64,000 bases of DNA, taken from contig NZ_FOGP01000003.1 in the NCBI RefSeq assembly GCF_900111255.1, positions 62,001-126,000 on the forward strand, in the 5' to 3' direction. Both the position numbers and the translations under genes were made by a program. Shown piece after piece: positions 1 to 64,000 of the stretch. How positions within the stretch are numbered: the stretch's first letter is position 1; each line of letters begins with the position of its first letter. This DNA is from Parafannyhessea umbonata. Its GTDB lineage: Bacteria; Actinomycetota; Coriobacteriia; Coriobacteriales; Atopobiaceae. Below the pieces are notes generated by a model. It was given only the letters and a program-made list of their open reading frames with translations, did no database searches and was not told the origin of the DNA.

Positions 1-388
1 TGGCGATCACGCGCGGCGTGAAGATGGGCATGCCGGTTCCCGCGCGCAGCAGGGACGCGACCTGAAGCGACGTGATGCCCGAAAGCACGATGCCGAAGCC
101 CAGAATCACAAAGAGCCACACCACAAACATGCCGGGCATGCTGATGAGCAGAAGGCCGAACAGGAACTCAATCACGCCGACGTAGAAGTCCGCCTGCGCG
201 AAGAGCGCGCTAAATCGCCGGAATGAGCTCAGCAACGTCAGGACGCCCATGATCACCACGACCCAGCCGATGACGCCGATTGCGAAAGTCGTGACGCCGG
301 CGGGATTCATGAGCATATAGAGTCCCAGGATAACCGCCGCGAAGCCCTCGATAAGCATGCCGGCCCTGGAGCGCTCGTACGTGTTCAT
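1..388 (-). CDS. HdeD/DUF308-family membrane protein, C-terminus outside window
   Basis: The first 129 residues are present and the gene runs off the left edge. The start ATG at 388 follows a GGGGAGG site spaced 5 bases away. The protein begins MNTYERSRAG and then shows about four hydrophobic stretches separated by short loops with Arg/Gln, matching the six-helix HdeD (DUF308) fold. Family members are small inner-membrane proteins linked to acid or general stress resistance, with no known catalytic activity. The gene is divergent from the MATE exporter to its right. The family call is good; the role is inferred only. Confidence 0.75.
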   Translation of the reverse strand, partial: MNTYERSRAGMLIEGFAAVILGLYMLMNPAGVTTFAIGVIGWVVVIMGVLTLLSSFRRFSALFAQADFYVGVIEFLFGLLLISMPGMFVVWLFVILGFGIVLSGITSLQVASLLRAGTGMPIFTPRVIA

Positions 389-606
389 GTTGACCTCCCC
401 ACAGAAGCGCCCGGCCTGGCACCCCGGAGCGCGTTGCATTTGTCATCACAAAACCATCATAAAACTACGGCACGCCCCGACAGGTATGAATATCTCTCGA
501 GTGCCTCTTTTTCTGGCCAAACGCGCACCACACGCGCGTAGACTATGCAACTTGCAAAGCCCCGCATCCAATGGAGCAACCCCCGAACCAAGAAGTGGAG
601 AAGAGC

Positions 607-1986
607 GTGGCAAAGGCAGCTTCAAGGTCTCTCGACGTCACCCAGGGTGTCATCTGGAAGCAGCTGCTCAAGCTGTGTCTGCCCGTGTTCTTCTCGTCCT
701 TCTTCCAGCAGGCATACTCGCTGATCAACGTGTTCGTGGTGGGGCACTCCTCCGGCAGCACCACCGCCGTCGCCGCGGTCCAGGCAACCTCGGCTCTCAC
801 CGACCTCGTGGTGGGATTCTCGGTGGGAATGGGCGTGGGCTTCAGCATCGTCGTCGCGCAGTACTTCGGTGCCCACGAGCAGCACAAGCTCTCGGTGGGC
901 ATGCACACGGCCATGGGCATCGCGCTTGCGTTCGGGGCCCTCTGCTCGGTCGCGGGCGTGCTGCTGTGCGGCAGCATCCTCTCGTGGATGGGGACGCCCC
1001 AGGACATCTTTGCCGAAGCCCAGGACTTCGCCCGCGTCTACCTGGGCGCCATGATCTTCTCGGTCACCTTCAACACGGGCTCTGCCCTGCAGCGCGCCGT
1101 AGGAGACACCCGCACGCCGGCCATCATCGTCGCCTCGTCGTGCGTGGTGAACGTGCTGATGGACCTGCTGTTCGTCCTCTACCTGGACCTGGGCGCACGC
1201 GGATGCGGCATCGCGACCGCCTGCTCGCTGGCCTTTGGCTCCCTGGCGACCCTCTGGCAGCTCACGCACGTCGAAGGCGCCTGGCGCATCCGCCTGCGCG
1301 ACCTTCGCATCGACCCCAAGATGGCCCGTGTCATGGTCAAGACCGGACTGCCCCTTGCCCTGCAGTCGTCGGCCTACACCGTCTCGAACATCATCGTGCA
1401 GTCCGCCATCAACAGCTTCGGAACCAGCCACATCGCGGCTTGGGGCCTCTCCGGCAGGCTCGACTCGCCCGTCTGGACCGTGTCTGAGGCGCTGGGCTCC
1501 TCGGTCACCACGTTCTCGGCGCAGAACTTCGGCGCCCGCAACCACGAGCGCATGCGCAAGGGGCTGCATACCTCGCTGCTCATGACCGTCGTCGTCATCG
1601 GTGGTCTGGCAAGCACCGTCATGGCGCTCGCGCACCCGCTTTCGATTTTCTTCCTGCAGGACGAGCGGGTCGCCAACCTAACGACGCAAGTCATCATGAC
1701 CCTGGGGCCGTTCTACCTGTGCTACTCCGTGATGGCGAACTTCGCTGGCACCATCCGCGGCTCGGGCGAGAGCCTGCGTCCCATGCTGCTGACGCTCTTC
1801 GGCACCTGCCTGCTGCGCGTCGTCTGGCTGCTGGTGTTCATCCCACGGCACCACGACTTCACACTGGTGCTCATGAGCTACCCCGCAACCTGGATCATCA
1901 CCGCGGTCCTGTTCGCGCTGTACTACCGCTACGGGCACTGGATGCGCCACGCCGCCGACCACGAGGCCGAGCGCATGGCGCTCTAG
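607..1986 (+). CDS. MATE family multidrug/cation efflux transporter
   Basis: About 459 residues with twelve predicted membrane segments in two similar halves. The N-terminal DVTQGVIWKQLLKLCLPVF matches the conserved opening of MATE (NorM/DinF) proteins, which export drugs or metabolites by cation antiport. I chose the GTG at 607 because GGAG lies six bases upstream; an in-frame ATG at 571 would add 12 residues but has no ribosome site. Length is normal for the family. Substrate cannot be told from sequence. The stop at 1984-1986 is followed at once by phage debris, so that element was inserted or left behind just 3' of this gene. Confidence 0.9.
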   Translation: MAKAASRSLDVTQGVIWKQLLKLCLPVFFSSFFQQAYSLINVFVVGHSSGSTTAVAAVQATSALTDLVVGFSVGMGVGFSIVVAQYFGAHEQHKLSVGMHTAMGIALAFGALCSVAGVLLCGSILSWMGTPQDIFAEAQDFARVYLGAMIFSVTFNTGSALQRAVGDTRTPAIIVASSCVVNVLMDLLFVLYLDLGARGCGIATACSLAFGSLATLWQLTHVEGAWRIRLRDLRIDPKMARVMVKTGLPLALQSSAYTVSNIIVQSAINSFGTSHIAAWGLSGRLDSPVWTVSEALGSSVTTFSAQNFGARNHERMRKGLHTSLLMTVVVIGGLASTVMALAHPLSIFFLQDERVANLTTQVIMTLGPFYLCYSVMANFAGTIRGSGESLRPMLLTLFGTCLLRVVWLLVFIPRHHDFTLVLMSYPATWIITAVLFALYYRYGHWMRHAADHEAERMAL

Positions 1987-2039
1987 GGGAGCAAGAAGTC
2001 CAACGTGCTTGTTTGGTCACGCTCACATGGGCGGGGCCT

Positions 2040-2276
2040 TCGAGCTATTCGTTCTGCTTCGACGGCATCCCGCGGGGAGGCACCGTCGCGACCTCCACGG
2101 TTGGCGTGCTGAACGACAAGGACGCCAGCGATTGGTGGCGCGAGGGCATGTTCGAGGCGCTGCAAGAGGTCAGGCCTTCGCGACTGCTTCTCTACGGCGG
2201 CGGCATGGAGGATTTCGATTTTGGCGGCTGCGCGGTCGTGAGGTACAAGACACGTAAGTTCGAGAGGGGCAAGTGA
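2040..2276 (+). pseudogene. Remnant of a phage DUF4417 protein (C-terminal part only)
   Basis: This frame encodes SYSFCFDGIPRGGTV, then STVGV, then a SRLLLYGGG motif. These are the conserved blocks of DUF4417, a domain common on phages and integrative elements of Gram-positive bacteria. The N-terminal half is missing and the frame is only open upstream because it runs through the MATE gene in another frame. No start codon with a ribosome site precedes the conserved block. The stop overlaps the start of the next frame (TGATG), which is normal phage gene packing. I infer a truncated relic; DUF4417 function is not established. Confidence 0.6.
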
Positions 2277-3028
2277 TGGGCGGACGAGGAACGTGGTCCA
2301 TGACTTGCGGAGCGCATGAGGGCGAGAAGGTCCGTATGATGGGTAGAAGCTCCGACGTCCACGCGAGGAACGTCGGAGGCGCACCTGACTCGCGCGACGG
2401 GGTGGCTACACTGATGAGCCAGGTCGGGTTCACGGGGGTCAACGGCACGGACGCGATCGGCACGCAATCCATGAGCGCCTACGCTCAACAGCTCAACAAG
2501 CTAGAGCGAGAGTTTGGCGCCATCAATGCCGTGCCAACAGTACTGGTTGGTGCTGATGGCAGCGGCTTCTATGCTGCTGCTGGTGGTATAGCGAACGGTG
2601 CCGTCCTCATGCTGAATCGTCAGTCCGCGGGGAACGCGGCGAGGATGGCGAAAGCCCATGCAGCAGAGGAGCGGAGCGGCTTCAAGATGCCGACCAACGG
2701 AAGGCTGACCAGCCAGGCGGGGTACACCGTCACGCACGAGTACGGTCACCTGCTGCAGAACGCACTCTATCAGCGCGCTAAGGCGAACGGGTAGAATGGA
2801 ACCGAAGAGCAGTTTAGGGCTGGTGCGAAGCGTGCAATTACCCGCAAGGCCGTCAGTACATATGGCGGCAAAGACAGCCAGCTCTCAAGGTACGGACACT
2901 ACAACACCGCTGAGTTCTTCGCCGAGACATTCGCAAGCTCACGGTTGGGAAGGCCGAACGCCCACGGCAAGGCTCTGAAAGCGTGGATGAAGGAAAAACG
3001 GCCTCTAAGGAGGAAACATGTTCACTGA
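2276..3028 (+). pseudogene. Phage zincin-type metallopeptidase domain protein interrupted by an in-frame TAG
   Basis: The frame opens with ATG at 2276 and reaches HEYGH, the HExxH zinc site of a zincin protease. It stops at TAG 2792-2794, 18 codons after the HEYGH block. Reading on in the same frame gives a further 77 sense codons to TGA at 3026-3028, including NTAEFFAETFAS, which supplies the likely third zinc ligand (Glu). The whole reads as one roughly 250-residue protein of the type at the C-terminus of phage minor head/morphogenesis proteins, disabled by one nonsense codon. The last bases overlap the next small gene. Sequencing error or stop read-through are alternatives. Confidence 0.65.
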
Positions 3029-3221
3029 GAGCGGTTTCGCTGAGTACGAGAAGTACCAGAAGTGGATTAGCGACGAGGATTACATGCTCAGCCCGAATTT
3101 CGTCCCCACGGACGAGACGCCACAGGCGGCAGTCGATTACTACAAGCGTTTTGAGTCGTATGTGGTCGATTTTGACGCGCCAGACTTCAAGTGGCCTACG
3201 GGCGTTGGCATGAACCTCTAA
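3018..3221 (+). CDS. Small phage-remnant protein of unknown function
   Basis: A 67-residue acidic protein starting MFTESGFAEYEKYQKW. The ATG at 3018 is preceded by a full AAGGAGG site six bases away, the best ribosome site in this block, so it is probably a genuine gene. No transmembrane segment, cysteine cluster or known motif is visible; it is rich in Asp, Tyr and Phe. It overlaps the end of the zincin frame by 11 bases, which fits phage-style packing. I do not recognise the family. Confidence 0.55.
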   Translation: MFTESGFAEYEKYQKWISDEDYMLSPNFVPTDETPQAAVDYYKRFESYVVDFDAPDFKWPTGVGMNL

Positions 3222-3243
3222 ACGACGAAATAAGCACCTTCCA

Positions 3244-3268
3244 AGCCGTCCTGCGGGGCGGCTTTTTT
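3244..3268 (+). terminator. Rho-independent terminator after the small phage gene
   Basis: AGCCG and CGGCT arms close over an internal TCC/GGG stretch, followed by six T residues. It lies 22 bases after the stop at 3221 and just before the ribosome site of the terminase gene. Confidence 0.7.
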
Positions 3269-3290
3269 CATGCCGATAGGAGGCGACGCA

Positions 3291-3674
3291 ATGGCGAAGC
3301 TGCGCAAGCCCGCGAGCGTCGCGACGGACCCGTTCCGCTCCGCGAAGTGGGACGAAATCTGCGACGGCCGCGACTTCAAGCCCAGCGACGCCCCGACAAT
3401 CGCGCTGCTGGTGCAGTGGTACCAGGTCATAGAGCGCTGCATGGACGACATAGCGACCGGAGATGGCGTGCAGGTCGCCTACCAGAACGACGTGGGCGAC
3501 ATCAAGGCGCTCCCGCAGCTTGCGACCATGAAGCAGGCAAGCGCGGAGATTCGCGCGATTAACAAGCAGCTCGGCATCAACGACGAGTCGAGAAAGACGA
3601 GCGAGATCACGCAGAAGGCCTCCGTCCTCTCTCTGGTCATAGGGGATCGCCAGAGGAAGGCCGGGCGGGCATAG
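3291..3674 (+). CDS. P27-type phage terminase small subunit (likely)
   Basis: About 127 residues, MAKLRKPASVATDPFRSAKW, from the ATG at 3291, which has AGGAGG nine bases upstream; an ATG at 3270 lies before that site. The layout (short basic N-terminus, then helices with an LVQWYQVIERCMDDI segment and a C-terminal LGINDESRK block) fits the P27 family of terminase small subunits, which recognise phage DNA for packaging. The large subunit that should follow is absent: only a 93-base gap separates it from mntP. In a live phage this gene would precede the head genes, whereas here it follows them, so the module is scrambled or circularly cut. Confidence 0.6.
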   Translation: MAKLRKPASVATDPFRSAKWDEICDGRDFKPSDAPTIALLVQWYQVIERCMDDIATGDGVQVAYQNDVGDIKALPQLATMKQASAEIRAINKQLGINDESRKTSEITQKASVLSLVIGDRQRKAGRA

Positions 3675-3767
3675 GAACCGAACGGGGGCGCTCATTGGAG
3701 GCAAGGCAGCTGTACGTGCCGAACGAGATTGTACCAACTGGGGAATTGGAACCACGCGAGCAACACC

Positions 3768-4331
3768 CTACCCCATCAGGGCCTTGATGCCTATACCAAT
3801 CAGTACGAAGCCACCCACGACCTCTGCCCTGTCGCCCAGAAGATGACCGAGCCTGCGGCCAACAAAAAGCGCCGCTACGCAGCAGGCGGCCGTGGTAAGG
3901 CCGATGGCCGTCACCGCGAAGATGAGGTCGACGGACTGCGCGCGAAGGCTCACTCCGACGGCAAACGCGTCGATGGCAGTGGCGACGGCCTGGAAGACCA
4001 GAGTCGCAATGGTAAGACGCCCGGTGGAGACCTCCTCGTCGTCCTCGGGGTGAAGCAGGGCGCTGACGCCCTCACGCACCATGTTCCCGCCGATGATGCC
4101 CAGGATCACCAGGGTGACGATGCCGGAGTATGCCTCGATCAGCTGGGCCGCAAGTCCACCGAGGAAGTAGCCCAGAAGGGGCATCAGCGCCTGGAACGCG
4201 CCAAAGAAGACGGGCATCAGCAAGAGGCGCGATTTCTTCTCGTGAGAATAGACAAACGAGTTGGAAATGGTGACGGCAAACGCGTCGGCAGAAAGGGCGA
4301 GGCCCAAAAGCAGGATTTCAAGAGCGCCCAT
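3768..4331 (-). CDS. mntP: Manganese efflux pump MntP
   Basis: 187 residues starting MGALEILLLGLALSADAFAV, with a GGAGG ribosome site. Six membrane helices and the two conserved acidic family motifs (LSADAFAV in helix 1, ATAIDAFAVGVSL in helix 4) identify MntP (DUF204), which exports Mn2+. Length is typical. The upstream 200 bases show no convincing yybP-ykoY manganese riboswitch or MntR palindrome, so the regulation is unknown. The 3' end abuts the phage remnant; the much longer frame extending upstream of 4331 is an antisense artefact of the next gene. Confidence 0.92.
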   Translation of the reverse strand: MGALEILLLGLALSADAFAVTISNSFVYSHEKKSRLLLMPVFFGAFQALMPLLGYFLGGLAAQLIEAYSGIVTLVILGIIGGNMVREGVSALLHPEDDEEVSTGRLTIATLVFQAVATAIDAFAVGVSLRAQSVDLIFAVTAIGLTTAACCVAALFVGRRLGHLLGDRAEVVGGFVLIGIGIKALMG

Positions 4332-4535
4332 GCGATCCTCCGGTCTTCGGCAATACGAAAATGCTGGCCGAGGCCACCGAAGGTCGGCAGCGGCTGTCGC
4401 GACGCAACCGCTTGATTGTATTCCTGCAAGCACAGCCCAGAGTGAAATTAACAAACATCCCAAGTTGAAATGGTCTAACCTAGTGTCTGCACGCTTTCGC
4501 GCATCGCGAAAGAACACGAACACACCGGAGCGCAC

Positions 4536-5465
4536 ATGCCAGCCGTTATCACGCACCACCTCTTTGGTGAAGAGGCGGTTTCGCTTCTGCCCGAGGGCAT
4601 CATCCAGAACCAGGAGGAGCTCCTGGCCTTCCTGCTGGGAAACCAGGGTCCTGACCCCCTGTTCAGCCGTGCCCTCACCATTCCCGAAGCCGCACACAAC
4701 TGCCACGTCCTCGCCCGCAAGATGCACGACGGCAAGGTTCTCGAGGCGTTCATGGCGCTGCACCAGGGCGTGTCGCACCTGCCCGAGCAGGACAAGACCC
4801 TCGGCCGCGCCTTCGTCCTGGGCCTGTTGGGACACTATCTGCTGGACAGCCGCGCCCACGCCTTCGTCTACGCGCAGCAGGACGACCTGACCCAGGCCAA
4901 CCCGGAGCTGGAGGACGCGCAGCACGAGCTTCATGCCATCATCGAGAGCGACATAGACACCTGGATGCTCTGGTCCATGCGCCACCTCACGGTGCTGGAG
5001 TCGCCCGCCGCAGACTACCTGGCACGCACCGAGCGCGTTGACCGCGTCGCGGGAGCGCTCGTCTCGGCCATGGCGCAGTCCGTCTTCGGGCTCAGCATCA
5101 ACCCCGAGGAGTACGGCGGCGCCGTGAGCAACTACGAGACGATCTTCCGCCTGATCGACCCCCTCGAGTCTCTCAAGGTCCAGGCAATCGCAAGGGTCGA
5201 GATGCTCCTGCGCAGCCACTCGATGGCACGCGCCCTGGCTCACTCCGCCAAGGGAAGCGACGAGTGCCCGGCCGCCAACCTGGAGCACCGCCGTTGGAAG
5301 AACCCCTACACCGACGAGCCCTCCAGCAAGAGCTTTGCCGACCTGTTCTTCGAGGCGCTCGAGATCTGGGAGGAGCTCTCCGAGGCCTACGTCAAGGCAG
5401 ACGAGAAGACCCTTGCTCCCCTGATGGGCAAGCTCAACTACGACGGGAAGCCCGTCGAGCGCTAG
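4536..5465 (+). CDS. Zinc-dependent phospholipase C-like protein
   Basis: 309 residues beginning MPAVITHHLFGEEAV. The THHLFGEEA opening, GNQGPDPLF and LLGHYLLDSRAHAFVY blocks carry the His and Asp residues typical of the zinc-dependent phospholipase C/S1-P1 nuclease fold. There is no signal peptide, so the protein is probably cytosolic and its substrate may not be a phospholipid. It stands alone, and its stop overlaps the stop of the convergent antiporter gene through a shared CTAG. Family confidence is good, activity is inferred. Confidence 0.75.
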   Translation: MPAVITHHLFGEEAVSLLPEGIIQNQEELLAFLLGNQGPDPLFSRALTIPEAAHNCHVLARKMHDGKVLEAFMALHQGVSHLPEQDKTLGRAFVLGLLGHYLLDSRAHAFVYAQQDDLTQANPELEDAQHELHAIIESDIDTWMLWSMRHLTVLESPAADYLARTERVDRVAGALVSAMAQSVFGLSINPEEYGGAVSNYETIFRLIDPLESLKVQAIARVEMLLRSHSMARALAHSAKGSDECPAANLEHRRWKNPYTDEPSSKSFADLFFEALEIWEELSEAYVKADEKTLAPLMGKLNYDGKPVER

Positions 5466-6976
5466 CCACGCGCACTAACGTCGCCAGCAGGACCGCTGCC
5501 GGCACCATCGACCGCGCTATCGCCAGAGGGGATGACATCAGCGTCGCCTCCGGCGCTGTCATCGTAGCCGGCATCGTCATAACCCGAGTCATCCAGCATC
5601 ATGAGGTCAAGCGCACCCTCTGGCATTGCGAGGTAGACCGCCGACGAGAGCTGCTGGCCCTTCTCGCGCGCGGCGTGAAGCCTCTCGTGGTAGGCGGCCT
5701 CGCGACGGTGGAAGTTCTCGACGCTCTCGTGCAGGGCCTCTCTCAGGCCGTGCTCGTCGTGAAGGATGCCATGGAACGCCTCGGAGGGGCCAAACTCGTC
5801 GACCACGCGCGCAAGCGCGGTGACGACGGGAACCACGACGACGGTGACGGCGGCCGCTATGATCAGCACCGAGGCCTCTGTCGCGCTCATGACCTCGCTC
5901 GCAACAGCGATGTTCGAGACTGCAACGACCAGGGGAAGCGCCATCGTGCAGTATGTCGCGCTGACCAGAGACTCCTTCCAGGAAAGCCTGCGGGTCTCGG
6001 GGTCGATCCTCAGGGTAACGCCCACCACGACCCCGCGCACGACCGCGAGCGACGCGATGAACGCAAGCAACATCGGCAGGTTCTGGGTAGCGGCGGAAAG
6101 GTCGAGGGCTGCTCCCGAGACCACGAAGAAGATGGGCTGGAAGAAGCCGTTCGAGATGACGCCAATCTTGCCCTCGAGCTCGGGATTCCCTTCCGGGAAG
6201 AGCGCCCTGAGGATGAAGCCCGCCGCAAACGCGCCCAGAACGCCGTCGAACCTGAAGATTGCCGTGGCAAGAAGCAGAAAGACCAGAAGCAGCGACACGA
6301 CGCGCATCATGGGCTGGCTGAGCGCATCCGTCGACTCCTGGAGGAAGCGCCAGAACCTCGTACCGGCGCGCTTGGCGGCGCGCGAGAACGCAAGCACCAG
6401 GAAGCACACGAGCGCAAATACCAGAAGGGCCGCGACGGTGCGGCCCGTGGCGCGCGTGGAGAGCAAGAACGACATCGCTACGATGGGCAGGAGCTCTCCC
6501 AGAGAGCCGTAGATGGTGACGACCCTGCCCACGCTCGTCTGCTGGAGCCCGCGCTCCTCCATGATGGGCGCAAGCGTGCCATAGCCTGTCGTGGTCATGA
6601 TGATGGCCAGGGCCGGCCACGACGAGGAGTCGCTAAACCCCAGCCCAGCGAATACGGTCATCGTCACCAGAAAGCCCAGCCCGAGCGACACGAGCCACGA
6701 CGCCGACGCGACGCGTCCCATGTGCCCCACCAAGTCGCGCGGGTCTATCTCGTAGCCAGCCTTGAGAAAGAGAAACCCCATGCCAAGGTCAGATATTGCC
6801 TCGACGGGCGCAAGCTGCGGATTGATCAGCCTGAGGCCATGGCTTCCCAAGATGGCGCCGCCAAAGACCAGAAACACGACCTCGGGCACGGCACGGCCGC
6901 GCACCAGGCTCGCCATGAACGGCGCCACCAAGGCCATCGCGAGGCAGGTGACGAGCGAAACGTAGACCTGGGTCAA
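5462..6976 (-). CDS. CPA2-type cation:proton antiporter
   Basis: About 504 residues. I chose a TTG start at 6976 (MTQVYVSLVTCLAMALV) because AGGAG lies seven bases upstream; the longer frame to 7093 lacks a site. Roughly twelve helices follow the Na+/H+ exchanger pattern, with LAIIMTTTGYGTLAPIM and a FDGVLGAFAAGFILRALFP block typical of CPA2 (KefB/NapA-like) transporters. The C-terminal 90 residues are cytosolic and hydrophilic, ending in an Asp/Gly-rich tail with repeated SGYDDAGYDD units that may be regulatory. It ends tail-to-tail with the phospholipase-like gene. Confidence 0.85.
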   Translation of the reverse strand: MTQVYVSLVTCLAMALVAPFMASLVRGRAVPEVVFLVFGGAILGSHGLRLINPQLAPVEAISDLGMGFLFLKAGYEIDPRDLVGHMGRVASASWLVSLGLGFLVTMTVFAGLGFSDSSSWPALAIIMTTTGYGTLAPIMEERGLQQTSVGRVVTIYGSLGELLPIVAMSFLLSTRATGRTVAALLVFALVCFLVLAFSRAAKRAGTRFWRFLQESTDALSQPMMRVVSLLLVFLLLATAIFRFDGVLGAFAAGFILRALFPEGNPELEGKIGVISNGFFQPIFFVVSGAALDLSAATQNLPMLLAFIASLAVVRGVVVGVTLRIDPETRRLSWKESLVSATYCTMALPLVVAVSNIAVASEVMSATEASVLIIAAAVTVVVVPVVTALARVVDEFGPSEAFHGILHDEHGLREALHESVENFHRREAAYHERLHAAREKGQQLSSAVYLAMPEGALDLMMLDDSGYDDAGYDDSAGGDADVIPSGDSAVDGAGSGPAGDVSARG

Positions 6977-7104
6977 GGAAACTCCTAACGACTCCCAGCG
7001 CCATCGGCCCAAGCCGAGAAGGGCTGGCTCCCAAAGTTGACTAGACTTATACCCACCCAGAGGCGCGCTCAAAGCGCGGAGGCAGCGAAACACCGGGAGA
7101 GCCC

Positions 7105-7650
7105 ATGCACGTCACGACAAGAGCGCTCACTCGGCGGCAGGATGACGCGGGAGCTCCCCGGCGCCTTCGGCTCCGCGCGTGGACGCAGGCCCTTCTGGCA
7201 GTTGCCTCATGCCTGCTGCTCTGCATGGTCTTGGGAGCCTGCGCGGGCAAGAGCGGGCAGGCGGGCACACCAGACCAGACGCCGGCTCAAGCCCAGGGCG
7301 CCACGAGCGTCAGCGAGGACGGAACCTACAGCTCAAAGAACGAGGTCGCCCTCTACCTGCACCAGTTTGGGCATCTGCCCTCGAACTACATCTCGAAGAC
7401 CAAGGCGCGCAAGGCCGGGTGGAAGCCCTCGAAGGGGAACCTCGACGAGGTGTGCCCGGGCAAGAGCATAGGCGGCGGGCCGTTTTACAACGACGACGGA
7501 AGGCTGCCCGACGCCCTGGGCCGAAGCTGGAAGGAGTGCGACGTGAACTATGTGGCAGGCTTCAGGGGACCCGAGCGCCTGGTGTACTCGAACGACGGGC
7601 TGGTTTACTACACGCCAGACCACTACCAGAGCTTCGAGCGGCTGTACTAG
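7105..7650 (+). CDS. Lipoprotein-anchored barnase-family ribonuclease
   Basis: 181 residues: a basic N-terminus, a hydrophobic segment, and a LGAC lipobox that should lipidate the Cys and leave the enzyme on the outer face of the membrane. The rest aligns along its length with barnase: LPSNYISKTKARKAGW, SKGNLDEVCPGKSIGGGPF, WKECDVNY (catalytic Glu73), FRGPERLVYS (Arg83 and Arg87) and TPDHYQSF (catalytic His102). All key residues are kept, so it should cleave RNA. The barstar gene follows nine bases later, giving a toxin-immunity pair. Secreted barnase is usual; lipid anchoring is less common. Confidence 0.9.
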   Translation: MHVTTRALTRRQDDAGAPRRLRLRAWTQALLAVASCLLLCMVLGACAGKSGQAGTPDQTPAQAQGATSVSEDGTYSSKNEVALYLHQFGHLPSNYISKTKARKAGWKPSKGNLDEVCPGKSIGGGPFYNDDGRLPDALGRSWKECDVNYVAGFRGPERLVYSNDGLVYYTPDHYQSFERLY

Positions 7651-7659
7651 GAGGAGACC

Positions 7660-7932
7660 ATGCGCGAGCTGAGACTCTACGAGACGGACTTTCCCGACGC
7701 GCGCTCGGTGCACGACTACCTGGCCGAGCATCTAGGCTTTCCCTCCTACTACGGGGCGAACCTGGCGGCCCTACAGGACTGCCTGGAAGACCTCGAGGAC
7801 CCGGTTAGCATCGTGGTGGAGCGCGTCGACGACGACCATTGGGACGAGCGTCCCTGGTTCGGAAGGATCTGCGACGTGCTGATACGCGCGGCCCGAGAGG
7901 GCGACGTCCTGCACCTGAGCATCAGACGCTAG
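7660..7932 (+). CDS. Barstar-family ribonuclease inhibitor
   Basis: 90 residues with the barstar core FPSYYGANLAALQDCLEDL and a GDVLHLSI end strand. It begins with GGAGG upstream, nine bases after the barnase stop, so the two are co-transcribed and the inhibitor protects the cytosol from enzyme that is not yet exported. Barstar Asp39 is kept (the D of LQD), but the position of Asp35, the strongest contact with the barnase active site, is Ala here, and Trp38 is Gln. The pair may use a shifted interface. Confidence 0.88.
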   Translation: MRELRLYETDFPDARSVHDYLAEHLGFPSYYGANLAALQDCLEDLEDPVSIVVERVDDDHWDERPWFGRICDVLIRAAREGDVLHLSIRR

Positions 7933-7943
7933 CGGCAGCAAAA

Positions 7944-7972
7944 GGCCTCCGACACGCAGGGTGCCGGAGGCC
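7944..7972. terminator. Bidirectional terminator between barstar and asnS
   Basis: Arms GGCCTCCG and CGGAGGCC with a 13-base loop. On the minus strand the stem is followed by TTTT, making a good terminator for asnS; the plus side has a weaker T stretch. Confidence 0.75.
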
Positions 7973-8012
7973 GGTCTTTCGCAATCGGGAAGCCTTGCGC
8001 GGCCTAGTCCAA

Positions 8013-9416
8013 TTAGAAGTCGGCGTTGCCCACGGTACGCGGGTGCGGCAGGACGTCGCGGATGTTGTCCATGCCCGTGAGGTACATGACCAGGCGCTCG
8101 AAACCCAGGCCGAAGCCGGCGTGGTGGCAGGTGCCGTAACGACGCAAGTCAAGGTAGTACTTGTACTGCTCGGCATCCATGCCCAGGTCCTCGATGCGCT
8201 TCTGGAGCACGTCCAGACGCTCTTCTCGCTGGGAGCCACCGATAATCTCGCCGATGCCGGGAACCAGGCAGTCGGCGGCGGCAACGGTCTTGCCGTCGTC
8301 GTTCATGCGCATGTAGAACGCCTTGATGGCCGCAGGGTAATCCGTCACGAAGGTCGGCTTCTTGAAGTGCTCCTCGGTCAGGAAGCGCTCGTGCTCGGTC
8401 TGCAGGTCTACGCCCCACTCGACGGGGTACTCGAACACGTGGCCGGCAGCCTGGGCGTCCTGCAGGATCTTGATGGCGTCGGTGTAGCTGACGCGCGCAA
8501 AGTCGCTCGTGGCGACGTGCTGCAGGCGCTCCCTCAGGCCCTTGTCCACGAAGCTGTTGAACATGTCGATCTCGTCGGGACAGCGCTCCATGACGCGAGA
8601 GATGACGAACTTGAGCATGTCCTCAGAGACGTTCATCTCACCCTCGAGGTCGCAGAAGGCCATCTCGGGCTCAACCATCCAGAACTCGGCGGCGTGACGG
8701 CGGGTGTTGGAGTCCTCGGCACGGAACGTGGGGCCGAAGGTGTAGATGTCGCCGAAGCTCATGGCGAAGTTCTCGCCCTGGAGCTGGCCCGAGACGGTGA
8801 GGTTGGTCGCCTTGCCGAAGAAGTCCTTGCTGTAGTCGACCTTGCCGTCCTCGGTCAGGGGTGGGTTGGCGGGGTCGATGGTGGTGACGCGGAACATCTC
8901 GCCGGCGCCCTCGGCGTCAGAGGCAGTGATGATCGGCGTGTTGACGTAGACGTAGCCGCGCTCCTGGAAGAACTGGTGGATGGCGAAGGCCGCCACGGAG
9001 CGGACGCGGAAGACCGCGCGGAACAGGTTGGTGCGGCTGCGCAGGTGCTGCTGGGTGCGCAGGAACTCGCGGCTCTGACGCTTCTTCTGCATGGGGTAGT
9101 CCGGCTGCGCGGCACCCTCGATCACGATGGTCTCGGCCTGGAGCTCGAAGGGCTGCGGGCGGTCGGGCGTGAGCGCGAGCCTGCCGGTGATGACGAGCGC
9201 GGAGCCAACGGTGAGGGCGGCGACGTCCTCGTAGTTATTGAGGGACTCACGATTCATGACGACCTGGAGGTCCTTGAAGCAGCTGCCGTCATTCAGCATG
9301 ACGAAGCCGAAGTTCTTCATGTCACGAATGGAACGGACCCAGCCGGCGACGGTAACCGTTGCGTCACCATACTGGTCCATCTGCGCATACAGCTGCGCAA
9401 TCTTGGTGAGGTCCAT
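8013..9416 (-). CDS. asnS: Asparagine--tRNA ligase
   Basis: 467 residues, [12 protein letters not shown], with AAAAGGAG upstream. An OB-fold anticodon-binding domain ([17 protein letters not shown]) comes first. The class II catalytic core follows with motif 2 ([20 protein letters not shown]) and motif 3 ([25 protein letters not shown]). The pattern distinguishes AsnRS from AspRS by its length and the absence of a GAD domain. It charges tRNA-Asn directly. It is monocistronic between a terminator and a divergent promoter region. Confidence 0.95.
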
Positions 9417-9691
9417 CTAATGGCTCCTTTTGCCGAGCGCGCGACTTCCGCCAAAGCCCTGCCGCCAGGGAGGGCAGGAAGGCGCACTTCCCTACTACAG
9501 TCCTGTAACCATATCTCAAATGGGGCTCTTCCGACCACGTCAGAGCACATGCAAACCCAACGTCCATCTGCGGGAGGAGAACATGGACGCATGATGGCAC
9601 GCCCTTCTCGCCCACGCGGATGGGAGGAGAGTGGCATATAGTACGAGAATCAAACGAGAAGGGCATGCGCCCACAACACGAGGAGGCAGCC

Positions 9692-10195
9692 TTGGCCTGC
9701 AACGCAACGACGGAGACTCCGGTTCTGGACATGAGCGACTACAAGATCCTTGCGGCCCAGGTCCGCGCACTCGCCGAGGAGGACGCCCACTGGGCACCCG
9801 TGCTCTCCAACGCCTCGGCGCTCGTGATGGAGACGCTTCCCCGGCTCAACTGGGCCGGATTCTACCTGGTGCGAGACGGCCAGCTGGTGCTCGGGCCCTT
9901 CCAGGGCAAAGTCGCCTGCGTCCATATCGCGCGCGGCCGCGGCGTCTGCGGCACCGCATGGGAGCAGGACCGCGCCCAGCACGTCCACGACGTGCACGAG
10001 TTCCCGGGTCACATCGCCTGTGACAGTGCCTCGAACTCCGAGGTCGTCGTCCCCCTGCACGCAAGCGGAGAGGTCGTGGGCGTGCTCGACGTGGACTCTC
10101 CCCTCGTCGGCCGCTTCAGCGACGTCGACGCAGAGGGCCTGGCCCTGGTCGCCCAGGCGGTCGAGGAGGTCGCGGACTTCTCGGACCTGCGATAA
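9692..10195 (+). CDS. Free methionine-(R)-sulfoxide reductase (GAF domain)
   Basis: 167 residues. I chose the TTG start at 9692 because AGGAGG lies six bases upstream. The single GAF fold has NWAGFYLVRDGQLVLGPFQGKVAC, GRGVCGTAW and HEFPGHIACDSASNSEVVVPL. The three cysteines used by fRMsr enzymes (VACVHI, GVCG, ACDS; Cys84/94/118 in E. coli YebR) are all present. The enzyme reduces free Met-R-sulfoxide and so repairs oxidised methionine. No partner gene is adjacent. Confidence 0.9.
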   Translation: MACNATTETPVLDMSDYKILAAQVRALAEEDAHWAPVLSNASALVMETLPRLNWAGFYLVRDGQLVLGPFQGKVACVHIARGRGVCGTAWEQDRAQHVHDVHEFPGHIACDSASNSEVVVPLHASGEVVGVLDVDSPLVGRFSDVDAEGLALVAQAVEEVADFSDLR

Positions 10196-10253
10196 GGCTC
10201 AGGCCCGCAACGGCAAGGAGACTCGCGCGGCTACCGGACGTGCGGCCCGAAGC

Positions 10254-12614
10254 CTACGCCCTGCGCTCGCTCAGCTCCCTGATGACCTCGTCGGCGGGAC
10301 GGGGCTCCGAAAAGTAGTAGCCCTGCACCAGGTCGCAGCCGGCCTTGCCCACGAAGTCGAGCTGGCCCATGGTCTCGACGCCCTCGATGAGGGCCGCGGC
10401 GCCCAGCTTCTTCGAGAGGTCGGCGATCGACGAGATGATCAGCGCGCTGTCAGGGTTCTTGTCGAGCGTGCGCAGGAAGTTCATGTCGATCTTGATGACG
10501 TCGAAGTGCGTGCTCTGCAGCATGTTGAGCGACGAGTACTCGCTGCCGAAGTCGTCCAGCCAGACCCGATACCCCAGCGAGCGCAGGCGCTCGATCTTGC
10601 CGATGATCTCGTCGGGCTTGTCGCTCAGGGCGCGCTCCGTAACCTCGATGTCGATGAACGAGCGCGGGGTCTCGCAGCTGGACAGGACCTCCTCGACCTG
10701 CGCGACGATGTCGCCCAGCATGAAGTCCACGCGGCTGAGGTTGACCGAGACCGACCTCACGCCAAGCATGCTGAGCATCCCGTAGCTCTCGCAGGCCTTG
10801 CGCAGCATGTAGAGGTCGAGCTTGGTGATGAGGCTCATGCCCTCCAGCGCCTCGACGAACTCGCTCGGGTGGAGCATGCCGTAGCGCGGGTCCTCCCAAC
10901 GCGCGAGCACCTCGAACGAGACGAGCTTGTCCACATGCAGGTCCATGATGGGCTGCAGGTACACCTTGATGCGCTCGTTCTGGAGCGCCTCGTCGATGTG
11001 GTTGACGATGTACTGGGCGCGCTTGCCGCGCTCCTCGAAACCGCTGTCGTACAGGCAGAGGTAGCGGTGGTAGTCACCCGTGATGCTGTCGCAGGCCATC
11101 TTGGCGCGGTCGCAGGCGACGCCCACGTCGTCACCATCCTGGTAGACGTAGACGCCCGCATTGAGCGCCGTGCCCTTCAAGTGATGGAACGCGTAAACGC
11201 GTTCGTAGATGGCGTCCACCTTCTTCTGGGCCTCATCCAGGTATGCCAGAACCACAAAATGGTCCGCGTTGAAGCGCGAGACCAGGCGATCGTCAAACAC
11301 CTGCGAGAGCTGCTGGGCGACATACTTGATCAGCTTGTCGCCGCGTTCGAATCCGTAGCGCTCGTTGTAGCTCTTGAGGTTGGTTATGTTGAAGTAGATG
11401 ATGACCGGCTTGCGCGTGCTGTCGACGGTCGACTCGAGCATGTCGTGGGCCTGCGTGCGGAAGAACTGCATGCCGGGAAGCCCCGTCAGGCTGTCAAGCA
11501 GACGCGGCTGGAGGTTCATGCCGAGCTCGCACATGATGTCCTCGCTGCGGGCGTCGCTGGAATCGAACTCGCCGCCGCTGATCTGCCCCCTGCCGTTCCG
11601 GCGCGCCTCGTAGGTCCGGATGTCCGCGTGCCTGACCATCTCCTGCAGCTCCGCGACGTCGGTAGGCGTGCCGAAGACGTAGCCGCAGCTTGCGGAGGGG
11701 CGCAGGTGACGCTCCTTCACCACGATGTCACGCAGGTCGTGCTGGCAGGCGCGGGCAAGCACGAGGTTGGTCTCGAGCTTCGTGTCACGGCAGGCCACCA
11801 GGAACTGGTCGCTCTTGTAGCGATAGACGTGGTCCCTCCCGAAGCGGCTCACCAGGATGCGCGAGAACGCCACGATGATGTCGTCGCCCACGCCGTGACC
11901 GTACATGTCATTGAAGAACTTGAAGTCGTCGATGTCGAAGAAGAGGAGGAGAAGCTCGTGGCCCACCAGGCCGGGGGCGTCCCCCTTGAGCCCCAGGACG
12001 TTCTTGGCGTCAGTCACCACGTCGTGGGTCGAGGCCCACTTGATCTCGCGCAGGTTGTGCATGCTCTCGAAGCGGTCGGCAAGGGCCAGGGCCGTGATGA
12101 CAAGGCTGGCCACGTAGAACTCGATGCCGTTAAGGAGGTCGACGCGGAAGATCGAGGCGGGCTTGACCATGAAGCTCGTGACCTCGAAGGCAACGGTCCA
12201 GAAGGTCGTGTGCAAGAAGACGCGCCAGGGCCGGTCCACGATGAACGGCGGAAGCATTACCAATAGCAGCAGGAAGGTGACGGCAATGTGATTGGGGTCG
12301 TTGACGGTGTTGTACAGGAGGGACATCAAAAGTGGCGCCGACTCGCACAGGTAGATGAGGACGGTGCCGTGCTTGCCCTTCGCGGGAATGACCAGCGCAA
12401 GAATGAGAATGGTCAGAAGGTGGAGCGAGGTGACCACGACCGAGTCAAGGCCACCGCCCATCACGATGCACTCTCTCACGAAGATGTTGAGCACGCCTAT
12501 GGGCATGCTTGCGACGATTAGATACTTCAGGGAGTCGTGGTTGCGCTGCGATATCTCATCCGCGACCGACTCATAGTCGTCATATCCAATGGCTTTAATC
12601 AGCCTTCTGAACAC
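10254..12614 (-). CDS. Membrane GGDEF-GGDEF-EAL cyclic-di-GMP protein
   Basis: About 786 residues from the GTG at 12614 (GGGAAG six bases upstream; a GTG at 12680 is also open). About six helices span residues 25-175. A first GGDEF domain is degenerate (YKSDQF near 266), a second is also degenerate (FNADHF near 448). The C-terminal EAL domain keeps EVLARW (near 567, EVL in place of EAL), VNLSR, EVTER, LDDFGSEYSSLN, IKIDMNF and LIEGVET, so the metal and general-base residues are mostly present. I predict a phosphodiesterase with sensory or GTP-binding GGDEF modules. It stands alone. Confidence 0.85.
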   Translation of the reverse strand: MFRRLIKAIGYDDYESVADEISQRNHDSLKYLIVASMPIGVLNIFVRECIVMGGGLDSVVVTSLHLLTILILALVIPAKGKHGTVLIYLCESAPLLMSLLYNTVNDPNHIAVTFLLLLVMLPPFIVDRPWRVFLHTTFWTVAFEVTSFMVKPASIFRVDLLNGIEFYVASLVITALALADRFESMHNLREIKWASTHDVVTDAKNVLGLKGDAPGLVGHELLLLFFDIDDFKFFNDMYGHGVGDDIIVAFSRILVSRFGRDHVYRYKSDQFLVACRDTKLETNLVLARACQHDLRDIVVKERHLRPSASCGYVFGTPTDVAELQEMVRHADIRTYEARRNGRGQISGGEFDSSDARSEDIMCELGMNLQPRLLDSLTGLPGMQFFRTQAHDMLESTVDSTRKPVIIYFNITNLKSYNERYGFERGDKLIKYVAQQLSQVFDDRLVSRFNADHFVVLAYLDEAQKKVDAIYERVYAFHHLKGTALNAGVYVYQDGDDVGVACDRAKMACDSITGDYHRYLCLYDSGFEERGKRAQYIVNHIDEALQNERIKVYLQPIMDLHVDKLVSFEVLARWEDPRYGMLHPSEFVEALEGMSLITKLDLYMLRKACESYGMLSMLGVRSVSVNLSRVDFMLGDIVAQVEEVLSSCETPRSFIDIEVTERALSDKPDEIIGKIERLRSLGYRVWLDDFGSEYSSLNMLQSTHFDVIKIDMNFLRTLDKNPDSALIISSIADLSKKLGAAALIEGVETMGQLDFVGKAGCDLVQGYYFSEPRPADEVIRELSERRA

Positions 12615-12841
12615 TGTGCTTCCCGTCTTTGTCGTATTGCGTTTATGGTTCGTTCTAATCTGCGTATGGCGTGGGAACACCCGCTCCTTGCGTCACAAAG
12701 AGCGCGCTAAGAATGTAACCCAAACGAGGATGGTTGTGGAACAACGTTACCCATCGTTTCGGACATTTCCTTTTTGATTACGGGAATCGCCGGCACCGCA
12801 CGGCGTGCGGCGGGGAGGCAGCTGCGGCGGCCACGGCCAAA

Positions 12842-13564
12842 CTAGGCCAGCTCGACCCTAGGATGATCCCTGGCCGCGTAATCCTTATTGGTGACGGTGG
12901 CCCCCAGCAGACGCTCGCACGTCTCGGCCAGCTCGTCGATGGCCGCATGGAGGTCGCCCGAGCGCTCGGGCATGACGTTCTCCATGATGAACATGCAGTG
13001 CGAGGTCTCGTCGGAGACCTCGGTGCGACGCCCGTCTCGCCAGTTCCAGCACCGGCAGACCGCACCGGCGTCGTCCAGGTAGGCCACCTCTCCGGGAAGC
13101 GTGGGGTCGCTCTCGTCCTCGCCGATGGGCAAAAAGACGTCGCCCCCCTCAGTCACCGCAAGGCGGAAGGTACCCTCGATAGCGTCGATGTTCTCGGCGC
13201 CAATGGGCAGAGCGTACTTGAGCGAGATCGCGTTGGAGACATCCACCGAGGGGACAATGTGACCCACCGGATTGCTCTTGAGCACACGCTTAAGGAGGTT
13301 CTCAACCGAGCAGCGTGCACCCTTCTTGGTCTTGAAGCGCCTATAGGCGTCGCGCCAAACCGCGACGACCTCGTTCTCGCTGATGGTCTCGCTCGTCAGC
13401 CACTTTTTGGCGCCGGCGTTGGCCCTGTCGAGAAGTGCCGCGGCCTCGGCCGCCGACTCTTCGCTGATCTGGTCGGTGGGCAGGATGCCCTCAAGGCACA
13501 GGACGCCGATCTCGACGTCGGGAAAAAGGTCCCAAAACGAATCCTCAACGACAAACTGCTTCAT
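12842..13564 (-). CDS. B3/B4 domain protein (tRNA-editing-like)
   Basis: 240 residues, MKQFVVEDSFWDLFPDVEIG, from the ATG at 13564 with GGGGAG upstream. The NPVGHIVPSVDVSNAISLKYALPIGAEN region matches the B3/4 domain of the phenylalanyl-tRNA synthetase beta subunit, where it edits mischarged tRNA. Free-standing B3/4 proteins of this size are common in anaerobes and are presumed to act on amino acids or aminoacyl-tRNA. No synthetase gene is adjacent. The family call is firm, the substrate unknown. Confidence 0.8.
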   Translation of the reverse strand: MKQFVVEDSFWDLFPDVEIGVLCLEGILPTDQISEESAAEAAALLDRANAGAKKWLTSETISENEVVAVWRDAYRRFKTKKGARCSVENLLKRVLKSNPVGHIVPSVDVSNAISLKYALPIGAENIDAIEGTFRLAVTEGGDVFLPIGEDESDPTLPGEVAYLDDAGAVCRCWNWRDGRRTEVSDETSHCMFIMENVMPERSGDLHAAIDELAETCERLLGATVTNKDYAARDHPRVELA

Positions 13565-13810
13565 AGCCGACTCCCCCACGACGCACTTCCCTTTGAGCCT
13601 TCGCAGGCAAGGCGCAGCTCGCCCGCCCCCTCATGATATCCAAGAGTCGCACCCGACAAAAACGCGCGTCCACGAGCGGCTTTGCATAAACGGTAGTCTG
13701 CCAAGCCCCTGCGTCACGAGGCGGCGACAACCTACTAGAATGAAGGACGTTGTCACAACTTTGCCGTCCATGGCCTGGGTTGTCCCGGGCAGTCGCAAGG
13801 GAGTCATCGC

Positions 13811-14827
13811 ATGGCAGACAAGAAGAACCGTATCTTGGACACCACGGCCAAAAAGGCGCTCGCCGCGGCCATAGCCACACCTGCCGCGCTCTTTGGCGCC
13901 GTCACCGCCGTCAACCACCTGGCGTACCGCCGCTCCAACATCGCCGCGGCATCCGAGGTCTACAACCGCGTCACCGGCAACAAGAAGAAGATGGCCGACG
14001 CCGTCGAGTGGGACAACCTCATCCTCGACCGCAGCGAGGCCAACGAGCAGCGCCAGACCCTCCCCACCCTCCTGAGCTTCAAGGTGTCGGTCGAGGACAC
14101 CGACTTCGACGGCATGCAGACCTTGGTCCTGAACCGCCGCAGCATCAACGACCGCGCCGTCATCTACGTGCACGGCAGGGTCCTGGTCGACCAGCCCAGC
14201 ATCTACCAGTGGAAGTTCCTGGACACCATAGCCCGACGCACCCGCGCCGAGGTAATCGCGCCCATCTACCCCCTGGCCCCGGTCCACGGCTTCCGGGAGG
14301 CCTACGACAAGATCGAGGCCCTCTACCTCGAGACCGTCAAGAAGTACGGCGCCCAGAACGTCACGCTCATGGGCGACAGCGCGGGCGCAGGCATTGCCGC
14401 GGGCCTGTGCCAGTCCTTCTCCCCCAAGGGAATCGAGCAGCCGGGACACCTCATCCTGATCTCCCCGTGGGTCGACCTCACGCTGGGCAACCCCGACATC
14501 GCGCACTACGAGGCCCAGGACCCCATGCTCTCCGCGAGCGGCATGCGCAAGGTGGGCAAGGTCTGGGCGGACGGCACCGACCCGCGTGACCCGCGCCTCT
14601 CGCCCATCAACGGACCGGTGTCCGACCTGCGCAACGTGATGGTCTTCACGGGCACGCGCGAGATCTTGCATCCCGACGCGGTCCTGTTCCACCAGCGCGT
14701 GAGCGCCTACGGCAACCACTCCGAGCTCTTCGTGGGCACCGGACTGCACAACAACTTCCCGCTCTACCCCATCCCCGAGGCAAGCGGCACCATCAATTCC
14801 ATCGTTACCGCGATAACAATGGACTAG
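13811..14827 (+). CDS. Alpha/beta hydrolase (HSL/acetyl-esterase type) with altered oxyanion motif
   Basis: 338 residues with an N-terminal hydrophobic segment (residues 15-40) that may anchor it. The catalytic Ser lies in GDSAGAG, the Asp in [10 protein letters not shown], the His in [10 protein letters not shown]. The usual HGGG/HGGA oxyanion loop is replaced by [10 protein letters not shown]. It is a paralogue of the gene at 39053, which keeps LHGGAYV. The next gene, fumC, starts seven bases later, so they are probably co-transcribed. The substrate is unknown; activity may be weak or changed. Confidence 0.8.
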
Positions 14828-14834
14828 GAGCAAC

Positions 14835-16220
14835 ATGGGCAACTGTCGCATAGAGCACGACTCGATGGGAGAGGTCAAGGTCCCCTCCGACGCACTGTGG
14901 GGCGCGCAGACCCAGCGCTCCTACCAGAACTTCAGAATCGGCACCGAGACCATGCCGCACGACATCGTGCGCGCGTTCGCCCTGCTCAAGAAGGCAGCCG
15001 CGCAGGCGAATGCCTCACTGGGCACCCTTCCCGAGGCAAGCGCGCAGGCCATCGAGCTCGCCTGCGACGAGATCCTCGCCGGAGAGCACGACGACTCGTT
15101 CCCGCTCAAGGTCTGGCAGACCGGCTCGGGCACGCAGTCGAACATGAACCTCAACGAGGTCATCGCCAACCGCGCCAATCAAATCGCCGCCAAGAAGGGC
15201 ATCGCCCTTCCGACCCCGATCCACCCCAACGACGCGGTCAACCGCTCCCAGTCGAGCAACGACACCTTCCCCACCGCGTTGCACGTGGCGGCCACCCTCG
15301 CCGTGAGGCAGAAGCTCGTGCCCGCCGCGGAGCGCCTTGCGGAGACCTTCGAGCGCCTGGAGCGTGAGAACGCCGGCATCGTGAAGAGCGGGCGCACGCA
15401 CCTTCAGGACGCTGTCCCCATCGCGTTCAGCCAGGAGATCTCGGGCTGGCGCGGCATGCTCCAGGCGAGCGTCGAGCAGCTCGAGGCGAGCCTGCCCATG
15501 CTGAGGCGCCTGGCCTTGGGCGGCACCGCCGTGGGAACCGGCCTGAACGCGCCCGAGGGCTTCGACGTCCTGGTCGCGAAGCGCCTGGCAGAGCTCACGG
15601 GCGAGCCGTTCGAGACCAACCCCAACAAGTTCCACGCGCTCACGAGCAAGGACGCCGTGGTCTTCTCGCACGGCGCCGTAAAGGGGCTCGCCGCGAACAT
15701 GATGAAGATCGCGAACGACGTGCGCTGGCTCGCATCGGGCCCTCGCCTGGGCCTGGGCGAGATCACCATTCCCGCCAACGAGCCCGGAAGCTCCATCATG
15801 CCCGGCAAGGTCAACCCGACCCAGTGCGAGGCCGTCACGATGGTCGCAGTCCAGGTCATGGGCAACGACAGCACCATCGGGATCGCCGCCAGCCAGGGCA
15901 ACTTCGAACTGAACGTGTTCATTCCCGTGATCGCCTACAACTACCTGCAAAGCGTCAACCTGCTCGCAGACGCCATCGACTCGTTCCGCGTACACTGCGC
16001 TGAGGGCATCAAGGCGAACCGCCAGAAGATGGCCGACAACATGCGCAACTCGCTCATGCTGGTCACCTGCCTTAACCCCTACATCGGCTACGAGAATGCC
16101 GCGAAGGTCGCGCACAAGGCCTTCGACGAGGGCACGAGCCTGCGCGAGGCCTGCTGTGGCCTGGGCTTTCTGACCGAAGAAAAGTTCGACGAGATATTCA
16201 GACCCGAGGAGATGGTCTAG
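14835..16220 (+). CDS. fumC: Class II fumarate hydratase
   Basis: 461 residues; ATG at 14835 with TAGGAG upstream. Signature blocks are [41 protein letters not shown] and [15 protein letters not shown], the last holding the mobile-loop catalytic Ser. It interconverts fumarate and malate and is iron-free and oxygen-stable. It is followed after three bases by malic enzyme, so malate made from fumarate can be converted directly to pyruvate. Confidence 0.96.
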
Positions 16221-16223
16221 CCA

Positions 16224-17378
16224 ATGGACGACACCAGCAAGAGAAGCCTCGATCTGCACGAGCAGCTTCACGGAAAGATCGAGGTGGTCTCTCGCAAGCA
16301 CGTCGAGACCCGCGACGACCTCTCGCTCATGTACACCCCCGGCGTGGCCGAACCCTGCCGACAGATTCAGGCCGACTACCAGAAGTCCTGGGAGCTCACG
16401 CGCCGCGGCAACATGGTGGCCGTCATCACCGACGGCACCGCCATCCTCGGACTGGGAGACATCGGCCCCGCGGCCGGCATGCCGGTGATGGAGGGCAAGT
16501 GCGCCCTGTTCAAGGAGTTCGGAGACGTCGACGCTTTCCCGCTGTGCGTGGACACGCACGACGTGGATGAGTTCGTGCGCTGCGTCCAGCTGATCAGCAA
16601 GTCCTTCGGCGGCATCAACCTCGAAGACATCGCCGCGCCCCGCTGCTTCGAGATCGAGGAGAAGCTCAAGCGCGCCTGCGACATCCCCGTCTTCCACGAC
16701 GACCAGCACGGCACGGCCATCGTGGTCGCCGCCGCGCTAATCAACGCCCTCAAGGTCACGGGCAAGACCATGGGAGAAGTGCGCATCGTCATCAACGGCG
16801 CGGGCGCCGCGGGATGCGCCATCGGCACGCTCCTTTCCCACATGGGCTTTGGCAACGTGATCATGTGCGACATCAACGGCATCATCTGCGAGGGCGACGA
16901 GGGACTCAACCCCGGGCAGGAGGCCATCAGCCACATCACCAACGCCGACCACGAGCACGGCACGCTGGCCGACGCGCTCAGGGGCGCCGACGCCTTCGTG
17001 GGCGTCTCTCGTCCCAACCTGGTGAGCACCCAGATGGTCTCGACCATGAACGACGGCATCGTGTTCGCCATGGCCAATCCCACGCCCGAAATCATGCCCG
17101 ACGAGGCCCTGCGCGGAGGAGCGGCCGTCGTGGGCACGGGACGCTCCGACTTCCCCAACCAGATCAACAACGTGCTGGTCTTCCCCGGCATCTTCAAAGG
17201 CGCGCTGGCTGCCCGCGCACGCGAGATCACCGAAGAGATGGAGGTCGCCGCAGCCTACGCCATCGCCTCCGTCATTCCCGACGACGAGCTCTCTCCCACT
17301 AACATCATCGCCTCGGCCCTCGACAAGACCGTCGCCGACGTCGTCGCAAAGGCCGTCGCGGACCATGCGAGCGCATGA
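16224..17378 (+). CDS. Malic enzyme (oxaloacetate-decarboxylating malate dehydrogenase)
   Basis: 384 residues. [13 protein letters not shown], the KCALFKEF block, [16 protein letters not shown] and the nucleotide-binding [12 protein letters not shown] identify the short bacterial malic enzyme. It decarboxylates malate to pyruvate with reduction of NAD(P)+. The phosphotransacetylase domain found in long forms is absent. It lies three bases after fumC and its ATGA overlaps the lysozyme gene. The cofactor preference is not certain from sequence. Confidence 0.93.
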
Positions 17379-18664
17379 GCCAGGACAGACAGAAGAAGCG
17401 CGCCACCAAGCGGACGGCGCCGCACGCGCGCATCAGCCGTCGCCCCAGCGGGACGCCTCACGACAGCACGCGCTATCGCGAGCGCCTGACGCACGAGAGC
17501 GGGCGTGACGCAAGGCGCCCCGCCCGCGTGGCGACGCCATCGCACAACGACATACAGAGGAGGCCCTACCGCGAGACCGCGAGCCACCAGGAGGTGCGCG
17601 GGACGCGCGTTGACCGCTCGCGCCAGGCGACCAGCCAGGCGAGGACCAGTCGCGGCCCGCGCGACCGCTCCGGACGCACCAACGCGCGCGCCCACAAGGT
17701 CGCCCAGCTTCGCGAGAGCCGCGAGCGGCGCGCCGACGAGGCGCGCGTGCGCAACGCCCGCCGCACCAGGCGCGAGAAGGCCCAGGTCCCCATCAAGATC
17801 GCGATAGCAACGGTCGCCCTTCTCCTCGTGGTAGCCATCCTGCAGCTGCCCGTCTTCTCCTCGCCATCGGCTGACGCGAGCCAGGACGCACAGGATACGC
17901 GCCAACCAAGCGCCAACCAGATATCCGCAAGCGTGAGCGACCCGAGCAAGGTATTTCGCTCGGCCTTCGACTGGTCGAACCTCAAGAGCGAGGGCGACCG
18001 CCTGAGCTACGTGGTCGACGGCAAGACGCTCTCCCGCTGCGGCATCGACGTCTCGGAGCACAGCGGCGACATCGACTGGAAGGCCGTTGCCGACGACGGG
18101 GTCGACTTCGCCTACATTCGTCTGGGTTACCGCGCCACGGCAGACGGAGCCATCCACCTAGACACGCATTACAAGAGGAACATCAAGCAGGCGCAGGCGG
18201 CGGGACTGGACGTCGGCGTGTACTTCTACTCGCAGGCCGCCAACGAGGACGAGGCCGTCGAAGAGGCCAACTACGTGTGTGACACGCTGGGCGACCTCGA
18301 CCTGCGCTACCCCATCGCCTTCGACATGGAGCCCTCGGCCACAGGAACCGACCGCATCTCTGCGCTAAGCAACTCCGAGCGCAGCGCCGCGGCCCAGGCC
18401 TTCTGCAAGCAGGTCGCCTCGCGCGGCTACAGGGTGATCATCTATGGAAGCAGGTCCGACCTGGCCAGCTACAGCCTCAAGGACTTCGCCGACTACGGCT
18501 TCTGGTACGCAGAGTATGCCGACAAGCCCTCGCTCAGCCTCCAGATGGGCATCTGGCAGTACAGCGACAAGGCGACGGTAGACGGCATCGACGAGAAGGT
18601 CGACCTTGACCTTGACCTGACCGCCGTCCTGGCACGGGGTGACGAGAAGGACTTCGACCAGTAG
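17375..18664 (+). CDS. Membrane-anchored GH25 lysozyme (N-acetylmuramidase)
   Basis: 429 residues, starting in a four-base overlap (ATGA) with malic enzyme. Residues 1-140 are a long Arg-rich hydrophilic region. One membrane helix follows (VPIKIAIATVALLLVVAILQLPVF, in two parts about 143-166). The GH25 domain starts at CGIDVSEHSGDIDW and holds FAYIRLGYRATADG, VGVYFYSQA and the catalytic FDMEPS. The topology is a basic cytosolic tail with the enzyme outside. The cytosolic extension is unusual and may bind nucleic acid or phospholipid; this is inference. Confidence 0.88.
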   Translation: MSQDRQKKRATKRTAPHARISRRPSGTPHDSTRYRERLTHESGRDARRPARVATPSHNDIQRRPYRETASHQEVRGTRVDRSRQATSQARTSRGPRDRSGRTNARAHKVAQLRESRERRADEARVRNARRTRREKAQVPIKIAIATVALLLVVAILQLPVFSSPSADASQDAQDTRQPSANQISASVSDPSKVFRSAFDWSNLKSEGDRLSYVVDGKTLSRCGIDVSEHSGDIDWKAVADDGVDFAYIRLGYRATADGAIHLDTHYKRNIKQAQAAGLDVGVYFYSQAANEDEAVEEANYVCDTLGDLDLRYPIAFDMEPSATGTDRISALSNSERSAAAQAFCKQVASRGYRVIIYGSRSDLASYSLKDFADYGFWYAEYADKPSLSLQMGIWQYSDKATVDGIDEKVDLDLDLTAVLARGDEKDFDQ

Positions 18665-18779
18665 CCTGCGCATGAAACTTCCCAATGGGACTACCGTTCG
18701 CCGAACGCGCAAATAGTGGTCTGTAACTGCTAAGAATCATAAATGGAATCGATTACGCAACCGCTTGTAGGTTTAATAA

Positions 18780-18841
18780 TGACAATTCCATAAAGTGACC
18801 ATTTTTAATAATTGTCACTTTTTGTGAAGACACAAAAAGTG
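18780..18841. promoter_or_regulatory. AT-rich cluster of nested inverted repeats upstream of the TetR gene
   Basis: TGACAATT at 18780 pairs with AATTGTCA at 18810. AAAGTGAC at 18792 pairs with GTCACTTT at 18814. CACTTTTTGTG at 18816 pairs with CACAAAAAGTG at 18831 over a four-base loop. The repeats share half-sites, so only one hairpin can form at a time. The stretch is much poorer in GC than its surroundings. It may be the lysozyme terminator, the TetR operator, or both. Confidence 0.55.
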
Positions 18842-18936
18842 AACATGTACAACACTCCCAAAAAATATTATTCCCAACGGAATGAGACAGGTTGCCTGCG
18901 AGCAACGGACGAAGTCTATCGTTTTGGGGAGTTACC

Positions 18937-19572
18937 TTGACCGTCAAAGTTATCACCAAGAACGCCCGCCGCGTCGGCTCTGCCTCGCGAAAACAGATGC
19001 GCTGTGAAAAGATCATCGAGACGGCCCGCGCCCTCTATACCGAGAAGGGCATCGAGCACACCAGCGTCAGCGACATCACGGAGGCACTGGGGATCACCCG
19101 CACCCTCTTCTATCACTACTTCTCGAACAAGGACGAGGTTACCAAGGCCATCCTGCAGGGATACGTGCGCGACGTCGTGGAGCGCACCGACCAGTGGCAC
19201 AAGTCGCTCACCCCCGACATGACCATGGACGAGTACGTCGACAGTCTGGTCTCCCTGCTCCACACGCAGCTGAACGAGATGGAGGGCTTCAAGCAGGACC
19301 TCCTCAAGAAGCAGAACGCCGTTCTGTACCAGCACTACTTCCTTCAGGCCTGCTCGGCGGTCGCCCACTACTTCGTGGACATCAACTCCGAGCTGGGCAG
19401 CATCGCGACCTCGCGGGTGTACCAGCACCCCTACGAGACCTTCTACACCGTCCTGGTCGGCATGGTCGCGGTCATTCGCCACAACCCCAACATCCCCGAC
19501 GAGACCCTGAGGGACATCATCATCACCACGCTTCACCTTCCCATGGATCAGAAGATTGGAGCGAGAATCTAG
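18937..19572 (+). CDS. TetR/AcrR-family transcriptional regulator
   Basis: 211 residues from a TTG at 18937 that follows GGGGAG; an upstream in-frame start at 18892 is less likely. The N-terminal helix-turn-helix is typical: KIIETARALYTEKGIEHTSV, then DITEALGITRTLFYHYFSNKDE. The C-terminal ligand domain is helical with several His/Tyr residues. The target is unknown. The palindrome cluster ending about 95 bases upstream is the natural candidate operator, and the gene ends at its own terminator. Confidence 0.88.
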   Translation: MTVKVITKNARRVGSASRKQMRCEKIIETARALYTEKGIEHTSVSDITEALGITRTLFYHYFSNKDEVTKAILQGYVRDVVERTDQWHKSLTPDMTMDEYVDSLVSLLHTQLNEMEGFKQDLLKKQNAVLYQHYFLQACSAVAHYFVDINSELGSIATSRVYQHPYETFYTVLVGMVAVIRHNPNIPDETLRDIIITTLHLPMDQKIGARI

Positions 19573-19613
19573 CCTCGCCAAGAAGGACGAGCGCACTACA
19601 CGAGGCGCAGACG

Positions 19614-19654
19614 GAGCCGACAGACCCATTGGGTCGGCCGGCTCCCTCTTTTTG
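19614..19654 (+). terminator. Terminator after the TetR gene
   Basis: GAGCCG/CGGCTC outer stem with an inner GACCC/GGGTC stem, followed by CTCTTTTT. Confidence 0.8.
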
Positions 19655-19699
19655 CCCCGATGACGTTGCAAGCGCCAGGAGCGTCCCGTGCCGCGGCGC

Positions 19700-21316
19700 C
19701 TATGAGCGCGGGGCCGCACGTCTCTCGTCCGCACCGCGCCGATTCTCTCCCCCGAGCCTCTGGATGGGCGCGATGTCCTGCGTCACCTCGAGTGCGCCCA
19801 GGTAGCTTCCCTCGCCATCGCGCACCGCAAAGTATCGGATGTAGAGGAAGTTGTCGCCGCGGTGGATCCAGAAGTCAAAGGAGTCTCGCTCGCCGCTCCT
19901 GAAGTCGTCGAGCACCCGATGGACCATGGCCTGGCTCTTGGGAGGGTGGCAGTCGTAGACGTCACGGCCCAGACAGCTCTTGGGACGTGGGAAGAACCTG
20001 CCGTCGCCGTGGCTGAAGAAGCACGTCTTGTCATCCTTGTCGACGAAGGTTATGTCCAGGGGAATAGCTGCGAAGACCGCCTCGAGCTCGTCGGGTGCGA
20101 ACGAGCCCGTGGAGAGGTGGACGCGGCCGCCCGCAAATCGCCCGTTGGAGGCCTCGACGCCCTTCGCCGCACCGGCTTCCACAGAGGCACTCATGGCGCG
20201 CAGCTGGTCGTTGGCAAGATCAAGAGGATTCGCTTTCCAAGAGACGGGCTCGTCGATGAAGCAGTAGCCCTCCTCGCCCGACTCATCGGCAATCTGCGTC
20301 CACTCGGTGGCCGTCAGGGTCTCAAGCGCAATTGGCATCAGGACGTTTTCCTCCTTGGAGACCATGGCCTCCGCCTGGTCCGCCGCATCGGCAAGCTCGG
20401 TTGCCACGGCGCGCAGGTTGCGGGCGTTTGGCTCTCCCAGGGCAACCTCGACCAGCGAGCGGGCGACCGAAACGAAGTCGCGAACCTCGTCATCCTTCCC
20501 CCACATGACCTTGGACGGGCCGTCCACCCCATGCCGCTCAAGGTGAGGGAATATCAGCTCCTCCTTGCGCCTGTAGTGAGAGAAGACCTGGCCAAAGTCC
20601 CGCACGTCCTCGGAAAGCTCGCGGGCAAGAGAGGCATCGCTGCCCTGCGGGTCCGCCTCGAAGAGCGCCCGTACGGCCTGAGCGTGAGGCCTGACGCGCG
20701 CGTCTACAAAGGCCTGTATCCTCTCGTTCTCGTCGCGCAGGACGCGGACGGGGTGGCCGGGAGCGTCCTCGGGGTTGCCCTTGTGGCCGGCGCACGAGAC
20801 GGCCCCCTCGAAGAGGGTCGCGTGCACGTCGCAGAGGCGCTGGACTTCCCTTACGGGGACGCCGCCACGGATGAGCGCCTGCTCGGCAGCCGCGATCTCC
20901 CCACCCGAGACGTCCTTGAAGTTCCGGCGGAAGTCCTCTTGCACGTCCTCGACGACCTCACCCGAGCCCAGGCGCTCGAGCAGATCCTGAAGCAGCCTCA
21001 TTCGCTCCTCAGGGCTCTTGGCAACGGAACGCCCGCGAGGCTTTCCCTCGCATGCAGAGGCGACCACGCCGGCGCCGCGCACGCCCCTGCCCTCGACCTC
21101 GAATCCGGATTGCATAAGGGCATCCACCACCGCATCGAGCGTGATGCCCTTGTGGCGGCAGCCCTTGGCGAGAGTCATGAAGCGCCCAACAGTCGCAAGA
21201 CGCCCCGGGCGTGTTATCTCGTTGAAGCCCAGTCCCGCCATGATGTCCACAACCTCGGGATGGGAAGTGCAGACGTCGAAGATAGACTCGTCCACGCTGA
21301 TAGCCCTGTCGTTCAT
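19700..21316 (-). CDS. DUF1858-DUF438-hemerythrin-PAS sensor protein
   Basis: 538 residues from the ATG at 21316 with GAAGGAG upstream. The DUF1858 domain (about 1-70) is followed by DUF438 (about 100-165, the RNFKDVSGGEIAAAEQALI block). A hemerythrin HHE region (about 185-335) carries a His/Glu di-iron set (HYRRKEELIFPHLE, KEENVLMPIALE). A C-terminal PAS domain ends LGALEVTQDI. Relatives respond to oxygen, nitric oxide or nitrosative stress. A perfect palindrome sits at -41.5 of its predicted promoter, suggesting Crp/Fnr-type activation. Confidence 0.88.
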   Translation of the reverse strand: MNDRAISVDESIFDVCTSHPEVVDIMAGLGFNEITRPGRLATVGRFMTLAKGCRHKGITLDAVVDALMQSGFEVEGRGVRGAGVVASACEGKPRGRSVAKSPEERMRLLQDLLERLGSGEVVEDVQEDFRRNFKDVSGGEIAAAEQALIRGGVPVREVQRLCDVHATLFEGAVSCAGHKGNPEDAPGHPVRVLRDENERIQAFVDARVRPHAQAVRALFEADPQGSDASLARELSEDVRDFGQVFSHYRRKEELIFPHLERHGVDGPSKVMWGKDDEVRDFVSVARSLVEVALGEPNARNLRAVATELADAADQAEAMVSKEENVLMPIALETLTATEWTQIADESGEEGYCFIDEPVSWKANPLDLANDQLRAMSASVEAGAAKGVEASNGRFAGGRVHLSTGSFAPDELEAVFAAIPLDITFVDKDDKTCFFSHGDGRFFPRPKSCLGRDVYDCHPPKSQAMVHRVLDDFRSGERDSFDFWIHRGDNFLYIRYFAVRDGEGSYLGALEVTQDIAPIQRLGGENRRGADERRAAPRS

Positions 21317-21356
21317 GCTCACTCCTTCTGTTCGGGGCACGCTTCGGCTGGGTGAA

Positions 21357-21399
21357 AGTATATGTCGGTAAACTACTAGGGTTTGTTGCCGAAGCAACA
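21357..21399 (-). promoter_or_regulatory. Promoter of the hemerythrin gene with a perfect 6-4-6 palindrome
   Basis: On the minus strand a -10 of TATACT lies at 21362-21357, predicting a start near 21350. TGTTGC-CGAA-GCAACA at 21384-21399 is a perfect inverted repeat centred 41.5 bases upstream, the classic position of a class II Crp/Fnr-family activator. No good -35 box exists, which fits activator dependence. Confidence 0.65.
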
Positions 21400-21526
21400 C
21401 CATAATGACTCGACCAAGAAGGCCGGAAGCCTCACCCGCAGCGCAACGGTGCCCAGGGCGGCCACATGCGGAAGTCGAAGCCCGGTCAGGGACGATAAGT
21501 CACCCTTTCCCGATACCACATGTAAT

Positions 21527-21544
21527 TATGAGTGAATGCTCATA
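21527..21544. promoter_or_regulatory. Upstream copy of a metal-type operator
   Basis: TATGAGTGAATGCTCATA, an inverted repeat with TATGA/TCATA arms. It closely matches the second copy at 21602 and resembles ArsR/SmtB metalloregulator sites. It lies just upstream of the -35 box. Confidence 0.65.
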
Positions 21545-21559
21545 TCCTAATAATATCTG

Positions 21560-21588
21560 TTGACCACAGAGGTTTTATGGCGTAGCAT
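21560..21588 (+). promoter_or_regulatory. Promoter of the Zn/Cd P-type ATPase gene
   Basis: TTGACC (21560-21565), a 17-base spacer and TAGCAT (21583-21588). It lies between the two operator copies. Confidence 0.65.
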
Positions 21589-21601
21589 ACGGAGCCATAA
21601 G

Positions 21602-21619
21602 TATGAATGATTGCTCATA
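21602..21619. promoter_or_regulatory. Downstream copy of the metal-type operator
   Basis: TATGAATGATTGCTCATA, differing from the copy at 21527 at two positions. It covers the region just after the predicted transcription start, so a bound repressor could block initiation. The remaining bases of this gene-free stretch (21400-21526) show nothing else recognisable. Confidence 0.65.
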
Positions 21620-21640
21620 TCTTCACGTTAGGAGGAGAAG

Positions 21641-23641
<2,001 letters not shown>

Positions 23642-23672
23642 CCAGGCGCGCACGACAGGCTCACACAAAAAT

Positions 23673-23716
23673 GGGAGGCGGGTCGACCCAAGCGGTCGGC
23701 CCGCCTCCCTCGTTTC
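23673..23716 (+). terminator. Strong terminator after the Zn/Cd ATPase
   Basis: GGGAGGCGGG pairs with CCCGCCTCCC, with an inner CGACC/GGTCG stem, followed by TCGTTTCTC. The next 200 bases (23717-23917) have AT-rich patches but no clear gene or promoter. Confidence 0.75.
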
Positions 23717-23930
23717 TCCCCACTATGCACACGAACCGACATGGTCCCCTTTTTAATATAGCGCCTGTTAAAATGGCGTCTTTTGCATTCACCTCGCACC
23801 CAGATGCCTTGTTTTGGCCCTTTGGGACGAGCGGCGTCGACAGTCTTTCCTCATTGTCATACCCTCGGTCAGTCATCACGCTCTCGCAGGAGAGCAGCCA
23901 GCATTTGCCCCAACCGAAGGAGGTGCCCCC

Positions 23931-24038
23931 ATGCCAGACGGGCCGAGTCACAGTCACAGTCACAGTCGCAACTCATCACGTCAGAACTGCACATGGAGGG
24001 GCGCCGCCCATCGGGATGGAGGCGCCCGCCTCGCCTAG
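23931..24038 (+). CDS. Short His/Ser-rich leader peptide upstream of the MgtA-like gene
   Basis: 35 codons, MPDGPSHSHSHSRNSSRQN to a TAG at 24036, with AAGGAGG in front of the ATG. The SHSHSHS run is encoded by alternating AGT/CAC. Inverted repeats GGCGCC (24000, 24021) and CGCCTA/TAGGCG (24032, 24056) lie across the peptide's last codons and stop, as in translation-controlled attenuators. The codon run suggests a sensor of His-tRNA, Ser-tRNA or metal. It may also be a chance ORF; there is no homology I can name. Confidence 0.45.
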   Translation: MPDGPSHSHSHSRNSSRQNCTWRGAAHRDGGARLA

Positions 24039-24127
24039 GCTGGCTCTCGCCGCCGTAGGCGCGGCCGCATGTAGTGCGCTCCGCTGGTGCCAACAGGCAC
24101 TTCCCATCCCGGGAAAAGAGGAGGCGC

Positions 24128-26119
24128 ATGACGCTTCGCACCCTCATCCAGAAGACCCCCGCAAGCGCGGGCAAGAACCGTCCGAACGCCCAGGACCAGT
24201 GGCTGCGTCATGCCGCGGTCTGCCCCATCGACGAGCTCTTCGTCGAGCTCAACAGCTCTGCCGAGGGCCTCGACTCATCTCAGGTCGACAGCGCCCGCGA
24301 GCTCTATGGCGGCAACGCCGTGTCGTCACCCGACAGCAAGCCCGCGTCGCTCAGACTCCTTGCCTCGTTCGCGGACCCCTTCACCTACATCCTCGTGTTC
24401 ATTGCCGGCGTGTCCGTGCTGACCGACTGGGTGTTCGCCCAGCCGGGAGACGGGAGCGTCACCACCCCGGCCATCATCTCGTTCATGATTCTCGCGTCCG
24501 GTCTCCTCAGGTTCGCGCAATCCGAGCGCAGCACCGTTGCCGCAGCATCGCTCGCCAAGATGATCGAGCCGTGCGCAAACGTCGAGCGCGACGGGGACGG
24601 CGGCAACGAGACGGCCGTTGAGCAGATCGTGGTCGGCGATGTCATCCGCCTCTCCTCCGGATGCGTCGCCCACGCCGACATGCGCATCTTCTCGGCTCGC
24701 GACCTCTTCGTCAGCCAGGCGTCGCTCACCGGCGAGTCCGACTCCATCGAGAAGCTGCCCTTCCTTTCCGACGCGGGCGAGAAGTGCCCCGTCATCGGCC
24801 TTGACGACCTCGTGCTCGCCGGGTCGACCGTCATCTCGGGCCACGGCCGTGGCGTCGTGGTGGCAACGGGCGCCAACACCATAATCGGCGAGATTGCGGG
24901 CTCGCTCGCCAGCACGCCACGCAAGACCTCGTTCGGCGAGGGCATCTCCTCGGTGAGCAGGCTCCTTGTGAGGCTGATGGCGACCATGGTGCCCATCGTC
25001 TTCATCACGTCCGGCATCACCAAGGGGGAATGGGTGGACGCCCTTATCTACTCCCTCTCCGTCGCCGTCGGGCTCACCCCCGAGATGCTCCCGATGCTCG
25101 TCACCTGCTGCCTGGGCAAGGGCGCGGTCGACCTTTCGCGCGACCACGTCATCGTGAAGCGCCTCGACGCCATCCAGGACCTGGGCTCGATCAACGTGCT
25201 GTGCTGCGACAAGACGGGCACTCTGACCGAGGACCGCATTGTCCTGGAGCGCCATCTCAACGTCGACGGCGAGAAGGACCTTATGGTGCTCGAGCGCGGC
25301 ATCGAGTGCGGACGCAGGACGTACGCGAACATGATCAAGTACGTGAAGCTGACCGTCAGCTCCAACTTCGGAAACATCCTCTCGATGCTCGTGGCCGCGG
25401 CGCTTCTCCCCTTCCTTCCCATGACCGCCGTGCAGGTGCTGCTGCTCAACCTCATCTACGGCCTCGGCTGCACGGCAATCCCCTGGGATCGCGTGGACGA
25501 CGAGTCGATCCGCGCGCCGAGGCGCTGGGACGTGAAGTCCATCAAGTCGTTCATGCTGCTCTTTGGGCCCCAGAGCTCGGTCTTCGACATCGCGACCTTC
25601 GCGCTGCTGTTCTTCCTCATCCGCCCCGCAGTGGCAGGAGGGTCCTGGGGCACCCTCTCGGATGCTGGAAGGGCAGTGTTCGTCGGCACCTTCCAGGCAG
25701 GATGGTTCATCGAGAGCATGCTGACCCAGACGCTTCTGGTGCAGCTGCTGCGCACGGAGCGCAAGCCCCTCGTCGAGAGCCGGCCGGCCCTCCCCCTGGC
25801 CCTCATGCAGACGGCAGGCGCGCTCGTCGCGGTCACGCTCCCGTTCTCTCCCCTGGCCTCGTCGCTCGAGCTCCACGCGATTCCCGCGGGAGGCCTTGCG
25901 GTGCTTGCGGCCGTGGTCGCGGGCTTCGTCACGACCGTCCTTCTGGCACGGGTGGCCTACGTGAGAAAGCACGACAGAGAAAGCACGACAGCCTGCTGTA
26001 GGACAAAGGGCGCATCGCGGGACGCGCCCTCTCGCAGGGCGGCCGCACGCAAAAGGAGCCGGGGCACGCGCCCCGGCTCCTCCTTCATTTCGAGCGAGCT
26101 ATCCCCCGAGCCGACCTAG
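24128..26119 (+). CDS. MgtA-like P-type ATPase lacking the nucleotide-binding core
   Basis: 663 residues; ATG at 24128 after GAGGAGG. The N-terminal part follows MgtA/MgtB Mg2+ importers: FADPFTYILVFIAGVSV, the LTGES actuator loop and DKTGTLTEDRIVLERHL (near 361). About 20 residues past DKTGT the sequence jumps to LMVLERGIECGRRTYANMIKY and SSNFGNILSMLVAAALLPFLP, which in MgtA comes after the GDGINDAP hinge. So roughly 270 residues, holding the ATP-binding domain and GDGxNDxP, are missing in frame. A 14-bp tandem duplication at 25964-25991 also shifts the frame near the end and adds about 40 foreign residues. It should not pump. Whether it is decaying or has another role is open. Confidence 0.8.
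   Translation: MTLRTLIQKTPASAGKNRPNAQDQWLRHAAVCPIDELFVELNSSAEGLDSSQVDSARELYGGNAVSSPDSKPASLRLLASFADPFTYILVFIAGVSVLTDWVFAQPGDGSVTTPAIISFMILASGLLRFAQSERSTVAAASLAKMIEPCANVERDGDGGNETAVEQIVVGDVIRLSSGCVAHADMRIFSARDLFVSQASLTGESDSIEKLPFLSDAGEKCPVIGLDDLVLAGSTVISGHGRGVVVATGANTIIGEIAGSLASTPRKTSFGEGISSVSRLLVRLMATMVPIVFITSGITKGEWVDALIYSLSVAVGLTPEMLPMLVTCCLGKGAVDLSRDHVIVKRLDAIQDLGSINVLCCDKTGTLTEDRIVLERHLNVDGEKDLMVLERGIECGRRTYANMIKYVKLTVSSNFGNILSMLVAAALLPFLPMTAVQVLLLNLIYGLGCTAIPWDRVDDESIRAPRRWDVKSIKSFMLLFGPQSSVFDIATFALLFFLIRPAVAGGSWGTLSDAGRAVFVGTFQAGWFIESMLTQTLLVQLLRTERKPLVESRPALPLALMQTAGALVAVTLPFSPLASSLELHAIPAGGLAVLAAVVAGFVTTVLLARVAYVRKHDRESTTACCRTKGASRDAPSRRAAARKRSRGTRPGSSFISSELSPEPT
25964..25991 (+). repeat. 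14-bp tandem duplication at the 3' end of the MgtA-like gene
   Basis: AGAAAGCACGACAG occurs twice in direct succession. With one copy the frame would end VRKHDSLL at the TAG at 25999-26001, a normal MgtA-type end. With two copies the frame shifts and runs on through the terminator to 26119. Confidence 0.9.
26055..26080. terminator. Bidirectional terminator between the MgtA-like gene and ettA
   Basis: GGAGCCGGGGC and GCCCCGGCTCC arms with a four-base loop. The minus side continues into TTTTGC. The shifted MgtA-like frame reads through this hairpin, further evidence that its original stop was at 26001. Confidence 0.8.
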
Positions 26120-27795
26120 TCGCGCGTCAGCTTGCGGTGGATGCGATGTGGACGGGCCGCGTCCGCACCCAGGCGGGCGACGCGGTCCTTCTGGTAGTCC
26201 TCGAAGTTGCCCTCGAACCACTTCCAGGCGCCGGGGTTCTCGTCGGTGCCCTCCCACGCGAGGATGTGGGTGCAGATGCGGTCCATGAACCAGCGATCAT
26301 GGCTCGTGATGACGCAGCAGCCGGGAAACTCCAGGAGGGCCTCCTCCAGCGCCTCGAGGGTCTCGGTGTCGAGGTCGTTGGTGGGCTCGTCCAGAAGCAG
26401 CAGGTTGCCGCCCTGCTTAAGGGTGAGGGCCAGGTTCAGGCGGTTGCGCTCGCCGCCGGAAAGGACGCCGGCGCGCTTCTGCTGGTCGGTGCCCTTGAAG
26501 CCGAAGGCGCTCACGTAGGCGCGGCTGGGGATCTCCTGCTTGCCGACCATGATGTAGTCGTTGCCGTCCGAGACGACCTCCCAGACGTTCTTCTGGGCGT
26601 CGAGGCCCTCGCGGCCTTGGTCGACGTAGGAGAGCTTGACCGACTCGCCCAGCTCGATGGAGCCGGAGCTGACGGGCTCCTGCCCAACGATCATCTTGAA
26701 CAGAGTCGACTTGCCCACGCCGTTGGGGCCGATGACGCCGACGATGCCGTTGCGCGGCAGGCTGAACGAGAGGTCGTCGATCAGGACGCGGTCGCCGAAG
26801 GCCTTGTGCAGGTGGTCGGCCTCGAGGACCTTGTTGCCCAGCCGCGGGCCCACGGGAATGTGGATGTCGGTGTAGTCGACCTTCTCCACACGAGAGGCCT
26901 GGGCCTCCATCTCCTCGTAGGCAGCAAGGCGGGCCTTGCTCTTCGCCTGGCGCGCCTTCTGAGAGCTGCGGACCCACTCGAGCTCGGACTTCATCTTCTT
27001 GGCGCGCTTGGCGTTCTGCTTGGACTCCATCTCGAGGCGCTTGGCCTTGGTCTCGAGGTAGGTCGAGTAGTTGCCCTCATACGGGTAGAGCGTGCCGCGG
27101 TCGACCTCGCAGATCCACTCGGCGACGTTGTCCAGGAAGTAGCGGTCGTGCGTGACCGCCAGAACGGCGCCCTGGTAGTTCTTGAGGAACTGCTCGAGCC
27201 ACAGGACGGACTCCGCGTCCAGGTGGTTGGTGGGCTCGTCCAGGAGAAGAAGGTCGGGGGCCTCGAGCAGCAGCCTGCACAGGGCCACGCGACGGCGCTC
27301 GCCACCCGAGAGGTGGGTCACGTCCGCGTCGGGGTCGGGGCACTGGAGGGCGTCCATCGCCTGAGAGAGCTGGCTGTCCAGGTCCCAGCCGTTGGCCGCG
27401 TCGATCTCGTTCTGCAGCTCGCCCATCTCGGCCATGAGGGCATCGAAGTCCGCGCCGGGCTCGCCCATCTCCTCGCCGATTTTGTTGAAGCGCTCGATCT
27501 TGGCCAGAAGATCACCGAACGCCATCTCGATGTTCTCCTTGACCGTCTTCGTCTCGTCGAGAGGGGGCTCCTGCATGAGCATGCCCACGGAGTAGCCGGG
27601 GGCAAGGCGGGCCTCGCCGTTGGAGATGTCCTCAATTCCGGCCATGATCTTAAGCAGGGTGGACTTGCCCATGCCGTTAGGGCCGACGACGCCAATCTTG
27701 GCGCCGGGGTAGAATCCCATGGTCACGTCGTCCAGCACGACCTTGTCGCCGTGGGCCTTACGGACCTGGTACATCTGATAAATGAACTCAGCCAT
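26116..27795 (-). CDS. ettA: ABC-F translational throttle EttA
   Basis: 559 residues from the ATG at 27795 (MAEFIYQMYQVRKAHGDK) with AAAGGAG upstream. Two ABC domains: Walker A GPNGMGKST and GPNGVGKST, signatures LSGGERRR and LSGGERNR, and Walker B LLLLDEPTNHLD and LLLLDEPTNDLD. An arm and linker rich in Lys/Arg lies between them, and the SSQKARQAKSKARLAAYEE block is typical of EttA. It binds the ribosomal E-site and links initiation to energy state. No membrane segment is present. The frame extending to 28056 has no ribosome site. Confidence 0.93.
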   Translation of the reverse strand: MAEFIYQMYQVRKAHGDKVVLDDVTMGFYPGAKIGVVGPNGMGKSTLLKIMAGIEDISNGEARLAPGYSVGMLMQEPPLDETKTVKENIEMAFGDLLAKIERFNKIGEEMGEPGADFDALMAEMGELQNEIDAANGWDLDSQLSQAMDALQCPDPDADVTHLSGGERRRVALCRLLLEAPDLLLLDEPTNHLDAESVLWLEQFLKNYQGAVLAVTHDRYFLDNVAEWICEVDRGTLYPYEGNYSTYLETKAKRLEMESKQNAKRAKKMKSELEWVRSSQKARQAKSKARLAAYEEMEAQASRVEKVDYTDIHIPVGPRLGNKVLEADHLHKAFGDRVLIDDLSFSLPRNGIVGVIGPNGVGKSTLFKMIVGQEPVSSGSIELGESVKLSYVDQGREGLDAQKNVWEVVSDGNDYIMVGKQEIPSRAYVSAFGFKGTDQQKRAGVLSGGERNRLNLALTLKQGGNLLLLDEPTNDLDTETLEALEEALLEFPGCCVITSHDRWFMDRICTHILAWEGTDENPGAWKWFEGNFEDYQKDRVARLGADAARPHRIHRKLTRD

Positions 27796-28028
27796 TAGTC
27801 GGAAGCTCCTTTTTTGCGTCGTTGTGGCGCTTACGTTTTCCCATTTTCGTGGGCGCCGACGTGCGGGGCAAGTGCTCCGCGATATAAGCACGAGTATCGC
27901 GCGCGACCGTCTGGCCAGCCCCGCGCAACACGGCACCGCCGCGTCGTGCGGCGAGGAAGCAAGAGGCCCTATAATCTCCAACGCACGAACACGAACGCCG
28001 CCTTTTTGCGGAATAGCAAGGAGCAACC

Positions 28029-29090
28029 GTGAGCAAGAACATCCTGCTGATAGCAACCGGAGGGACCATCGCCTCGATGCCCGAGGACTCTGGGCTCGCC
28101 CCCGCCCTCTCCGGCAAGGAGCTCGCTGCCTACGTGCCCGAGATCCGCGGCCTGTGCGACGTGAACGTAGTGCAGCCCATGAACATCGACAGCACCAACA
28201 TGCGCCCCGCCGACTGGCTGCGCATCGCGGAAGAGGTGGAGCGCAGCTACGACGACTACGACGGGTTCGTGATCCTCCACGGTACCGACACCATGGCCTA
28301 CACCGCCGCCGCGCTCTCCTACCTCATCCAGGGCAGCCGCAAGCCCATCGTGCTCACCGGCTCGCAGCAGCCCATGGCCGCGCCCTTCACCGACGCGCGC
28401 CTCAACCTGTACCAGTCTCTTCTCTACGCGACGGACCCTTTGAGCCACGACGTCTCCATCGTCTTCGGCGGCTGCGTCATCGTGGGAACGCGCGCCCACA
28501 AGCAGCGCACCATGAGCTTCAACGCCTTCACCAGCGTCAACTACCCGCTGCCCGCCGTCATCCGCAACGACCGCATCGTGCGCGACAGCGCCATGGGCAT
28601 GTCGATCACGGGCATCCCCGTCGCCACCGCGGGACACGCCGACCTCGACGCGGGCGAGAAGGACCTGCCACGTCCCAAGACGTACTCGTCTCTCAACGAG
28701 CGCGTCATCGTGCTGAAGCTCACGCCCGGCCTCACGCCCGAGGTCTTCGCCCTTCTCAAGCCCCACTACGACGCGGTCATCCTCGAGACCTTCGGCATCG
28801 GAGGCGTCCCCGAGTACGAGGGGGCGTCCTTCGAGCGCGCCATCTTCGACTGGGTGGACTCGGGACGAAGCATCGTTATGACCACCCAGGTCTCAGAGGA
28901 GGGCCTCGACCTGGGTGTGTACGAGGTCGGCCGCGCCTACGCTCAGCACCGTGGCATCCTGAGGGGCGACGACATGACCACCGAGGCGCTGGTTGCCAAG
29001 ACCATGTGGGTCCTGGGCCAGACGAGCGACCCCGACGAGCTGAGCGAGCTCTTCTACACGCCCATCAACCACGACAGGGCCCCTCGATAG
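28029..29090 (+). CDS. ansA: Type I L-asparaginase
   Basis: 353 residues; a GCAAGGAG site precedes the ATG. The two catalytic threonine motifs are present: LLIATGGTIAS near the N-terminus and DGFVILHGTDTMAYTAAALSY. There is no signal peptide, so it is the cytosolic type I enzyme, which hydrolyses asparagine to aspartate and ammonia. A TATAAT at 27969-27974 is a plausible -10, with no clear -35. It is divergent from ettA. Confidence 0.92.
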   Translation: MSKNILLIATGGTIASMPEDSGLAPALSGKELAAYVPEIRGLCDVNVVQPMNIDSTNMRPADWLRIAEEVERSYDDYDGFVILHGTDTMAYTAAALSYLIQGSRKPIVLTGSQQPMAAPFTDARLNLYQSLLYATDPLSHDVSIVFGGCVIVGTRAHKQRTMSFNAFTSVNYPLPAVIRNDRIVRDSAMGMSITGIPVATAGHADLDAGEKDLPRPKTYSSLNERVIVLKLTPGLTPEVFALLKPHYDAVILETFGIGGVPEYEGASFERAIFDWVDSGRSIVMTTQVSEEGLDLGVYEVGRAYAQHRGILRGDDMTTEALVAKTMWVLGQTSDPDELSELFYTPINHDRAPR

Positions 29091-29353
29091 CATCGCCTCG
29101 GGCGCCTTGTGCGCGCCACATATGTGGTGATGTTTTGTCAAGCAGCCCTAACATTACCCATGACGTGCTGAAACGCACTTCCCAATATGGCACGTGAGTG
29201 GTAAAGGCGCAGGTATTGTGCAAATATGGTCACACTTGGGACACTCGGTCGCCACGGCGTCTGGGGCCCAAGGACCGATGCTCACCGCGCGGTACGGAAC
29301 ACGCAAGCGCATCGCATACCTACCCGCACGAACGTCTACCAGAGGGAGTTCCC

Positions 29354-31015
29354 ATGCCTGAGGCCATCCGCAAGGTTAATGTCATCGGCCACCTGCACCC
29401 TGACACGGACAGCATCTGCTCCGCAATCGCCTATGCGTATCTCAAGAACCAGATCAGCGACATCGAGTTCGAGCCGCGTCGCGCCGGCGCAATCAACCGC
29501 GAGACCGCCTTCGCGCTCAAGAGCTTCGGCTTCGACGAGCCCGAGCTGATCACGAGCGTCGCCCCGCAGATCAAGGACATCCAGATCTCGCGCCAGCAGG
29601 GCATCAGCCGTGAGACCAGCCTCATCACCGCATGGAACCTCATGCGCGACCTCAAGACGGGCACCCTCATCATCACCGACGAGGACAACGACCTCGAGGG
29701 CCTCATCACCGTGAGGGACATCGCCAACGCGAACATGGACATCTTCGACTCCGAGGTCCTCTCCAGCTCCCGCACGCACCTCTCCAACATCGTCTCAACC
29801 CTCCAGGGCGAGCTCGTCTCCGGAAACCCCGACGGCGTCGTCACCACGGGCAAGATCCGCGTGGGTACCACGCCCGAGATGATGGAGGGCTTCGTCGAGA
29901 AGGGCGACGTCGTCCTGGTCACCAATCGCTACGAGACCCAGCGCTTCGCGGTCGAGGCCGGCGCGAGCTGCCTGATCATCTGCAACGGTGCAGGCGTCTC
30001 GAGCATCGTCGTCGAGGCCGCCCGCGAGAAGGGCTGCACCGTCATCACCACCCCGTACGACACCTACGCCGCCGCTCGCCTCATCTCGATGGCGATTCCC
30101 GTGCGCGCCAAGATGCTCGGCAAGGAAAACGTCCTGCACTTCTCGGTCAACACCTCGGTCGACGACGCGCAGAAGGTCATGGCCTCCTCGCAGCACCGCT
30201 TCTTCCCCGTGATGGACGAGGACGGCAAGTACATCGGCGTCGTCAGCTCGCCCGACATGCTCAACGTCAACAAGAAGCACGTCATCCTGGTCGACCACAA
30301 CGAGCGCAGCCAGGCGGTAGACGGCCTTGAGCGCGCCGAGATCATGGAGATCATCGACCACCACCGCATCGGCTCCATCGAGACCTCCGCCCCCGCGTAC
30401 TTCCGCAACATGCCCGTGGGCTGCACGGCCACGATCATCTACGGCCTCTTCGAGGAGAACGGCGTCGATATTCCCAAGAACATCGCGGGCATCATGCTCT
30501 CCGCAATCCTCTCCGACACGCTGGCGTTCCGCTCCCCCACCTGCACTCCCAGGGACAAGATCGTGGGCGAGAAGCTGGCCGAGATCGCCGGCGTCAACGT
30601 CGACGAGTACGCCGATGCCATGTTTGACGCGGGCGCCGACCTCACCGGCCGCACCGCCGACGAGGTCTTCAACTCTGACTTCAAGGTCTTCTCGCGTGGC
30701 CACGCGCGCTTTGGCGTGGGCCAGGCAAGCTTCATGACCGAGAACAGCCGCAAGGCCGCCGAGGCTCTGGTCGGCCCCTACCTCAAGGACGCCGCCGCGG
30801 CCAACGACATCCCGATGGTCTTCTACATGTTCACTGACGTGAAGAGCCAGACCACCGAGATGATGTACTGGGGCGAGAACACCGAGCAGATTGTCTCGCG
30901 CACCTTCAACGTCACTCCCGAGAGCGACATCGCCACGCTGCCTGGCGTCGTCAGCCGCAAGAAACAGGTCATTCCGCCACTGATGGCGACTCTGCAGGAC
31001 ATGGACGAGGGCTAG
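29354..31015 (+). CDS. ppaC: Manganese-dependent inorganic pyrophosphatase with CBS-DRTGG-CBS insert
   Basis: 553 residues; ATG at 29354 after GAGGGAG. The DHH domain starts with NVIGHLHPDTDSICSAIAYAY, holds VDHNE and IIDHHRIGSIET, and ends in a DHHA2 domain (FSRGHARFGVGQ). Between about 70 and 310 an insert holds two CBS motifs (DLEGLITVRDI, DGKYIGVVSSPDM) around a DRTGG domain. Such family II enzymes hydrolyse pyrophosphate and are controlled by adenine nucleotides and diadenosine polyphosphates binding the insert. The 260-base gap upstream holds no gene I can support. Confidence 0.94.
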   Translation: MPEAIRKVNVIGHLHPDTDSICSAIAYAYLKNQISDIEFEPRRAGAINRETAFALKSFGFDEPELITSVAPQIKDIQISRQQGISRETSLITAWNLMRDLKTGTLIITDEDNDLEGLITVRDIANANMDIFDSEVLSSSRTHLSNIVSTLQGELVSGNPDGVVTTGKIRVGTTPEMMEGFVEKGDVVLVTNRYETQRFAVEAGASCLIICNGAGVSSIVVEAAREKGCTVITTPYDTYAAARLISMAIPVRAKMLGKENVLHFSVNTSVDDAQKVMASSQHRFFPVMDEDGKYIGVVSSPDMLNVNKKHVILVDHNERSQAVDGLERAEIMEIIDHHRIGSIETSAPAYFRNMPVGCTATIIYGLFEENGVDIPKNIAGIMLSAILSDTLAFRSPTCTPRDKIVGEKLAEIAGVNVDEYADAMFDAGADLTGRTADEVFNSDFKVFSRGHARFGVGQASFMTENSRKAAEALVGPYLKDAAAANDIPMVFYMFTDVKSQTTEMMYWGENTEQIVSRTFNVTPESDIATLPGVVSRKKQVIPPLMATLQDMDEG

Positions 31016-31053
31016 TCTCCCCGCGTTCACGTTGAGATAGAGCACGTCCGACA

Positions 31054-31081
31054 GGGGCGAAGGCCGTTTGGTCTTCGCCCC
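31054..31081 (+). terminator. Terminator after ppaC
   Basis: GGGGCGAAGGCC pairs with GGTCTTCGCCCC around GTTT. The T tract is weak (TTCGC). Confidence 0.6.
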
Positions 31082-31181
31082 TTCGCATATGTGAGTAGCG
31101 AGGGGGTAGAATGAACTCAAGCTCTCCGTATGTCACGCTCACGCGCACCACCTCGGCGCGCGCCAACGATTGAGGTGGGCC

Positions 31182-32279
31182 GTGCTCGATCTCCTTAAAG
31201 AAAAGCTCTCCTGGTGGTTGTGCCTAAGGCTCGAGCCTGAGGTGCACGCCGACATCAGCCGCATCAACGTACGGAACCTGAGGACCATGGCAGGCATCGT
31301 CCTGGCTATCGAGGTCGTCACCCTCGCGATTGCCCTCGGCATGAGGGACACGCTCAACGTAGCGCCCGCGGGGTTCTACAGCGTCGGCATCATGATCGTG
31401 ATGAGCGCGATAGACCTCTTCGCCGCCGGAAGGGTCCTTCGTCCCAAGCGCATCAATGCCACGGCCGCGTCCGTCCTCTTGGTCGCCACCTTCCTTTTGG
31501 CAAGCGCTTGGGGCATCAACGTGTCGCTTCGCCACTACATGACGGGCGACCAGATGCTCACCTTCTACACCGTCCAGTTCTGCTTCGCCTGTTTCATCAG
31601 CTCCCCTCCGGTCATCTCACTTCTGCTTACCGGAGGCGCCTTCGCCTGCCTCTACCTGGTGCTGCTCGCAATCAACGGGGCAAGCGACATCAACTCCATC
31701 AATTACGCCATCTTTGCGACCATCGTCATCCTTGGGTCGATCGCGCGCTACCGCGCCCAGGCCAGCGAGTCGGAGCAGCGCCAAGAGATCGAGTCGCTCA
31801 ACAAGTCGCTCTTCCACTCCTCCACGCACGACGAGCTCACGGAGACCCTGAACCGCGTCGCGCTACGCAACCACTTCCCCTCGTTCGTGGGTCGCGAGCT
31901 CTGCGTCATCATGGTCGACATCGACCACTTCAAGCACTACAACGACAGCTACGGTCACCGCAAGGGAGACGAGATCATCCGCGCCGTGGCCAAGGAACTC
32001 GCCGGCACCTTCGCCAACGGCATGACCTTCCGCTACGGCGGAGACGAGTTCCTGATCATCATCCCAATCGAGGGAGGCGACGTTTCCGACATCCGCGAAC
32101 AGGTCCAGCACTGGGAGAAGAGCGTGACGGACCTCTCGATGAGTGGCGTGGACGAGAAGATCGTCTGCAGCCACGGGCTCGTCCACGGGACGCCCGACAA
32201 CGCGAGCGACCTTCGCACGATGATCGACGGGGCCGACGCCCAGCTCTACCTTGCCAAGCGCAATCGCTCTGGCGACTAG
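31182..32279 (+). CDS. Membrane diguanylate cyclase
   Basis: 365 residues from the GTG at 31182 (AGGTG upstream; TTG at 31170 is an alternative). About six helices fill residues 25-190. A coiled segment (ASESEQRQEIESLNKSLFHSS) leads into one GGDEF domain with DELTETLNRVAL, MVDIDHFKHYNDSYGH and the intact active site RYGGDEF near 286. It should make cyclic-di-GMP. No RxxD inhibitory site is evident. The giant PAS/EAL gene starts 11 bases later, so synthesis and breakdown are produced together. Confidence 0.9.
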   Translation: MLDLLKEKLSWWLCLRLEPEVHADISRINVRNLRTMAGIVLAIEVVTLAIALGMRDTLNVAPAGFYSVGIMIVMSAIDLFAAGRVLRPKRINATAASVLLVATFLLASAWGINVSLRHYMTGDQMLTFYTVQFCFACFISSPPVISLLLTGGAFACLYLVLLAINGASDINSINYAIFATIVILGSIARYRAQASESEQRQEIESLNKSLFHSSTHDELTETLNRVALRNHFPSFVGRELCVIMVDIDHFKHYNDSYGHRKGDEIIRAVAKELAGTFANGMTFRYGGDEFLIIIPIEGGDVSDIREQVQHWEKSVTDLSMSGVDEKIVCSHGLVHGTPDNASDLRTMIDGADAQLYLAKRNRSGD

Positions 32280-32290
32280 GACGGTGGCGT

Positions 32291-35200
32291 ATGAAGAAGA
32301 ACACGCATCCGGACAAGACGGCCGCCTCGCCAAGCGATGGCGCCCCCTTCGTCGGTCCGGGCGAGGCCCGCCGCATCAATCCCGATCCCAACGGCATGCC
32401 CGGTGGCTTCTTCGTCTATCAGGCCGAAGGCGAAAAGAGGGTCGTCTACGCGAACGACTACGTCCTCAAGCTCTTCGGCTGCGAAGACGAGCGTGAGTTC
32501 GCGGGGCTGACGGGCAACACGTTTCCCGGCATGGTGCACGAGGACGACCTGGCAACGGTCGAGGGCGACATCGCCAACCAGATTCGAGCTGGCCAGGGCG
32601 GCTTCAACCACGTGACCTACCGAATCCGCACCAAGTCGGGCGAGGTCACCTACGTCGAGAACTTTGGAAGACTGGTCCACGACGCGGACGAGGGAGACCT
32701 CTTCTACGTGTTTTTGGCCGACTCCAAGATCAGGTTCCTGACCCACACGAAGGACCGTGTGACCAAGCTCCTTGGCATGCAGCGCTTCCTCGAGCTCGCC
32801 CACGACGCGCACGAGGCCACGCTTCTTGTCGGCCGACAGCAGGATTCCGACACCATGGCCCACTCAAAACCGCGAGCCATCAGGTCCCTGAGCGGGCCGA
32901 CCCCCCAGTTCTTCGGGGGCCCGAAGCGCGACAGCCCCACCGGCGAGGCGATCGCCTTCTTCAACCTGGTCAACTTCAAGCTCTACAACTCGATCTACGG
33001 CATCAAGGCCGGAGACGAGTGCCTCTTCACCGTCGCGCAGACCCTCAGGGAGGAGTTTGCCGACGGCTCGTTGGTCTCGCGCTTCTCGGATGACCACTTT
33101 GCCGTCTACACCAAAGGCGATAGACTCCAGGTCGAGGCCGCGACCGAGCGCGTCCACAAGCGGGTCGCCTCGAGCTACAAGAGCTTCAGCCTCCAGGTCA
33201 AGGCAGGCATCTATCTGCTCACCAGCGACCGGAACGTCTCCATCAGCGAGGCAAGCGACCTGGCGCGCATGGCCTGCAACAGCATCAAGGCGGATCCCCT
33301 TCGCCACGTGCTGACCTACGGGCCCGAGCTCAAGCGCATCACCGAGCTGCGCAAGCACCTGGTCGAGAACCTCGAGTCCGCAATAGAGACGGGGCTGATA
33401 GAGGTCCACTACCAGCCCCAGATCCGCACGCTCTCGGGCAAGCTCTGCGGCGTCGAGGCCCTCACCCGCTGGCGAGACCCCGAGTTCGGGCTCATCACCC
33501 CGGACACCTTCGTGCCCGTGCTGGAGGAGGCGAACCTCTCGTACAAGCTCGACACATTCGTCATCCGTCACGTCTGCCAGTCGCTTCGCAGGCACCTGGA
33601 CGAGGGGCGCGAGCCCGTCGCCGTCTCGTTCAACCTCAGCCGCGTCGACTTCATCTCGTGCGACCCCCTCGAGGTGCTCGAGGATGCCGTCAGGACCTAC
33701 GGCGTCCCGCGCGACATGCTCCACGCCGAGGTGACCGAGTCCATCGCCATGCGCGACGAGACCCGCATCAAGGTGGCCATCGAGCGCTTCCACGAGATGG
33801 GCTACCAGATCTGGATGGACGACTTCGGCAGCGGGTACTCGTCGCTCAACGTCCTCAAGGACTACGACTTCGACGTCATAAAGATCGACATGGCCTTCCT
33901 CTCCAACCTGAGCGCCCGCGCGCGCCAGATCCTCACGTCCACGGTCGACATGGCAAAGCGCCTGGGCATCCAGACGCTCGCGGAAGGCGTCGAGACCGAG
34001 GAGCAGCTCGCCTTTCTCAGGAGCATCGGCTGCGAAAAGATCCAAGGCTACTTCTATGGAAGGCCGCTCCTTCCCGACAGGCTCGACCAGCACCTTCGAA
34101 ACCTGGGCATGATCCACGAGACGGGCGCCGAGTCCCACTTCTGGGACAAGGTCGGGACCATAAACCAGATCACCGACCAGTCCCTGGCGATCGTCGACGA
34201 CGACGGCAGGCACTTCAAGATCATCTTTGCGAACGAGGGGTTCCTCGAGGCGCTCCGGAGCAAGGGGACCGACAGCATCGCCAAGGCAAACGAGAACCTC
34301 TCGTCGCCCTACTACCTCAACCGGGTAAAGTTCCGCGAGTTCTCGCAGCGTCCCATCGCCACCCATCGGGAGGAGACGTTCAACTACGTCGACAATGGTA
34401 ACTACCTGCGCCTGAACATCCGCGTAATCGCAACGCTGGGCGAGCGTCGCGTCTACCGCTGCTCGCTCTACAACATCACCTACGACACAAACCAGCGCGA
34501 GAGCTCGCGCATGGACCTGGCCATCCGCAACATCTCCTCGCTCTACGACAGCATCCTCGAGATCGACTTCGAGGCCGACTGCGTGACCACCATCGTCTCG
34601 AACCTCGCGAAGGACTCGCCCGGCGAGCGGCGCCACGGCATCATCCGCCTCGCGGAAGACTACTCGCACAGCTTCATCCACCCCGACGACCGCGAAGCCT
34701 ACTGGAAGTTCATGGCCCCCGGAACCATGGCGGAGCGCGTCGCCTTCGCAAACGCGGGATTCACCTCGGCGGTCTTCCGCGTGCGCGGAACCGGCGGCAG
34801 CTGGCGCTGGAGGGAGTTCGTCCTCATCCCCCTTCCCAACACGGGAAACCTGCGTTACCTCTACGCCATCAGGCTGGCGGCGCTGGAGTTCCAGAGCCAT
34901 CCCGGCGAGGCGCTCGAGCGCCTCTCGGCAGACTACTCCCCCACGTCCGGACTGAGCACCGACAGCATTAGGACCGAAAGCATCTGGGGCACGCTCATCG
35001 AGTCCTCGGGCCTCAAGTTCTTCTGGAAGGACGACAGGCGACGCTTCCAGGGCGCAAGCTGGTCGTTCCTTCACTACTTCGGGCTCAAGACCGTCAACGA
35101 GATCCTCAACAAGACAGACGAGGAGATGTTCTGGCACGTGGCGGACGCGCCCTTTCACTCCGACGAGGACGCCGTGCTCCTCAGGGGAGAGGTCGTGCGC

Positions 35201-37330
35201 GGCGCCCATGGCCAGTGCATCGCGCGCGGCGTGCTGCGCGACATCGTCGCATACAAGTACCCCATTCACGAGCGCGGCCGCATCGTCGGCCTCGTGGGCT
35301 TCTTCGTGGAGGCGGGGGAGCTCGCCGACAAGTCCCACGCCAAGAACCTGCTGATTGACAAGGTGACCGGCGGCATGAACGACAACGGCATCGCGACCAC
35401 CATCGTTCGCATGGACGAGGAGTTCCACCGAGAAGGAATCGACTACTCGATCGTCGTGCTCGACGTCCCCGAATACAGCCGCATCTACCACACCTATGGC
35501 GAGAAGGTCGCCCAGACCCTGCTGCGGGAGGTCCACCACGCGATAGAGGGCTCTTCTCCCAGGAGCTCGACCATCGGTCGCCTCACGGGCGGCAAGTTCG
35601 TCGTGATGTTCAAGGGAACGGCGCGCGAGGCGGAGGACGGCGTGGTGGACGGCATGCTCGCGGCCGTGCACGCCATACACAGGGTGGACGGGTACCCCTG
35701 CACGGTTTTCGCGAACTACGCGCTCATCAAGGGGTCGGAGGCGCGCAGCCTCAAGGAGCTCGAGCACATAGCGGTCGACCGCCTCTCCCGCGCCAAGGAT
35801 CTCGAGCTCGTACGCAGGTCCTTCACCGGCGACATCCTCACGGTCGAGATGAGCAAGCTCGACACGCTCGAGGCGGCCCTCTACATCTGCGACGCCAAGA
35901 GCTACGAGATCGTCTTCGCCAACGAGTTCGCCCGTCGCGAGTTCGGAATCGAAAGGAGCACGCCACTTCGCGGCCTCAAGTGCTACAAGGTGTTTGGCGG
36001 CTCCAAGGACATCTGTCACTTCTGCTCCTCCCCATCCCTCTCGCGCAAGCGCTTCCACCACTCGCACTTGCACAACCACCAGACCGGAAAGGACTACACC
36101 ACCTTCGAGACGCTCATGCCCTGGAACGGCAAGCCCTACCGCGTCACCCTCGCCCTATGCACGTCCGACCTGGTCGCCGAGGCAGAGCGCAGGGCAAGCC
36201 TGCTGTACGTCGAGCATTCCATCAACGACATGCTCTCCGTCGCGCTCAGCGAGCCCGACCCCAACGACGGGCTCGACCGCATGCTCGAGATGCTCGGCGA
36301 CCTGAGCGACGCGCGCCACGCCTTCATCTTCGAGGACGACGAGATGGGGCTGACGTCGAACACGTACGAGTGGTGCGCTGCGGGGCAGCCCTCAAGGATC
36401 TCCGAGTTCCAGCAGGTGCGCTTTGGGTTCTCGGACTCGTGGACGGCGCTGCTCTCCGACGGCGGGCTCATCGTGATCGAAGACCCCGCCCACGACGAGC
36501 GCCTGAGCGACAAGGCGCGAGAAGAGCTCGTCAGCCAGCGGGTCGACAACCTCGTGGCCGCACGGCTGTTCCAAGACGCGAGGCCCATAGGCTTCCTAGG
36601 CATCGAGGGCGTCGCGGCAGGAAAGATCGAAGTGACCGAGCTGTTCATGCGCATCGCAGCGGCCTTCACGTCAATCCTCCTCAGGAACCGCAACACCATG
36701 GAGCGGCTCAACTCGATCAGCACGCACGACCCCCTGACCGGAACGATGAACCGCCGCGCGTTCACCACCTTCATGCGTGGGCTGACGGTTGCGGGCGGGT
36801 TCGCGCTGGTATACGGAGACCTCAACGGCCTCAAGGAAACAAACGACGTCCTGGGGCACGACGCCGGAGACGCCCTGATCGAGCGCGCGGCGCGCGTGCT
36901 CGAGAAGCGCTTCGGGACCGAGTTCGTCTTTCGCATGGGTGGCGACGAGTTCGTCGCGTACGTCGAGATGTCCGGGCCCGACAAGGTCGACGCGCTTCTC
37001 GCCTCGCTGCGCCAGGAGTTCAGGGAGAGAGGCGTGAGCATCGCGCTCGGCTGCGTGTGGAAGGGGTCCTACGACGGTGACTACGAGGGGCTCATCAGCG
37101 AGGCCGACCGCCGCATGTACCTCGACAAGCGCTACATTCACGAGCACGAGCCGACGGGGATCCTGCCCATCCTCTCGCCCGAGGACGCCGACGCAAGGGC
37201 GGCGGGCAATGCGGCTACGATAGGGAAAGGCGTAACTACGAGCGGCTCCGACCTCCCCGGGGAACCGTGCGGGGAGGGGACGCCATCCGACGAGGGCCGC
37301 AACGACCAGGCGGCCGACAAAGGGGTGTAA
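32291..37330 (+). CDS. Giant multi-PAS protein with GGDEF, EAL and GAF domains
   Basis: 1679 residues from the ATG at 32291 with no membrane helix, so cytosolic. Order: PAS (about 25-130), degenerate GGDEF (FSDDHF near 267), EAL with GVEALTRW (near 387), FNLSRVD, EVTES, MDDFGSGYSSLN and LAEGVET intact. Then several PAS-like sensor regions (about 640-1020), a second degenerate GGDEF (LTGGKF near 1098), a PAS-like domain holding a Cys motif (CYKVFGGSKDICHFC, 1230-1245), GAF (about 1300-1465), and a final GGDEF with RMGGDEF (near 1550) and DLNGLKETND. It can therefore in principle both make and degrade cyclic-di-GMP. A long frame running in from 31508 is an artefact. It sits between a cyclase and a nucleotidase gene. 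Confidence 0.85.
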   Translation: MKKNTHPDKTAASPSDGAPFVGPGEARRINPDPNGMPGGFFVYQAEGEKRVVYANDYVLKLFGCEDEREFAGLTGNTFPGMVHEDDLATVEGDIANQIRAGQGGFNHVTYRIRTKSGEVTYVENFGRLVHDADEGDLFYVFLADSKIRFLTHTKDRVTKLLGMQRFLELAHDAHEATLLVGRQQDSDTMAHSKPRAIRSLSGPTPQFFGGPKRDSPTGEAIAFFNLVNFKLYNSIYGIKAGDECLFTVAQTLREEFADGSLVSRFSDDHFAVYTKGDRLQVEAATERVHKRVASSYKSFSLQVKAGIYLLTSDRNVSISEASDLARMACNSIKADPLRHVLTYGPELKRITELRKHLVENLESAIETGLIEVHYQPQIRTLSGKLCGVEALTRWRDPEFGLITPDTFVPVLEEANLSYKLDTFVIRHVCQSLRRHLDEGREPVAVSFNLSRVDFISCDPLEVLEDAVRTYGVPRDMLHAEVTESIAMRDETRIKVAIERFHEMGYQIWMDDFGSGYSSLNVLKDYDFDVIKIDMAFLSNLSARARQILTSTVDMAKRLGIQTLAEGVETEEQLAFLRSIGCEKIQGYFYGRPLLPDRLDQHLRNLGMIHETGAESHFWDKVGTINQITDQSLAIVDDDGRHFKIIFANEGFLEALRSKGTDSIAKANENLSSPYYLNRVKFREFSQRPIATHREETFNYVDNGNYLRLNIRVIATLGERRVYRCSLYNITYDTNQRESSRMDLAIRNISSLYDSILEIDFEADCVTTIVSNLAKDSPGERRHGIIRLAEDYSHSFIHPDDREAYWKFMAPGTMAERVAFANAGFTSAVFRVRGTGGSWRWREFVLIPLPNTGNLRYLYAIRLAALEFQSHPGEALERLSADYSPTSGLSTDSIRTESIWGTLIESSGLKFFWKDDRRRFQGASWSFLHYFGLKTVNEILNKTDEEMFWHVADAPFHSDEDAVLLRGEVVRGAHGQCIARGVLRDIVAYKYPIHERGRIVGLVGFFVEAGELADKSHAKNLLIDKVTGGMNDNGIATTIVRMDEEFHREGIDYSIVVLDVPEYSRIYHTYGEKVAQTLLREVHHAIEGSSPRSSTIGRLTGGKFVVMFKGTAREAEDGVVDGMLAAVHAIHRVDGYPCTVFANYALIKGSEARSLKELEHIAVDRLSRAKDLELVRRSFTGDILTVEMSKLDTLEAALYICDAKSYEIVFANEFARREFGIERSTPLRGLKCYKVFGGSKDICHFCSSPSLSRKRFHHSHLHNHQTGKDYTTFETLMPWNGKPYRVTLALCTSDLVAEAERRASLLYVEHSINDMLSVALSEPDPNDGLDRMLEMLGDLSDARHAFIFEDDEMGLTSNTYEWCAAGQPSRISEFQQVRFGFSDSWTALLSDGGLIVIEDPAHDERLSDKAREELVSQRVDNLVAARLFQDARPIGFLGIEGVAAGKIEVTELFMRIAAAFTSILLRNRNTMERLNSISTHDPLTGTMNRRAFTTFMRGLTVAGGFALVYGDLNGLKETNDVLGHDAGDALIERAARVLEKRFGTEFVFRMGGDEFVAYVEMSGPDKVDALLASLRQEFRERGVSIALGCVWKGSYDGDYEGLISEADRRMYLDKRYIHEHEPTGILPILSPEDADARAAGNAATIGKGVTTSGSDLPGEPCGEGTPSDEGRNDQAADKGV

Positions 37331-37332
37331 CC

Positions 37333-37932
37333 ATGAGCGAGCAGTCGAGCTTTTTTGCCGTCGTGTCCAGAATGAAGTACATCGAGCGCTGGGCCTTGAT
37401 GCGCAACGCCCGGCCCGAGAACCTGAGCGAGCACTCGCTCGAGGTCGCCGTGATCGCACACGCCCTCGCGACCATCGGAAACGTTCGCCACGGCAGAAAG
37501 CTGGATGCCGACAGGGCTGCGCTCATCGGGCTGTTCCACGACACGACCGAGATCGTGACCGGCGACATGCCCACGCCCGTCAAGTACGCGAACGGCACGA
37601 TCCGCGACGCCTACAAGGACGTGGAGGACCAGGCCGCGCACCGGCTCCTGAGCGGCCTGCCCGAGGACCTTCGCCCCACCTACGAGGCAATCTACTTCGG
37701 CGCCGACGACGAGAACGACGCGTACCTGCGCAAGCTGGTCAAGGCGGCCGACAGGATATCGGCCCTCATCAAGTGCGTGGACGAGCGTCAGTCGGGCAAC
37801 CGGGAGTTCTGGCGCGCCGAGCAGGGCTGCCGCAGCAAGGTAGAGCAGATGGCCGCGACCTGCCCCGAGGTGCGCGACTTCATGGACGAGTTCCTCCCCT
37901 CGTACGGGGAGACCCTCGACGAGCTGCTGTAG
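37333..37932 (+). CDS. YfbR-like 5'-deoxynucleotidase (HD domain)
   Basis: 199 residues starting two bases after the giant gene, with AAGGGGTG as ribosome site. ENLSEHSLEVAVIAHALA, LIGLFHDTTEIVTGDMPTPVKY and LVKAADRISALIKC carry the His, HD and Asp metal ligands of YfbR, which removes phosphate from deoxynucleoside 5'-monophosphates. Length matches. The tight placement behind two cyclic-di-GMP genes raises the possibility of a role in nucleotide clearance, which is inference. Confidence 0.88.
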   Translation: MSEQSSFFAVVSRMKYIERWALMRNARPENLSEHSLEVAVIAHALATIGNVRHGRKLDADRAALIGLFHDTTEIVTGDMPTPVKYANGTIRDAYKDVEDQAAHRLLSGLPEDLRPTYEAIYFGADDENDAYLRKLVKAADRISALIKCVDERQSGNREFWRAEQGCRSKVEQMAATCPEVRDFMDEFLPSYGETLDELL

Positions 37933-38089
37933 GCAGCGCGGCGCATCCGAACGGCAGGGCATCCGCCGTGCGAACGACCCGCTCCGCAGGTGAAGGTACA
38001 GGGTAGCTTTGATGCCAGGCGTCGTCCCGCAGCTGGGGCGACGCTATACTTTTGCGCGCATTCACGTCCGTCATCACGAAAGGCACCCC

Positions 38090-38935
38090 ATGCATGCTCT
38101 TCACGCCCGCCTCCCCAAGCACTTTGTCCTGGAGGAGCGCCTCGAGCGCTATGCCGACGCCATCGAGGCTGCGCCCGCAAGCTACGCGGGAGTCTGGGCC
38201 GAGGCCTGCAGGCCCCTGGACGCAGAGGGGGCCGCGCGCTTCTCTGAGGTCCGCCTGGACATGGGCTGCGGCAAGGGGGCCTTCACCGTCGAGGCGGCCG
38301 CAAGGGAGAAGGACGTGCTCTTCGTCGGCATCGACTTCGAGCCCATCTGCATCGCCTACGCCGCCCAAAAGGCCGTCGAGTCCGGCCTAGACAACGTGGT
38401 GTTCTGCCCGGGCATCTCGGACAAGCTGGGAGACTACTTCGCCGCGGGAGAGGTCTCGCGCATATACCTGAACTTCCCCACCCCCTTCCCCCGCAAGAAG
38501 GAGGCAAGGCAGCGCCTGACCTACCTGGATAACCTGCTGCGCTACCGCCAGATTCTGGCACCCGGTGGCACCGTCCTATTGAAGACCGACAGCTACCCGC
38601 TCTGGCACTTCTCGCAGACGCAATTCGCCCTGGCGGGCTACGACGTGAGCTGGGAGTCGACCGACGCGCGTGCCGAGCGCCCCGACGACCCCATGAGCTG
38701 GTACGAGGAGCGCCTCTCCGCCGAGGGCGCGAAGGTCTTCGCGATCGAGGCGGCCGCCGGCGAGGAGCCCGCCAGAAACGAGGAGGGCGTCGTCGAGCAG
38801 ACCGAACCCCTGAGCCTGATCGACTACCTCCCCGAGGACCTCTCGACGATGAAGTACGTCCCCCACGGCATGCAGGGAACCATCACCAACCTGCGCAACC
38901 TCGAGAAGAAGGGCAACTACAACCGTCACCTGTAG
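38090..38935 (+). CDS. trmB: tRNA (guanine-N7)-methyltransferase TrmB-like
   Basis: 281 residues from the ATG at 38090. The SAM site is LDMGCGKGAFTVEAA with the acidic FVGIDFEP. The substrate loop reads LNFPTPFPRKKEARQRLTYLD, where TrmB normally has NFxDPWPKKRH; the Asp and Trp are Thr and Phe here. The C-terminal SWYEERLSAEGAKVFAI fits TrmB, followed by an acidic stretch and a 40-residue extension. It should methylate G46 of tRNA, though the altered loop may affect specificity. A TATACT at 38045 is a plausible -10 without a clear -35. Confidence 0.82.
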   Translation: MHALHARLPKHFVLEERLERYADAIEAAPASYAGVWAEACRPLDAEGAARFSEVRLDMGCGKGAFTVEAAAREKDVLFVGIDFEPICIAYAAQKAVESGLDNVVFCPGISDKLGDYFAAGEVSRIYLNFPTPFPRKKEARQRLTYLDNLLRYRQILAPGGTVLLKTDSYPLWHFSQTQFALAGYDVSWESTDARAERPDDPMSWYEERLSAEGAKVFAIEAAAGEEPARNEEGVVEQTEPLSLIDYLPEDLSTMKYVPHGMQGTITNLRNLEKKGNYNRHL

Positions 38936-39052
38936 GGACGCCGACGGGGGCGGCGGCCAAGCCCCGCTTGTCCAATATGGCGCCGCGGGCGCAATTTTGA
39001 CCCTCGCTTGGGTAGACTTCTACGTATCCGTCTCTGGAGATTGGAGCAGAAC

Positions 39053-40054
39053 GTGAAGAAGTCCACGAAGGCGATCCTCGCAACCACCGGCGCAACGCTT
39101 GGCGCCGCAGTAGCTGGCGCCGGCTTCGAGCTTTGGTCGAGGACCAGGTTCGGCCGCTCCGGCATCGCAACCGCCGCAGAGGGCGTCTGGCGCCTCTCGG
39201 GCGTCCGTCGCAACACCCTGGGCCGCGACCTCGGTCGCTACGACGACTTTGTCGAGAAGAACCGCGCCGTGAACGAGCAGGAGTACCACCTGCCCGGCTG
39301 GATGGGCATGAAGTCGGTCGTCTTCGAGGAGACCCGTGACGGCATGAAGACCTTCCATGTGGGAACCACGGGCAAGAACAAGCACGCCATCCTCTACCTG
39401 CACGGCGGAGCCTACGTCCAGCAGATCTCGCCCTTCCACTGGCAGATGATCGACAAGCTCTGCGTCGAGACCGAGGCAGAGGTTGTCGTCCCCATCTACC
39501 CCCTCGCGCCCGCGCATGACTACGACGAGGCCTACTCCCTGCTAACCGACCTGTACGAGGGGATGTGCGACCGCTACGGCGCCGACGCCATCACCATCAT
39601 GGGCGACTCGGCCGGCGCGGGACTCGCGGCCGGCATGGCGGAGACCTTCTCGCACTACAAGCTCGAGCAGCCGGCCCACCTGGTGCTCATCTCGCCCATC
39701 GTCGACCTCTCGATGCGCAACCCCGACATTCACGACTTCTTCGACCGCGACCCGATGCTCGCACCCTGGGGCCTGGCGCAGCTGGGTGACCTGTGGGCTG
39801 ATGGCGACGACATCTGCGACCCACGCCTGTCGCCCATCTACGGAGACGTGAGCGATCTCAAGAACGTCACCATCTTCACCGGCACCCGGGAGATCTTCTA
39901 CCCTGACGCCATCAAGTTCGCCGAGAAGCTCAAGGACGCGGGCGTTACCTGCGACCTCAGGGTCGGCCAGGGAATGAACCACGACTGGCCCCTCTACCCC
40001 ATTCCCGAGGCGAAGGAAGCCATCAGCCAGATGGTTCAGGTCGTCGTGGCCTAG
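39053..40054 (+). CDS. Alpha/beta hydrolase (HSL family), intact catalytic motifs
   Basis: 333 residues from a GTG at 39053 with GGAG upstream. The hydrophobic N-terminus (AILATTGATLGAAVAGAGFE) may anchor or export it. The oxyanion loop LHGGAYV, nucleophile GDSAGAG, Asp in TREIFYPDA and His in GMNHDWPLYP form a complete set for an acetyl-esterase/lipase of the hormone-sensitive-lipase family. It is the paralogue of the gene at 13811 and shares its whole layout. Substrate unknown. Confidence 0.88.
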   Translation: MKKSTKAILATTGATLGAAVAGAGFELWSRTRFGRSGIATAAEGVWRLSGVRRNTLGRDLGRYDDFVEKNRAVNEQEYHLPGWMGMKSVVFEETRDGMKTFHVGTTGKNKHAILYLHGGAYVQQISPFHWQMIDKLCVETEAEVVVPIYPLAPAHDYDEAYSLLTDLYEGMCDRYGADAITIMGDSAGAGLAAGMAETFSHYKLEQPAHLVLISPIVDLSMRNPDIHDFFDRDPMLAPWGLAQLGDLWADGDDICDPRLSPIYGDVSDLKNVTIFTGTREIFYPDAIKFAEKLKDAGVTCDLRVGQGMNHDWPLYPIPEAKEAISQMVQVVVA

Positions 40055-40081
40055 CAGTCAGACACCATCTCATACGTGCGA

Positions 40082-40131
40082 GCCCCCTGCGGGGCCCGCG
40101 GCCGCAGGGGGGGCGCATGGCTGGCGCCCCC
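40082..40131 (+). terminator. Overlapping GC hairpins after the hydrolase gene
   Basis: GCCCCCTGCGG pairs with CCGCAGGGGGGGC, and the right arm can instead pair (GGGGGCGC with GCGCCCCC at 40124). The two structures exclude each other. T residues after the stem are few, so termination strength is uncertain. Confidence 0.5.
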
Positions 40132-40219
40132 TTCGCATCGCGCGGTCGCACGCCGGCCCGCACAAAGCACTCGCCCCCCCGCGCCCCGTACGCATCGCTC
40201 ATAGAAAGGTCGTCCACCC

Positions 40220-42265
40220 ATGCCCAAGATTACGCCCGGCAACCGTCTGTACTTCTACCAGCTCTTCCAGAGGGAGATCGGCACGGGCAAGCAAGAGCGC
40301 GTCGCACGCTTTGAGGAGGTTCTCGAGGCGGACGGGGTGAGCGCGCAAGACTGCGACTGCGAGGACACCTCGCAGCTGCTGGAAAACCTGGGCGAGTTCG
40401 TCAAGCTGACCGTCTTCAAGAAGGGTCGCGTGTTCGCCACGCTCATGGCAAACGCCGACCTCGACGCCGCGCTGGCCAAGGCAGCGCAGCCAAAGGGCGA
40501 CTCCAGCGCGAAGTCGGGCAAGTCGTGGAAGAAAAAGAAGTCCGGCAAGGTTCCCAAGCCGGCAAAGCCGCATCACAAGGAAGGGCGCAAGGCGCGCCGC
40601 GACGACGAGGCACAAGGGAGCGCCTCCCCCAAGACCGAGACACAGCCGGGACCCGCAAAGGACATGCCGGTGCCCCAGGGGAAGAGCATGGCCCGCGATC
40701 CCGCACGCGAGCCTGCCACTGCAGCGCCCGAGCCTGCCGCGACGGCCGAGGAGCCCGCGACCCGCGCCGAGGAGGTTCGTCCCCACGCGCAGGAGAAGTG
40801 CGTCGAGGCACCCATGGCCGGCATCAAGCTCACCATCACCTACGACCCGCGCGGCATGGAGCCCGAGGCTCCCAGGGAGGGGCTCGCACCCGCGGCGTCT
40901 GACGCAACCGTTGCCGACAAGGCCCCCGCTCCCGCACAGGAAGCTGACGGGCAGACAGGGCCGAGCCCTTCTGGCCCTGCTGCGGCCGCACCCCAGGATC
41001 TCACGGCAAAGGAGGCCGTCGCCTCCGGCGCAAGCGCGCCCGAACCCACAGAAAACCGCTTTGAGCCGATCGCAGGCCTCGGGACCGTCCCTCCCATCGA
41101 GGAGCCCATCGCGAACCAGGCGGGCTTCCCCCAGAGCATCGAGCGCGACGTCCACTGCAAGGACGCCGTGCTGGGGCTCCTCTACCAGATGCTGCCACTG
41201 GATGCCGACCCCATCAAGACGATGGACGAAGACTGGCTGGTCGCACGCTCGACCACGAAGCTCAGGGGCAGCCGCTCGGAGGTCACCTTCCCCCTGCACT
41301 TTCTTCACGCGCAGGACGGCTCGCCCATCGAGGTCACCATCGCCCACGCGGCGCGTTCCGCGTCGGGAAAGCGCTGGGAGCTGACGCAGGTGGACGGCCA
41401 CGACGGCAGCGACGCGCCCCAGCCGCCCGCACGCGAACCGATCCGCGAGGCCGCATGGCCGTGGCGCGACCTGTTCGGCAGGGGGTGCGGCCAGGAGGTC
41501 GACCCCGAGCGCAAGCTCCAGAGCATGCTTCAGGTCGGCCCGTGGGAGAAGTGCCTGAAGGCGCTCGCCGAGGTTTGCGCCCCCGAGCGCTGGGACATTC
41601 AGGAGGGTGACCGCGCCATCCTGAGATCCCACCTCGTCACCAACGCGCTTCTGGCCTTTGCCCAGGACAAGCTTGTCGCGAGCGCGGACGAAACGTTCGC
41701 GAGCTTTGACACCGGGCTCGTCTCGCCTTTGGGAATGCCCGTGTATGCCCTCCTAACCCGGCGCCCGGTCAAGCCGTTCTGGCGCCTGGAGAGCTTTGGC
41801 ACGACGGACACGGCAAGTGTCTCCCAAAGGCTGAGCGCGCTGGAAGCGCTTCCCCAGCACGCCAGCTACCCGCAGCGACTCGAGGACCTCGTTCTGCGCG
41901 CGGACGCGAGCGTGGACTACAACGCCGGCAAGCTGCTGGAGGCGGCGCTGCGCGTCGACGCGAGTCTCGCCGAGCGCGGCCTGGACGAGGCGGCCCTCTC
42001 CGCAGCCGTTGAAGCGAGTCTTGCGCGGGTGCGCTCGAGCTGGCGCCTTGCCGCCGCGACTCGAAACCCCGCAGGAGACCAGAGCGCCTTCCTTCTGCCG
42101 CTGTGCCCCTTCGGCGGCACGAGGACGGAGCTGGCGCTGGTGGTCGCGCCAAAGGGCGGGGACTATGTCGCAGGAGGCGTAGTGAGCCTGGCGGCGGCCC
42201 GTGCGGCCGCGCGACCGTACTGCGCCGACCTGCCCGGCTGGCTTGAGGCGACGCCCACTCGGTAG
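40220..42265 (+). CDS. DUF3825-domain protein with a long disordered linker
   Basis: 681 residues, MPKITPGNRLYFYQLFQREI. Residues 1-90 form a compact N-terminal region. About 90-310 is a Lys-rich then Pro/Ala/Glu-rich linker of low complexity. The C-terminal half has the DUF3825 pattern: ILRSHLVTNALLAFAQDKL, FDTGLVSPLGMPVYALLTRR and a closing YPQRLEDLVLR block. DUF3825 is often joined to RNA-binding modules and its activity is not established. It is monocistronic, with terminators on both sides. Confidence 0.55.
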   Translation: MPKITPGNRLYFYQLFQREIGTGKQERVARFEEVLEADGVSAQDCDCEDTSQLLENLGEFVKLTVFKKGRVFATLMANADLDAALAKAAQPKGDSSAKSGKSWKKKKSGKVPKPAKPHHKEGRKARRDDEAQGSASPKTETQPGPAKDMPVPQGKSMARDPAREPATAAPEPAATAEEPATRAEEVRPHAQEKCVEAPMAGIKLTITYDPRGMEPEAPREGLAPAASDATVADKAPAPAQEADGQTGPSPSGPAAAAPQDLTAKEAVASGASAPEPTENRFEPIAGLGTVPPIEEPIANQAGFPQSIERDVHCKDAVLGLLYQMLPLDADPIKTMDEDWLVARSTTKLRGSRSEVTFPLHFLHAQDGSPIEVTIAHAARSASGKRWELTQVDGHDGSDAPQPPAREPIREAAWPWRDLFGRGCGQEVDPERKLQSMLQVGPWEKCLKALAEVCAPERWDIQEGDRAILRSHLVTNALLAFAQDKLVASADETFASFDTGLVSPLGMPVYALLTRRPVKPFWRLESFGTTDTASVSQRLSALEALPQHASYPQRLEDLVLRADASVDYNAGKLLEAALRVDASLAERGLDEAALSAAVEASLARVRSSWRLAAATRNPAGDQSAFLLPLCPFGGTRTELALVVAPKGGDYVAGGVVSLAAARAAARPYCADLPGWLEATPTR

Positions 42266-42292
42266 GACCCGGCATCCCGAGCACACCCGATG

Positions 42293-42341
42293 GCAAAGGG
42301 GTCGTCCCGCTTCGCGCGCGACGACCCCTTTGCCTTTTTTC
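42293..42341. terminator. Strong terminator after the DUF3825 gene
   Basis: GGCAAAGGGGTCGTC pairs with GACGACCCCTTTGCC and is followed by six T residues. It may also serve deoC in the other direction. Confidence 0.85.
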
Positions 42342-42371
42342 CTTACGGCACCCGGACGCCCAGCAACCAAC

Positions 42372-43010
42372 CTATGCGCAGATTGCAATCGACGCAGAGG
42401 CACCAATGCGGTCGGCTCCCGCCTCGATCATGGCAAGGGCCTCCTCCTTGGTGTGAATGCCACCCGCGGCCTTGATCTTTAGGCGACCGCCCACGGTCTT
42501 CTTCATGAGCTCGACGTCGTGGATGGTCGCGCCACCCGTGCTGAAGCCGGTTGAGGTCTTCACGAACGCGGCGCCCGCGGCCTCGGCACACTTGCAGGCA
42601 CGCACGATCTGGTCATCGTCGAGCAGGCAGCACTCGAGAATGACCTTGACGGGGCGTCCCTGGGCGGCCTCGACCACGGCCTTGATGTCGCGCGTGCAGT
42701 AGTCGTCGTCACCGGAGAGAAGCTTGCCCACGTTGAGGACCATATCGATCTCGGTCGTGCCATCGGCGACGGCCTGCTTGGCCTCGGCGACCTTGCCCGC
42801 GGTGGAGCAGGCGCCCAGCGGGAAGCTGATGCAGGTGGTGATGCCAACGCCCGACCCTTCGAGAACCTCGGCGGCAATCTTGGTCCAGCAGCCGTTGATG
42901 CTGACCGTCTTGAAGCCGTGCTCGCGGGCCTCGTCGCAGAGCGCGCGCATCTGGTCCTCCGTGGCGTTCTGCTTGAGGAGGGTGTGGTCCATGTACTGGT
43001 TCAAGTCCAT
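42372..43010 (-). CDS. deoC: Deoxyribose-phosphate aldolase
   Basis: 212 residues starting MDLNQYMDHTLLKQNAT; the AGAGAAGGA stretch just upstream serves as ribosome site. The Schiff-base Lys lies in FVKTSTGFSTGGAT, and CISFPLGA, EIDMVLNVG and the GGIHTKEEALAMIEAG end are all family blocks. It cleaves deoxyribose-5-phosphate to acetaldehyde and glyceraldehyde-3-phosphate in nucleoside salvage. No other deo genes are adjacent. A LacI-like site is found 29-46 bases upstream. Confidence 0.95.
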   Translation of the reverse strand: MDLNQYMDHTLLKQNATEDQMRALCDEAREHGFKTVSINGCWTKIAAEVLEGSGVGITTCISFPLGACSTAGKVAEAKQAVADGTTEIDMVLNVGKLLSGDDDYCTRDIKAVVEAAQGRPVKVILECCLLDDDQIVRACKCAEAAGAAFVKTSTGFSTGGATIHDVELMKKTVGGRLKIKAAGGIHTKEEALAMIEAGADRIGASASIAICA

Positions 43011-43038
43011 CGTGCGATTCCTTCTCTCTGGTCAAAAG

Positions 43039-43056
43039 GTGGGTAATCGTTTACTC
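43039..43056. promoter_or_regulatory. LacI-family-like operator upstream of deoC
   Basis: GTGGGTAATCGTTTACTC contains GTAAnCGnTTAC, the core of many LacI-family operators, and its left arm GTGGGTAA is identical to the perfect palindrome in front of the LacI gene at 53642. Confidence 0.5.
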
Positions 43057-43118
43057 TTAACACGCAGCTCAGTCTAGACGCATCGCCCCATTGCGTCAAG
43101 CGATCCGATGGCGCACGG

Positions 43119-43820
43119 CTAGCCAAGGCCGTACTTCGCAACCACGCGTCGAATCGACCTTCCCCACGGCAGCCAGATGGCCAGCAGAAAGCCCACCGTG
43201 GAGACGCCATGCAGCACGTCGAGCGGAAGGCCGGCGGCAAACGCCGCGAGCACGGGCGCCCACTCGAGCGGACGGACGAAGCCCAGAACGTGCCAGCCGT
43301 TGAGGATGAGGCCATAAAGCAGCGCCGAGCAGAAGCCGTACGCGCAGAGGGCCGGTCGGCTGTCGAGGGCATGGTGGTCGGAGAGCACGCCGGCCAGGTA
43401 GCCAACCAGGCCCCATGCGTACATCTGCAGCGGCGTCCAGGCCCCCTGCCCAAAGAAGAAGTTCGAGACCAGAGCGGCAAGTGCGCCGACCATGAAGCCG
43501 CAGCGGCGTCCCAGGGTCGCGCCGGCGACGATGGCAATGGCCGAGACGGGCTTCACGTCGGGAAGCGGTGCGAAGGCCACGCGTCCGGCCGCGGCGACGG
43601 CCGCCAGTGTCGCAGTGGGCATGACCTGGCGAAGCGTGGGACGGCTCCTCTCGAACGAGCGGAAGAACAGCCCCAGGCAGAACAGGACGACAAGCAGCAC
43701 CAGACCCGCGGTCGCCTCGACTTGAAGGTACGCGCAGCAGAGCATCGCCACGAGGGGGACCAGAAGCAGAAGCGGCCCGAGGCGGTCGAGCGCAGAGGGA
43801 TTCGCGCGTGGCTCGCTCAT
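43119..43820 (-). CDS. ECF transporter S component (substrate-specific subunit)
   Basis: 233 residues with about six helices, from the ATG at 43820 that overlaps the ATPase stop (ATGA). The layout (helices, a GATLGRRCGFMVGALAALVSNFFFGQGAWTPLQM segment in two blocks, then further helices) is that of an ECF S component. It gives substrate specificity; the ligand is unknown. It is the last gene of the operon. The longer frame up to 44447 is an artefact of the ATPase gene. Confidence 0.85.
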   Translation of the reverse strand: MSEPRANPSALDRLGPLLLLVPLVAMLCCAYLQVEATAGLVLLVVLFCLGLFFRSFERSRPTLRQVMPTATLAAVAAAGRVAFAPLPDVKPVSAIAIVAGATLGRRCGFMVGALAALVSNFFFGQGAWTPLQMYAWGLVGYLAGVLSDHHALDSRPALCAYGFCSALLYGLILNGWHVLGFVRPLEWAPVLAAFAAGLPLDVLHGVSTVGFLLAIWLPWGRSIRRVVAKYGLG

Positions 43821-45253
43821 GCGCCCCACACCCAAGACTCGTCGAAGAAGCTCCGGGCATCCTGGGTCAGGGATACCTGACCGTCGAACAGCAGCGAGCA
43901 GCTGGTGGCGACCACCCTCGCGAAGGCGACGTCGTGGGTCGCGACGAGCACCGCACAACCGGAGCGCGCGGCATCGCGAACGCGGGTCGCGACAAGGACG
44001 CGCGCGGCATCGTCCAGCCCCTTGGTCGGCTCGTCGAGCAGCAGAAGCCGAGGGCGCGTGAGCAGGACCTTCGCAAAGGCCAGAAGCTGCTGCTGGCCAC
44101 CTGAGAGGTCGTAGGGATGGCGACCGAGCGCCGACGCGAGGCCGAGCGCCGAGGCCAGGGCGAGCGCCTCGTCGCGCCCGTAGCCGGAGGCCGACCACTC
44201 CATCAGCTCCGCCTCGACGGTCTCGCGCGACAGCAGGGCCTTGGGAGACTGCGGCAGGTAGGCCTGCGAGCGAGAGAGGGCGTTGCTCAGACGCCCGCGC
44301 TGCAGCCGCGCGATTCCGGCAACGGCCATGAGCAGCGTCGACTTGCCCGAGCCGTTCCCGCCCACGAGGGCGCGCACTTCTCCCGCGCGCAGCGACAGAT
44401 CTGCCGAGCGCAGCACCCAGCGGCCATCGCGCTCGTAGCGGTACCACGCGTCGCCCAGGCTGACCCTAAGCTCACCGGAAGGCTCCGCCAGCCCATCGTC
44501 GCCAATGCGGCCGAGAAGGCCATGCCCCCCGCGCAGGGAGCCGAGCTCCACCTGGCGGGGCGCCCCGCCCTCCATGCGGAAGGCGGTCGTGGCGTAGTCG
44601 ACCATCGCCTGGGGGGCGTGCGTGGCCACGACCACGGTCACGCCCAGCTCGCGATTGACCCTGAACAGCAGGGAGAGGAAGCTCTTCTCGGCAACGGGGT
44701 CGAGCATCGAGGTCGGCTCGTCCAGAAGCAGGAGGCGCGGGCGCATCACGAGCGCCGAGGCGAGGGCGAGCAGCTGGCGCTGGCCGCCGGACAGCTCGGC
44801 ACAGCGTGCGTGGAACCACGGCTCGATGCCAAAGAAGTAGCAGGTCTCGGCTATTCGCCGGCGCATCTGGTCCTGGGGGACGCCGAGGTTCTCGAGGCCG
44901 AAGGCAAGCTCGTGACACACGCTGTCACACACGATCTGGTTGTCGGGACTCTGGAACACGTAGCCGACCGAGCGCGCGGAGGCCATGGGGTCGAGCTCGT
45001 GCACGTCGCGCCCCAGCACGCGGACGGTGCCGCGCATGCTTCCCTCGGGGGCGATCTCGGGCTTGCACAGGCGCATGAGCGTGGTCTTGCCCGAGCCCGT
45101 GTCGCCCACCAGCAGCACGAACGCGCCTTGCGGGACGGTCAGGCTCGCGGAGCAGATGACGGGCTCCGGCGACGGTGCGACCTCGGCTGCGGCATAGGAG
45201 AAGCCCAAGCCGTCCAACTGGAGCGCGGGGACTTCCCCGCGAGACGATGCCAC
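43817..45253 (-). CDS. ECF transporter fused double ATPase (A-A')
   Basis: 478 residues from a GTG at 45253 with AGAGGA upstream. First ABC domain: Walker A GDTGSGKT (near 50), signature LSGGQRQ (near 153), Walker B LLLLDEPTSMLD. Second: GGNGSGKS (near 297), LSGGQQQ (near 381), LLLLDEPTKGLD. Such fusions replace separate EcfA1 and EcfA2 proteins in actinobacterial ECF transporters. It powers uptake with the T and S proteins on either side. Confidence 0.92.
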   Translation of the reverse strand: MASSRGEVPALQLDGLGFSYAAAEVAPSPEPVICSASLTVPQGAFVLLVGDTGSGKTTLMRLCKPEIAPEGSMRGTVRVLGRDVHELDPMASARSVGYVFQSPDNQIVCDSVCHELAFGLENLGVPQDQMRRRIAETCYFFGIEPWFHARCAELSGGQRQLLALASALVMRPRLLLLDEPTSMLDPVAEKSFLSLLFRVNRELGVTVVVATHAPQAMVDYATTAFRMEGGAPRQVELGSLRGGHGLLGRIGDDGLAEPSGELRVSLGDAWYRYERDGRWVLRSADLSLRAGEVRALVGGNGSGKSTLLMAVAGIARLQRGRLSNALSRSQAYLPQSPKALLSRETVEAELMEWSASGYGRDEALALASALGLASALGRHPYDLSGGQQQLLAFAKVLLTRPRLLLLDEPTKGLDDAARVLVATRVRDAARSGCAVLVATHDVAFARVVATSCSLLFDGQVSLTQDARSFFDESWVWGA

Positions 45254-45285
45254 GTTTTCCTCTGTTGTCAAGCAAGACCCCACGG

Positions 45286-46182
45286 CTACCCCAATCTGTT
45301 CCAGCGAAGGCGCTCCGCCAGCGCAAGGACGCTCGGCAGAGCCATCAGCACGGCGTAGGGCGCATAGCCCCACCACGGCTCGAGCGTGGGAAGCTGAGGG
45401 TAGAACCGCCACTCCCCCACGGCGACGATGGCCAGCACGACGTTTGCGCCGACCATCGCGGCGAGCGCCGATGCATACAAAACGTCACGCGAGCGCAGGA
45501 GCTCCGTCCGGTAGTGGCTCCGCGCGGACGTTGCACCCCAACCCCGGGCGCGCATCGCATCTGAGCGCTCAAGTGAGTCCTCCATCGCCCATGACATGAG
45601 CATGGTCGAGCTGCGCACGTACGAGCCCAGTCGCGCACGGCCGGACGCGGACGGCTGGCCGCCGCCTCCGGAGGCGGTGCAGGCGTCGAGCGCAGACGCG
45701 ACCAGCGCGTGGCGCCTCAGCAGCTGCGGAAGCAGCTGGACCGCCATCGAGACCATGGTCCCCACCACAGGAAGGCGCCGCCCCGCCATGCCCATGACGC
45801 GATCCTGGGTCAGCACGCAGGTCGCGTTCGAAACCCACTGCAGCATCGAAACGAGCATGCCGCCCATGCACGCCCCGAACGCAAGCGGCTCGAGCTTGAG
45901 GGGCAGGGGCCCCAGCCACGCGAGGGTCGTCGCGCCAGAGCGCGAAAAGAGCGGGTTGACCAGGCAGACGAGCATCACCAGCGGGGCCTGCCAGGCAAGG
46001 CTGCGCCCGACGGCCCGCCACCCGCGGCAGCAGCCCCCGAACAGGAGCGCCCCGACCACGGACAGCAGGACGTAGACGGGCTGCAGCACGAAGATGCCCA
46101 GGCCAATGGTGCCGACAAAGTAGACGGCCGGAACCACAAGGTGGACGCCTTCGAAAGCCGTCTGTCCAGAGCGTCTGCCCAA
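45286..46182 (-). CDS. ECF transporter T component
   Basis: 298 residues from a TTG at 46182, with GGGAGG seven bases away. Several helices and the coupling motif DAMRARGWGATS (the Ala-Arg-Gly signature that docks on the ATPases) identify EcfT; a partner ARG/coupling helix sits before it (LRRHALVASALDA). It couples ATP hydrolysis to the S component. It lies 13 bases after the DUF4430 gene. Confidence 0.9.
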   Translation of the reverse strand: MGRRSGQTAFEGVHLVVPAVYFVGTIGLGIFVLQPVYVLLSVVGALLFGGCCRGWRAVGRSLAWQAPLVMLVCLVNPLFSRSGATTLAWLGPLPLKLEPLAFGACMGGMLVSMLQWVSNATCVLTQDRVMGMAGRRLPVVGTMVSMAVQLLPQLLRRHALVASALDACTASGGGGQPSASGRARLGSYVRSSTMLMSWAMEDSLERSDAMRARGWGATSARSHYRTELLRSRDVLYASALAAMVGANVVLAIVAVGEWRFYPQLPTLEPWWGYAPYAVLMALPSVLALAERLRWNRLG

Positions 46183-46195
46183 CGCAGCCTCCCGC

Positions 46196-47353
46196 CTACA
46201 CGTAGTTCCACGCGACGGAGTCGCCGTCGTGAAGCACGTACTCGTCGCTCATCACGCTCGGAAGCGTGCCGCTGACAGTGTAGGTCCACCCGTGCGCGCT
46301 GTCCTGCCCGAGCCCGTTGATGGCCGTGACCCAGGTCCCGCTGCCCGTGCGGTTGGCACCGCCCTCCACGGTGGCACCGGTAGCGAGCAGCGCCGCGTAG
46401 GCGCTGGCCCCCTTGGGAACGCTCACGCGATGCGAGGCTCCGTTGATGCTGACGGAGACCGTCATGTTGCCCCGCTCAGCAGCCGCCGCGGGCCCGTCGG
46501 CGCCGGACGTGGAGGAAACGCCCGCGGAAGCCGCACCAGAACCCGACGCGACGGCCTGCGCAGAGCCGCCCTCGGAGCCGGCCGAGACCGACGACGCGCG
46601 ACCGACCGCGACCTCGTCTCCGGAAGGCAGCCGGGGCGCGTCGCCCTTGGCGGCCGAGAAGGACACGTCGCCCAAGGCCGCGAAGCACTCGGAATCGATG
46701 GCATAGCCGCTCGCCGCCGCCATGACGTCGGCCGTCGTCGCGTCGGACGCAAGGGCGGCCGCACTCGAGGAGTCAAACGACATGACGACCCGCACGACGC
46801 CGGACTCGTCCTCCGAGATCCAGGTGACGGGTGCCGCGATCCCGCGCCCGTCAATCCAGCGGGCCAGCGCCGCGGTGCGCCTGGCCGTCGCGTCCACGCG
46901 CGCAACAGGCTCGCTGCCGTCTCGCTGCTCGACCCAAACGCCAGCAGAGTTCACGACGACCTGGACGTCCTGGGAGAGCGAGACGTCCTCCCCGTCGCAG
47001 CTCAGGTCGCCAAGCGCCGCAAGAACGTCGTCGCGGCCAATGGCGCACCGCGAGCCATCGTCATCCGCGCTGGGAGCCGCGTCCACCGCGGCCTGGGTCG
47101 AGGCGGAACCCGAAAGCGGGGCCAGGGGATCCTTCCCCTGCGCATACTGGCTCATCGACCAGGCGCTCAGGGCAATCAGGACGGCGGCAAGGCAAAGCGT
47201 CGCCATGCGCGCAGCGCCCAGGCCGCACCTTCCCCCGGGATCTCGGCTGGGGCCGCCCCCAGCCGAGATCCCCTTTGAGGGGTCACGGCCCTCCGCCAAG
47301 GTCCCCCTGTCGCGAGCGGCGGTGTTCGCCGCCTTGAAGTCCGGCTCTGCCAT
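46196..47353 (-). CDS. Membrane-anchored DUF4430 protein
   Basis: 385 residues. A basic N-terminus, then one helix (MATLCLAAVLIALSAWSMS, about 50-68) and an exported remainder. The middle is low complexity (Ser/Ala/Gly-rich, about 245-290). The C-terminus (about 295-385) is a DUF4430 domain: VSVPKGASAYAALLA, GSGTWVTAINGLGQDSAHGWTYTV, DGDSVAWNYV. DUF4430 is related to the C-terminal domain of vertebrate cobalamin carriers. It starts two bases after the giant surface gene. I infer a ligand-binding partner of the ECF transporter. Confidence 0.8.
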   Translation of the reverse strand: MAEPDFKAANTAARDRGTLAEGRDPSKGISAGGGPSRDPGGRCGLGAARMATLCLAAVLIALSAWSMSQYAQGKDPLAPLSGSASTQAAVDAAPSADDDGSRCAIGRDDVLAALGDLSCDGEDVSLSQDVQVVVNSAGVWVEQRDGSEPVARVDATARRTAALARWIDGRGIAAPVTWISEDESGVVRVVMSFDSSSAAALASDATTADVMAAASGYAIDSECFAALGDVSFSAAKGDAPRLPSGDEVAVGRASSVSAGSEGGSAQAVASGSGAASAGVSSTSGADGPAAAAERGNMTVSVSINGASHRVSVPKGASAYAALLATGATVEGGANRTGSGTWVTAINGLGQDSAHGWTYTVSGTLPSVMSDEYVLHDGDSVAWNYV

Positions 47354-47355
47354 CG

Positions 47356-50300
47356 CTAGTCCTCCTTACCCTTGCCGAATCCGAGCAGAGAGAACGCCAC
47401 GGCCGCAACGCCCACGCACACGCCGGCAAGCGGCCAGGCGGGAAGCTTTGCCAAGCCGGCAAGGGGGGTCGCGTCGTCGGCACTGCCCTGGTCGTCGTCC
47501 GCACTGGACTCGCTCGTCAGAAGTCCCTCGCCAAGCTGGCCACCCAGGAGGCCGGACTCGCTTGCGTCCAGCAGTCCGCCACCCAACAGGGCGCCCCGCC
47601 CCGAGGCAGGCGCGTCCGACGCGAGCGAGAGCTCGCCGCGGGCCGCATGCAGGGGCCCGACGGCGCCATTCGTCACTCCATGCGGGGACTCCGTCGCGCC
47701 GCCCCGTTCGGCGCCGCCCGCAGCCCCGTCAGTCGTGCCGGCACCATTGCCCGGCTCGACAGACGGCCCGGGCAGTTCGCTGCCGGCGACAACCTTGAAG
47801 AGGCTTCCGGAGTCGTTCACGTAGTACAGGCTGCCGTCGGCCGCCGCAACGACGCTCGACATCGCGTAGTTCTGGCGCGTGGTCTCCGGCCTGAACAGGA
47901 GGGTGGCGCACTTCTCCCCCAGCTTGTAGACGTAGATGCCGCCGGGACGGGCGTTGCTCGTGAAGTAGACGTAGGTGCCCGCGCCCCGCCTGGCCACCAG
48001 CGGAGCGCTCTTTACGTCGCCCGCGATGGCGCCGTCGGCCGTCGCGGTCACGCTCTGCTCGACCGACAGCGTCTTGGCGTCGATGACGTAGAGGCCACCC
48101 GTGCCGCCCACGCGGCTGGAACCCCCGCCCACGTAGACCTTGCCATCCGAGAGCGTCGGGGTGGAGGTGCTCGCCTGGGCGAACCTGACCGAGCCCACGG
48201 GCGCGAGCGTGCCATCGACGGCGACGCTCACCTTGTGGAGCACGCCGTCGGTGGTGACCACATAGGCCTCGGAGCCATCGGCGCTCGTCACGACACCCGA
48301 GCGAGAGGGGCTTCCCAGCACGAGCTTCGAGACGATCTTCCCGGTCGAGGCGTCGCGCAGCGCAAGCGCCCCCGTATCGTCCGCCACGAGGATGCCGGCC
48401 CGCACGCTCGCCGCGCCGGACCAGTAGTAGCCCGACCCCTCGGACTCCACGCTCCAGCGCACGGAGCCCGTGGCGAGGTTAATGCTCATGAGGTAGCCAC
48501 CGAGCGAGGAACCCGTAAACGACGCGGCGGTCGTGCCGAGGTAGTAGTACCCGTCACGCACGAGCGGCGTGGAGATGGACTGCTGGGAAACGCCGCCCGA
48601 CTGCGGAAGGGCATCGGTCAGCCAAACCGTCACGAGCTTGTCGGCGGTCAGGGCCTGAACGCGGCCGTCATGGAGCGGCACGATCACCAGGCCGTCGGCG
48701 TACGCCAGGCGGCAGGTGGACTCGACGCGCTCCGCCAGGTCGGCCTGACTCTTGATGGCACCGGTCGCGGCATCGCGTATCTGCAGCTTGCTGCCGGCAG
48801 CAACGTAGACGTCGCCGTTGACGACGATGGGGTCGCTCATCCAGGTGGCCATGCCCGACGCAACGAGGTCCCGTGCCCAGGCGAGGCCGGAGCCCGTGGT
48901 GGGCGTGTCGGCCGCACTGGTTCCGGATCCGTCGCTTCCCTTGTAGGCACCCCACTCGGCCTGGTAGTCGGGACGGGGGGCCGAGGGGTCAACCGTTACG
49001 TCGCCCTGGGGAAGGCCGGAGCCATAGGCCCCGTAGCACCACTCGATGCGATCACCCGGCTTGACCACGTAGCTGGAGGCGTACTCACTGGAGAGCTCAC
49101 CGTTGATGTAAAACTGCCACCACGACCAGTTTCCGTCGGCAGCCTGCGTGGCACCCAGCGATTGGGTCCCGTTGGGAAGGGTCTGGCCAGCTTCCCGCGA
49201 GCTGATGGTGTACATGCCCTCATCGCAGGTCATGCCGTTACGCTCGAGCGCGATCTTGGTAAGCTCGGCCGCGGTCGTCCCCTCAGGAACGCTGACCTCG
49301 CTCTGCCCCACCCAGGAGGTGTCCGAGCCCGAGGCGTTGGGTCCGACGACCTTGACCGAGGCTGTGACCTTGTTCTGGTCGGATGGCTGCTCGCCGTAGG
49401 CGGAGTACACCCAGCTGACGCTCATGCCATCGGTCAGCTTCACGGCGTCGGCACCTAGGTCGGAGGCCTTGCCGTTCACGAAGAGCTGCCAGTACTTGCC
49501 CGTCGTCGCGTCGTAGCCGTAGGTCTTGCCCGTGGTGAGCGACGTGACCGAGTCGAGGTAGAAGCCGTAGGCCGTATCGTAGCTCACGTAGCTGAGCCCG
49601 GCCTTCTCGAGCATCGCCTTGGTGAGGTCGGCAACGGTCGAGCCGGCCGGCAGGCTGTAATCCTCTGCGGATGCCCAGACCTCGGGCGCGCCGAAGGAGT
49701 CGATGCCCACGACGGAGGCCGTGGCGGCGACGTCGGGCGATTCCTTCTCCGTAGTCCCCAAGACGGTAAGAACCGTCTTGACCTCTCGCCCTGCCAGGGT
49801 CTTCAGCTTTGCCTTCAGGGCATCGGAGAGCTGGGGGTCATCCTTGTAGCGATCGTAATACGCACCGTAGCGCTTGCTCCTGAGGTTGGAACGCACCGTG
49901 ACGCTGGTGTTGTAGGCGGGACGCGTGACGCGCAACGTCTCGTTGCTCACGACGGAGGAGTTGCTCGAGGCGAACGTGCGGCCCTGGTCGCTGGAACCCA
50001 TGGGGTCGTAGTCGGCGAGGTCGTAGGCGACTATGCCGCTGACCCCGTCGGCTGCAGACCTGGACGAGGCCCATCCGACCCGTCCCAAACCGTCAAGGTA
50101 GCCCTCCATGAAGGGATGCAGGTCCGAGGTGACCGCCGCGGGGTCCTGCCCGCCCAAGAGGCGCTCGGGATAGGCGGCGGCGACCTCGTCCATAAGAGAG
50201 AGCTCGTCGTCAAGCGCTCCCAGAGAAAGCGGGCGCAGGGTGAGCGAAAGCGTCTTGGAGACGCTGCTCGAGGGGTCGTCCCTAAGCGCAACCGTGCAGG

Positions 50301-52302
50301 TGATGTCCACCGTCTGGTCGCTTGCCCCAGCAAGGGGGCGCCACACGTTGGCGCGGTATCCACTGATGGTCACGGCCTGGTTGGAGGCCTGGTAGCTCAC
50401 CTTGACGTCGAAGTCGAGAGAGCGCGTGCCCAGAGTTCGGGTGGTCGGCAGCTGGATGTCGCCCGCCACCGACTGCGGGTCGAACGCCCCGTCGGAAGAG
50501 TTGGAATACGAGAGCGACGCGTAGGCGTAGTTCTGGTCGAGCAGCTGCTGGACCTCGGCAAGGCGATGCTGGCTCAGCTGCGGGTCGCCCTTCACAGTCA
50601 GCTGGAAGTCCCTCGTGACGCTGACGTCAGGCATGCCGTAGCGAGAATAGCTGACGATTGCGGTCAGCGTGACGGGCCTGTCCTCGGAGCTCGCCCTGGG
50701 CGTCGCCTTGGTCTCGTCGTCCCAGGAGTAGCCGCTGAGCGCCAGGGCGTCCTTGTCGGAGCTACTCCACTCGACCTTCACGCCATCCGCAAGCTTGTTG
50801 GGAAGCGAGAACCCCTGCGTCACCGCGGCAGCAGAGTCGCCCTGCGCAAGGGAGAGCCCCATGCCGTCCGCGGCCTCGGAGAGCTCCTGCGACATTGCCT
50901 CCTTGTCCCAGTCGAGCTGGACCCACCTGCCCGGCGTATACCAGGCGGTCGCCGTGCCGTAGCCCAGCCTGAAGGTGGGCTTGATCTGGCGCAGGGCCGA
51001 GTAGTCGGTCGACACCGTCTTGTCCGACGGGCTCAGCGAGAAGAACGTGACGTCTCCGTTGTGCTCGGAGCCCGTGTCGATGCCGCCCCGCTGCTTGGGA
51101 TCGGGGTCCGCCGTGTGCGCCACGGACTCCGTGACGACCGTGACGCCCGCGAAGCGCCCGTCCAGGGAGGCGAGCTCCGCGGAGACCATGTCATTCGCGT
51201 TGGAGTCGGCGCCATAGGCGGGGCTGGGGCAATAACCGCTGTAGCCGACGCCCTGAAGTGCGGACACGGCATCGGCAAGAAGGGCCTCGTCCTCCTCGCT
51301 GCCACGCGCCGCGACCGGGCCCAGCGTCGCAGACTCTACGACGTTGCGCGACTCGGCACTCACCCTGAGGTACTTGCCGACCAGGTCGCTACCGATGGTA
51401 AGGGTTCGCCCAGTCGCCCCCGCAATGGGCAGGTAGTTGCCATCCGCAAGGCCTGCAGCCAGCCACTGGTAGCCAACGGAGGCATCGGAGCCGACGCTCT
51501 TGGTTCCGCCCCAGCTCGTCGCGACGAACGCGTCCGCGCTGACGGTCTCACCGACCTTGGCAGTTCCGGCGGCGCTCACGCCCGAGAGCTCGGCCTTGCC
51601 GTCGGTCACCTGGCCGGTCGCGTACGTGCTCCAGACCTCCTTCGAGGAGCCGCCCGTTCCCGCGAACGTGACCTTGCATGCCAGGTAGAAGCCCGCGTCG
51701 GCATCCGTCGCCGCATACGTGCGCGCCGTCGCGCCGTCGATGGGCACATAGCTGTCGTAGCTTCCGCCATACATGGTTTTGCGCACGGTGCCTCGGTACC
51801 ACTGGAAGGCGTAGTCCGCATACGCGCTCTCGGGCGCGGCCTCCTCCTCGTCGAGGCCCCACTCGTCCTCTTCCAGGCTGTAGACGTTCGCCCTAAGGTT
51901 CGCGCCCACCGCTATGCCGGACGAGATGGCGGTCTCGGAGCCCTGCTCGTCAGCAATCTTCAGCGTGCTGGGCTCGACCGCAGCTGACGCAACGGCCAGG
52001 GCGCCACTTGCGGGCGACGCGGCCGGGACGGCCGGCGCGGCGCCCTGCGCAGGGGTGGCAGCAGTGACAGGCGCCTCGCCCTTCTTGCCTGCGATGCCTT
52101 CTGGCGACTCCGCGACAGCGCCCTCGCCGCCCTGTGCGTTCGCGTCCTGCGACGACTCGACCTGCTCGACAGCCGGCTCGCCTGGCGTTGCCTGGGCCGC
52201 CTCGGCCCAGGCGGTGCAGGGAAACTGCCCCGCGACCAAGGCAAAGCTCAGCGCCGCAGCTGCGGCGCCACGCGCGACGGAATGCGTTTTTTGGGATGAC
52301 AT
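47356..52302 (-). CDS. Giant surface protein with two DUF4430 domains and a beta-propeller
   Basis: 1648 residues from the ATG at 52302 with GAAGGG upstream. A signal peptide ends near residue 32 (PCTAWAEA). Repeated Ig-like or adhesion-type segments fill 170-850 (paired FQWYRG and YQWLAAG units, each followed by a GATARTY- or GATGRTL-type motif). Two DUF4430 domains follow (about 877-964 and 998-1094, ending VSWVYSAYG and IEWCYGAYG). A PQQ/WD40-like propeller occupies about 1145-1507. A Gly/Ser-rich stalk and a C-terminal helix (about 1618-1640) with KGKED end it. It is anchored with nearly everything outside. It leads the ECF operon. Confidence 0.85.
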   Translation of the reverse strand: MSSQKTHSVARGAAAAALSFALVAGQFPCTAWAEAAQATPGEPAVEQVESSQDANAQGGEGAVAESPEGIAGKKGEAPVTAATPAQGAAPAVPAASPASGALAVASAAVEPSTLKIADEQGSETAISSGIAVGANLRANVYSLEEDEWGLDEEEAAPESAYADYAFQWYRGTVRKTMYGGSYDSYVPIDGATARTYAATDADAGFYLACKVTFAGTGGSSKEVWSTYATGQVTDGKAELSGVSAAGTAKVGETVSADAFVATSWGGTKSVGSDASVGYQWLAAGLADGNYLPIAGATGRTLTIGSDLVGKYLRVSAESRNVVESATLGPVAARGSEEDEALLADAVSALQGVGYSGYCPSPAYGADSNANDMVSAELASLDGRFAGVTVVTESVAHTADPDPKQRGGIDTGSEHNGDVTFFSLSPSDKTVSTDYSALRQIKPTFRLGYGTATAWYTPGRWVQLDWDKEAMSQELSEAADGMGLSLAQGDSAAAVTQGFSLPNKLADGVKVEWSSSDKDALALSGYSWDDETKATPRASSEDRPVTLTAIVSYSRYGMPDVSVTRDFQLTVKGDPQLSQHRLAEVQQLLDQNYAYASLSYSNSSDGAFDPQSVAGDIQLPTTRTLGTRSLDFDVKVSYQASNQAVTISGYRANVWRPLAGASDQTVDITCTVALRDDPSSSVSKTLSLTLRPLSLGALDDELSLMDEVAAAYPERLLGGQDPAAVTSDLHPFMEGYLDGLGRVGWASSRSAADGVSGIVAYDLADYDPMGSSDQGRTFASSNSSVVSNETLRVTRPAYNTSVTVRSNLRSKRYGAYYDRYKDDPQLSDALKAKLKTLAGREVKTVLTVLGTTEKESPDVAATASVVGIDSFGAPEVWASAEDYSLPAGSTVADLTKAMLEKAGLSYVSYDTAYGFYLDSVTSLTTGKTYGYDATTGKYWQLFVNGKASDLGADAVKLTDGMSVSWVYSAYGEQPSDQNKVTASVKVVGPNASGSDTSWVGQSEVSVPEGTTAAELTKIALERNGMTCDEGMYTISSREAGQTLPNGTQSLGATQAADGNWSWWQFYINGELSSEYASSYVVKPGDRIEWCYGAYGSGLPQGDVTVDPSAPRPDYQAEWGAYKGSDGSGTSAADTPTTGSGLAWARDLVASGMATWMSDPIVVNGDVYVAAGSKLQIRDAATGAIKSQADLAERVESTCRLAYADGLVIVPLHDGRVQALTADKLVTVWLTDALPQSGGVSQQSISTPLVRDGYYYLGTTAASFTGSSLGGYLMSINLATGSVRWSVESEGSGYYWSGAASVRAGILVADDTGALALRDASTGKIVSKLVLGSPSRSGVVTSADGSEAYVVTTDGVLHKVSVAVDGTLAPVGSVRFAQASTSTPTLSDGKVYVGGGSSRVGGTGGLYVIDAKTLSVEQSVTATADGAIAGDVKSAPLVARRGAGTYVYFTSNARPGGIYVYKLGEKCATLLFRPETTRQNYAMSSVVAAADGSLYYVNDSGSLFKVVAGSELPGPSVEPGNGAGTTDGAAGGAERGGATESPHGVTNGAVGPLHAARGELSLASDAPASGRGALLGGGLLDASESGLLGGQLGEGLLTSESSADDDQGSADDATPLAGLAKLPAWPLAGVCVGVAAVAFSLLGFGKGKED

Positions 52303-52466
52303 GACCGACCCTTCTTGTTCCGACTCTTCCAGAACAGAGGGCAGGCAGGATTGGAAGCCAGGAAGGCAACCACTCTGGCCAGCGCCGCGGCGAGGCGAGC
52401 GGACGGCGCAACCGCATCGCCAGCTCCGCATGGGGCCGACCACCTTTTGAGCACAGTACACGCTGA

Positions 52467-52483
52467 TCCGGAGTCGAACCGGA
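52467..52483. other. tRNA T-arm-like hairpin upstream of the DUF4430 operon
   Basis: On the minus strand TCCGG-TTCGACT-CCGGA has a perfect five-base stem and a seven-base loop matching the tRNA T-loop consensus. I cannot build an acceptor, D or anticodon arm around it, so it is not a tRNA gene. It may be a relic of a 3' tRNA end (attachment site) or chance. Confidence 0.3.
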
Positions 52484-52544
52484 ATCCTTTTACCTAGGCC
52501 TACGAGCTTTGGACCATGCCCTCATTATTTAAACTGGCATGATT

Positions 52545-53582
52545 CTAACAGCACGAACGGCGAGATGAGGCGCGCGGCACAAGTTCTACGGGCACGGTCT
52601 CGCACGATCCGCACGCTCCCTCCTCCCCCGCGATCATCGCGAGCATGAGAGAGGCGGCGCGCTCCCCCATGAGCAGGGGGTTCTGGCGCACCGTTGTCAG
52701 CGGAGGCCTGCCGAAGCGGGCAATAAGGATGTCGTCGTGCCCGACCACCGCAACGTCCTCCGGAACGTGCAGCCCATGGTCGCGCAGGGCTTCGAGGGCG
52801 CCCATGGCCAGGCGGTCCGTCTGGCAGAACATGCCGTCGAACGGAACGTCGCCGGCAAGCAGGCGCTCCGTCGCCGCATACCCCTCGTCGAAGCCCGTGG
52901 CCTTGGGGCAGATGACCAGCCTTGGGTCGAGCGCGAGACCGCGCCGCCCAAGCTCCGTCTCGAAGCTCTCCGTGCGACGAGTCCCCACCGGGTCGTGGCG
53001 GGTGGCCGAGACGAGCGCGAGGGACCTGCAGCCGCCCGAGACCAGCTCGTCTGCGGCAAGGCGTCCGCTCTCCCGGTTGTCGGAGCACACGAACGCGCAG
53101 ACAGAGCCGCGCTCGAGCGCGGCCCTCTGGCTTTCGGGCGCCGCATCGATCAGCACCACGGGAACGGACGAGTCGAGGGCGCCACGCACGTCCACGGTCG
53201 GATTGGAGCAGACCACCCCCGAGACGCGCTGGGCCGCAAGCTGCGCGTGGCTCGCACGCTCCATCTGGGCGCAGTGGTTGGTGTTGTAGATGCTCAGCGA
53301 GTAGCCCGCCTCGAAGAAGCGCTCCTGAAGGGACAGGATGAGCGTCGAGAAGAACTCGTTCGAGATGTTGGGAACGACCACGCCGATGGCGCTGGTGCGG
53401 TCTTGGCGAAGCCCCTTGGCCATCTGGTTGGGACGGTAGTCGAACTTCTTTATGGCCGCGCGCACACGCTGCTCCGTCGCCTTCGAGAAGCGGCCGTTCT
53501 GGTTGATGACGCGCGACACGGTGGCCACCGAGACGCCCGCCTCCCGCGCGATGTCGCGCACCGTCGCCCTCTTGCCAGCCAT
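52545..53582 (-). CDS. LacI-family transcriptional regulator
   Basis: 345 residues, MAGKRATVRDIAREAGVSVATVSRVIN, with the helix-turn-helix in the first 25 residues and a periplasmic-binding-like ligand domain after it. The hinge and YRPNQMAKGLRQDRTSAIGVVVPNI are typical. The ligand-domain end (AVVGHDDILIARFGRPPLTTVRQNP) resembles sugar-binding members. It is followed by the DUF4430 operon in the same direction and preceded by a perfect palindrome, so autoregulation is likely. Confidence 0.92.
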   Translation of the reverse strand: MAGKRATVRDIAREAGVSVATVSRVINQNGRFSKATEQRVRAAIKKFDYRPNQMAKGLRQDRTSAIGVVVPNISNEFFSTLILSLQERFFEAGYSLSIYNTNHCAQMERASHAQLAAQRVSGVVCSNPTVDVRGALDSSVPVVLIDAAPESQRAALERGSVCAFVCSDNRESGRLAADELVSGGCRSLALVSATRHDPVGTRRTESFETELGRRGLALDPRLVICPKATGFDEGYAATERLLAGDVPFDGMFCQTDRLAMGALEALRDHGLHVPEDVAVVGHDDILIARFGRPPLTTVRQNPLLMGERAASLMLAMIAGEEGACGSCETVPVELVPRASSRRSCC

Positions 53583-53641
53583 CGTGCCCCGCCCTTCTCA
53601 CCCCATGGTCCCACGACCTCGTCCGATGCGGCAGCATGGTC

Positions 53642-53660
53642 GTGGGTAACGGTTACCCAC
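53642..53660. promoter_or_regulatory. Perfect 9-1-9 palindrome upstream of the LacI gene
   Basis: GTGGGTAAC-G-GTTACCCAC, 60 bases before the LacI start. The perfect symmetry and the GTAAC/GTTAC core support an operator for that regulator. Confidence 0.7.
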
Positions 53661-53824
53661 AGAAGAGAATACCAGCAACGCGGCGCGCAGCTCCTCTCGT
53701 TAGCATTGCGCTACGAATTGTCCCAACCGTAGGCAAGTCGCGCCCACCCAGCTAAACTAGGGAACGTTTGGCACAATCGGGCTCGGCTCAGCCGACCGAC
53801 CCAACGCTTGGGAGTTGATAGCGC

Positions 53825-55033
53825 ATGGCAAAGATCCAGATGAAGACCCCGCTGGTCGAGATGGACGGCGACGAGATGACCCGCATCATCTGGCAGATGA
53901 TCAAAGACGAGCTCATCTGCCCCTACATCGACCTTAAGAGCGAGTACTACGACCTGGGGCTCGAGAACCGCGAGGCCACCAAGGACCAGGTGACCGCCGA
54001 CTCCGCCGAGGCCACCAAGAAGTACGGCGTGGCCGTCAAGTGCGCGACCATCACCCCCAACGCGCAGCGCGTCGAGGAGTACAACCTGAGCCAGATGTGG
54101 AAGAGCCCCAACGGCACCATCCGCGCCATGCTCGACGGCACCGTCTTCCGCGCGCCCATCGTGGTCAAGGGCATCGACCCCGTCGTCCGCAACTGGACCA
54201 AGCCCATCACCATCGCGCGTCACGCCTACGGCGACGTCTACAAGAACGCCGAGATCCGCGTGCCGGGCGCCGGCAAGGCCGAACTTGTCTTCACAGCAGA
54301 GGACGGCACCGAAACCCGCGAGCTCATCCACGACTTCACGGGCGCCGGCGTCATCCAGGGAATGCACAACCTGGACGATTCCATCGAGAGCTTCGCGCGC
54401 AGCTGCTTCGAGTACGCGCTCGCGACCAAGCAGGACCTGTGGTTCGCCACCAAGGACACCATCAGCAAGAAGTACGACCACCGCTTCAAGGACGTCTTCG
54501 CCGAGGTGTTCGAGGCTGACTACAAGGCGCGCTTCGACGAGGCGGGCATCGAGTACTTCTACACGCTGATCGACGACGCCGTCGCGCGCGTCATGAAGTC
54601 CTCGGGCGGCTTCATCTGGGCCTGCAAGAACTACGACGGCGACGTGATGAGCGACATGCTCTCGTCCGCCTTCGGCAGCCTGGCAATGATGACCTCCGTG
54701 CTCGTCTCGCCCCACGGCTACTACGAGTACGAGGCCGCCCACGGCACCGTCCAGCGCCACTACTACAAGCACCTCAGGGGAGAAGAGACTTCCACCAACT
54801 CGGTCGCGACGATCTTCGCGTGGACGGGTGCCCTGCGCAAGCGCGGCGAGCTGGACGGGACTCCCGAGCTCTGCGCGTTTGCGGACCGTCTGGAGAAGGC
54901 GACCGTCGCCACGATCGAGTCCGGAAAGATGACCGGAGACCTGGCGCGCATCACCTCGCTGGAGAACCCCACCAAGCTCAACACGCGTGACTTCATTCTT
55001 GCCATCCGCGAGACCATGGACCAGCTGGTCTAG
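53825..55033 (+). CDS. icd: NADP-dependent isocitrate dehydrogenase (dimeric, eukaryote-like type)
   Basis: 402 residues; ATG at 53825 with GGGAG upstream. [49 protein letters not shown] and [22 protein letters not shown] are features of the homodimeric NADP-type IDH (subfamily II) rather than the E. coli type. It decarboxylates isocitrate to 2-oxoglutarate, giving glutamate precursors and NADPH. It stands alone and divergent from LacI. Confidence 0.94.
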
Positions 55034-55057
55034 CCGCCAGTTGGCGGCGGCAGCTCG

Positions 55058-55969
55058 CTAGCAAGTCGGGTCGGGGAGGAAGCCCTCGAAGATGGCGACT
55101 CCTCCCTCGGCCTCGCACTCACGCAGGTCTGCCTCGGTCCGGATGGTCCAATAGACCGGCTTCGCTCCCATGGGGCCGACGACCATTCGGACAACGGGCA
55201 GCTTGCGGTCCTCAAAGCGATACGCGATGAAGTCCGGGCGCGCGGCATGGTTGCCCGTGAGCATGGTCCGGACGAAGCGGACGGGCAGGGCCAGGGCCTT
55301 CCCGTGGCGGACGTCGTAGGCAAGGCGCCCGCGAATGACCTCCGGGCGATGCCAGCGCAGGCGCGAGAGCACGTAGAGGTCAAAGCTCTGAATGCAGAAC
55401 GACACGCAGTGGCGGTCAAGCGTCTCCATCACAAGGTCCGTCAGACGCTTGAAGTTGCCGTTTGCGGTCTTGATCTCGACTATCACCGGAGTGGCAACGC
55501 CGCTTCCGTCGACGTCGAGCTCATCCAGCTCGTTCTTGGGCCCCTCGTAGTCGAAGACCGAGATGGCCTCCTCGAAGGTGGGGATGCGCTCGTCGGTCCC
55601 ACCAAGGCGCAGCGCGCGAACCTGGTCGAGCGTCATGTCCTCGATGGCCCCCGAGACGCCGCACATGCGTGTGGTGTCCGCGTCATGAAAGACCACGAGC
55701 CGATCGTCCTTGGTGAGGCGCACGTCCATCTCGGCGCCGAAGCCGTTGTCGCGCGCGCGCTCGAAGGCCGCCAGGGAGTTCTCGGGCACGCCCGTCACGC
55801 GGCCGTGAAGGCCCCTGTGCGCATAGCGATAGCGCTTCATCCGCGCCCAGCGGGCATCCACGTGGGAGTCGCCCACGCGCGGCGCGACAGCACCAAGGGT
55901 CGACGCCCCCAGCAGGGCGGCTCCGCCGATGACTGCAGCGACCGCAGCCGCGGTCCTCTTCTCGCCCAT
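55058..55969 (-). CDS. Glycerophosphodiester phosphodiesterase family protein
   Basis: 303 residues from the ATG at 55969 with GGAG upstream. The N-terminal hydrophobic segment (AAAVAAVIGGAALLGAS) looks like a signal anchor. The GDPD motifs YAHRGLHG, PENSLAAFERA and EMDVRLTKDDRLVVFHD carry the His, Glu and Asp metal residues. A second His is in RTEADL-preceding YWTIR context. It cleaves glycerophosphodiesters, likely at the outer membrane face. It converges on icd with a gap of 24 bases. Confidence 0.87.
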   Translation of the reverse strand: MGEKRTAAAVAAVIGGAALLGASTLGAVAPRVGDSHVDARWARMKRYRYAHRGLHGRVTGVPENSLAAFERARDNGFGAEMDVRLTKDDRLVVFHDADTTRMCGVSGAIEDMTLDQVRALRLGGTDERIPTFEEAISVFDYEGPKNELDELDVDGSGVATPVIVEIKTANGNFKRLTDLVMETLDRHCVSFCIQSFDLYVLSRLRWHRPEVIRGRLAYDVRHGKALALPVRFVRTMLTGNHAARPDFIAYRFEDRKLPVVRMVVGPMGAKPVYWTIRTEADLRECEAEGGVAIFEGFLPDPTC

Positions 55970-56236
55970 TATGGTCTCCCTACCCCAATCGAGCGCTCTC
56001 ACGGTTGAGAGCGAAGGCCCCCTCGGGGGAAACTATCACAGGTATACCCTCTTTCCTCCTTCCCTTCCGACGGCAAGGCACGGGCAAGCCGCTCGTCCCT
56101 CTTTACGCATCGCTCGCCAGAGAAGACGCGTCCGTCTACGTGCCATTTGCTTCGTCATTAGTGACATATATCCGCGTAGTATTTATATGCTCCCCCACGT
56201 TGGCTCAAATGTAGGCAACTAGCTGGCAGATGATGG

Positions 56237-56265
56237 TATGATTGCGTTGCAAATCGCACGCGATT
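56237..56265 (+). promoter_or_regulatory. Promoter and palindrome in front of the OhrR-like gene
   Basis: TATGAT at 56237-56242 is a likely -10; no good -35 is visible. AATCGC-AC-GCGATT at 56252-56265 is a perfect inverted repeat lying at about +3 to +16, a position that suits autorepression. The remainder of the gene-free stretch 55970-56236 shows only AT-rich sequence. Confidence 0.5.
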
Positions 56266-56321
56266 AGTACGCCCGCCGAGGCCACAGGCGTCGCGAAACT
56301 ACACGAGGAGGGGAATCTGCC

Positions 56322-57008
56322 ATGGCAGACTGGAAGGAAGCCCTGAGCCACTACCCCGGCTACAGCCCTGACGACCCGAGGGAGAACGGCGCCACGACGG
56401 ATGCCGACGAGGCCGCTCCCGCGCCCCTGGACGAGCGCGCCGATGCAGGCCAGACTCCAGCAAGTCCGGCAGAGCCCGCCGGGGACCCGTTCGAGGTCAA
56501 GGCGCAAGGCATCTATACCGAGCCCGAGAGTGCCTGGCGTGAGGAGCCGGCAGAGGTCGCGCCGCGCCGCGACCTCTCCGGAGACCCCCTGGCGCTCCAG
56601 AACCAGATCTGTTTCCCGCTCTACGCGGCGTCAAAGGAGCTCACCCGCAGGTACAAGCCCTTCCTCGACCCCCTGGGCCTCACCTACACCCAATACGTCA
56701 CCATGATGGCCCTCTGGGAGCAGGACCGCGTGAGCGTCAGCGCCCTGGGCAGGCAGCTCTTCCTCGACTCCGCAACCCTCACGCCGCTGCTCAAGCGGCT
56801 CGAGTCGCACGGCTACCTGACACGCGAGCGCTCCCGCCAGGACGAGCGCTCGGTCATCATCACCCTGACCCAGGCGGGGCGGGCCCTGCGCAACCGGGCG
56901 ATCGACGTCCCGCGCTGCGTCTGCGACACCATCAACCTGGACCCTGAGGACCTCGCCCAGCTGAAGGCCCTTATCGACAAGCTCCTCATGTCCTTCTCGG
57001 AGGAATAA
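56322..57008 (+). CDS. OhrR-like MarR-family regulator with an N-terminal extension
   Basis: 228 residues with GAGGAGGGG upstream. Residues 1-90 are an acidic, Pro/Ala-rich extension not found in typical family members. The domain that follows starts LQNQICFPLYAASKEL, where Cys97 matches the redox-sensing Cys of OhrR. The winged helix is ALGRQLFLDSATLTPLLKRLESHGYLTRERSRQDER (in two parts). OhrR represses peroxidase genes until the Cys is oxidised. No ohr gene is nearby. Three bases separate it from the HD gene. Confidence 0.82.
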   Translation: MADWKEALSHYPGYSPDDPRENGATTDADEAAPAPLDERADAGQTPASPAEPAGDPFEVKAQGIYTEPESAWREEPAEVAPRRDLSGDPLALQNQICFPLYAASKELTRRYKPFLDPLGLTYTQYVTMMALWEQDRVSVSALGRQLFLDSATLTPLLKRLESHGYLTRERSRQDERSVIITLTQAGRALRNRAIDVPRCVCDTINLDPEDLAQLKALIDKLLMSFSEE

Positions 57009-57011
57009 TCA

Positions 57012-57581
57012 ATGCACCAAGCCTCACGGCCCGCCGCCCGAAGGGAGGGCGATCGCCCGCTGCCGCGACGACGGATCGACGCGGCAGCGACGCCCAACCA
57101 GCTCATCGAGAAATACTGCTCTGACATCCTGACCTCCCCCGGCATGTCCATCGAGAGCCAATGCATCCAGCACGGCGACACCACGGTGCTCGAGCACTCT
57201 GCCGCGGTCACGGCCTGCTGCGCGCTCATCGCAAGGGCCCTGCGCGTCCCCGTGGACGAGCGGGCCCTGATGCGCGGCGCTCTTCTCCACGACTACTTCC
57301 TCTACGACTGGCACGTCTACGACCCCAGCCACAGGCTCCATGGCTTCACGCACCCCGGCCGCGCCTGCAAGAACGCGATCCGCGACTTCGGCGTGGGACG
57401 GCGCGAGCAGTCGATGATCAGGCATCACATGTTCCCCCTCACGCCCACGCCGCCCACCTGTCGCGAGGGTGCCATCCTGTGCGTCGCCGACAAGATCGTC
57501 GCCACCAGGGAGACCGTCCACGGCTTTGCCCTCAAGCTGCGCGCACGCCAAAGGCCGAGGGAGGAGAGAAGTGCCCGATAG
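57012..57581 (+). CDS. HD-domain phosphohydrolase
   Basis: 189 residues, starting three bases after the MarR gene. The HD metal residues are in TTVLEHSAAVTACCALIA, MRGALLHDYFLYDWH, HPGRACKNAI and MIRHHMFPLTP, with CVADKIVATRET as the last Asp. Such proteins hydrolyse phosphate esters, with no known substrate for this subgroup. It overlaps the PF06541 membrane gene by 11 bases, a pairing that recurs across Firmicutes and Actinobacteria. Confidence 0.8.
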   Translation: MHQASRPAARREGDRPLPRRRIDAAATPNQLIEKYCSDILTSPGMSIESQCIQHGDTTVLEHSAAVTACCALIARALRVPVDERALMRGALLHDYFLYDWHVYDPSHRLHGFTHPGRACKNAIRDFGVGRREQSMIRHHMFPLTPTPPTCREGAILCVADKIVATRETVHGFALKLRARQRPREERSAR

Positions 57582-58590
57582 CATTACGTCCGGAGCCATC
57601 GTCGTACGAGAGCTCCCGTTTGGCCCCGACGGGCTCGCCACGCTGTGGCTGCTCTTCTTCGGCTACTGCTTCCTGGGCTGGTGCGCGGAGTCGGCCTACT
57701 GCTCCGTCCTAGAGCGCAAGCTGGTCAACCGCGGCTTCCTCAATGGTCCCTACCTGCCCATCTATGGATCGGGCGCGCTCCTGGGACTCCTTCTTATGCA
57801 AGATGTCCAGAGCGTCGCCGTACTGTTCCTGGTCGGAGGCGCCCTTTCCTGCGCGCTCGAGTTCGCCACTTCGTGGGTCATGGAGAAGGCCTACCACGCC
57901 AGGTGGTGGGACTACTCGCATCTGCCGCTCAACCTCGACGGGCGCGTATGGGTCGGCGGCTTCTTCGAGTTTGGCGTCGGGGTCGTGCTGGTGGCCAAAG
58001 TCGCGCAGCCGCTGCTCTCGGTCCCCCTTCTGCTCATGTCGCAGCCCGCACGCGCCACGGTCGCGGCGCTCACCGCGCTCACGTTCTTCGCGGACCTAGC
58101 CGTCACGCACGTCGGCCTGAGCGGCTTCCGTTCCAAGATGGACGACCTGGTTGGCTCCATGCGCAGCCGCGCCTTCGCCCTTGGCCAGTGGGCGCCCGCC
58201 ATACCGCACGTGCCCTCTCCCTCCGACGCGATGGACGCGTTGAGCGGCTACATCCCCTCGCGCTCCGACATCGCCTCACTGGTCGGCTGGGAGCACATCC
58301 GCGAGCTTTCGCTGGGCCGCCGACTGGGAGCCGCCCGTCGCAGCCTGAGCAGGCACATGCCCGACGTGTCGCTGCCGCAGATCAACATGCCCGTCCCCAA
58401 GATCGAGCTGTCCGCCCTCATCGACGCGGCCCGCAACGCCCAGGGCGAAGTGGCCGAGCACTTCTCGTCCGCCCTCAACGCGCAGGAGAAGCGCATCCTC
58501 GGCGCCTTTCCCAGTCTGAGGCCCTCTGAGTACCAGAGCATGATCGACGACCTCTACGACGCCTACAGGAAGCATGCCGGGCGCCAGTAG
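57571..58590 (+). CDS. PF06541 (CmpB-like, putative ABC-transporter type IV) membrane protein
   Basis: 339 residues from a GTG at 57571 with GGGAGGAG upstream. About five or six helices: LWLLFFGYCFLGWCAESAYC, a LPIYGSGALLGLLLM block, then FFEFGVGVVLV. The GFLNGPYLPIYG and WDYSHLPLNLDGRV motifs define PF06541. The C-terminal third is hydrophilic (about 220-339) with an amphipathic helix. Function is unknown; an HD protein and a MarR regulator lie in front of it in one operon. Confidence 0.75.
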   Translation: MPDSITSGAIVVRELPFGPDGLATLWLLFFGYCFLGWCAESAYCSVLERKLVNRGFLNGPYLPIYGSGALLGLLLMQDVQSVAVLFLVGGALSCALEFATSWVMEKAYHARWWDYSHLPLNLDGRVWVGGFFEFGVGVVLVAKVAQPLLSVPLLLMSQPARATVAALTALTFFADLAVTHVGLSGFRSKMDDLVGSMRSRAFALGQWAPAIPHVPSPSDAMDALSGYIPSRSDIASLVGWEHIRELSLGRRLGAARRSLSRHMPDVSLPQINMPVPKIELSALIDAARNAQGEVAEHFSSALNAQEKRILGAFPSLRPSEYQSMIDDLYDAYRKHAGRQ

Positions 58591-58933
58591 GACGCGTCGC
58601 CGAGCGGCCATGCGCGGCGTCTAATTTGAGGGTGATTTGTGCGCACGAATTTGGCGATGTGTCAGCGCGCATCGCATCTACCAGCGGCTTTGAAATGCCT
58701 GTTCAAAGGCACAATTCAACTACCTGCGCGTATGTCCAGAATATGGAATGGAACACATCTCTCCGGCGCTTGGCTATGGTCTACTAGGCGTTTTTCCGCT
58801 CACGGAAATGCCACCCAAATTTGTCAGATTATTTTTTCTGTCAGATTGCGCGACAGATATGCCACGTGTCGTTCTTGCTACCTGCGCCAATGCATGTGAC
58901 AAATTCGCTTTTATGTAAAGATTTGAGAATGTC

Positions 58934-58949
58934 AAACAATATCTAGGGG
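58934..58949. promoter_or_regulatory. NrdR-like box 1 upstream of nrdD
   Basis: AAACAATATCTAGGGG matches 13 of 16 positions of the actinobacterial NrdR box (ACACAATATCTAGTGT type). It is the first of two boxes on the same face of the helix. Confidence 0.6.
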
Positions 58950-58965
58950 TTTTCTCACAAGCAGA

Positions 58966-58981
58966 CCACAAGAGATTGTGT
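58966..58981. promoter_or_regulatory. NrdR-like box 2 upstream of nrdD
   Basis: CCACAAGAGATTGTGT, matching 11 of 16 positions and starting 32 bases after box 1 (three helical turns). The 340 bases upstream (58591-58933) hold no gene. They are AT-rich with a repeated TGTCAGATT (58821 and 58841 regions), which may hold another regulatory site. Confidence 0.55.
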
Positions 58982-59107
58982 CATATTCATATCGCACACT
59001 AAACGCAGCCAATCAGGAGCTAGGTCCCTGGCGTGCCATGCGGTGCGTCTTTTTTTGGCCAAACCCCGCCTGCGGCTGTAGGCAACAACCAACTGGAGGA
59101 TCAGATC

Positions 59108-61330
59108 ATGAAGATCATTAAGCGAAACGGCTCAGAGGCAACATTCGACCTGAACAAGATCGAGAACGCCATCAAGGCCGCCAATGCCGAGGTCCCCACC
59201 GAAGAGAAGCTGACCGACCGCGAGGTAACCTTCGCATCGCTCAACGTCGAGGATGCCTGCAAGGCCTCCGGCCACACGGTCACCGTCGAGGAGATCCAGG
59301 ACCTCGTCGAGGATCAGCTGATGGCGCTCGATCGCTTCGAGGTTGCACGCAAGTACATCATCTACCGCTACGTCCAGAACCAGAAGCGCCAGAAGAACAC
59401 CACCGACGACAAGATCCTCTCGCTCATCGAGTCCAACAACGAAGAGGTCAAGCAGGAGAACTCCAACAAGAACCCCACCGTCGTCTCGGTCCAGCGCGAC
59501 TACATGGCCGGCGAGGTCTCCAAGGACCTCGCGATGCGCGAGCTGCTGCCTGCCGAGGTCGTCGACGCCCACAACGAGGGCATCATCCACTTCCACGACG
59601 CTGACTACTTCGCGCAGCACATGCACAACTGCGACCTCGTGAATCTCGAGGACATGCTGCAGAACGGCACAGTCATCTCGGGCACCATGATCGAGAAGCC
59701 CCACTCCTTCTCGACCGCGTGCAACATCGCCACACAGATCATCGCCCAGGTCGCGTCCTGCCAGTACGGCGGACAGTCCATCTCGCTCGCCCACCTCGCT
59801 CCCTTCGTAGACATCTCGCGCAAGAAGATCCGTCGCCAGGTCTTCGCAGAGATGGAGGAGATCGACGCCCACCCCGGCACCGAGAAGATCGACCAGATCG
59901 TCGAGAAGCGTCTGCGCGACGAGGTCTCCCGCGGCGTCCAGACCATCCAGTACCAGGTCGTCACTCTCATGACCACCAACGGTCAGGCGCCCTTCATCAC
60001 CGTCTTCATGTACCTCAACGAGGCCAAGAACGAGCAGGAGAAGAAGGACCTCGCCCTCGTAATCGAGGAGATGCTCAAGCAGCGCTACCAGGGCGTCAAG
60101 AACGAGGCCGGCGTCTGGATCACGCCCGCCTTCCCGAAGCTCATCTACGTGCTCGAGGAGGACAACGTCAGCGCCGACTCCCCGTATTTCTACCTCACCA
60201 AGCTCGCCGCCAAGTGCACCGCCAAGCGCATGGTCCCGGACTACATCTCTGAGAAGAAGATGAAGGAGTACAAGCTCTCGAAGGGCGAGACCGAGGGCGC
60301 GGGCGACGTCTACACCTGCATGGGATGCCGCTCCTTCCTGACCCCCGACCGTTCCGGCAACGGCTTCGACAACGTCGCCAACGCAAAGAACTGGGAGCCA
60401 GGCAAGCCCAAGTACTACGGTCGCTTCAACCAGGGCGTCGTCACCATCAACCTGCCCGACGTCGCGCTGTCCGCCGACGGCAACTTCGACAAGTTTTGGC
60501 AGATCTTCGACGAGCGCCTCGAGCTCTGCCACAAGGCCCTGCGCTGCCGCCACGAGCGCCTTCTGGGCACCACCTCTGACGCTGCCCCGATTCTCTGGCA
60601 GTACGGCGCCCTCGCACGCCTCGAGAAGGGCGAGAAGATCGACAAGCTCCTCTACGGCGGCTACTCCACCATCAGCTTGGGCTACGCGGGCCTCTACGAG
60701 TGCGTCAAGGCCATGACCGGCCACAGCCACACCGACCCCGAGGCAACCGACTTCGCGCTCTCCGTCATGCAGCACATGAACGACATGTGCGCCAAGTGGA
60801 AGGAGGCCGAGAACATCGACTACTCCCTCTACGGCACGCCGCTGGAGTCCACCACCTACAAGTTCGCCAAGGCCCTCCAGCGCCGTTTCGGCATCATCAA
60901 GGGCATCACGGACAAGGGCTACATCACCAACAGCTACCACGTCCACGTGACCGAGAAGATCGACGCCTTCACCAAGCTGCAGTTCGAGAGCAAGTTCCAG
61001 CGTCTCTCCCCCGGCGGCGCAATCTCCTACGTCGAGGTCCCCAACATGCAGGACAACCTCGAGGCCGTCATCAAGGTCATGCAGTTCATCTACGACAACA
61101 TCATGTACGCCGAGCTCAACACCAAGAGCGACTACTGCCAGGTGTGCGGCTACGACGGCGAAATCAGGATCGTCGAGGATGACGGCAAGCTGGTCTGGGA
61201 GTGTCCCAACTGCCACAACCGCGACCAGTCCAAGATGAACGTCGCACGACGCACCTGCGGCTACATCGGCACCCAGTTCTGGAACCAGGGCCGTACGCAG
61301 GAGATCAAGGACCGCGTCCTTCACCTGTAA
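59108..61330 (+). CDS. nrdD: Anaerobic ribonucleoside-triphosphate reductase
   Basis: 740 residues from the ATG at 59108, with GGAGGA upstream. An ATP-cone domain leads (KIIKRNGSEATFDLNKIENAI). The catalytic domain holds CMGCRSFLTP with the active Cys. The C-terminus has a zinc site (CQVCGYDG and CPNCHNRD) and the glycyl-radical RTCGYIGTQFWNQGRT. It reduces NTPs to dNTPs under strict anoxia. The NrdR boxes suggest repression when dATP is plentiful. Confidence 0.96.
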   Translation: MKIIKRNGSEATFDLNKIENAIKAANAEVPTEEKLTDREVTFASLNVEDACKASGHTVTVEEIQDLVEDQLMALDRFEVARKYIIYRYVQNQKRQKNTTDDKILSLIESNNEEVKQENSNKNPTVVSVQRDYMAGEVSKDLAMRELLPAEVVDAHNEGIIHFHDADYFAQHMHNCDLVNLEDMLQNGTVISGTMIEKPHSFSTACNIATQIIAQVASCQYGGQSISLAHLAPFVDISRKKIRRQVFAEMEEIDAHPGTEKIDQIVEKRLRDEVSRGVQTIQYQVVTLMTTNGQAPFITVFMYLNEAKNEQEKKDLALVIEEMLKQRYQGVKNEAGVWITPAFPKLIYVLEEDNVSADSPYFYLTKLAAKCTAKRMVPDYISEKKMKEYKLSKGETEGAGDVYTCMGCRSFLTPDRSGNGFDNVANAKNWEPGKPKYYGRFNQGVVTINLPDVALSADGNFDKFWQIFDERLELCHKALRCRHERLLGTTSDAAPILWQYGALARLEKGEKIDKLLYGGYSTISLGYAGLYECVKAMTGHSHTDPEATDFALSVMQHMNDMCAKWKEAENIDYSLYGTPLESTTYKFAKALQRRFGIIKGITDKGYITNSYHVHVTEKIDAFTKLQFESKFQRLSPGGAISYVEVPNMQDNLEAVIKVMQFIYDNIMYAELNTKSDYCQVCGYDGEIRIVEDDGKLVWECPNCHNRDQSKMNVARRTCGYIGTQFWNQGRTQEIKDRVLHL

Positions 61331-61346
61331 GAGCCAACGCAGAGAG

Positions 61347-61415
61347 AGCCGAGCCCTTCCGTGCTAGGATTACTTGCACCGCAAGAACCCATGCGCGGGA
61401 GGGCTCGGCTTTTTT
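61347..61415 (+). terminator. Long hairpin between nrdD and nrdG
   Basis: AGCCGAGCCCTTCC pairs with GGGAGGGCTCGGCT, ending in TTTTTT, with an inner TGC/GCA stem in the loop. It lies 17 bases after the nrdD stop. It would lower nrdG output relative to nrdD, which is needed in larger amount. Confidence 0.75.
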
Positions 61416-61540
61416 GCGACCGTTACGACCGTTGCGCACAATCCGGCGCCGGCAAGGCACCGAGACCGAGCGCAACGCCCTTCTCGCAGGCCAGCGTCTT
61501 GGCGGAGCGCCGTCGCGCAGGGGACCCAGGGAGGCAAGCC

Positions 61541-62107
61541 ATGAACTACGCAACCATCAAGTACTGCGACATCGCAAACGGCACGGGTGTGCGCACCTCG
61601 CTCTTCGTCAGCGGCTGCCGCCTGCACTGCCCCGGCTGCTTCAACTACGAGGCCTGGGACTTCGACGCGGGCGAGGAGTTCACGCCCGCAGTCGAGGATC
61701 AGATCGTCGAGAGTCTGCGCCCCGTCTATATCGACGGCCTCACCATCCTGGGCGGCGAACCCTTCGAGCCCGAGAACCAGGCGGGCCTGGTCGACTTCGT
61801 CGAGCGCGTGCGCACGGAGTTTCCCGAGAAGAGCATCTGGATGTTCTCGGGACACACCTGGGATCAGCTGACCCAGGGCAAGTGGCACACGGACGTCACC
61901 GACCGCATCCTGTCATGCGTCGACGTGCTCGTTGACGGACCGTGGCAGCAGCAGAACTACGACATCACCCTGCGGTTCCGTGGATCCTCCAACCAGCGCC
62001 TGATAGACATCCCCAGCACCCTCGAGGCGCACGCGGCAGGCGAGCTTGGGGGCAACGAGGTGATCCTCTGGGAGGACGACCCCGTCTTCAGCACCCACAC
62101 GATGTAG
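61541..62107 (+). CDS. nrdG: Anaerobic ribonucleotide reductase activase
   Basis: 188 residues from the ATG at 61541, with GGGAGG upstream. It keeps the radical-SAM CRLHCPGC (CxxxCxxC) site near the N-terminus, ILGGEPFEPEN and the DVLVDGPW block. It makes the glycyl radical on NrdD using a 4Fe-4S cluster and SAM. It is 210 bases behind nrdD, past a hairpin. Its last bases begin a direct repeat that continues in the spacer. Confidence 0.93.
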   Translation: MNYATIKYCDIANGTGVRTSLFVSGCRLHCPGCFNYEAWDFDAGEEFTPAVEDQIVESLRPVYIDGLTILGGEPFEPENQAGLVDFVERVRTEFPEKSIWMFSGHTWDQLTQGKWHTDVTDRILSCVDVLVDGPWQQQNYDITLRFRGSSNQRLIDIPSTLEAHAAGELGGNEVILWEDDPVFSTHTM

Positions 62108-62184
62108 GCGGCGAGGCCCTGCGGCCACGGAGTCGGTGAATCCGCCAAGGTCTTCAGAGCCCACACAACGTAGGCAACGAGGCC
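62084..62184 (+). repeat. Imperfect direct repeat at the end of nrdG
   Basis: The 35-base block starting GTCTTCAG at 62084 reappears at 62150 with about six mismatches, offset by 66 bases. The first copy spans the nrdG stop; the second is in the spacer. The repeat looks like a duplication of the 3' end. Confidence 0.75.
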
Positions 62185-62207
62185 CCACGGAGCGTCCGCG
62201 GGCCTCG
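62178..62207. terminator. Hairpin between nrdG and the aminotransferase
   Basis: CGAGGCCC pairs with GGGCCTCG around a 14-base loop. Few T residues follow, so it is a moderate terminator for either convergent gene. Confidence 0.5.
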
Positions 62208-62214
62208 ACCCTTA

Positions 62215-63417
62215 TTACCACTGGTAGCCACCATATGAGTCGTACAGACGCTTGAATGCGGGCAGGCTCGTGCGAATGCACTCGTCAGACACGCAGTAGC
62301 TCAGGCGGAAGTAGCCCTTTGCGGCGAAGTCGTCGGAGCCGACCACGTAGAGCCGCTCCTCGTTCGCCGCACGCTCCTGAAAGGCGTCGTCATCCGGTTC
62401 GAGCGCACGCACCCACAGGTAGAACGCACCGTCGGGATGTACCACCTCGTAGCCGATCTTGGTCAGTCCGTCGAAGAGCAGAGCTCTCTTGCGCGCGTAC
62501 TCCTCTACGGGGGCCGGCAGGTCGACGCAGCGCTCGATCACGCGGCAGAACAGGCTGTTGCAGATGGAGTTGACCACGCGCTGCGCACCCAGGATGGCAT
62601 CGTAGACGCGCCCCGCGTGCCTCACCGTGCTTGGCACCCAAACGTAGCCCACGCGCTCGCCGGCAAGCGAGAGCGACTTGGACCAGCTGTAGCACACGAT
62701 GGTGTTCTCGTAGTACTGCGCCACCCACGGACACTGCTTGCCGTCATACACGACCTCGCGATAGGGCTCGTCGGAAAGCAGGTAGATGGTCTGCCCCAGC
62801 TCCTTCGACTTGCGACGCAGGAGCTCGCCCAACTTCTTGAGGGACTCCTCCGTGTAGATGGCGCCCGTCGGGTTGTTGGGCGTGTTGATGATTACCATGC
62901 GCGTGGTGGGAACGATGGCGCGCTCGATGGCGTCCAGGTCCAGCTGAAAGGTCTCAGGCAGCGTCGGCACCTCGACGCAGCGGCAGTTCCACGCCTGGAT
63001 GTACATGCGGTACTCGGCAAAGTAGGGAACGGGGACGATGACGTCCTCGCCGGCCGTGGTGACCGCCGCGATGGTCGAGGTGATGGCCCCCGCGCAGCCG
63101 CCGGTCATAGCGATCTCGCTGGCGCGGGCATGCGCGTTGAAGCGACGGTTGAGGTTTGCGGCAACGGCCTGGCGCGTGGTCAGCCAGCCGTTGTTGGGCG
63201 GATAGCCATGCACGTCAATCGGGTCATACTCCTCAAGCACCTCGCGGATGGCCTCGTTCACCTCGGGCGGCGCCGAGACGTAGGGATTGCCGATGGAGTA
63301 GTCCCAGAAGTCGGTCACTCCCTGTTGGCGCAGTTCGGTCGTCTGCTCGTAGACCGTCCTGATCGCAGACTTGCCCGCACCGTAGTCATACATCCTCGAG
63401 TCGACACCGTCAGCCAT
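62215..63417 (-). CDS. Pyridoxal-phosphate-dependent aminotransferase (class I)
   Basis: 400 residues from the ATG at 63417, with GGAAGGGG upstream. The PLP lysine lies in CYSWSKSLSLAGERVGYV. NNGWLTTRQAVAANLNRRF, MTGGCAGAI, VIINTPNNPTGAIYTEESL and the C-terminal SYCVSDECIRTSLPAF support an aspartate-type class I aminotransferase. Substrate cannot be told. It converges on nrdG and stands divergent from the nitroreductase. Confidence 0.88.
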   Translation of the reverse strand: MADGVDSRMYDYGAGKSAIRTVYEQTTELRQQGVTDFWDYSIGNPYVSAPPEVNEAIREVLEEYDPIDVHGYPPNNGWLTTRQAVAANLNRRFNAHARASEIAMTGGCAGAITSTIAAVTTAGEDVIVPVPYFAEYRMYIQAWNCRCVEVPTLPETFQLDLDAIERAIVPTTRMVIINTPNNPTGAIYTEESLKKLGELLRRKSKELGQTIYLLSDEPYREVVYDGKQCPWVAQYYENTIVCYSWSKSLSLAGERVGYVWVPSTVRHAGRVYDAILGAQRVVNSICNSLFCRVIERCVDLPAPVEEYARKRALLFDGLTKIGYEVVHPDGAFYLWVRALEPDDDAFQERAANEERLYVVGSDDFAAKGYFRLSYCVSDECIRTSLPAFKRLYDSYGGYQW

Positions 63418-63636
63418 CCTGTCCCCTTCCGTCGGTCCCATCGGTTCCCTCTTCCGGTAGACAGTGTGGCAATCCGGCGTTACGCGCCGAAATATAAGTT
63501 GTTTCCTCTACGGTGACGAAGCGTTTCTCGTCTGCGTCATCTGTCGCGACCCAGCGAGAGACGCGATTCCCGCAGCCCATACCAAATGGAAGGCGTAGAC
63601 TCATCAAAAAGGTGTCTACGAGAAGGACGTGCCAAC

Positions 63637-64000
63637 ATGCCCCACAGCAGCATCCTGGACGAAAGCCGAATCGACGAGGCCATCGCCGCTCGCCACTCGG
63701 TAAGGCAGTTCACGAGCAAGCCCATCGAGGGCGCGGTGCGCGAGCGACTCGAGGGGGCCGTGGCGTCCGTCAACGAGCAGGGCGGCCTGAACATCCAGCT
63801 AGCCTGCGACGAAGCCGAGGCCTTCTCGTCCTTCCTGAGCCACTACGGCAAGTTCGACAACGTCCGGAACTACCTCGCGCTCGTGGCCCCCAAGGACGGC
63901 GACGGGGCCGAGCTCTGCGGCTACTACGGCGAGCAGCTGGTCCTCCTGGCACAGCAGCTCGGGCTCAACAGCTGCTGGGTGGGCGGCACCTTCAGCAAGC
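63637..64000 (+). CDS. Nitroreductase-family protein, C-terminus outside window
   Basis: The first 121 residues are present; the window ends in the gene. ATG at 63637 is preceded by AGAAGGACG. RIDEAIAARHSVRQF is the FMN-binding nitroreductase opening, and LVLLAQQLGLNSCWVGG is the second conserved block. Such enzymes reduce nitro compounds, quinones or flavins with NAD(P)H. The substrate is unknown, and the missing half would hold the rest of the FMN site. Confidence 0.85.
   Translation, partial: MPHSSILDESRIDEAIAARHSVRQFTSKPIEGAVRERLEGAVASVNEQGGLNIQLACDEAEAFSSFLSHYGKFDNVRNYLALVAPKDGDGAELCGYYGEQLVLLAQQLGLNSCWVGGTFSK

Follow-up and report, generated by a model that had tools for sequence, protein, structure and literature searches.

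In the HcpR regulons of anaerobes, a Crp/Fnr regulator is co-localized with hcp, the operator is palindromic and hemerythrin-like genes are often among the predicted regulon members (Rodionov et al., 2005, PMC1274295, cited here from excerpts of the article). The HcpR operators published in these excerpts are wTGTGAnnnnnnTCACAw, TTGACnnnnGTCAA and GTAACnnnnGTTAC. Within wTGTGA, R180 of the regulator is tied to G3 and residue 181 to A6, and variants of residue 181, Ser included, are said in the same excerpts to change the operator (Rodionov et al., 2005). In other anaerobes, hcp has been linked to nitrosative-stress defence (excerpt of PMC12915319). HcpR of Porphyromonas gingivalis is described as an NO-responsive heme protein that is required for hcp expression under nitrosative stress (excerpt of PMC12750200), and HcpR2 of Desulfovibrio desulfuricans has been modelled as a repressor of hcp (excerpt of PMC5701242). 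The PDB entry 9day is judged, from the peptide around Met68, to be HcpR of P. gingivalis.

Similar to the regulons of Rodionov et al. (2005), the locus described in this study combines a palindromic operator with a hemerythrin-like target and, in relatives, with a regulator whose gene adjoins hcp. Different from them, hcp is missing from the own genome of the locus (G000), whose tie to hcp thus runs only through homologues, and the locus belongs to the Coriobacteriia, a class that is not named in the excerpts of PMC1274295. Its motif, TGTTGY-N4-RCAACA, also differs from the operators listed above, a comparison to which the motif of the Ser-181 species does not belong. The regulators of this study share with P. 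gingivalis HcpR (excerpt of PMC12750200) their membership of the Crp/Fnr family and an NRQ helix and, in relatives of the own genome, the link to hcp. Our literature search found no report of a HcpR-type site or circuit in Coriobacteriia, none that pairs HcpR with Coriobacteriaceae and none that pairs DUF438 with hemerythrin.

Architecture of the hemerythrin-PAS promoter

In the window, which is the whole 64-kb stretch of DNA that was analysed, a DUF1858-DUF438-hemerythrin-PAS_10 protein of 538 amino acid residues is encoded on the minus strand at 19700..21316. Its ATG at 21316 is preceded by a ribosome binding site, AAGGAG, at 21322..21327 (minus strand). The protein carries PF08984, PF04282, PF01814 and PF13596, each above its curated cut-off, which agrees with an earlier note on this DNA that had called the product a DUF438/hemerythrin/PAS protein. 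Its named homologues at 50–57% identity are Olsenella, Lancefieldella and 'Atopobium' records, which places the host near them within the Coriobacteriia.

Upstream of this gene, the 16-bp operator TGTTGCTTCGGCAACA, a predicted HcpR-type site at −41.5, is located on the minus strand at 21384..21399. It is a 6-4-6 palindrome with zero mismatches; the 16-mer at these positions is TGTTGCCGAAGCAACA, and its minus-strand reading is TGTTGC-TTCG-GCAACA. The −10 element TATACT (21357..21362, minus strand) follows 21 bp downstream of the 16-mer. The transcription start computed from TATACT is 21350, and by sequence arithmetic the palindrome centre at 21391.5 falls at −41.5 relative to this predicted start. 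The corresponding −35 position, CAAACC (21380..21385, minus strand; 17-bp spacer), whose edge is overlapped by the operator, matches TTGACA at 2 of 6 positions. A consensus scan of the minus strand from 21300 to 21660 found no sigma-70-like promoter. Class II Crp/Fnr promoters have an operator centred at −41.5, a weak −35 and an ordinary −10. The hemerythrin-PAS promoter is the same in all of these features, with the start here being a predicted one. The coordinates and the −35 score thus bear out a perfect 6-4-6 palindrome at −41.5 with a poor −35, as the earlier note had it.

Counted irrespective of sequence, perfect 6-4-6 palindromes number 47 in the window, compared with a mean of 27 in shuffled sequences (range 17–34, 30 shuffles), and the 324-base intergenic region contains one, with at least one being found in 7% of its shuffles. 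Since such palindromes are common in the window as well as in shuffles, the palindrome by itself is not significant, and its weight comes from relatives, where both its sequence and its spacing are conserved. A single copy of the exact motif TGTTGC-N4-GCAACA is present in the 2.06-Mb genome. When up to one mismatch was allowed, TGTTGY-N4-RCAACA was found at six places of the genome, the operator included, vs. 16 places for a reversed control pattern. At the other five one-mismatch places, TAnnnT is absent at 21 bp on either side; one of them (L152) is just before an antitoxin-like frame, and the rest are in or between frames. Moreover, no further copy of the box was found in the 9 kb read around the candidate regulator gene described below. 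Within its own genome only its position marks the operator out, and additional copies of the motif, whose absence the earlier note had named as refuting, were not found there, where the operator is a singleton; this counts against the reading of the note. As judged by eye, the one-mismatch box of L152 (G000:C3:79508-79523) is inside a longer repeat just before a RelB/DinJ-antitoxin-like frame and looks like an antitoxin operator.

Conservation of the predicted operator in relatives

In a family search of 140 genomes, in which the hemerythrin-PAS gene was counted at E values up to 1e-60, this gene was found in 36 genomes. The upstream regions of 28 of them were read first, and the remaining eight were read later as a test. 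In both sets combined, a similar palindrome with TAnnnT exactly 21 bp on was found in 22 of the 36 genomes, and five more, the Lancefieldella-type genomes G023–G027, have CAnACT at 21 bp. Among the first 28 upstream regions, a box score of at least 10 (maximum 11) was reached in 18, vs. 0.43% of dinucleotide shuffles, and a score of at least 8 together with TAnnnT at exactly 21 bp was reached in 17, vs. 0.36% of shuffles; these shuffle rates, like the Fisher values of the comparison, overstate independence, because the compared genomes are related. A best score of 8 alone was attained by 35% of the shuffles, and weak boxes were therefore counted only together with a −10. In G087, TAGGAT is found 20 bp after the box. 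Five of the first 28 upstream regions (G002, G003, G006, G044, and G071) have no box at the hemerythrin gene.

Five of the eight upstream regions read later, those of G031, G040, G043, G060, and G121, fit exactly. No box was found in G034 and G035, and the G050 contig breaks off close to the gene. Since G040 and G121 nearly duplicate genomes read before them, only G031, G043, and G060, which represent genera absent from the first 28, add new lineages. The first set contains 22 hemerythrin promoters with a box and, at 21 bp, nAnnnT, which is a loose −10 criterion; all 22 have best −35 matches of 1–3 of 6. The variants of the box stay symmetric between genera, changing from TGTTGC/GCAACA to TGTTGT/ACAACA, with CGTTGG/CCAACG in G049, and the spacing is constant. 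The four bases of the palindrome loop vary among relatives, with examples being AACC, AATT, TTAT, GGTG, and AGTT. The class II geometry had previously been read from one sequence; the relatives were an independent test of it, in which the box, the spacing and the weak −35 were kept. In the Lancefieldella promoters, the actual −10 may be not the CAnACT at 21 bp but a conserved GTAGACT located farther downstream. The Lancefieldella-type upstream regions L095, L096, L098, L101, and L102 also have AAAGTAAnCCnnnGTAGACT in common, downstream of the box, and a second similar copy is found in L095.

The box was also found before hcp in 9 of the 11 hcp loci read, and in relatives the predicted operator is thus shared with hcp promoters. 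Eight of these boxes score at least 10, and the ninth is the symmetric CGTTGG variant of G049, a genome that has its own box variant at both hcp and the hemerythrin gene. All nine boxed hcp promoters have nAnnnT at 21 bp, and their best −35 matches are 2–4 of 6. Among the 11 hcp upstream regions, that of G042 is without a box and that of G036 has a poor one. In G023, G024, and G027, the box is in the intergenic region that separates hcp from a Crp/Fnr gene of divergent orientation. An exact-motif search of 16 genomes returned a match in nine of them. Sorted by eye, the matches L122, L123, L130, L132, and L139 were rejected because they are inside coding-looking frames, and L125 and L133 because they are parts of longer terminator-like repeats; L126, L127, and L134/L135 were sorted in the same way, with L134/L135 being hcp.

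Boxes were also observed at other genes. In G031 (L190 763-778), a perfect box separates the regulator gene from a small cupin gene of divergent orientation, with a consensus TATAAT exactly 21 bp cupin-ward, and a related cupin gene of G115 (L128 1501-1516) has a box with CACCAT at 21 bp. Judging from these sites, the regulator probably has the cupin gene as a third target. In G023 (L137 1501-1516), a box upstream of an ApbE-family (flavin transferase) gene has TAAAAT at 21 bp. The cupin and ApbE boxes are single observations.

The candidate regulator

The candidate regulator of the own genome is encoded outside the window, at G000:C7:92720-93379. The protein matches PF00027 and PF13545 above cut-off and thus possesses the cNMP-type sensor domain and the HTH of the Crp/Fnr family. 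Homologues were searched with a profile built from four sequences, at a threshold of E up to 1e-18, and were found in 56 of the 140 genomes; the profile score of the own regulator is inflated, as the protein is itself one of the four rows. It is 36% identical to the hcp-adjacent regulator of G087. The own regulator is divergent, with a long branch and a tentative placement in the tree.

With hcp counted at E values up to 1e-80, the regulator was present in all 43 hcp genomes, and in 28 of them it was within 400 bp of hcp. A matching Crp/Fnr gene, such as the earlier note had proposed to look for, was found, and its homologues adjoin hcp. The regulator was also present in 32 of the 36 genomes with the hemerythrin gene vs. 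24 of the 104 others. Of the 12 hcp-less genomes with the hemerythrin gene, eight have the regulator, vs. five of the 85 that lack both hcp and the hemerythrin gene, so that 13 genomes possess the regulator but no hcp, eight of which, including the own genome, have the hemerythrin gene. G002, G003, and G006 have neither regulator nor box. G044 and G071 are counter-examples, in which the regulator is present and the hemerythrin gene is without a box, and in G007, whose genome is 80% complete, a box is present and the regulator was not found. In G031, the regulator gene is 0.6 kb from the hemerythrin gene, with one small frame between them. In G071 (L181), a Crp/Fnr regulator gene adjoins the hemerythrin-PAS gene in divergent orientation, and the TGTTG box is absent; this regulator perhaps uses a different operator.

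The box, its exact spacing to the −10, its conservation, its use at hcp promoters and its co-occurrence with the regulator are all observed. On these grounds, the palindrome is quite probably a class II activator site of the HcpR-type Crp/Fnr regulator (C7:92720-93379), which would switch on the hemerythrin-PAS gene. A dimer of the regulator would occupy the palindrome at −41.5, make up for the poor −35 and recruit RNA polymerase by class II activation, and the hemerythrin-PAS gene would be turned on as a result. We infer from the same observations that the C7 regulator would be what binds the box, that it would activate rather than repress, and that NO or a related stress would be the signal. 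With such a site, a regulon type that is already known would acquire a new operator, a new lineage and a new target. The Coriobacteriia would have a concrete, testable nitrosative-stress circuit, and a four-domain hemerythrin protein that is still uncharacterised would be connected to the hcp regulator.

Operator specificity and alternative explanations

Alignment to CRP-family structures placed R180, S181, and R185 of the own regulator in its recognition helix, RSALSR. When TGTTG is read in the register of wTGTGA, G3 is kept and A6 is changed to G, which would fit R180 together with S181. Moreover, in the half-sites that go with R185 regulators (G000, G053, G054, and G055), position 6 of the 16-mer is C in 12 of 12 cases, vs. 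8 of 50 for regulators without R185. These counts are for sites other than those of G071, which has R185 and no site, of G031, G043, G060, G121, G007, and G052, and other than the poor hcp sites of G036 and G042. As R185 goes with C at position 6, the own regulator is favoured as the binder, with R185 and sites being found together in only two genera.

It is unlikely that the box is bound by another factor, such as a second Crp/Fnr protein or a regulator from another family. A second full Crp/Fnr gene does exist at C3:3665-4219, beside the gene of a pyruvate formate-lyase activating enzyme, and its product has several cysteines near the N-terminus, which we take to resemble those of oxygen-sensing FNR. 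The helix of the C3 protein, however, is PETVSR, in which residues 180 and 181 are P and E; the regulators that occur with the box have an R-[SCT] helix instead. Nor is the C3 protein the hcp-linked homologue. Given the R180-G3 rule published in the excerpts of PMC1274295, it should not favour TGTTG.

Repression by the regulator from this site has a precedent in HcpR2 of D. desulfuricans (excerpt of PMC5701242), and the frame of a divergent P-type ATPase gene (21641-23641), which the box might serve instead, begins at 21641. Both are quite improbable, as activators are arranged in this way, with a centre at −41.5 and a poor −35, and the ATPase gene has its own promoter-like site (21560-21588). 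This site, TTGACC-17-TAGCAT, is flanked by the near-identical repeats TATGAGTGAATGCTCATA and TATGAATGATTGCTCATA at 21527-21544 and 21602-21619, respectively, which presumably resemble SmtB/ArsR operators. Finally, a function of the inverted repeat as RNA, either as a cUUCGg hairpin in the 5′ leader or as a terminator, is hardly credible and was rejected: although the minus-strand reading contains a C(UUCG)G loop, the loop bases vary in relatives, the scan found no terminator-like site, no Rfam match was found, and the fixed spacing to the −10 puts the repeat upstream of the transcription start.

With an activator site of the HcpR-type regulator thus preferred, it is possible, and proposed here tentatively, that the lineage kept a one-gene HcpR circuit after the loss of hcp, in which hemerythrin-PAS alone would serve as NO defence or sensor, and that TGTTGC-N4-GCAACA would be a new class of operator, defined by the helix with S181 and R185, with the base at position 6 depending on residue 185. 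Across the genera, the paired variants of regulator and operator offer a natural series from which Crp/Fnr recognition rules could be worked out.

Putative signal and sensor

Nitric oxide is the likely signal of the predicted circuit, a reading of NO or nitrosative stress that is favoured because the homologues of the regulator adjoin hcp. The heme ligand of P. gingivalis HcpR, Met68, is not conserved in the aligned Coriobacterial regulators, with R in G042 and T in the own protein. The sensor may thus differ from that of P. gingivalis HcpR, and the own protein is named HcpR-type for its linkage, not as a member of the P. gingivalis heme group. Instead, a C-x2-H or C-x2-C stretch is found in 20 of the 25 aligned Coriobacterial regulators, which makes this stretch a sensor candidate.

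The hemerythrin region of the target protein contains few invariant histidines that might be iron ligands: H165 and H188 are found in 22 of 22 homologues and H247 in 21 of 22. In the PAS domain of the same protein (P0001), a Cys-His pair at residues 456-457 (CHPPK) is invariant in all 22 homologues, five of which are from outside the family, and is a possible cofactor ligand.

Follow-up and report, generated by a model that had tools for sequence, protein, structure and literature searches.

The locus studied here raises two questions: what its ECF transporter imports, and what part the two exported DUF4430 proteins encoded in the same operon could play. The operon lies in a 64,000-nucleotide stretch of the Parafannyhessea umbonata genome (hereafter the window). 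A sequence-only reading of this DNA had proposed surface capture and ECF uptake of a vitamin-like ligand. Our results agree with this direction, and the ligand, which that reading left unnamed, can be predicted with good confidence to be cobalamin or a close corrinoid.

Organization of the operon

The five minus-strand open reading frames were all found in the order and with the spacing previously described (gaps of 2, 13 and 32 bases and one overlap), the genes for the S component and EcfA-A' overlapping by the sequence ATGA (Table 1). This gene set is not a chance run, given that a Pfam family search found DUF4430 nowhere else in the genome, and that the linkage is conserved and the genes co-vary among relatives, as described below. 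The LacI regulator encoded upstream had no match in the loci of 40 relatives, and it was therefore not counted as part of the operon.

Table 1. Features of the operon and its leader (window coordinates)
Feature	Coordinates	Strand	Remarks and basis
Riboswitch, predicted divergent cobalamin type	52337..52523	-	187 nt; local covariance model R1
Giant exported DUF4430 protein	47356..52302	-	ATG start; 1648 aa; ORF list, Pfam
DUF4430 domain 1 of giant	49402..49644	-	Pfam PF14478; profile A5; model
DUF4430 domain 2 of giant	49030..49146	-	Partial Pfam match, C-terminal half; full domain reaches further upstream
Propeller of giant, eight-bladed YxaL/BamB type	47803..48915	-	Predicted structure and structure comparison
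Second exported DUF4430 protein	46196..47353	-	385 aa; N-terminal membrane anchor; DUF4430 at 46202-46411
EcfT membrane subunit	45286..46182	-	298 aa; profile A4
Fused EcfA-A' ATPase	43817..45283	-	Two ABC domains; GTG start about 45283 or nearby
S component, predicted CbrT (cobalamin) family	43119..43820	-	233 aa; profile A3; AlphaFold model

The S component and its energising module

The identities earlier assigned to EcfT, EcfA-A' and the S component were backed by profile matches to solved chains, by the ABC domains and by a model with the S fold. EcfT had no Pfam match; its profile (A4) matched 5d3m_D (E=6.4e-14), 4hzu_T and 4huq_T, with E values from 6e-14 to 5e-12, and the R-G motif is conserved (R213-G214). 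EcfA-A' contains two ABC_tran domains, and its top NCBIfam match was the ECF ATPase model TIGR04520, under the curated cut-off of that model. According to these features, the genes are predicted to form an ECF transporter with its own energising module in the same operon, which would carry out ATP-driven transport.

The profile of the S component (A3) matched CbrT (6fnp_A) with E=5e-16, followed by HmpT (4hzu_S, 0.019) and RibU (0.17). Its AlphaFold model (pLDDT 93) adopts the S-component fold, with a six-helix core (residues about 60-230) and an N-terminal two-helix extension. The top of the structure comparison was occupied by S components, 4hzu_S (Z=17.4) along with some 20 others, and 6FNP was absent among the Foldseek matches listed. 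The assignment of this protein to the CbrT family is thus a prediction from the sequence profile.

The exported DUF4430 proteins

The giant protein comprises an N-terminal signal-like segment, atrophied Ig-like (aBig_2) repeats, two DUF4430 domains, a propeller and a hydrophobic C-terminal anchor; Pfam detected the aBig_2 repeats as well as the two DUF4430 stretches and the propeller that had been described in it, and there is a weak Cytochrom_D1 propeller match. The second protein, previously described as a membrane DUF4430 protein, indeed has one Pfam DUF4430 domain and an N-terminal anchor. PF14478 scored above cut-off in both proteins, and export-type hydrophobic segments are visible at both N termini.

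The top PDB match of the first DUF4430 domain of the giant (profile A5) was transcobalamin-2 (5no0, E=0.0069), and the second protein (profile A6) matched 3u7z at 8.5e-5 and, weakly, transcobalamin-1 (4kki) at 0.092. Although the matches to transcobalamin are individually weak (E 0.007 to 0.09), the kinship with vertebrate cobalamin carriers that had been pointed out is correct: by profile comparison, DUF4430 appears related to the cobalamin-contacting domain of transcobalamin. In the predicted structure, domain 1 of the giant shows a helix (21-32) followed by a beta-hairpin (strands 35-41 and 44-51); domain 2 is less clear. We infer that the DUF4430 domains may bind cobalamin. In transcobalamin, a second half of the binding site is supplied by a toroid domain; no toroid family was detected by Pfam in the giant or in the second DUF4430 protein at E<=0.1, and a toroid-like protein is present in the operon of one relative (L051).

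The propeller model (me95d120ad372, pLDDT 85) superimposed on YxaL (7dxn) with Z=39.0 and an rmsd of 2.1 over 332 residues. Kinship with BtuG was dropped, since the best structural matches were YxaL and BamB and no BtuG was among the matches listed, even if some relation may exist.

A divergent riboswitch in the leader

The statement in the sequence-only reading that no cobalamin riboswitch was visible turned out to be wrong. A covariance model (R1) was built from 14 Atopobiaceae elements with the window left out; two of its members (L090/L091) are RF00174 matches at about 1e-20, and it also recovers the RF00174-positive element of L064, which is not among its training elements. R1 matched the window element with 54.4 bits and E=2.3e-8 (18 sources), and in the whole genome this element was its sole match (E=1.4e-7). 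The element starts 22 nt past the lacI stop codon and ends 35 nt upstream of the ATG of the giant. Its pairing is held in 95.8% of cells, with double changes at 10 pairs, and none of 500 shuffles was as good; folded as a single sequence, the leader is unremarkable (z=-1.08). We therefore consider this region a probable divergent cobalamin riboswitch, homologous to the RF00174-positive elements found at the same position. A tRNA reading of the TTCGA loop upstream of the giant was discarded, as ARAGORN finds no tRNA and the loop is a stem-loop of the riboswitch core.

The core is homologous to that of RF00174 and, like it, precedes B12 genes, but RF00174 itself gave no match in the window or in the genome even at E<=10. 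In the window element, the sequence that connects the ACUGUG segment with the outer stem's 3' arm is reduced or divergent, and because parts of the canonical element are missing, its ligand preference is not proven. The same variant heads cobalt-chelatase/cbi operons (CbiK/FecCD/Cbi) in two relatives. The direction of control would presumably be repression by cobalamin. This reduced variant is the freshest part of the case.

Conservation of the gene set and the role of the DUF4430 proteins

The gene order DUF4430-T-AA'-S is kept in Coriobacteriia, Clostridia and Bacilli. Among the Coriobacteriales genomes sampled, 33 have RF00174 upstream of the S gene and on its strand. Of 37 additional genomes, most of them from Firmicutes, 32 also have it on the operon strand of the fetched stretch; it is mostly placed just before the first operon gene, a few matches fall outside the operon leader, and in five of these loci the fetched stretch contained none.

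The cobalamin transporter might work by itself, with the DUF4430 proteins acting as wall or adhesion proteins, or as holders of host B12 carriers, that share only its regulation. The abundance of Ig-like and propeller modules in the giant would fit this possibility, as would ECF-CbrT of L. delbrueckii, which is active in liposomes (PMC5997447) and in E. coli without exported partners; such partners are thus not strictly required for that CbrT. The linkage itself can be read both ways. A DUF4430 gene adjoins T-A-A'-S in 91 of the 110 loci with enough flank, as would be expected from the earlier proposal, but is missing there in 19; several of these genomes carry giant/DUF4430 genes elsewhere, and T-A-A'-S is separated from the giant/DUF4430 pair in the Collinsella-type family and others. 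Against independence, 110 of 150 Coriobacteriales genomes contain both S and DUF4430, 4 only S, 8 only DUF4430 and 28 neither (Fisher p=4e-19, kinship ignored), and in two Atopobiaceae genomes the relocated DUF4430 gene lies behind its own cobalamin riboswitch. Together with the likeness between DUF4430 and the transcobalamin domain that contacts cobalamin, these observations make a mere sharing of regulation unlikely.

The ligand and the B12 economy of the organism

Family searches of the genome found MetH and one TP-methylase, and neither MetE nor CobS. From these four families, this gut-type bacterium looks like a B12 auxotroph. The same searches bear on whether the ligand could be an incomplete corrinoid (cobinamide or cobyrinate diamide) or a non-cobalamin cobamide, which we regard as highly improbable. 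ECF-CbrT transports cobinamide as well as cobalamin (PMC5997447), and cobyrinate diamide uptake is listed for CbrUVT (PMC8123684); however, without CobS and with a single TP-methylase, the usual route for completing such a corrinoid would not be available, and the ligand would in any case still be of the B12 type.

Heme was dropped as the ligand, and uptake as in LhaSTA of Staphylococcus lugdunensis or in the Lsa1836-1840 locus of L. sakei, reportedly an ECF-style heme importer, is barely credible here. ECF heme transporters exist (PMC7299338) and the Cytochrom_D1 match would suit one, but the S profile matches CbrT, and hemin does not compete in the case of that protein (PMC5997447); moreover, cobalamin riboswitches lead the operon across phyla.

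Considering the operon, the subunit identities, the CbrT relationship, the riboswitch, the co-occurrence and the auxotrophy pattern, all read from sequence, we find it very probable that this is a cobalamin-repressed operon for cobalamin (corrinoid) uptake, with DUF4430 surface capture, CbrT-type ECF import and use by MetH. At low intracellular cobalamin, the leader riboswitch would permit expression. The giant, held by its C-terminal hydrophobic segment, would extend through the wall, and its pair of DUF4430 domains (transcobalamin beta-like) would bind cobalamin, with the propeller offering a scaffold or a platform for docking. At the membrane, the second, anchored DUF4430 protein could concentrate the vitamin or pass it on; the S component would receive it, and EcfA-A', acting via EcfT, would power its delivery into the cytoplasm, where MetH, a methionine synthase that depends on cobalamin, may use it. 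That the DUF4430 proteins pass B12 to the S component is plausible, and we infer that the hand-over would follow this order. A bolder version, in which the transporter does not simply capture its ligand directly but is fed by the DUF4430 surface relay, under a reduced Atopobiaceae riboswitch class from which parts of the canonical ligand core are missing and which maybe prefers a particular cobamide, is put forward tentatively, at slightly less than an even chance.

Comparison with known systems

The operon is a further member of a known, predicted kind of transcobalamin-like ECF operon. Burroughs et al. (PMC1796856, available part) predicted B12 scavenging in 2007 for bacterial operons that combine exported multidomain SLBB/DUF4430 proteins, a propeller fusion included, a second SLBB paralogue, a CbiO-like ATPase and a CbiQ-like membrane protein in hosts without B12 synthesis. 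That part of their text does not mention the CbrT identity of the S component or riboswitches; relative to it, two features of the window are additional: an S component that is assigned to the CbrT family and carries two extra helices at its N terminus, and a riboswitch variant that RF00174 does not cover.

The S component family, EcfT and the ECF ATPases are shared with L. delbrueckii ECF-CbrT (PDB 6FNP, PMC5997447). In contrast, the L. delbrueckii cluster, as given in the available part of that work, is nrdJ-cbrS-cbrT-pduO and has no exported proteins, whereas the window operon includes the energising module and two exported DUF4430 proteins. Transcobalamin, intrinsic factor and haptocorrin have the same DUF4430 beta-grasp domain, C-terminal in these carriers (PMC4350170), but the carriers join it to an alpha/alpha-toroid, while the window proteins combine it with Ig-like repeats and a propeller. 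For cobalamin uptake, Bacteroides too has a locus with a propeller protein at the cell surface, BtuG/BtuB (PMC6143338, PMC10404256). This is an analogy only, as the propeller described here is of the YxaL/BamB type and membrane-anchored in a Gram-positive-type cell, and the window operon encodes no TonB-dependent partner.

These results suggest a concrete ligand for the widespread pairing of ECF transporters with bacterial relatives of vertebrate B12 carriers, in gut bacteria that have to win cobalamin against competitors and the host. Since the Rfam cobalamin model misses a family-level variant, B12 regulation is probably under-annotated in Atopobiaceae. As a general rule, ECF transporters do not depend on an extracytoplasmic carrier; the relay, if real, would be a broad exception, and it would give a functional counterpart to the bacterial origin that has been proposed for vertebrate transcobalamin (PMC1796856).

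Operon genes and subunit identities

We confirmed the five minus-strand genes proposed by the sequence-only reading, and a genome-wide Pfam search found DUF4430 in this operon only. The ATPase contains two ABC domains (Pfam). Since EcfT gave no Pfam match, it was tested with a profile built from 22 relatives, which matched solved EcfT chains (E = 6.4e-14). The S protein gave weak ECF S-component matches in Pfam; a profile of 32 relatives matched nearly the full chain A of 6FNP (E = 5e-16), and the next-best S components followed at E = 0.019 and 0.17. From this profile comparison, the S component is a relative of CbrT, the cobalamin S component of L. delbrueckii. According to PMC5997447, CbrT was first a prediction (2009) and then demonstrated experimentally (2018), the substrates of ECF-CbrT are cobalamin and cobinamide, and hemin did not compete. 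The AlphaFold model (pLDDT 93) shows an S-component fold beginning near residue 60; two extra N-terminal helices, kept in close relatives, precede the six-helix core. More distant S components, which could have another specificity, accompany DUF4430 genes at loci L068 (genome G037) and L069 (genome G047). An XdhC gene adjoins them in L068.

Positions of the features in the window and in loci of other genomes
Feature	Sequence	Positions	Strand	Remarks
S component	window	43119-43820	-	
Second DUF4430 protein	window	46196-47353	-	one DUF4430 close to C-terminus (Pfam)
Giant DUF4430 protein	window	47356-52302	-	two DUF4430 stretches, Ig-like aBig_2 repeats, propeller (Pfam)
Divergent riboswitch	window	52337-52523	-	R1, 54.4 bits
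LacI-family regulator	window	52545-53582	-	stops 22 nt ahead of riboswitch
Variant riboswitch	L185	9946-10093	-	before CbiK/BtuCDF-like/Cbi operon
Variant riboswitch	L193	380-504	+	before CbiK/BtuCDF-like/Cbi operon
Toroid-like exported protein	L051	8389-9948	+	weak squalene-cyclase/prenyltransferase toroid match, DUF5648

A divergent cobalamin riboswitch

The Rfam cobalamin model RF00174 has no match in the window or its genome, and the sequence-only reading had seen no such riboswitch; a divergent element is nevertheless present. Comparison of upstream regions revealed an element common to Atopobiaceae, GAGGGCAYGG...CCGGUU...CCGG..CAGC...ACUGUG...CUGCCUGCCCUC, which aligns with two canonical RF00174 elements (L090, L091). 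A covariance model (R1, from alignment A1), built without the window sequence, matched this genome only at the window element and detected one element apiece in 68 of 121 Atopobiaceae genomes. Across 28 R1 matches, 95.8% of cells kept their pairing and 10 pairs showed double changes, a result that none of the shuffles equalled; fitting this alignment to the model inflates the pair count. In the window and in relatives, a TAnAmT-like −10 hexamer can be seen by eye some 27 nt ahead of the element, so the operon is probably driven by a promoter of its own that overlaps the lacI end. The LacI regulator was unmatched in the operon loci of 40 relatives.

RF00174 itself matches shortly ahead of the operon, on the operon strand: 33 of the 150 Coriobacteriales genomes searched carry such a match at most 14 kb upstream of the S gene. 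RF00174 is also found on that strand in the stretches fetched from 32 of 37 further genomes, mainly Clostridia and Bacilli, taken from matches in genome contigs (contig identity inferred via coordinates and strand). In most of these 32 it directly precedes the first operon gene; in a few (e.g., L142, L183) it lies outside the operon leader.

At all loci inspected, cobalamin uptake or synthesis genes lie downstream of the variant. In G116 and G224, two genomes of one Atopobiaceae genus, it heads an operon of cobalamin synthesis genes, CbiK (cobalt chelatase) and CbiG among them, and a FecCD permease. The G116 operon also encodes CbiD and CbiJ, and searches of that genome found neither S component nor DUF4430; G224 was inspected at this operon's locus only.

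DUF4430 proteins and their linkage to the transporter

The C-terminal domain of transcobalamins is DUF4430 (PMC4350170). Among solved structures, the profile of the giant's DUF4430 type matched transcobalamin-2 (E = 0.0069), and that of the second protein matched 3u7z (8.5e-5) and transcobalamin-1 (0.092), matches that are individually weak and jointly consistent. In the predicted model of residues 870-1500 of the giant, a helix is followed by a beta-hairpin, an arrangement that PMC1796856 describes as an insert touching the ligand. The propeller is eight-bladed, of the YxaL/BamB type (Z = 39, structure comparison of the model). No toroid domain was detected in the window proteins, which strictly speaking are therefore not transcobalamins. 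At L051, the toroid-like protein replaces the giant upstream of a DUF4430 gene, placing a toroid beside DUF4430 as in transcobalamin.

Among the 150 Coriobacteriales genomes, 110 contain both S component and DUF4430, 4 only the former, 8 only the latter and 28 neither (Fisher p = 4e-19, overstated because the genomes are related). The expected adjacency held in part: a DUF4430 gene adjoins the EcfT, ATPase and S genes in 91 of 110 loci, and the remainder lack an adjacent one. In several genomes among these exceptions, mainly of a Collinsella-type family, DUF4430 genes are located elsewhere, in most cases both the giant and the second gene; in L196, L199, L202 and L203, from Collinsella-type genomes, these two form a separate two-gene unit apart from the EcfT, ATPase and S genes. 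At L050 and L190, a lone short DUF4430 protein stands in place of both, so the relay, if real, could proceed in one step.

A putative cobalamin uptake operon

The sole protein of the genome with a B12-binding domain is MetH, which has homocysteine, pterin and B12 domains. Family searches found neither MetE nor CobS, and a single TP-methylase; corrin makers carry several. Judged by these four families in an assembly 99.8% complete, the cell looks like a cobalamin auxotroph.

Burroughs et al. 2007 (PMC1796856) reported SLBB/transcobalamin-like proteins that bacteria export, among them one fused to a propeller as well as a second SLBB paralogue; their operons also hold genes resembling CbiO and CbiQ, and a role in B12 scavenging was predicted. 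Given this prediction and the known CbrT, the present operon adds to an already predicted kind. We found no experimental tests of these proteins in the literature searched, most subscription papers being outside its reach. Within the scope of this search, the identification of this operon's S component as CbrT, the riboswitch linkage of the operon across phyla and the Atopobiaceae variant invisible to Rfam are new.

The best reading is a riboswitch-controlled cobalamin uptake operon. Sequence evidence establishes the subunit identities, the regulatory element and the co-occurrence, and from these we infer cobalamin binding by the DUF4430 domains, the hand-over and the direction of control. The giant would capture cobalamin, the second DUF4430 protein would pass it on near the membrane, and the CbrT-type S component would import it for use by MetH.
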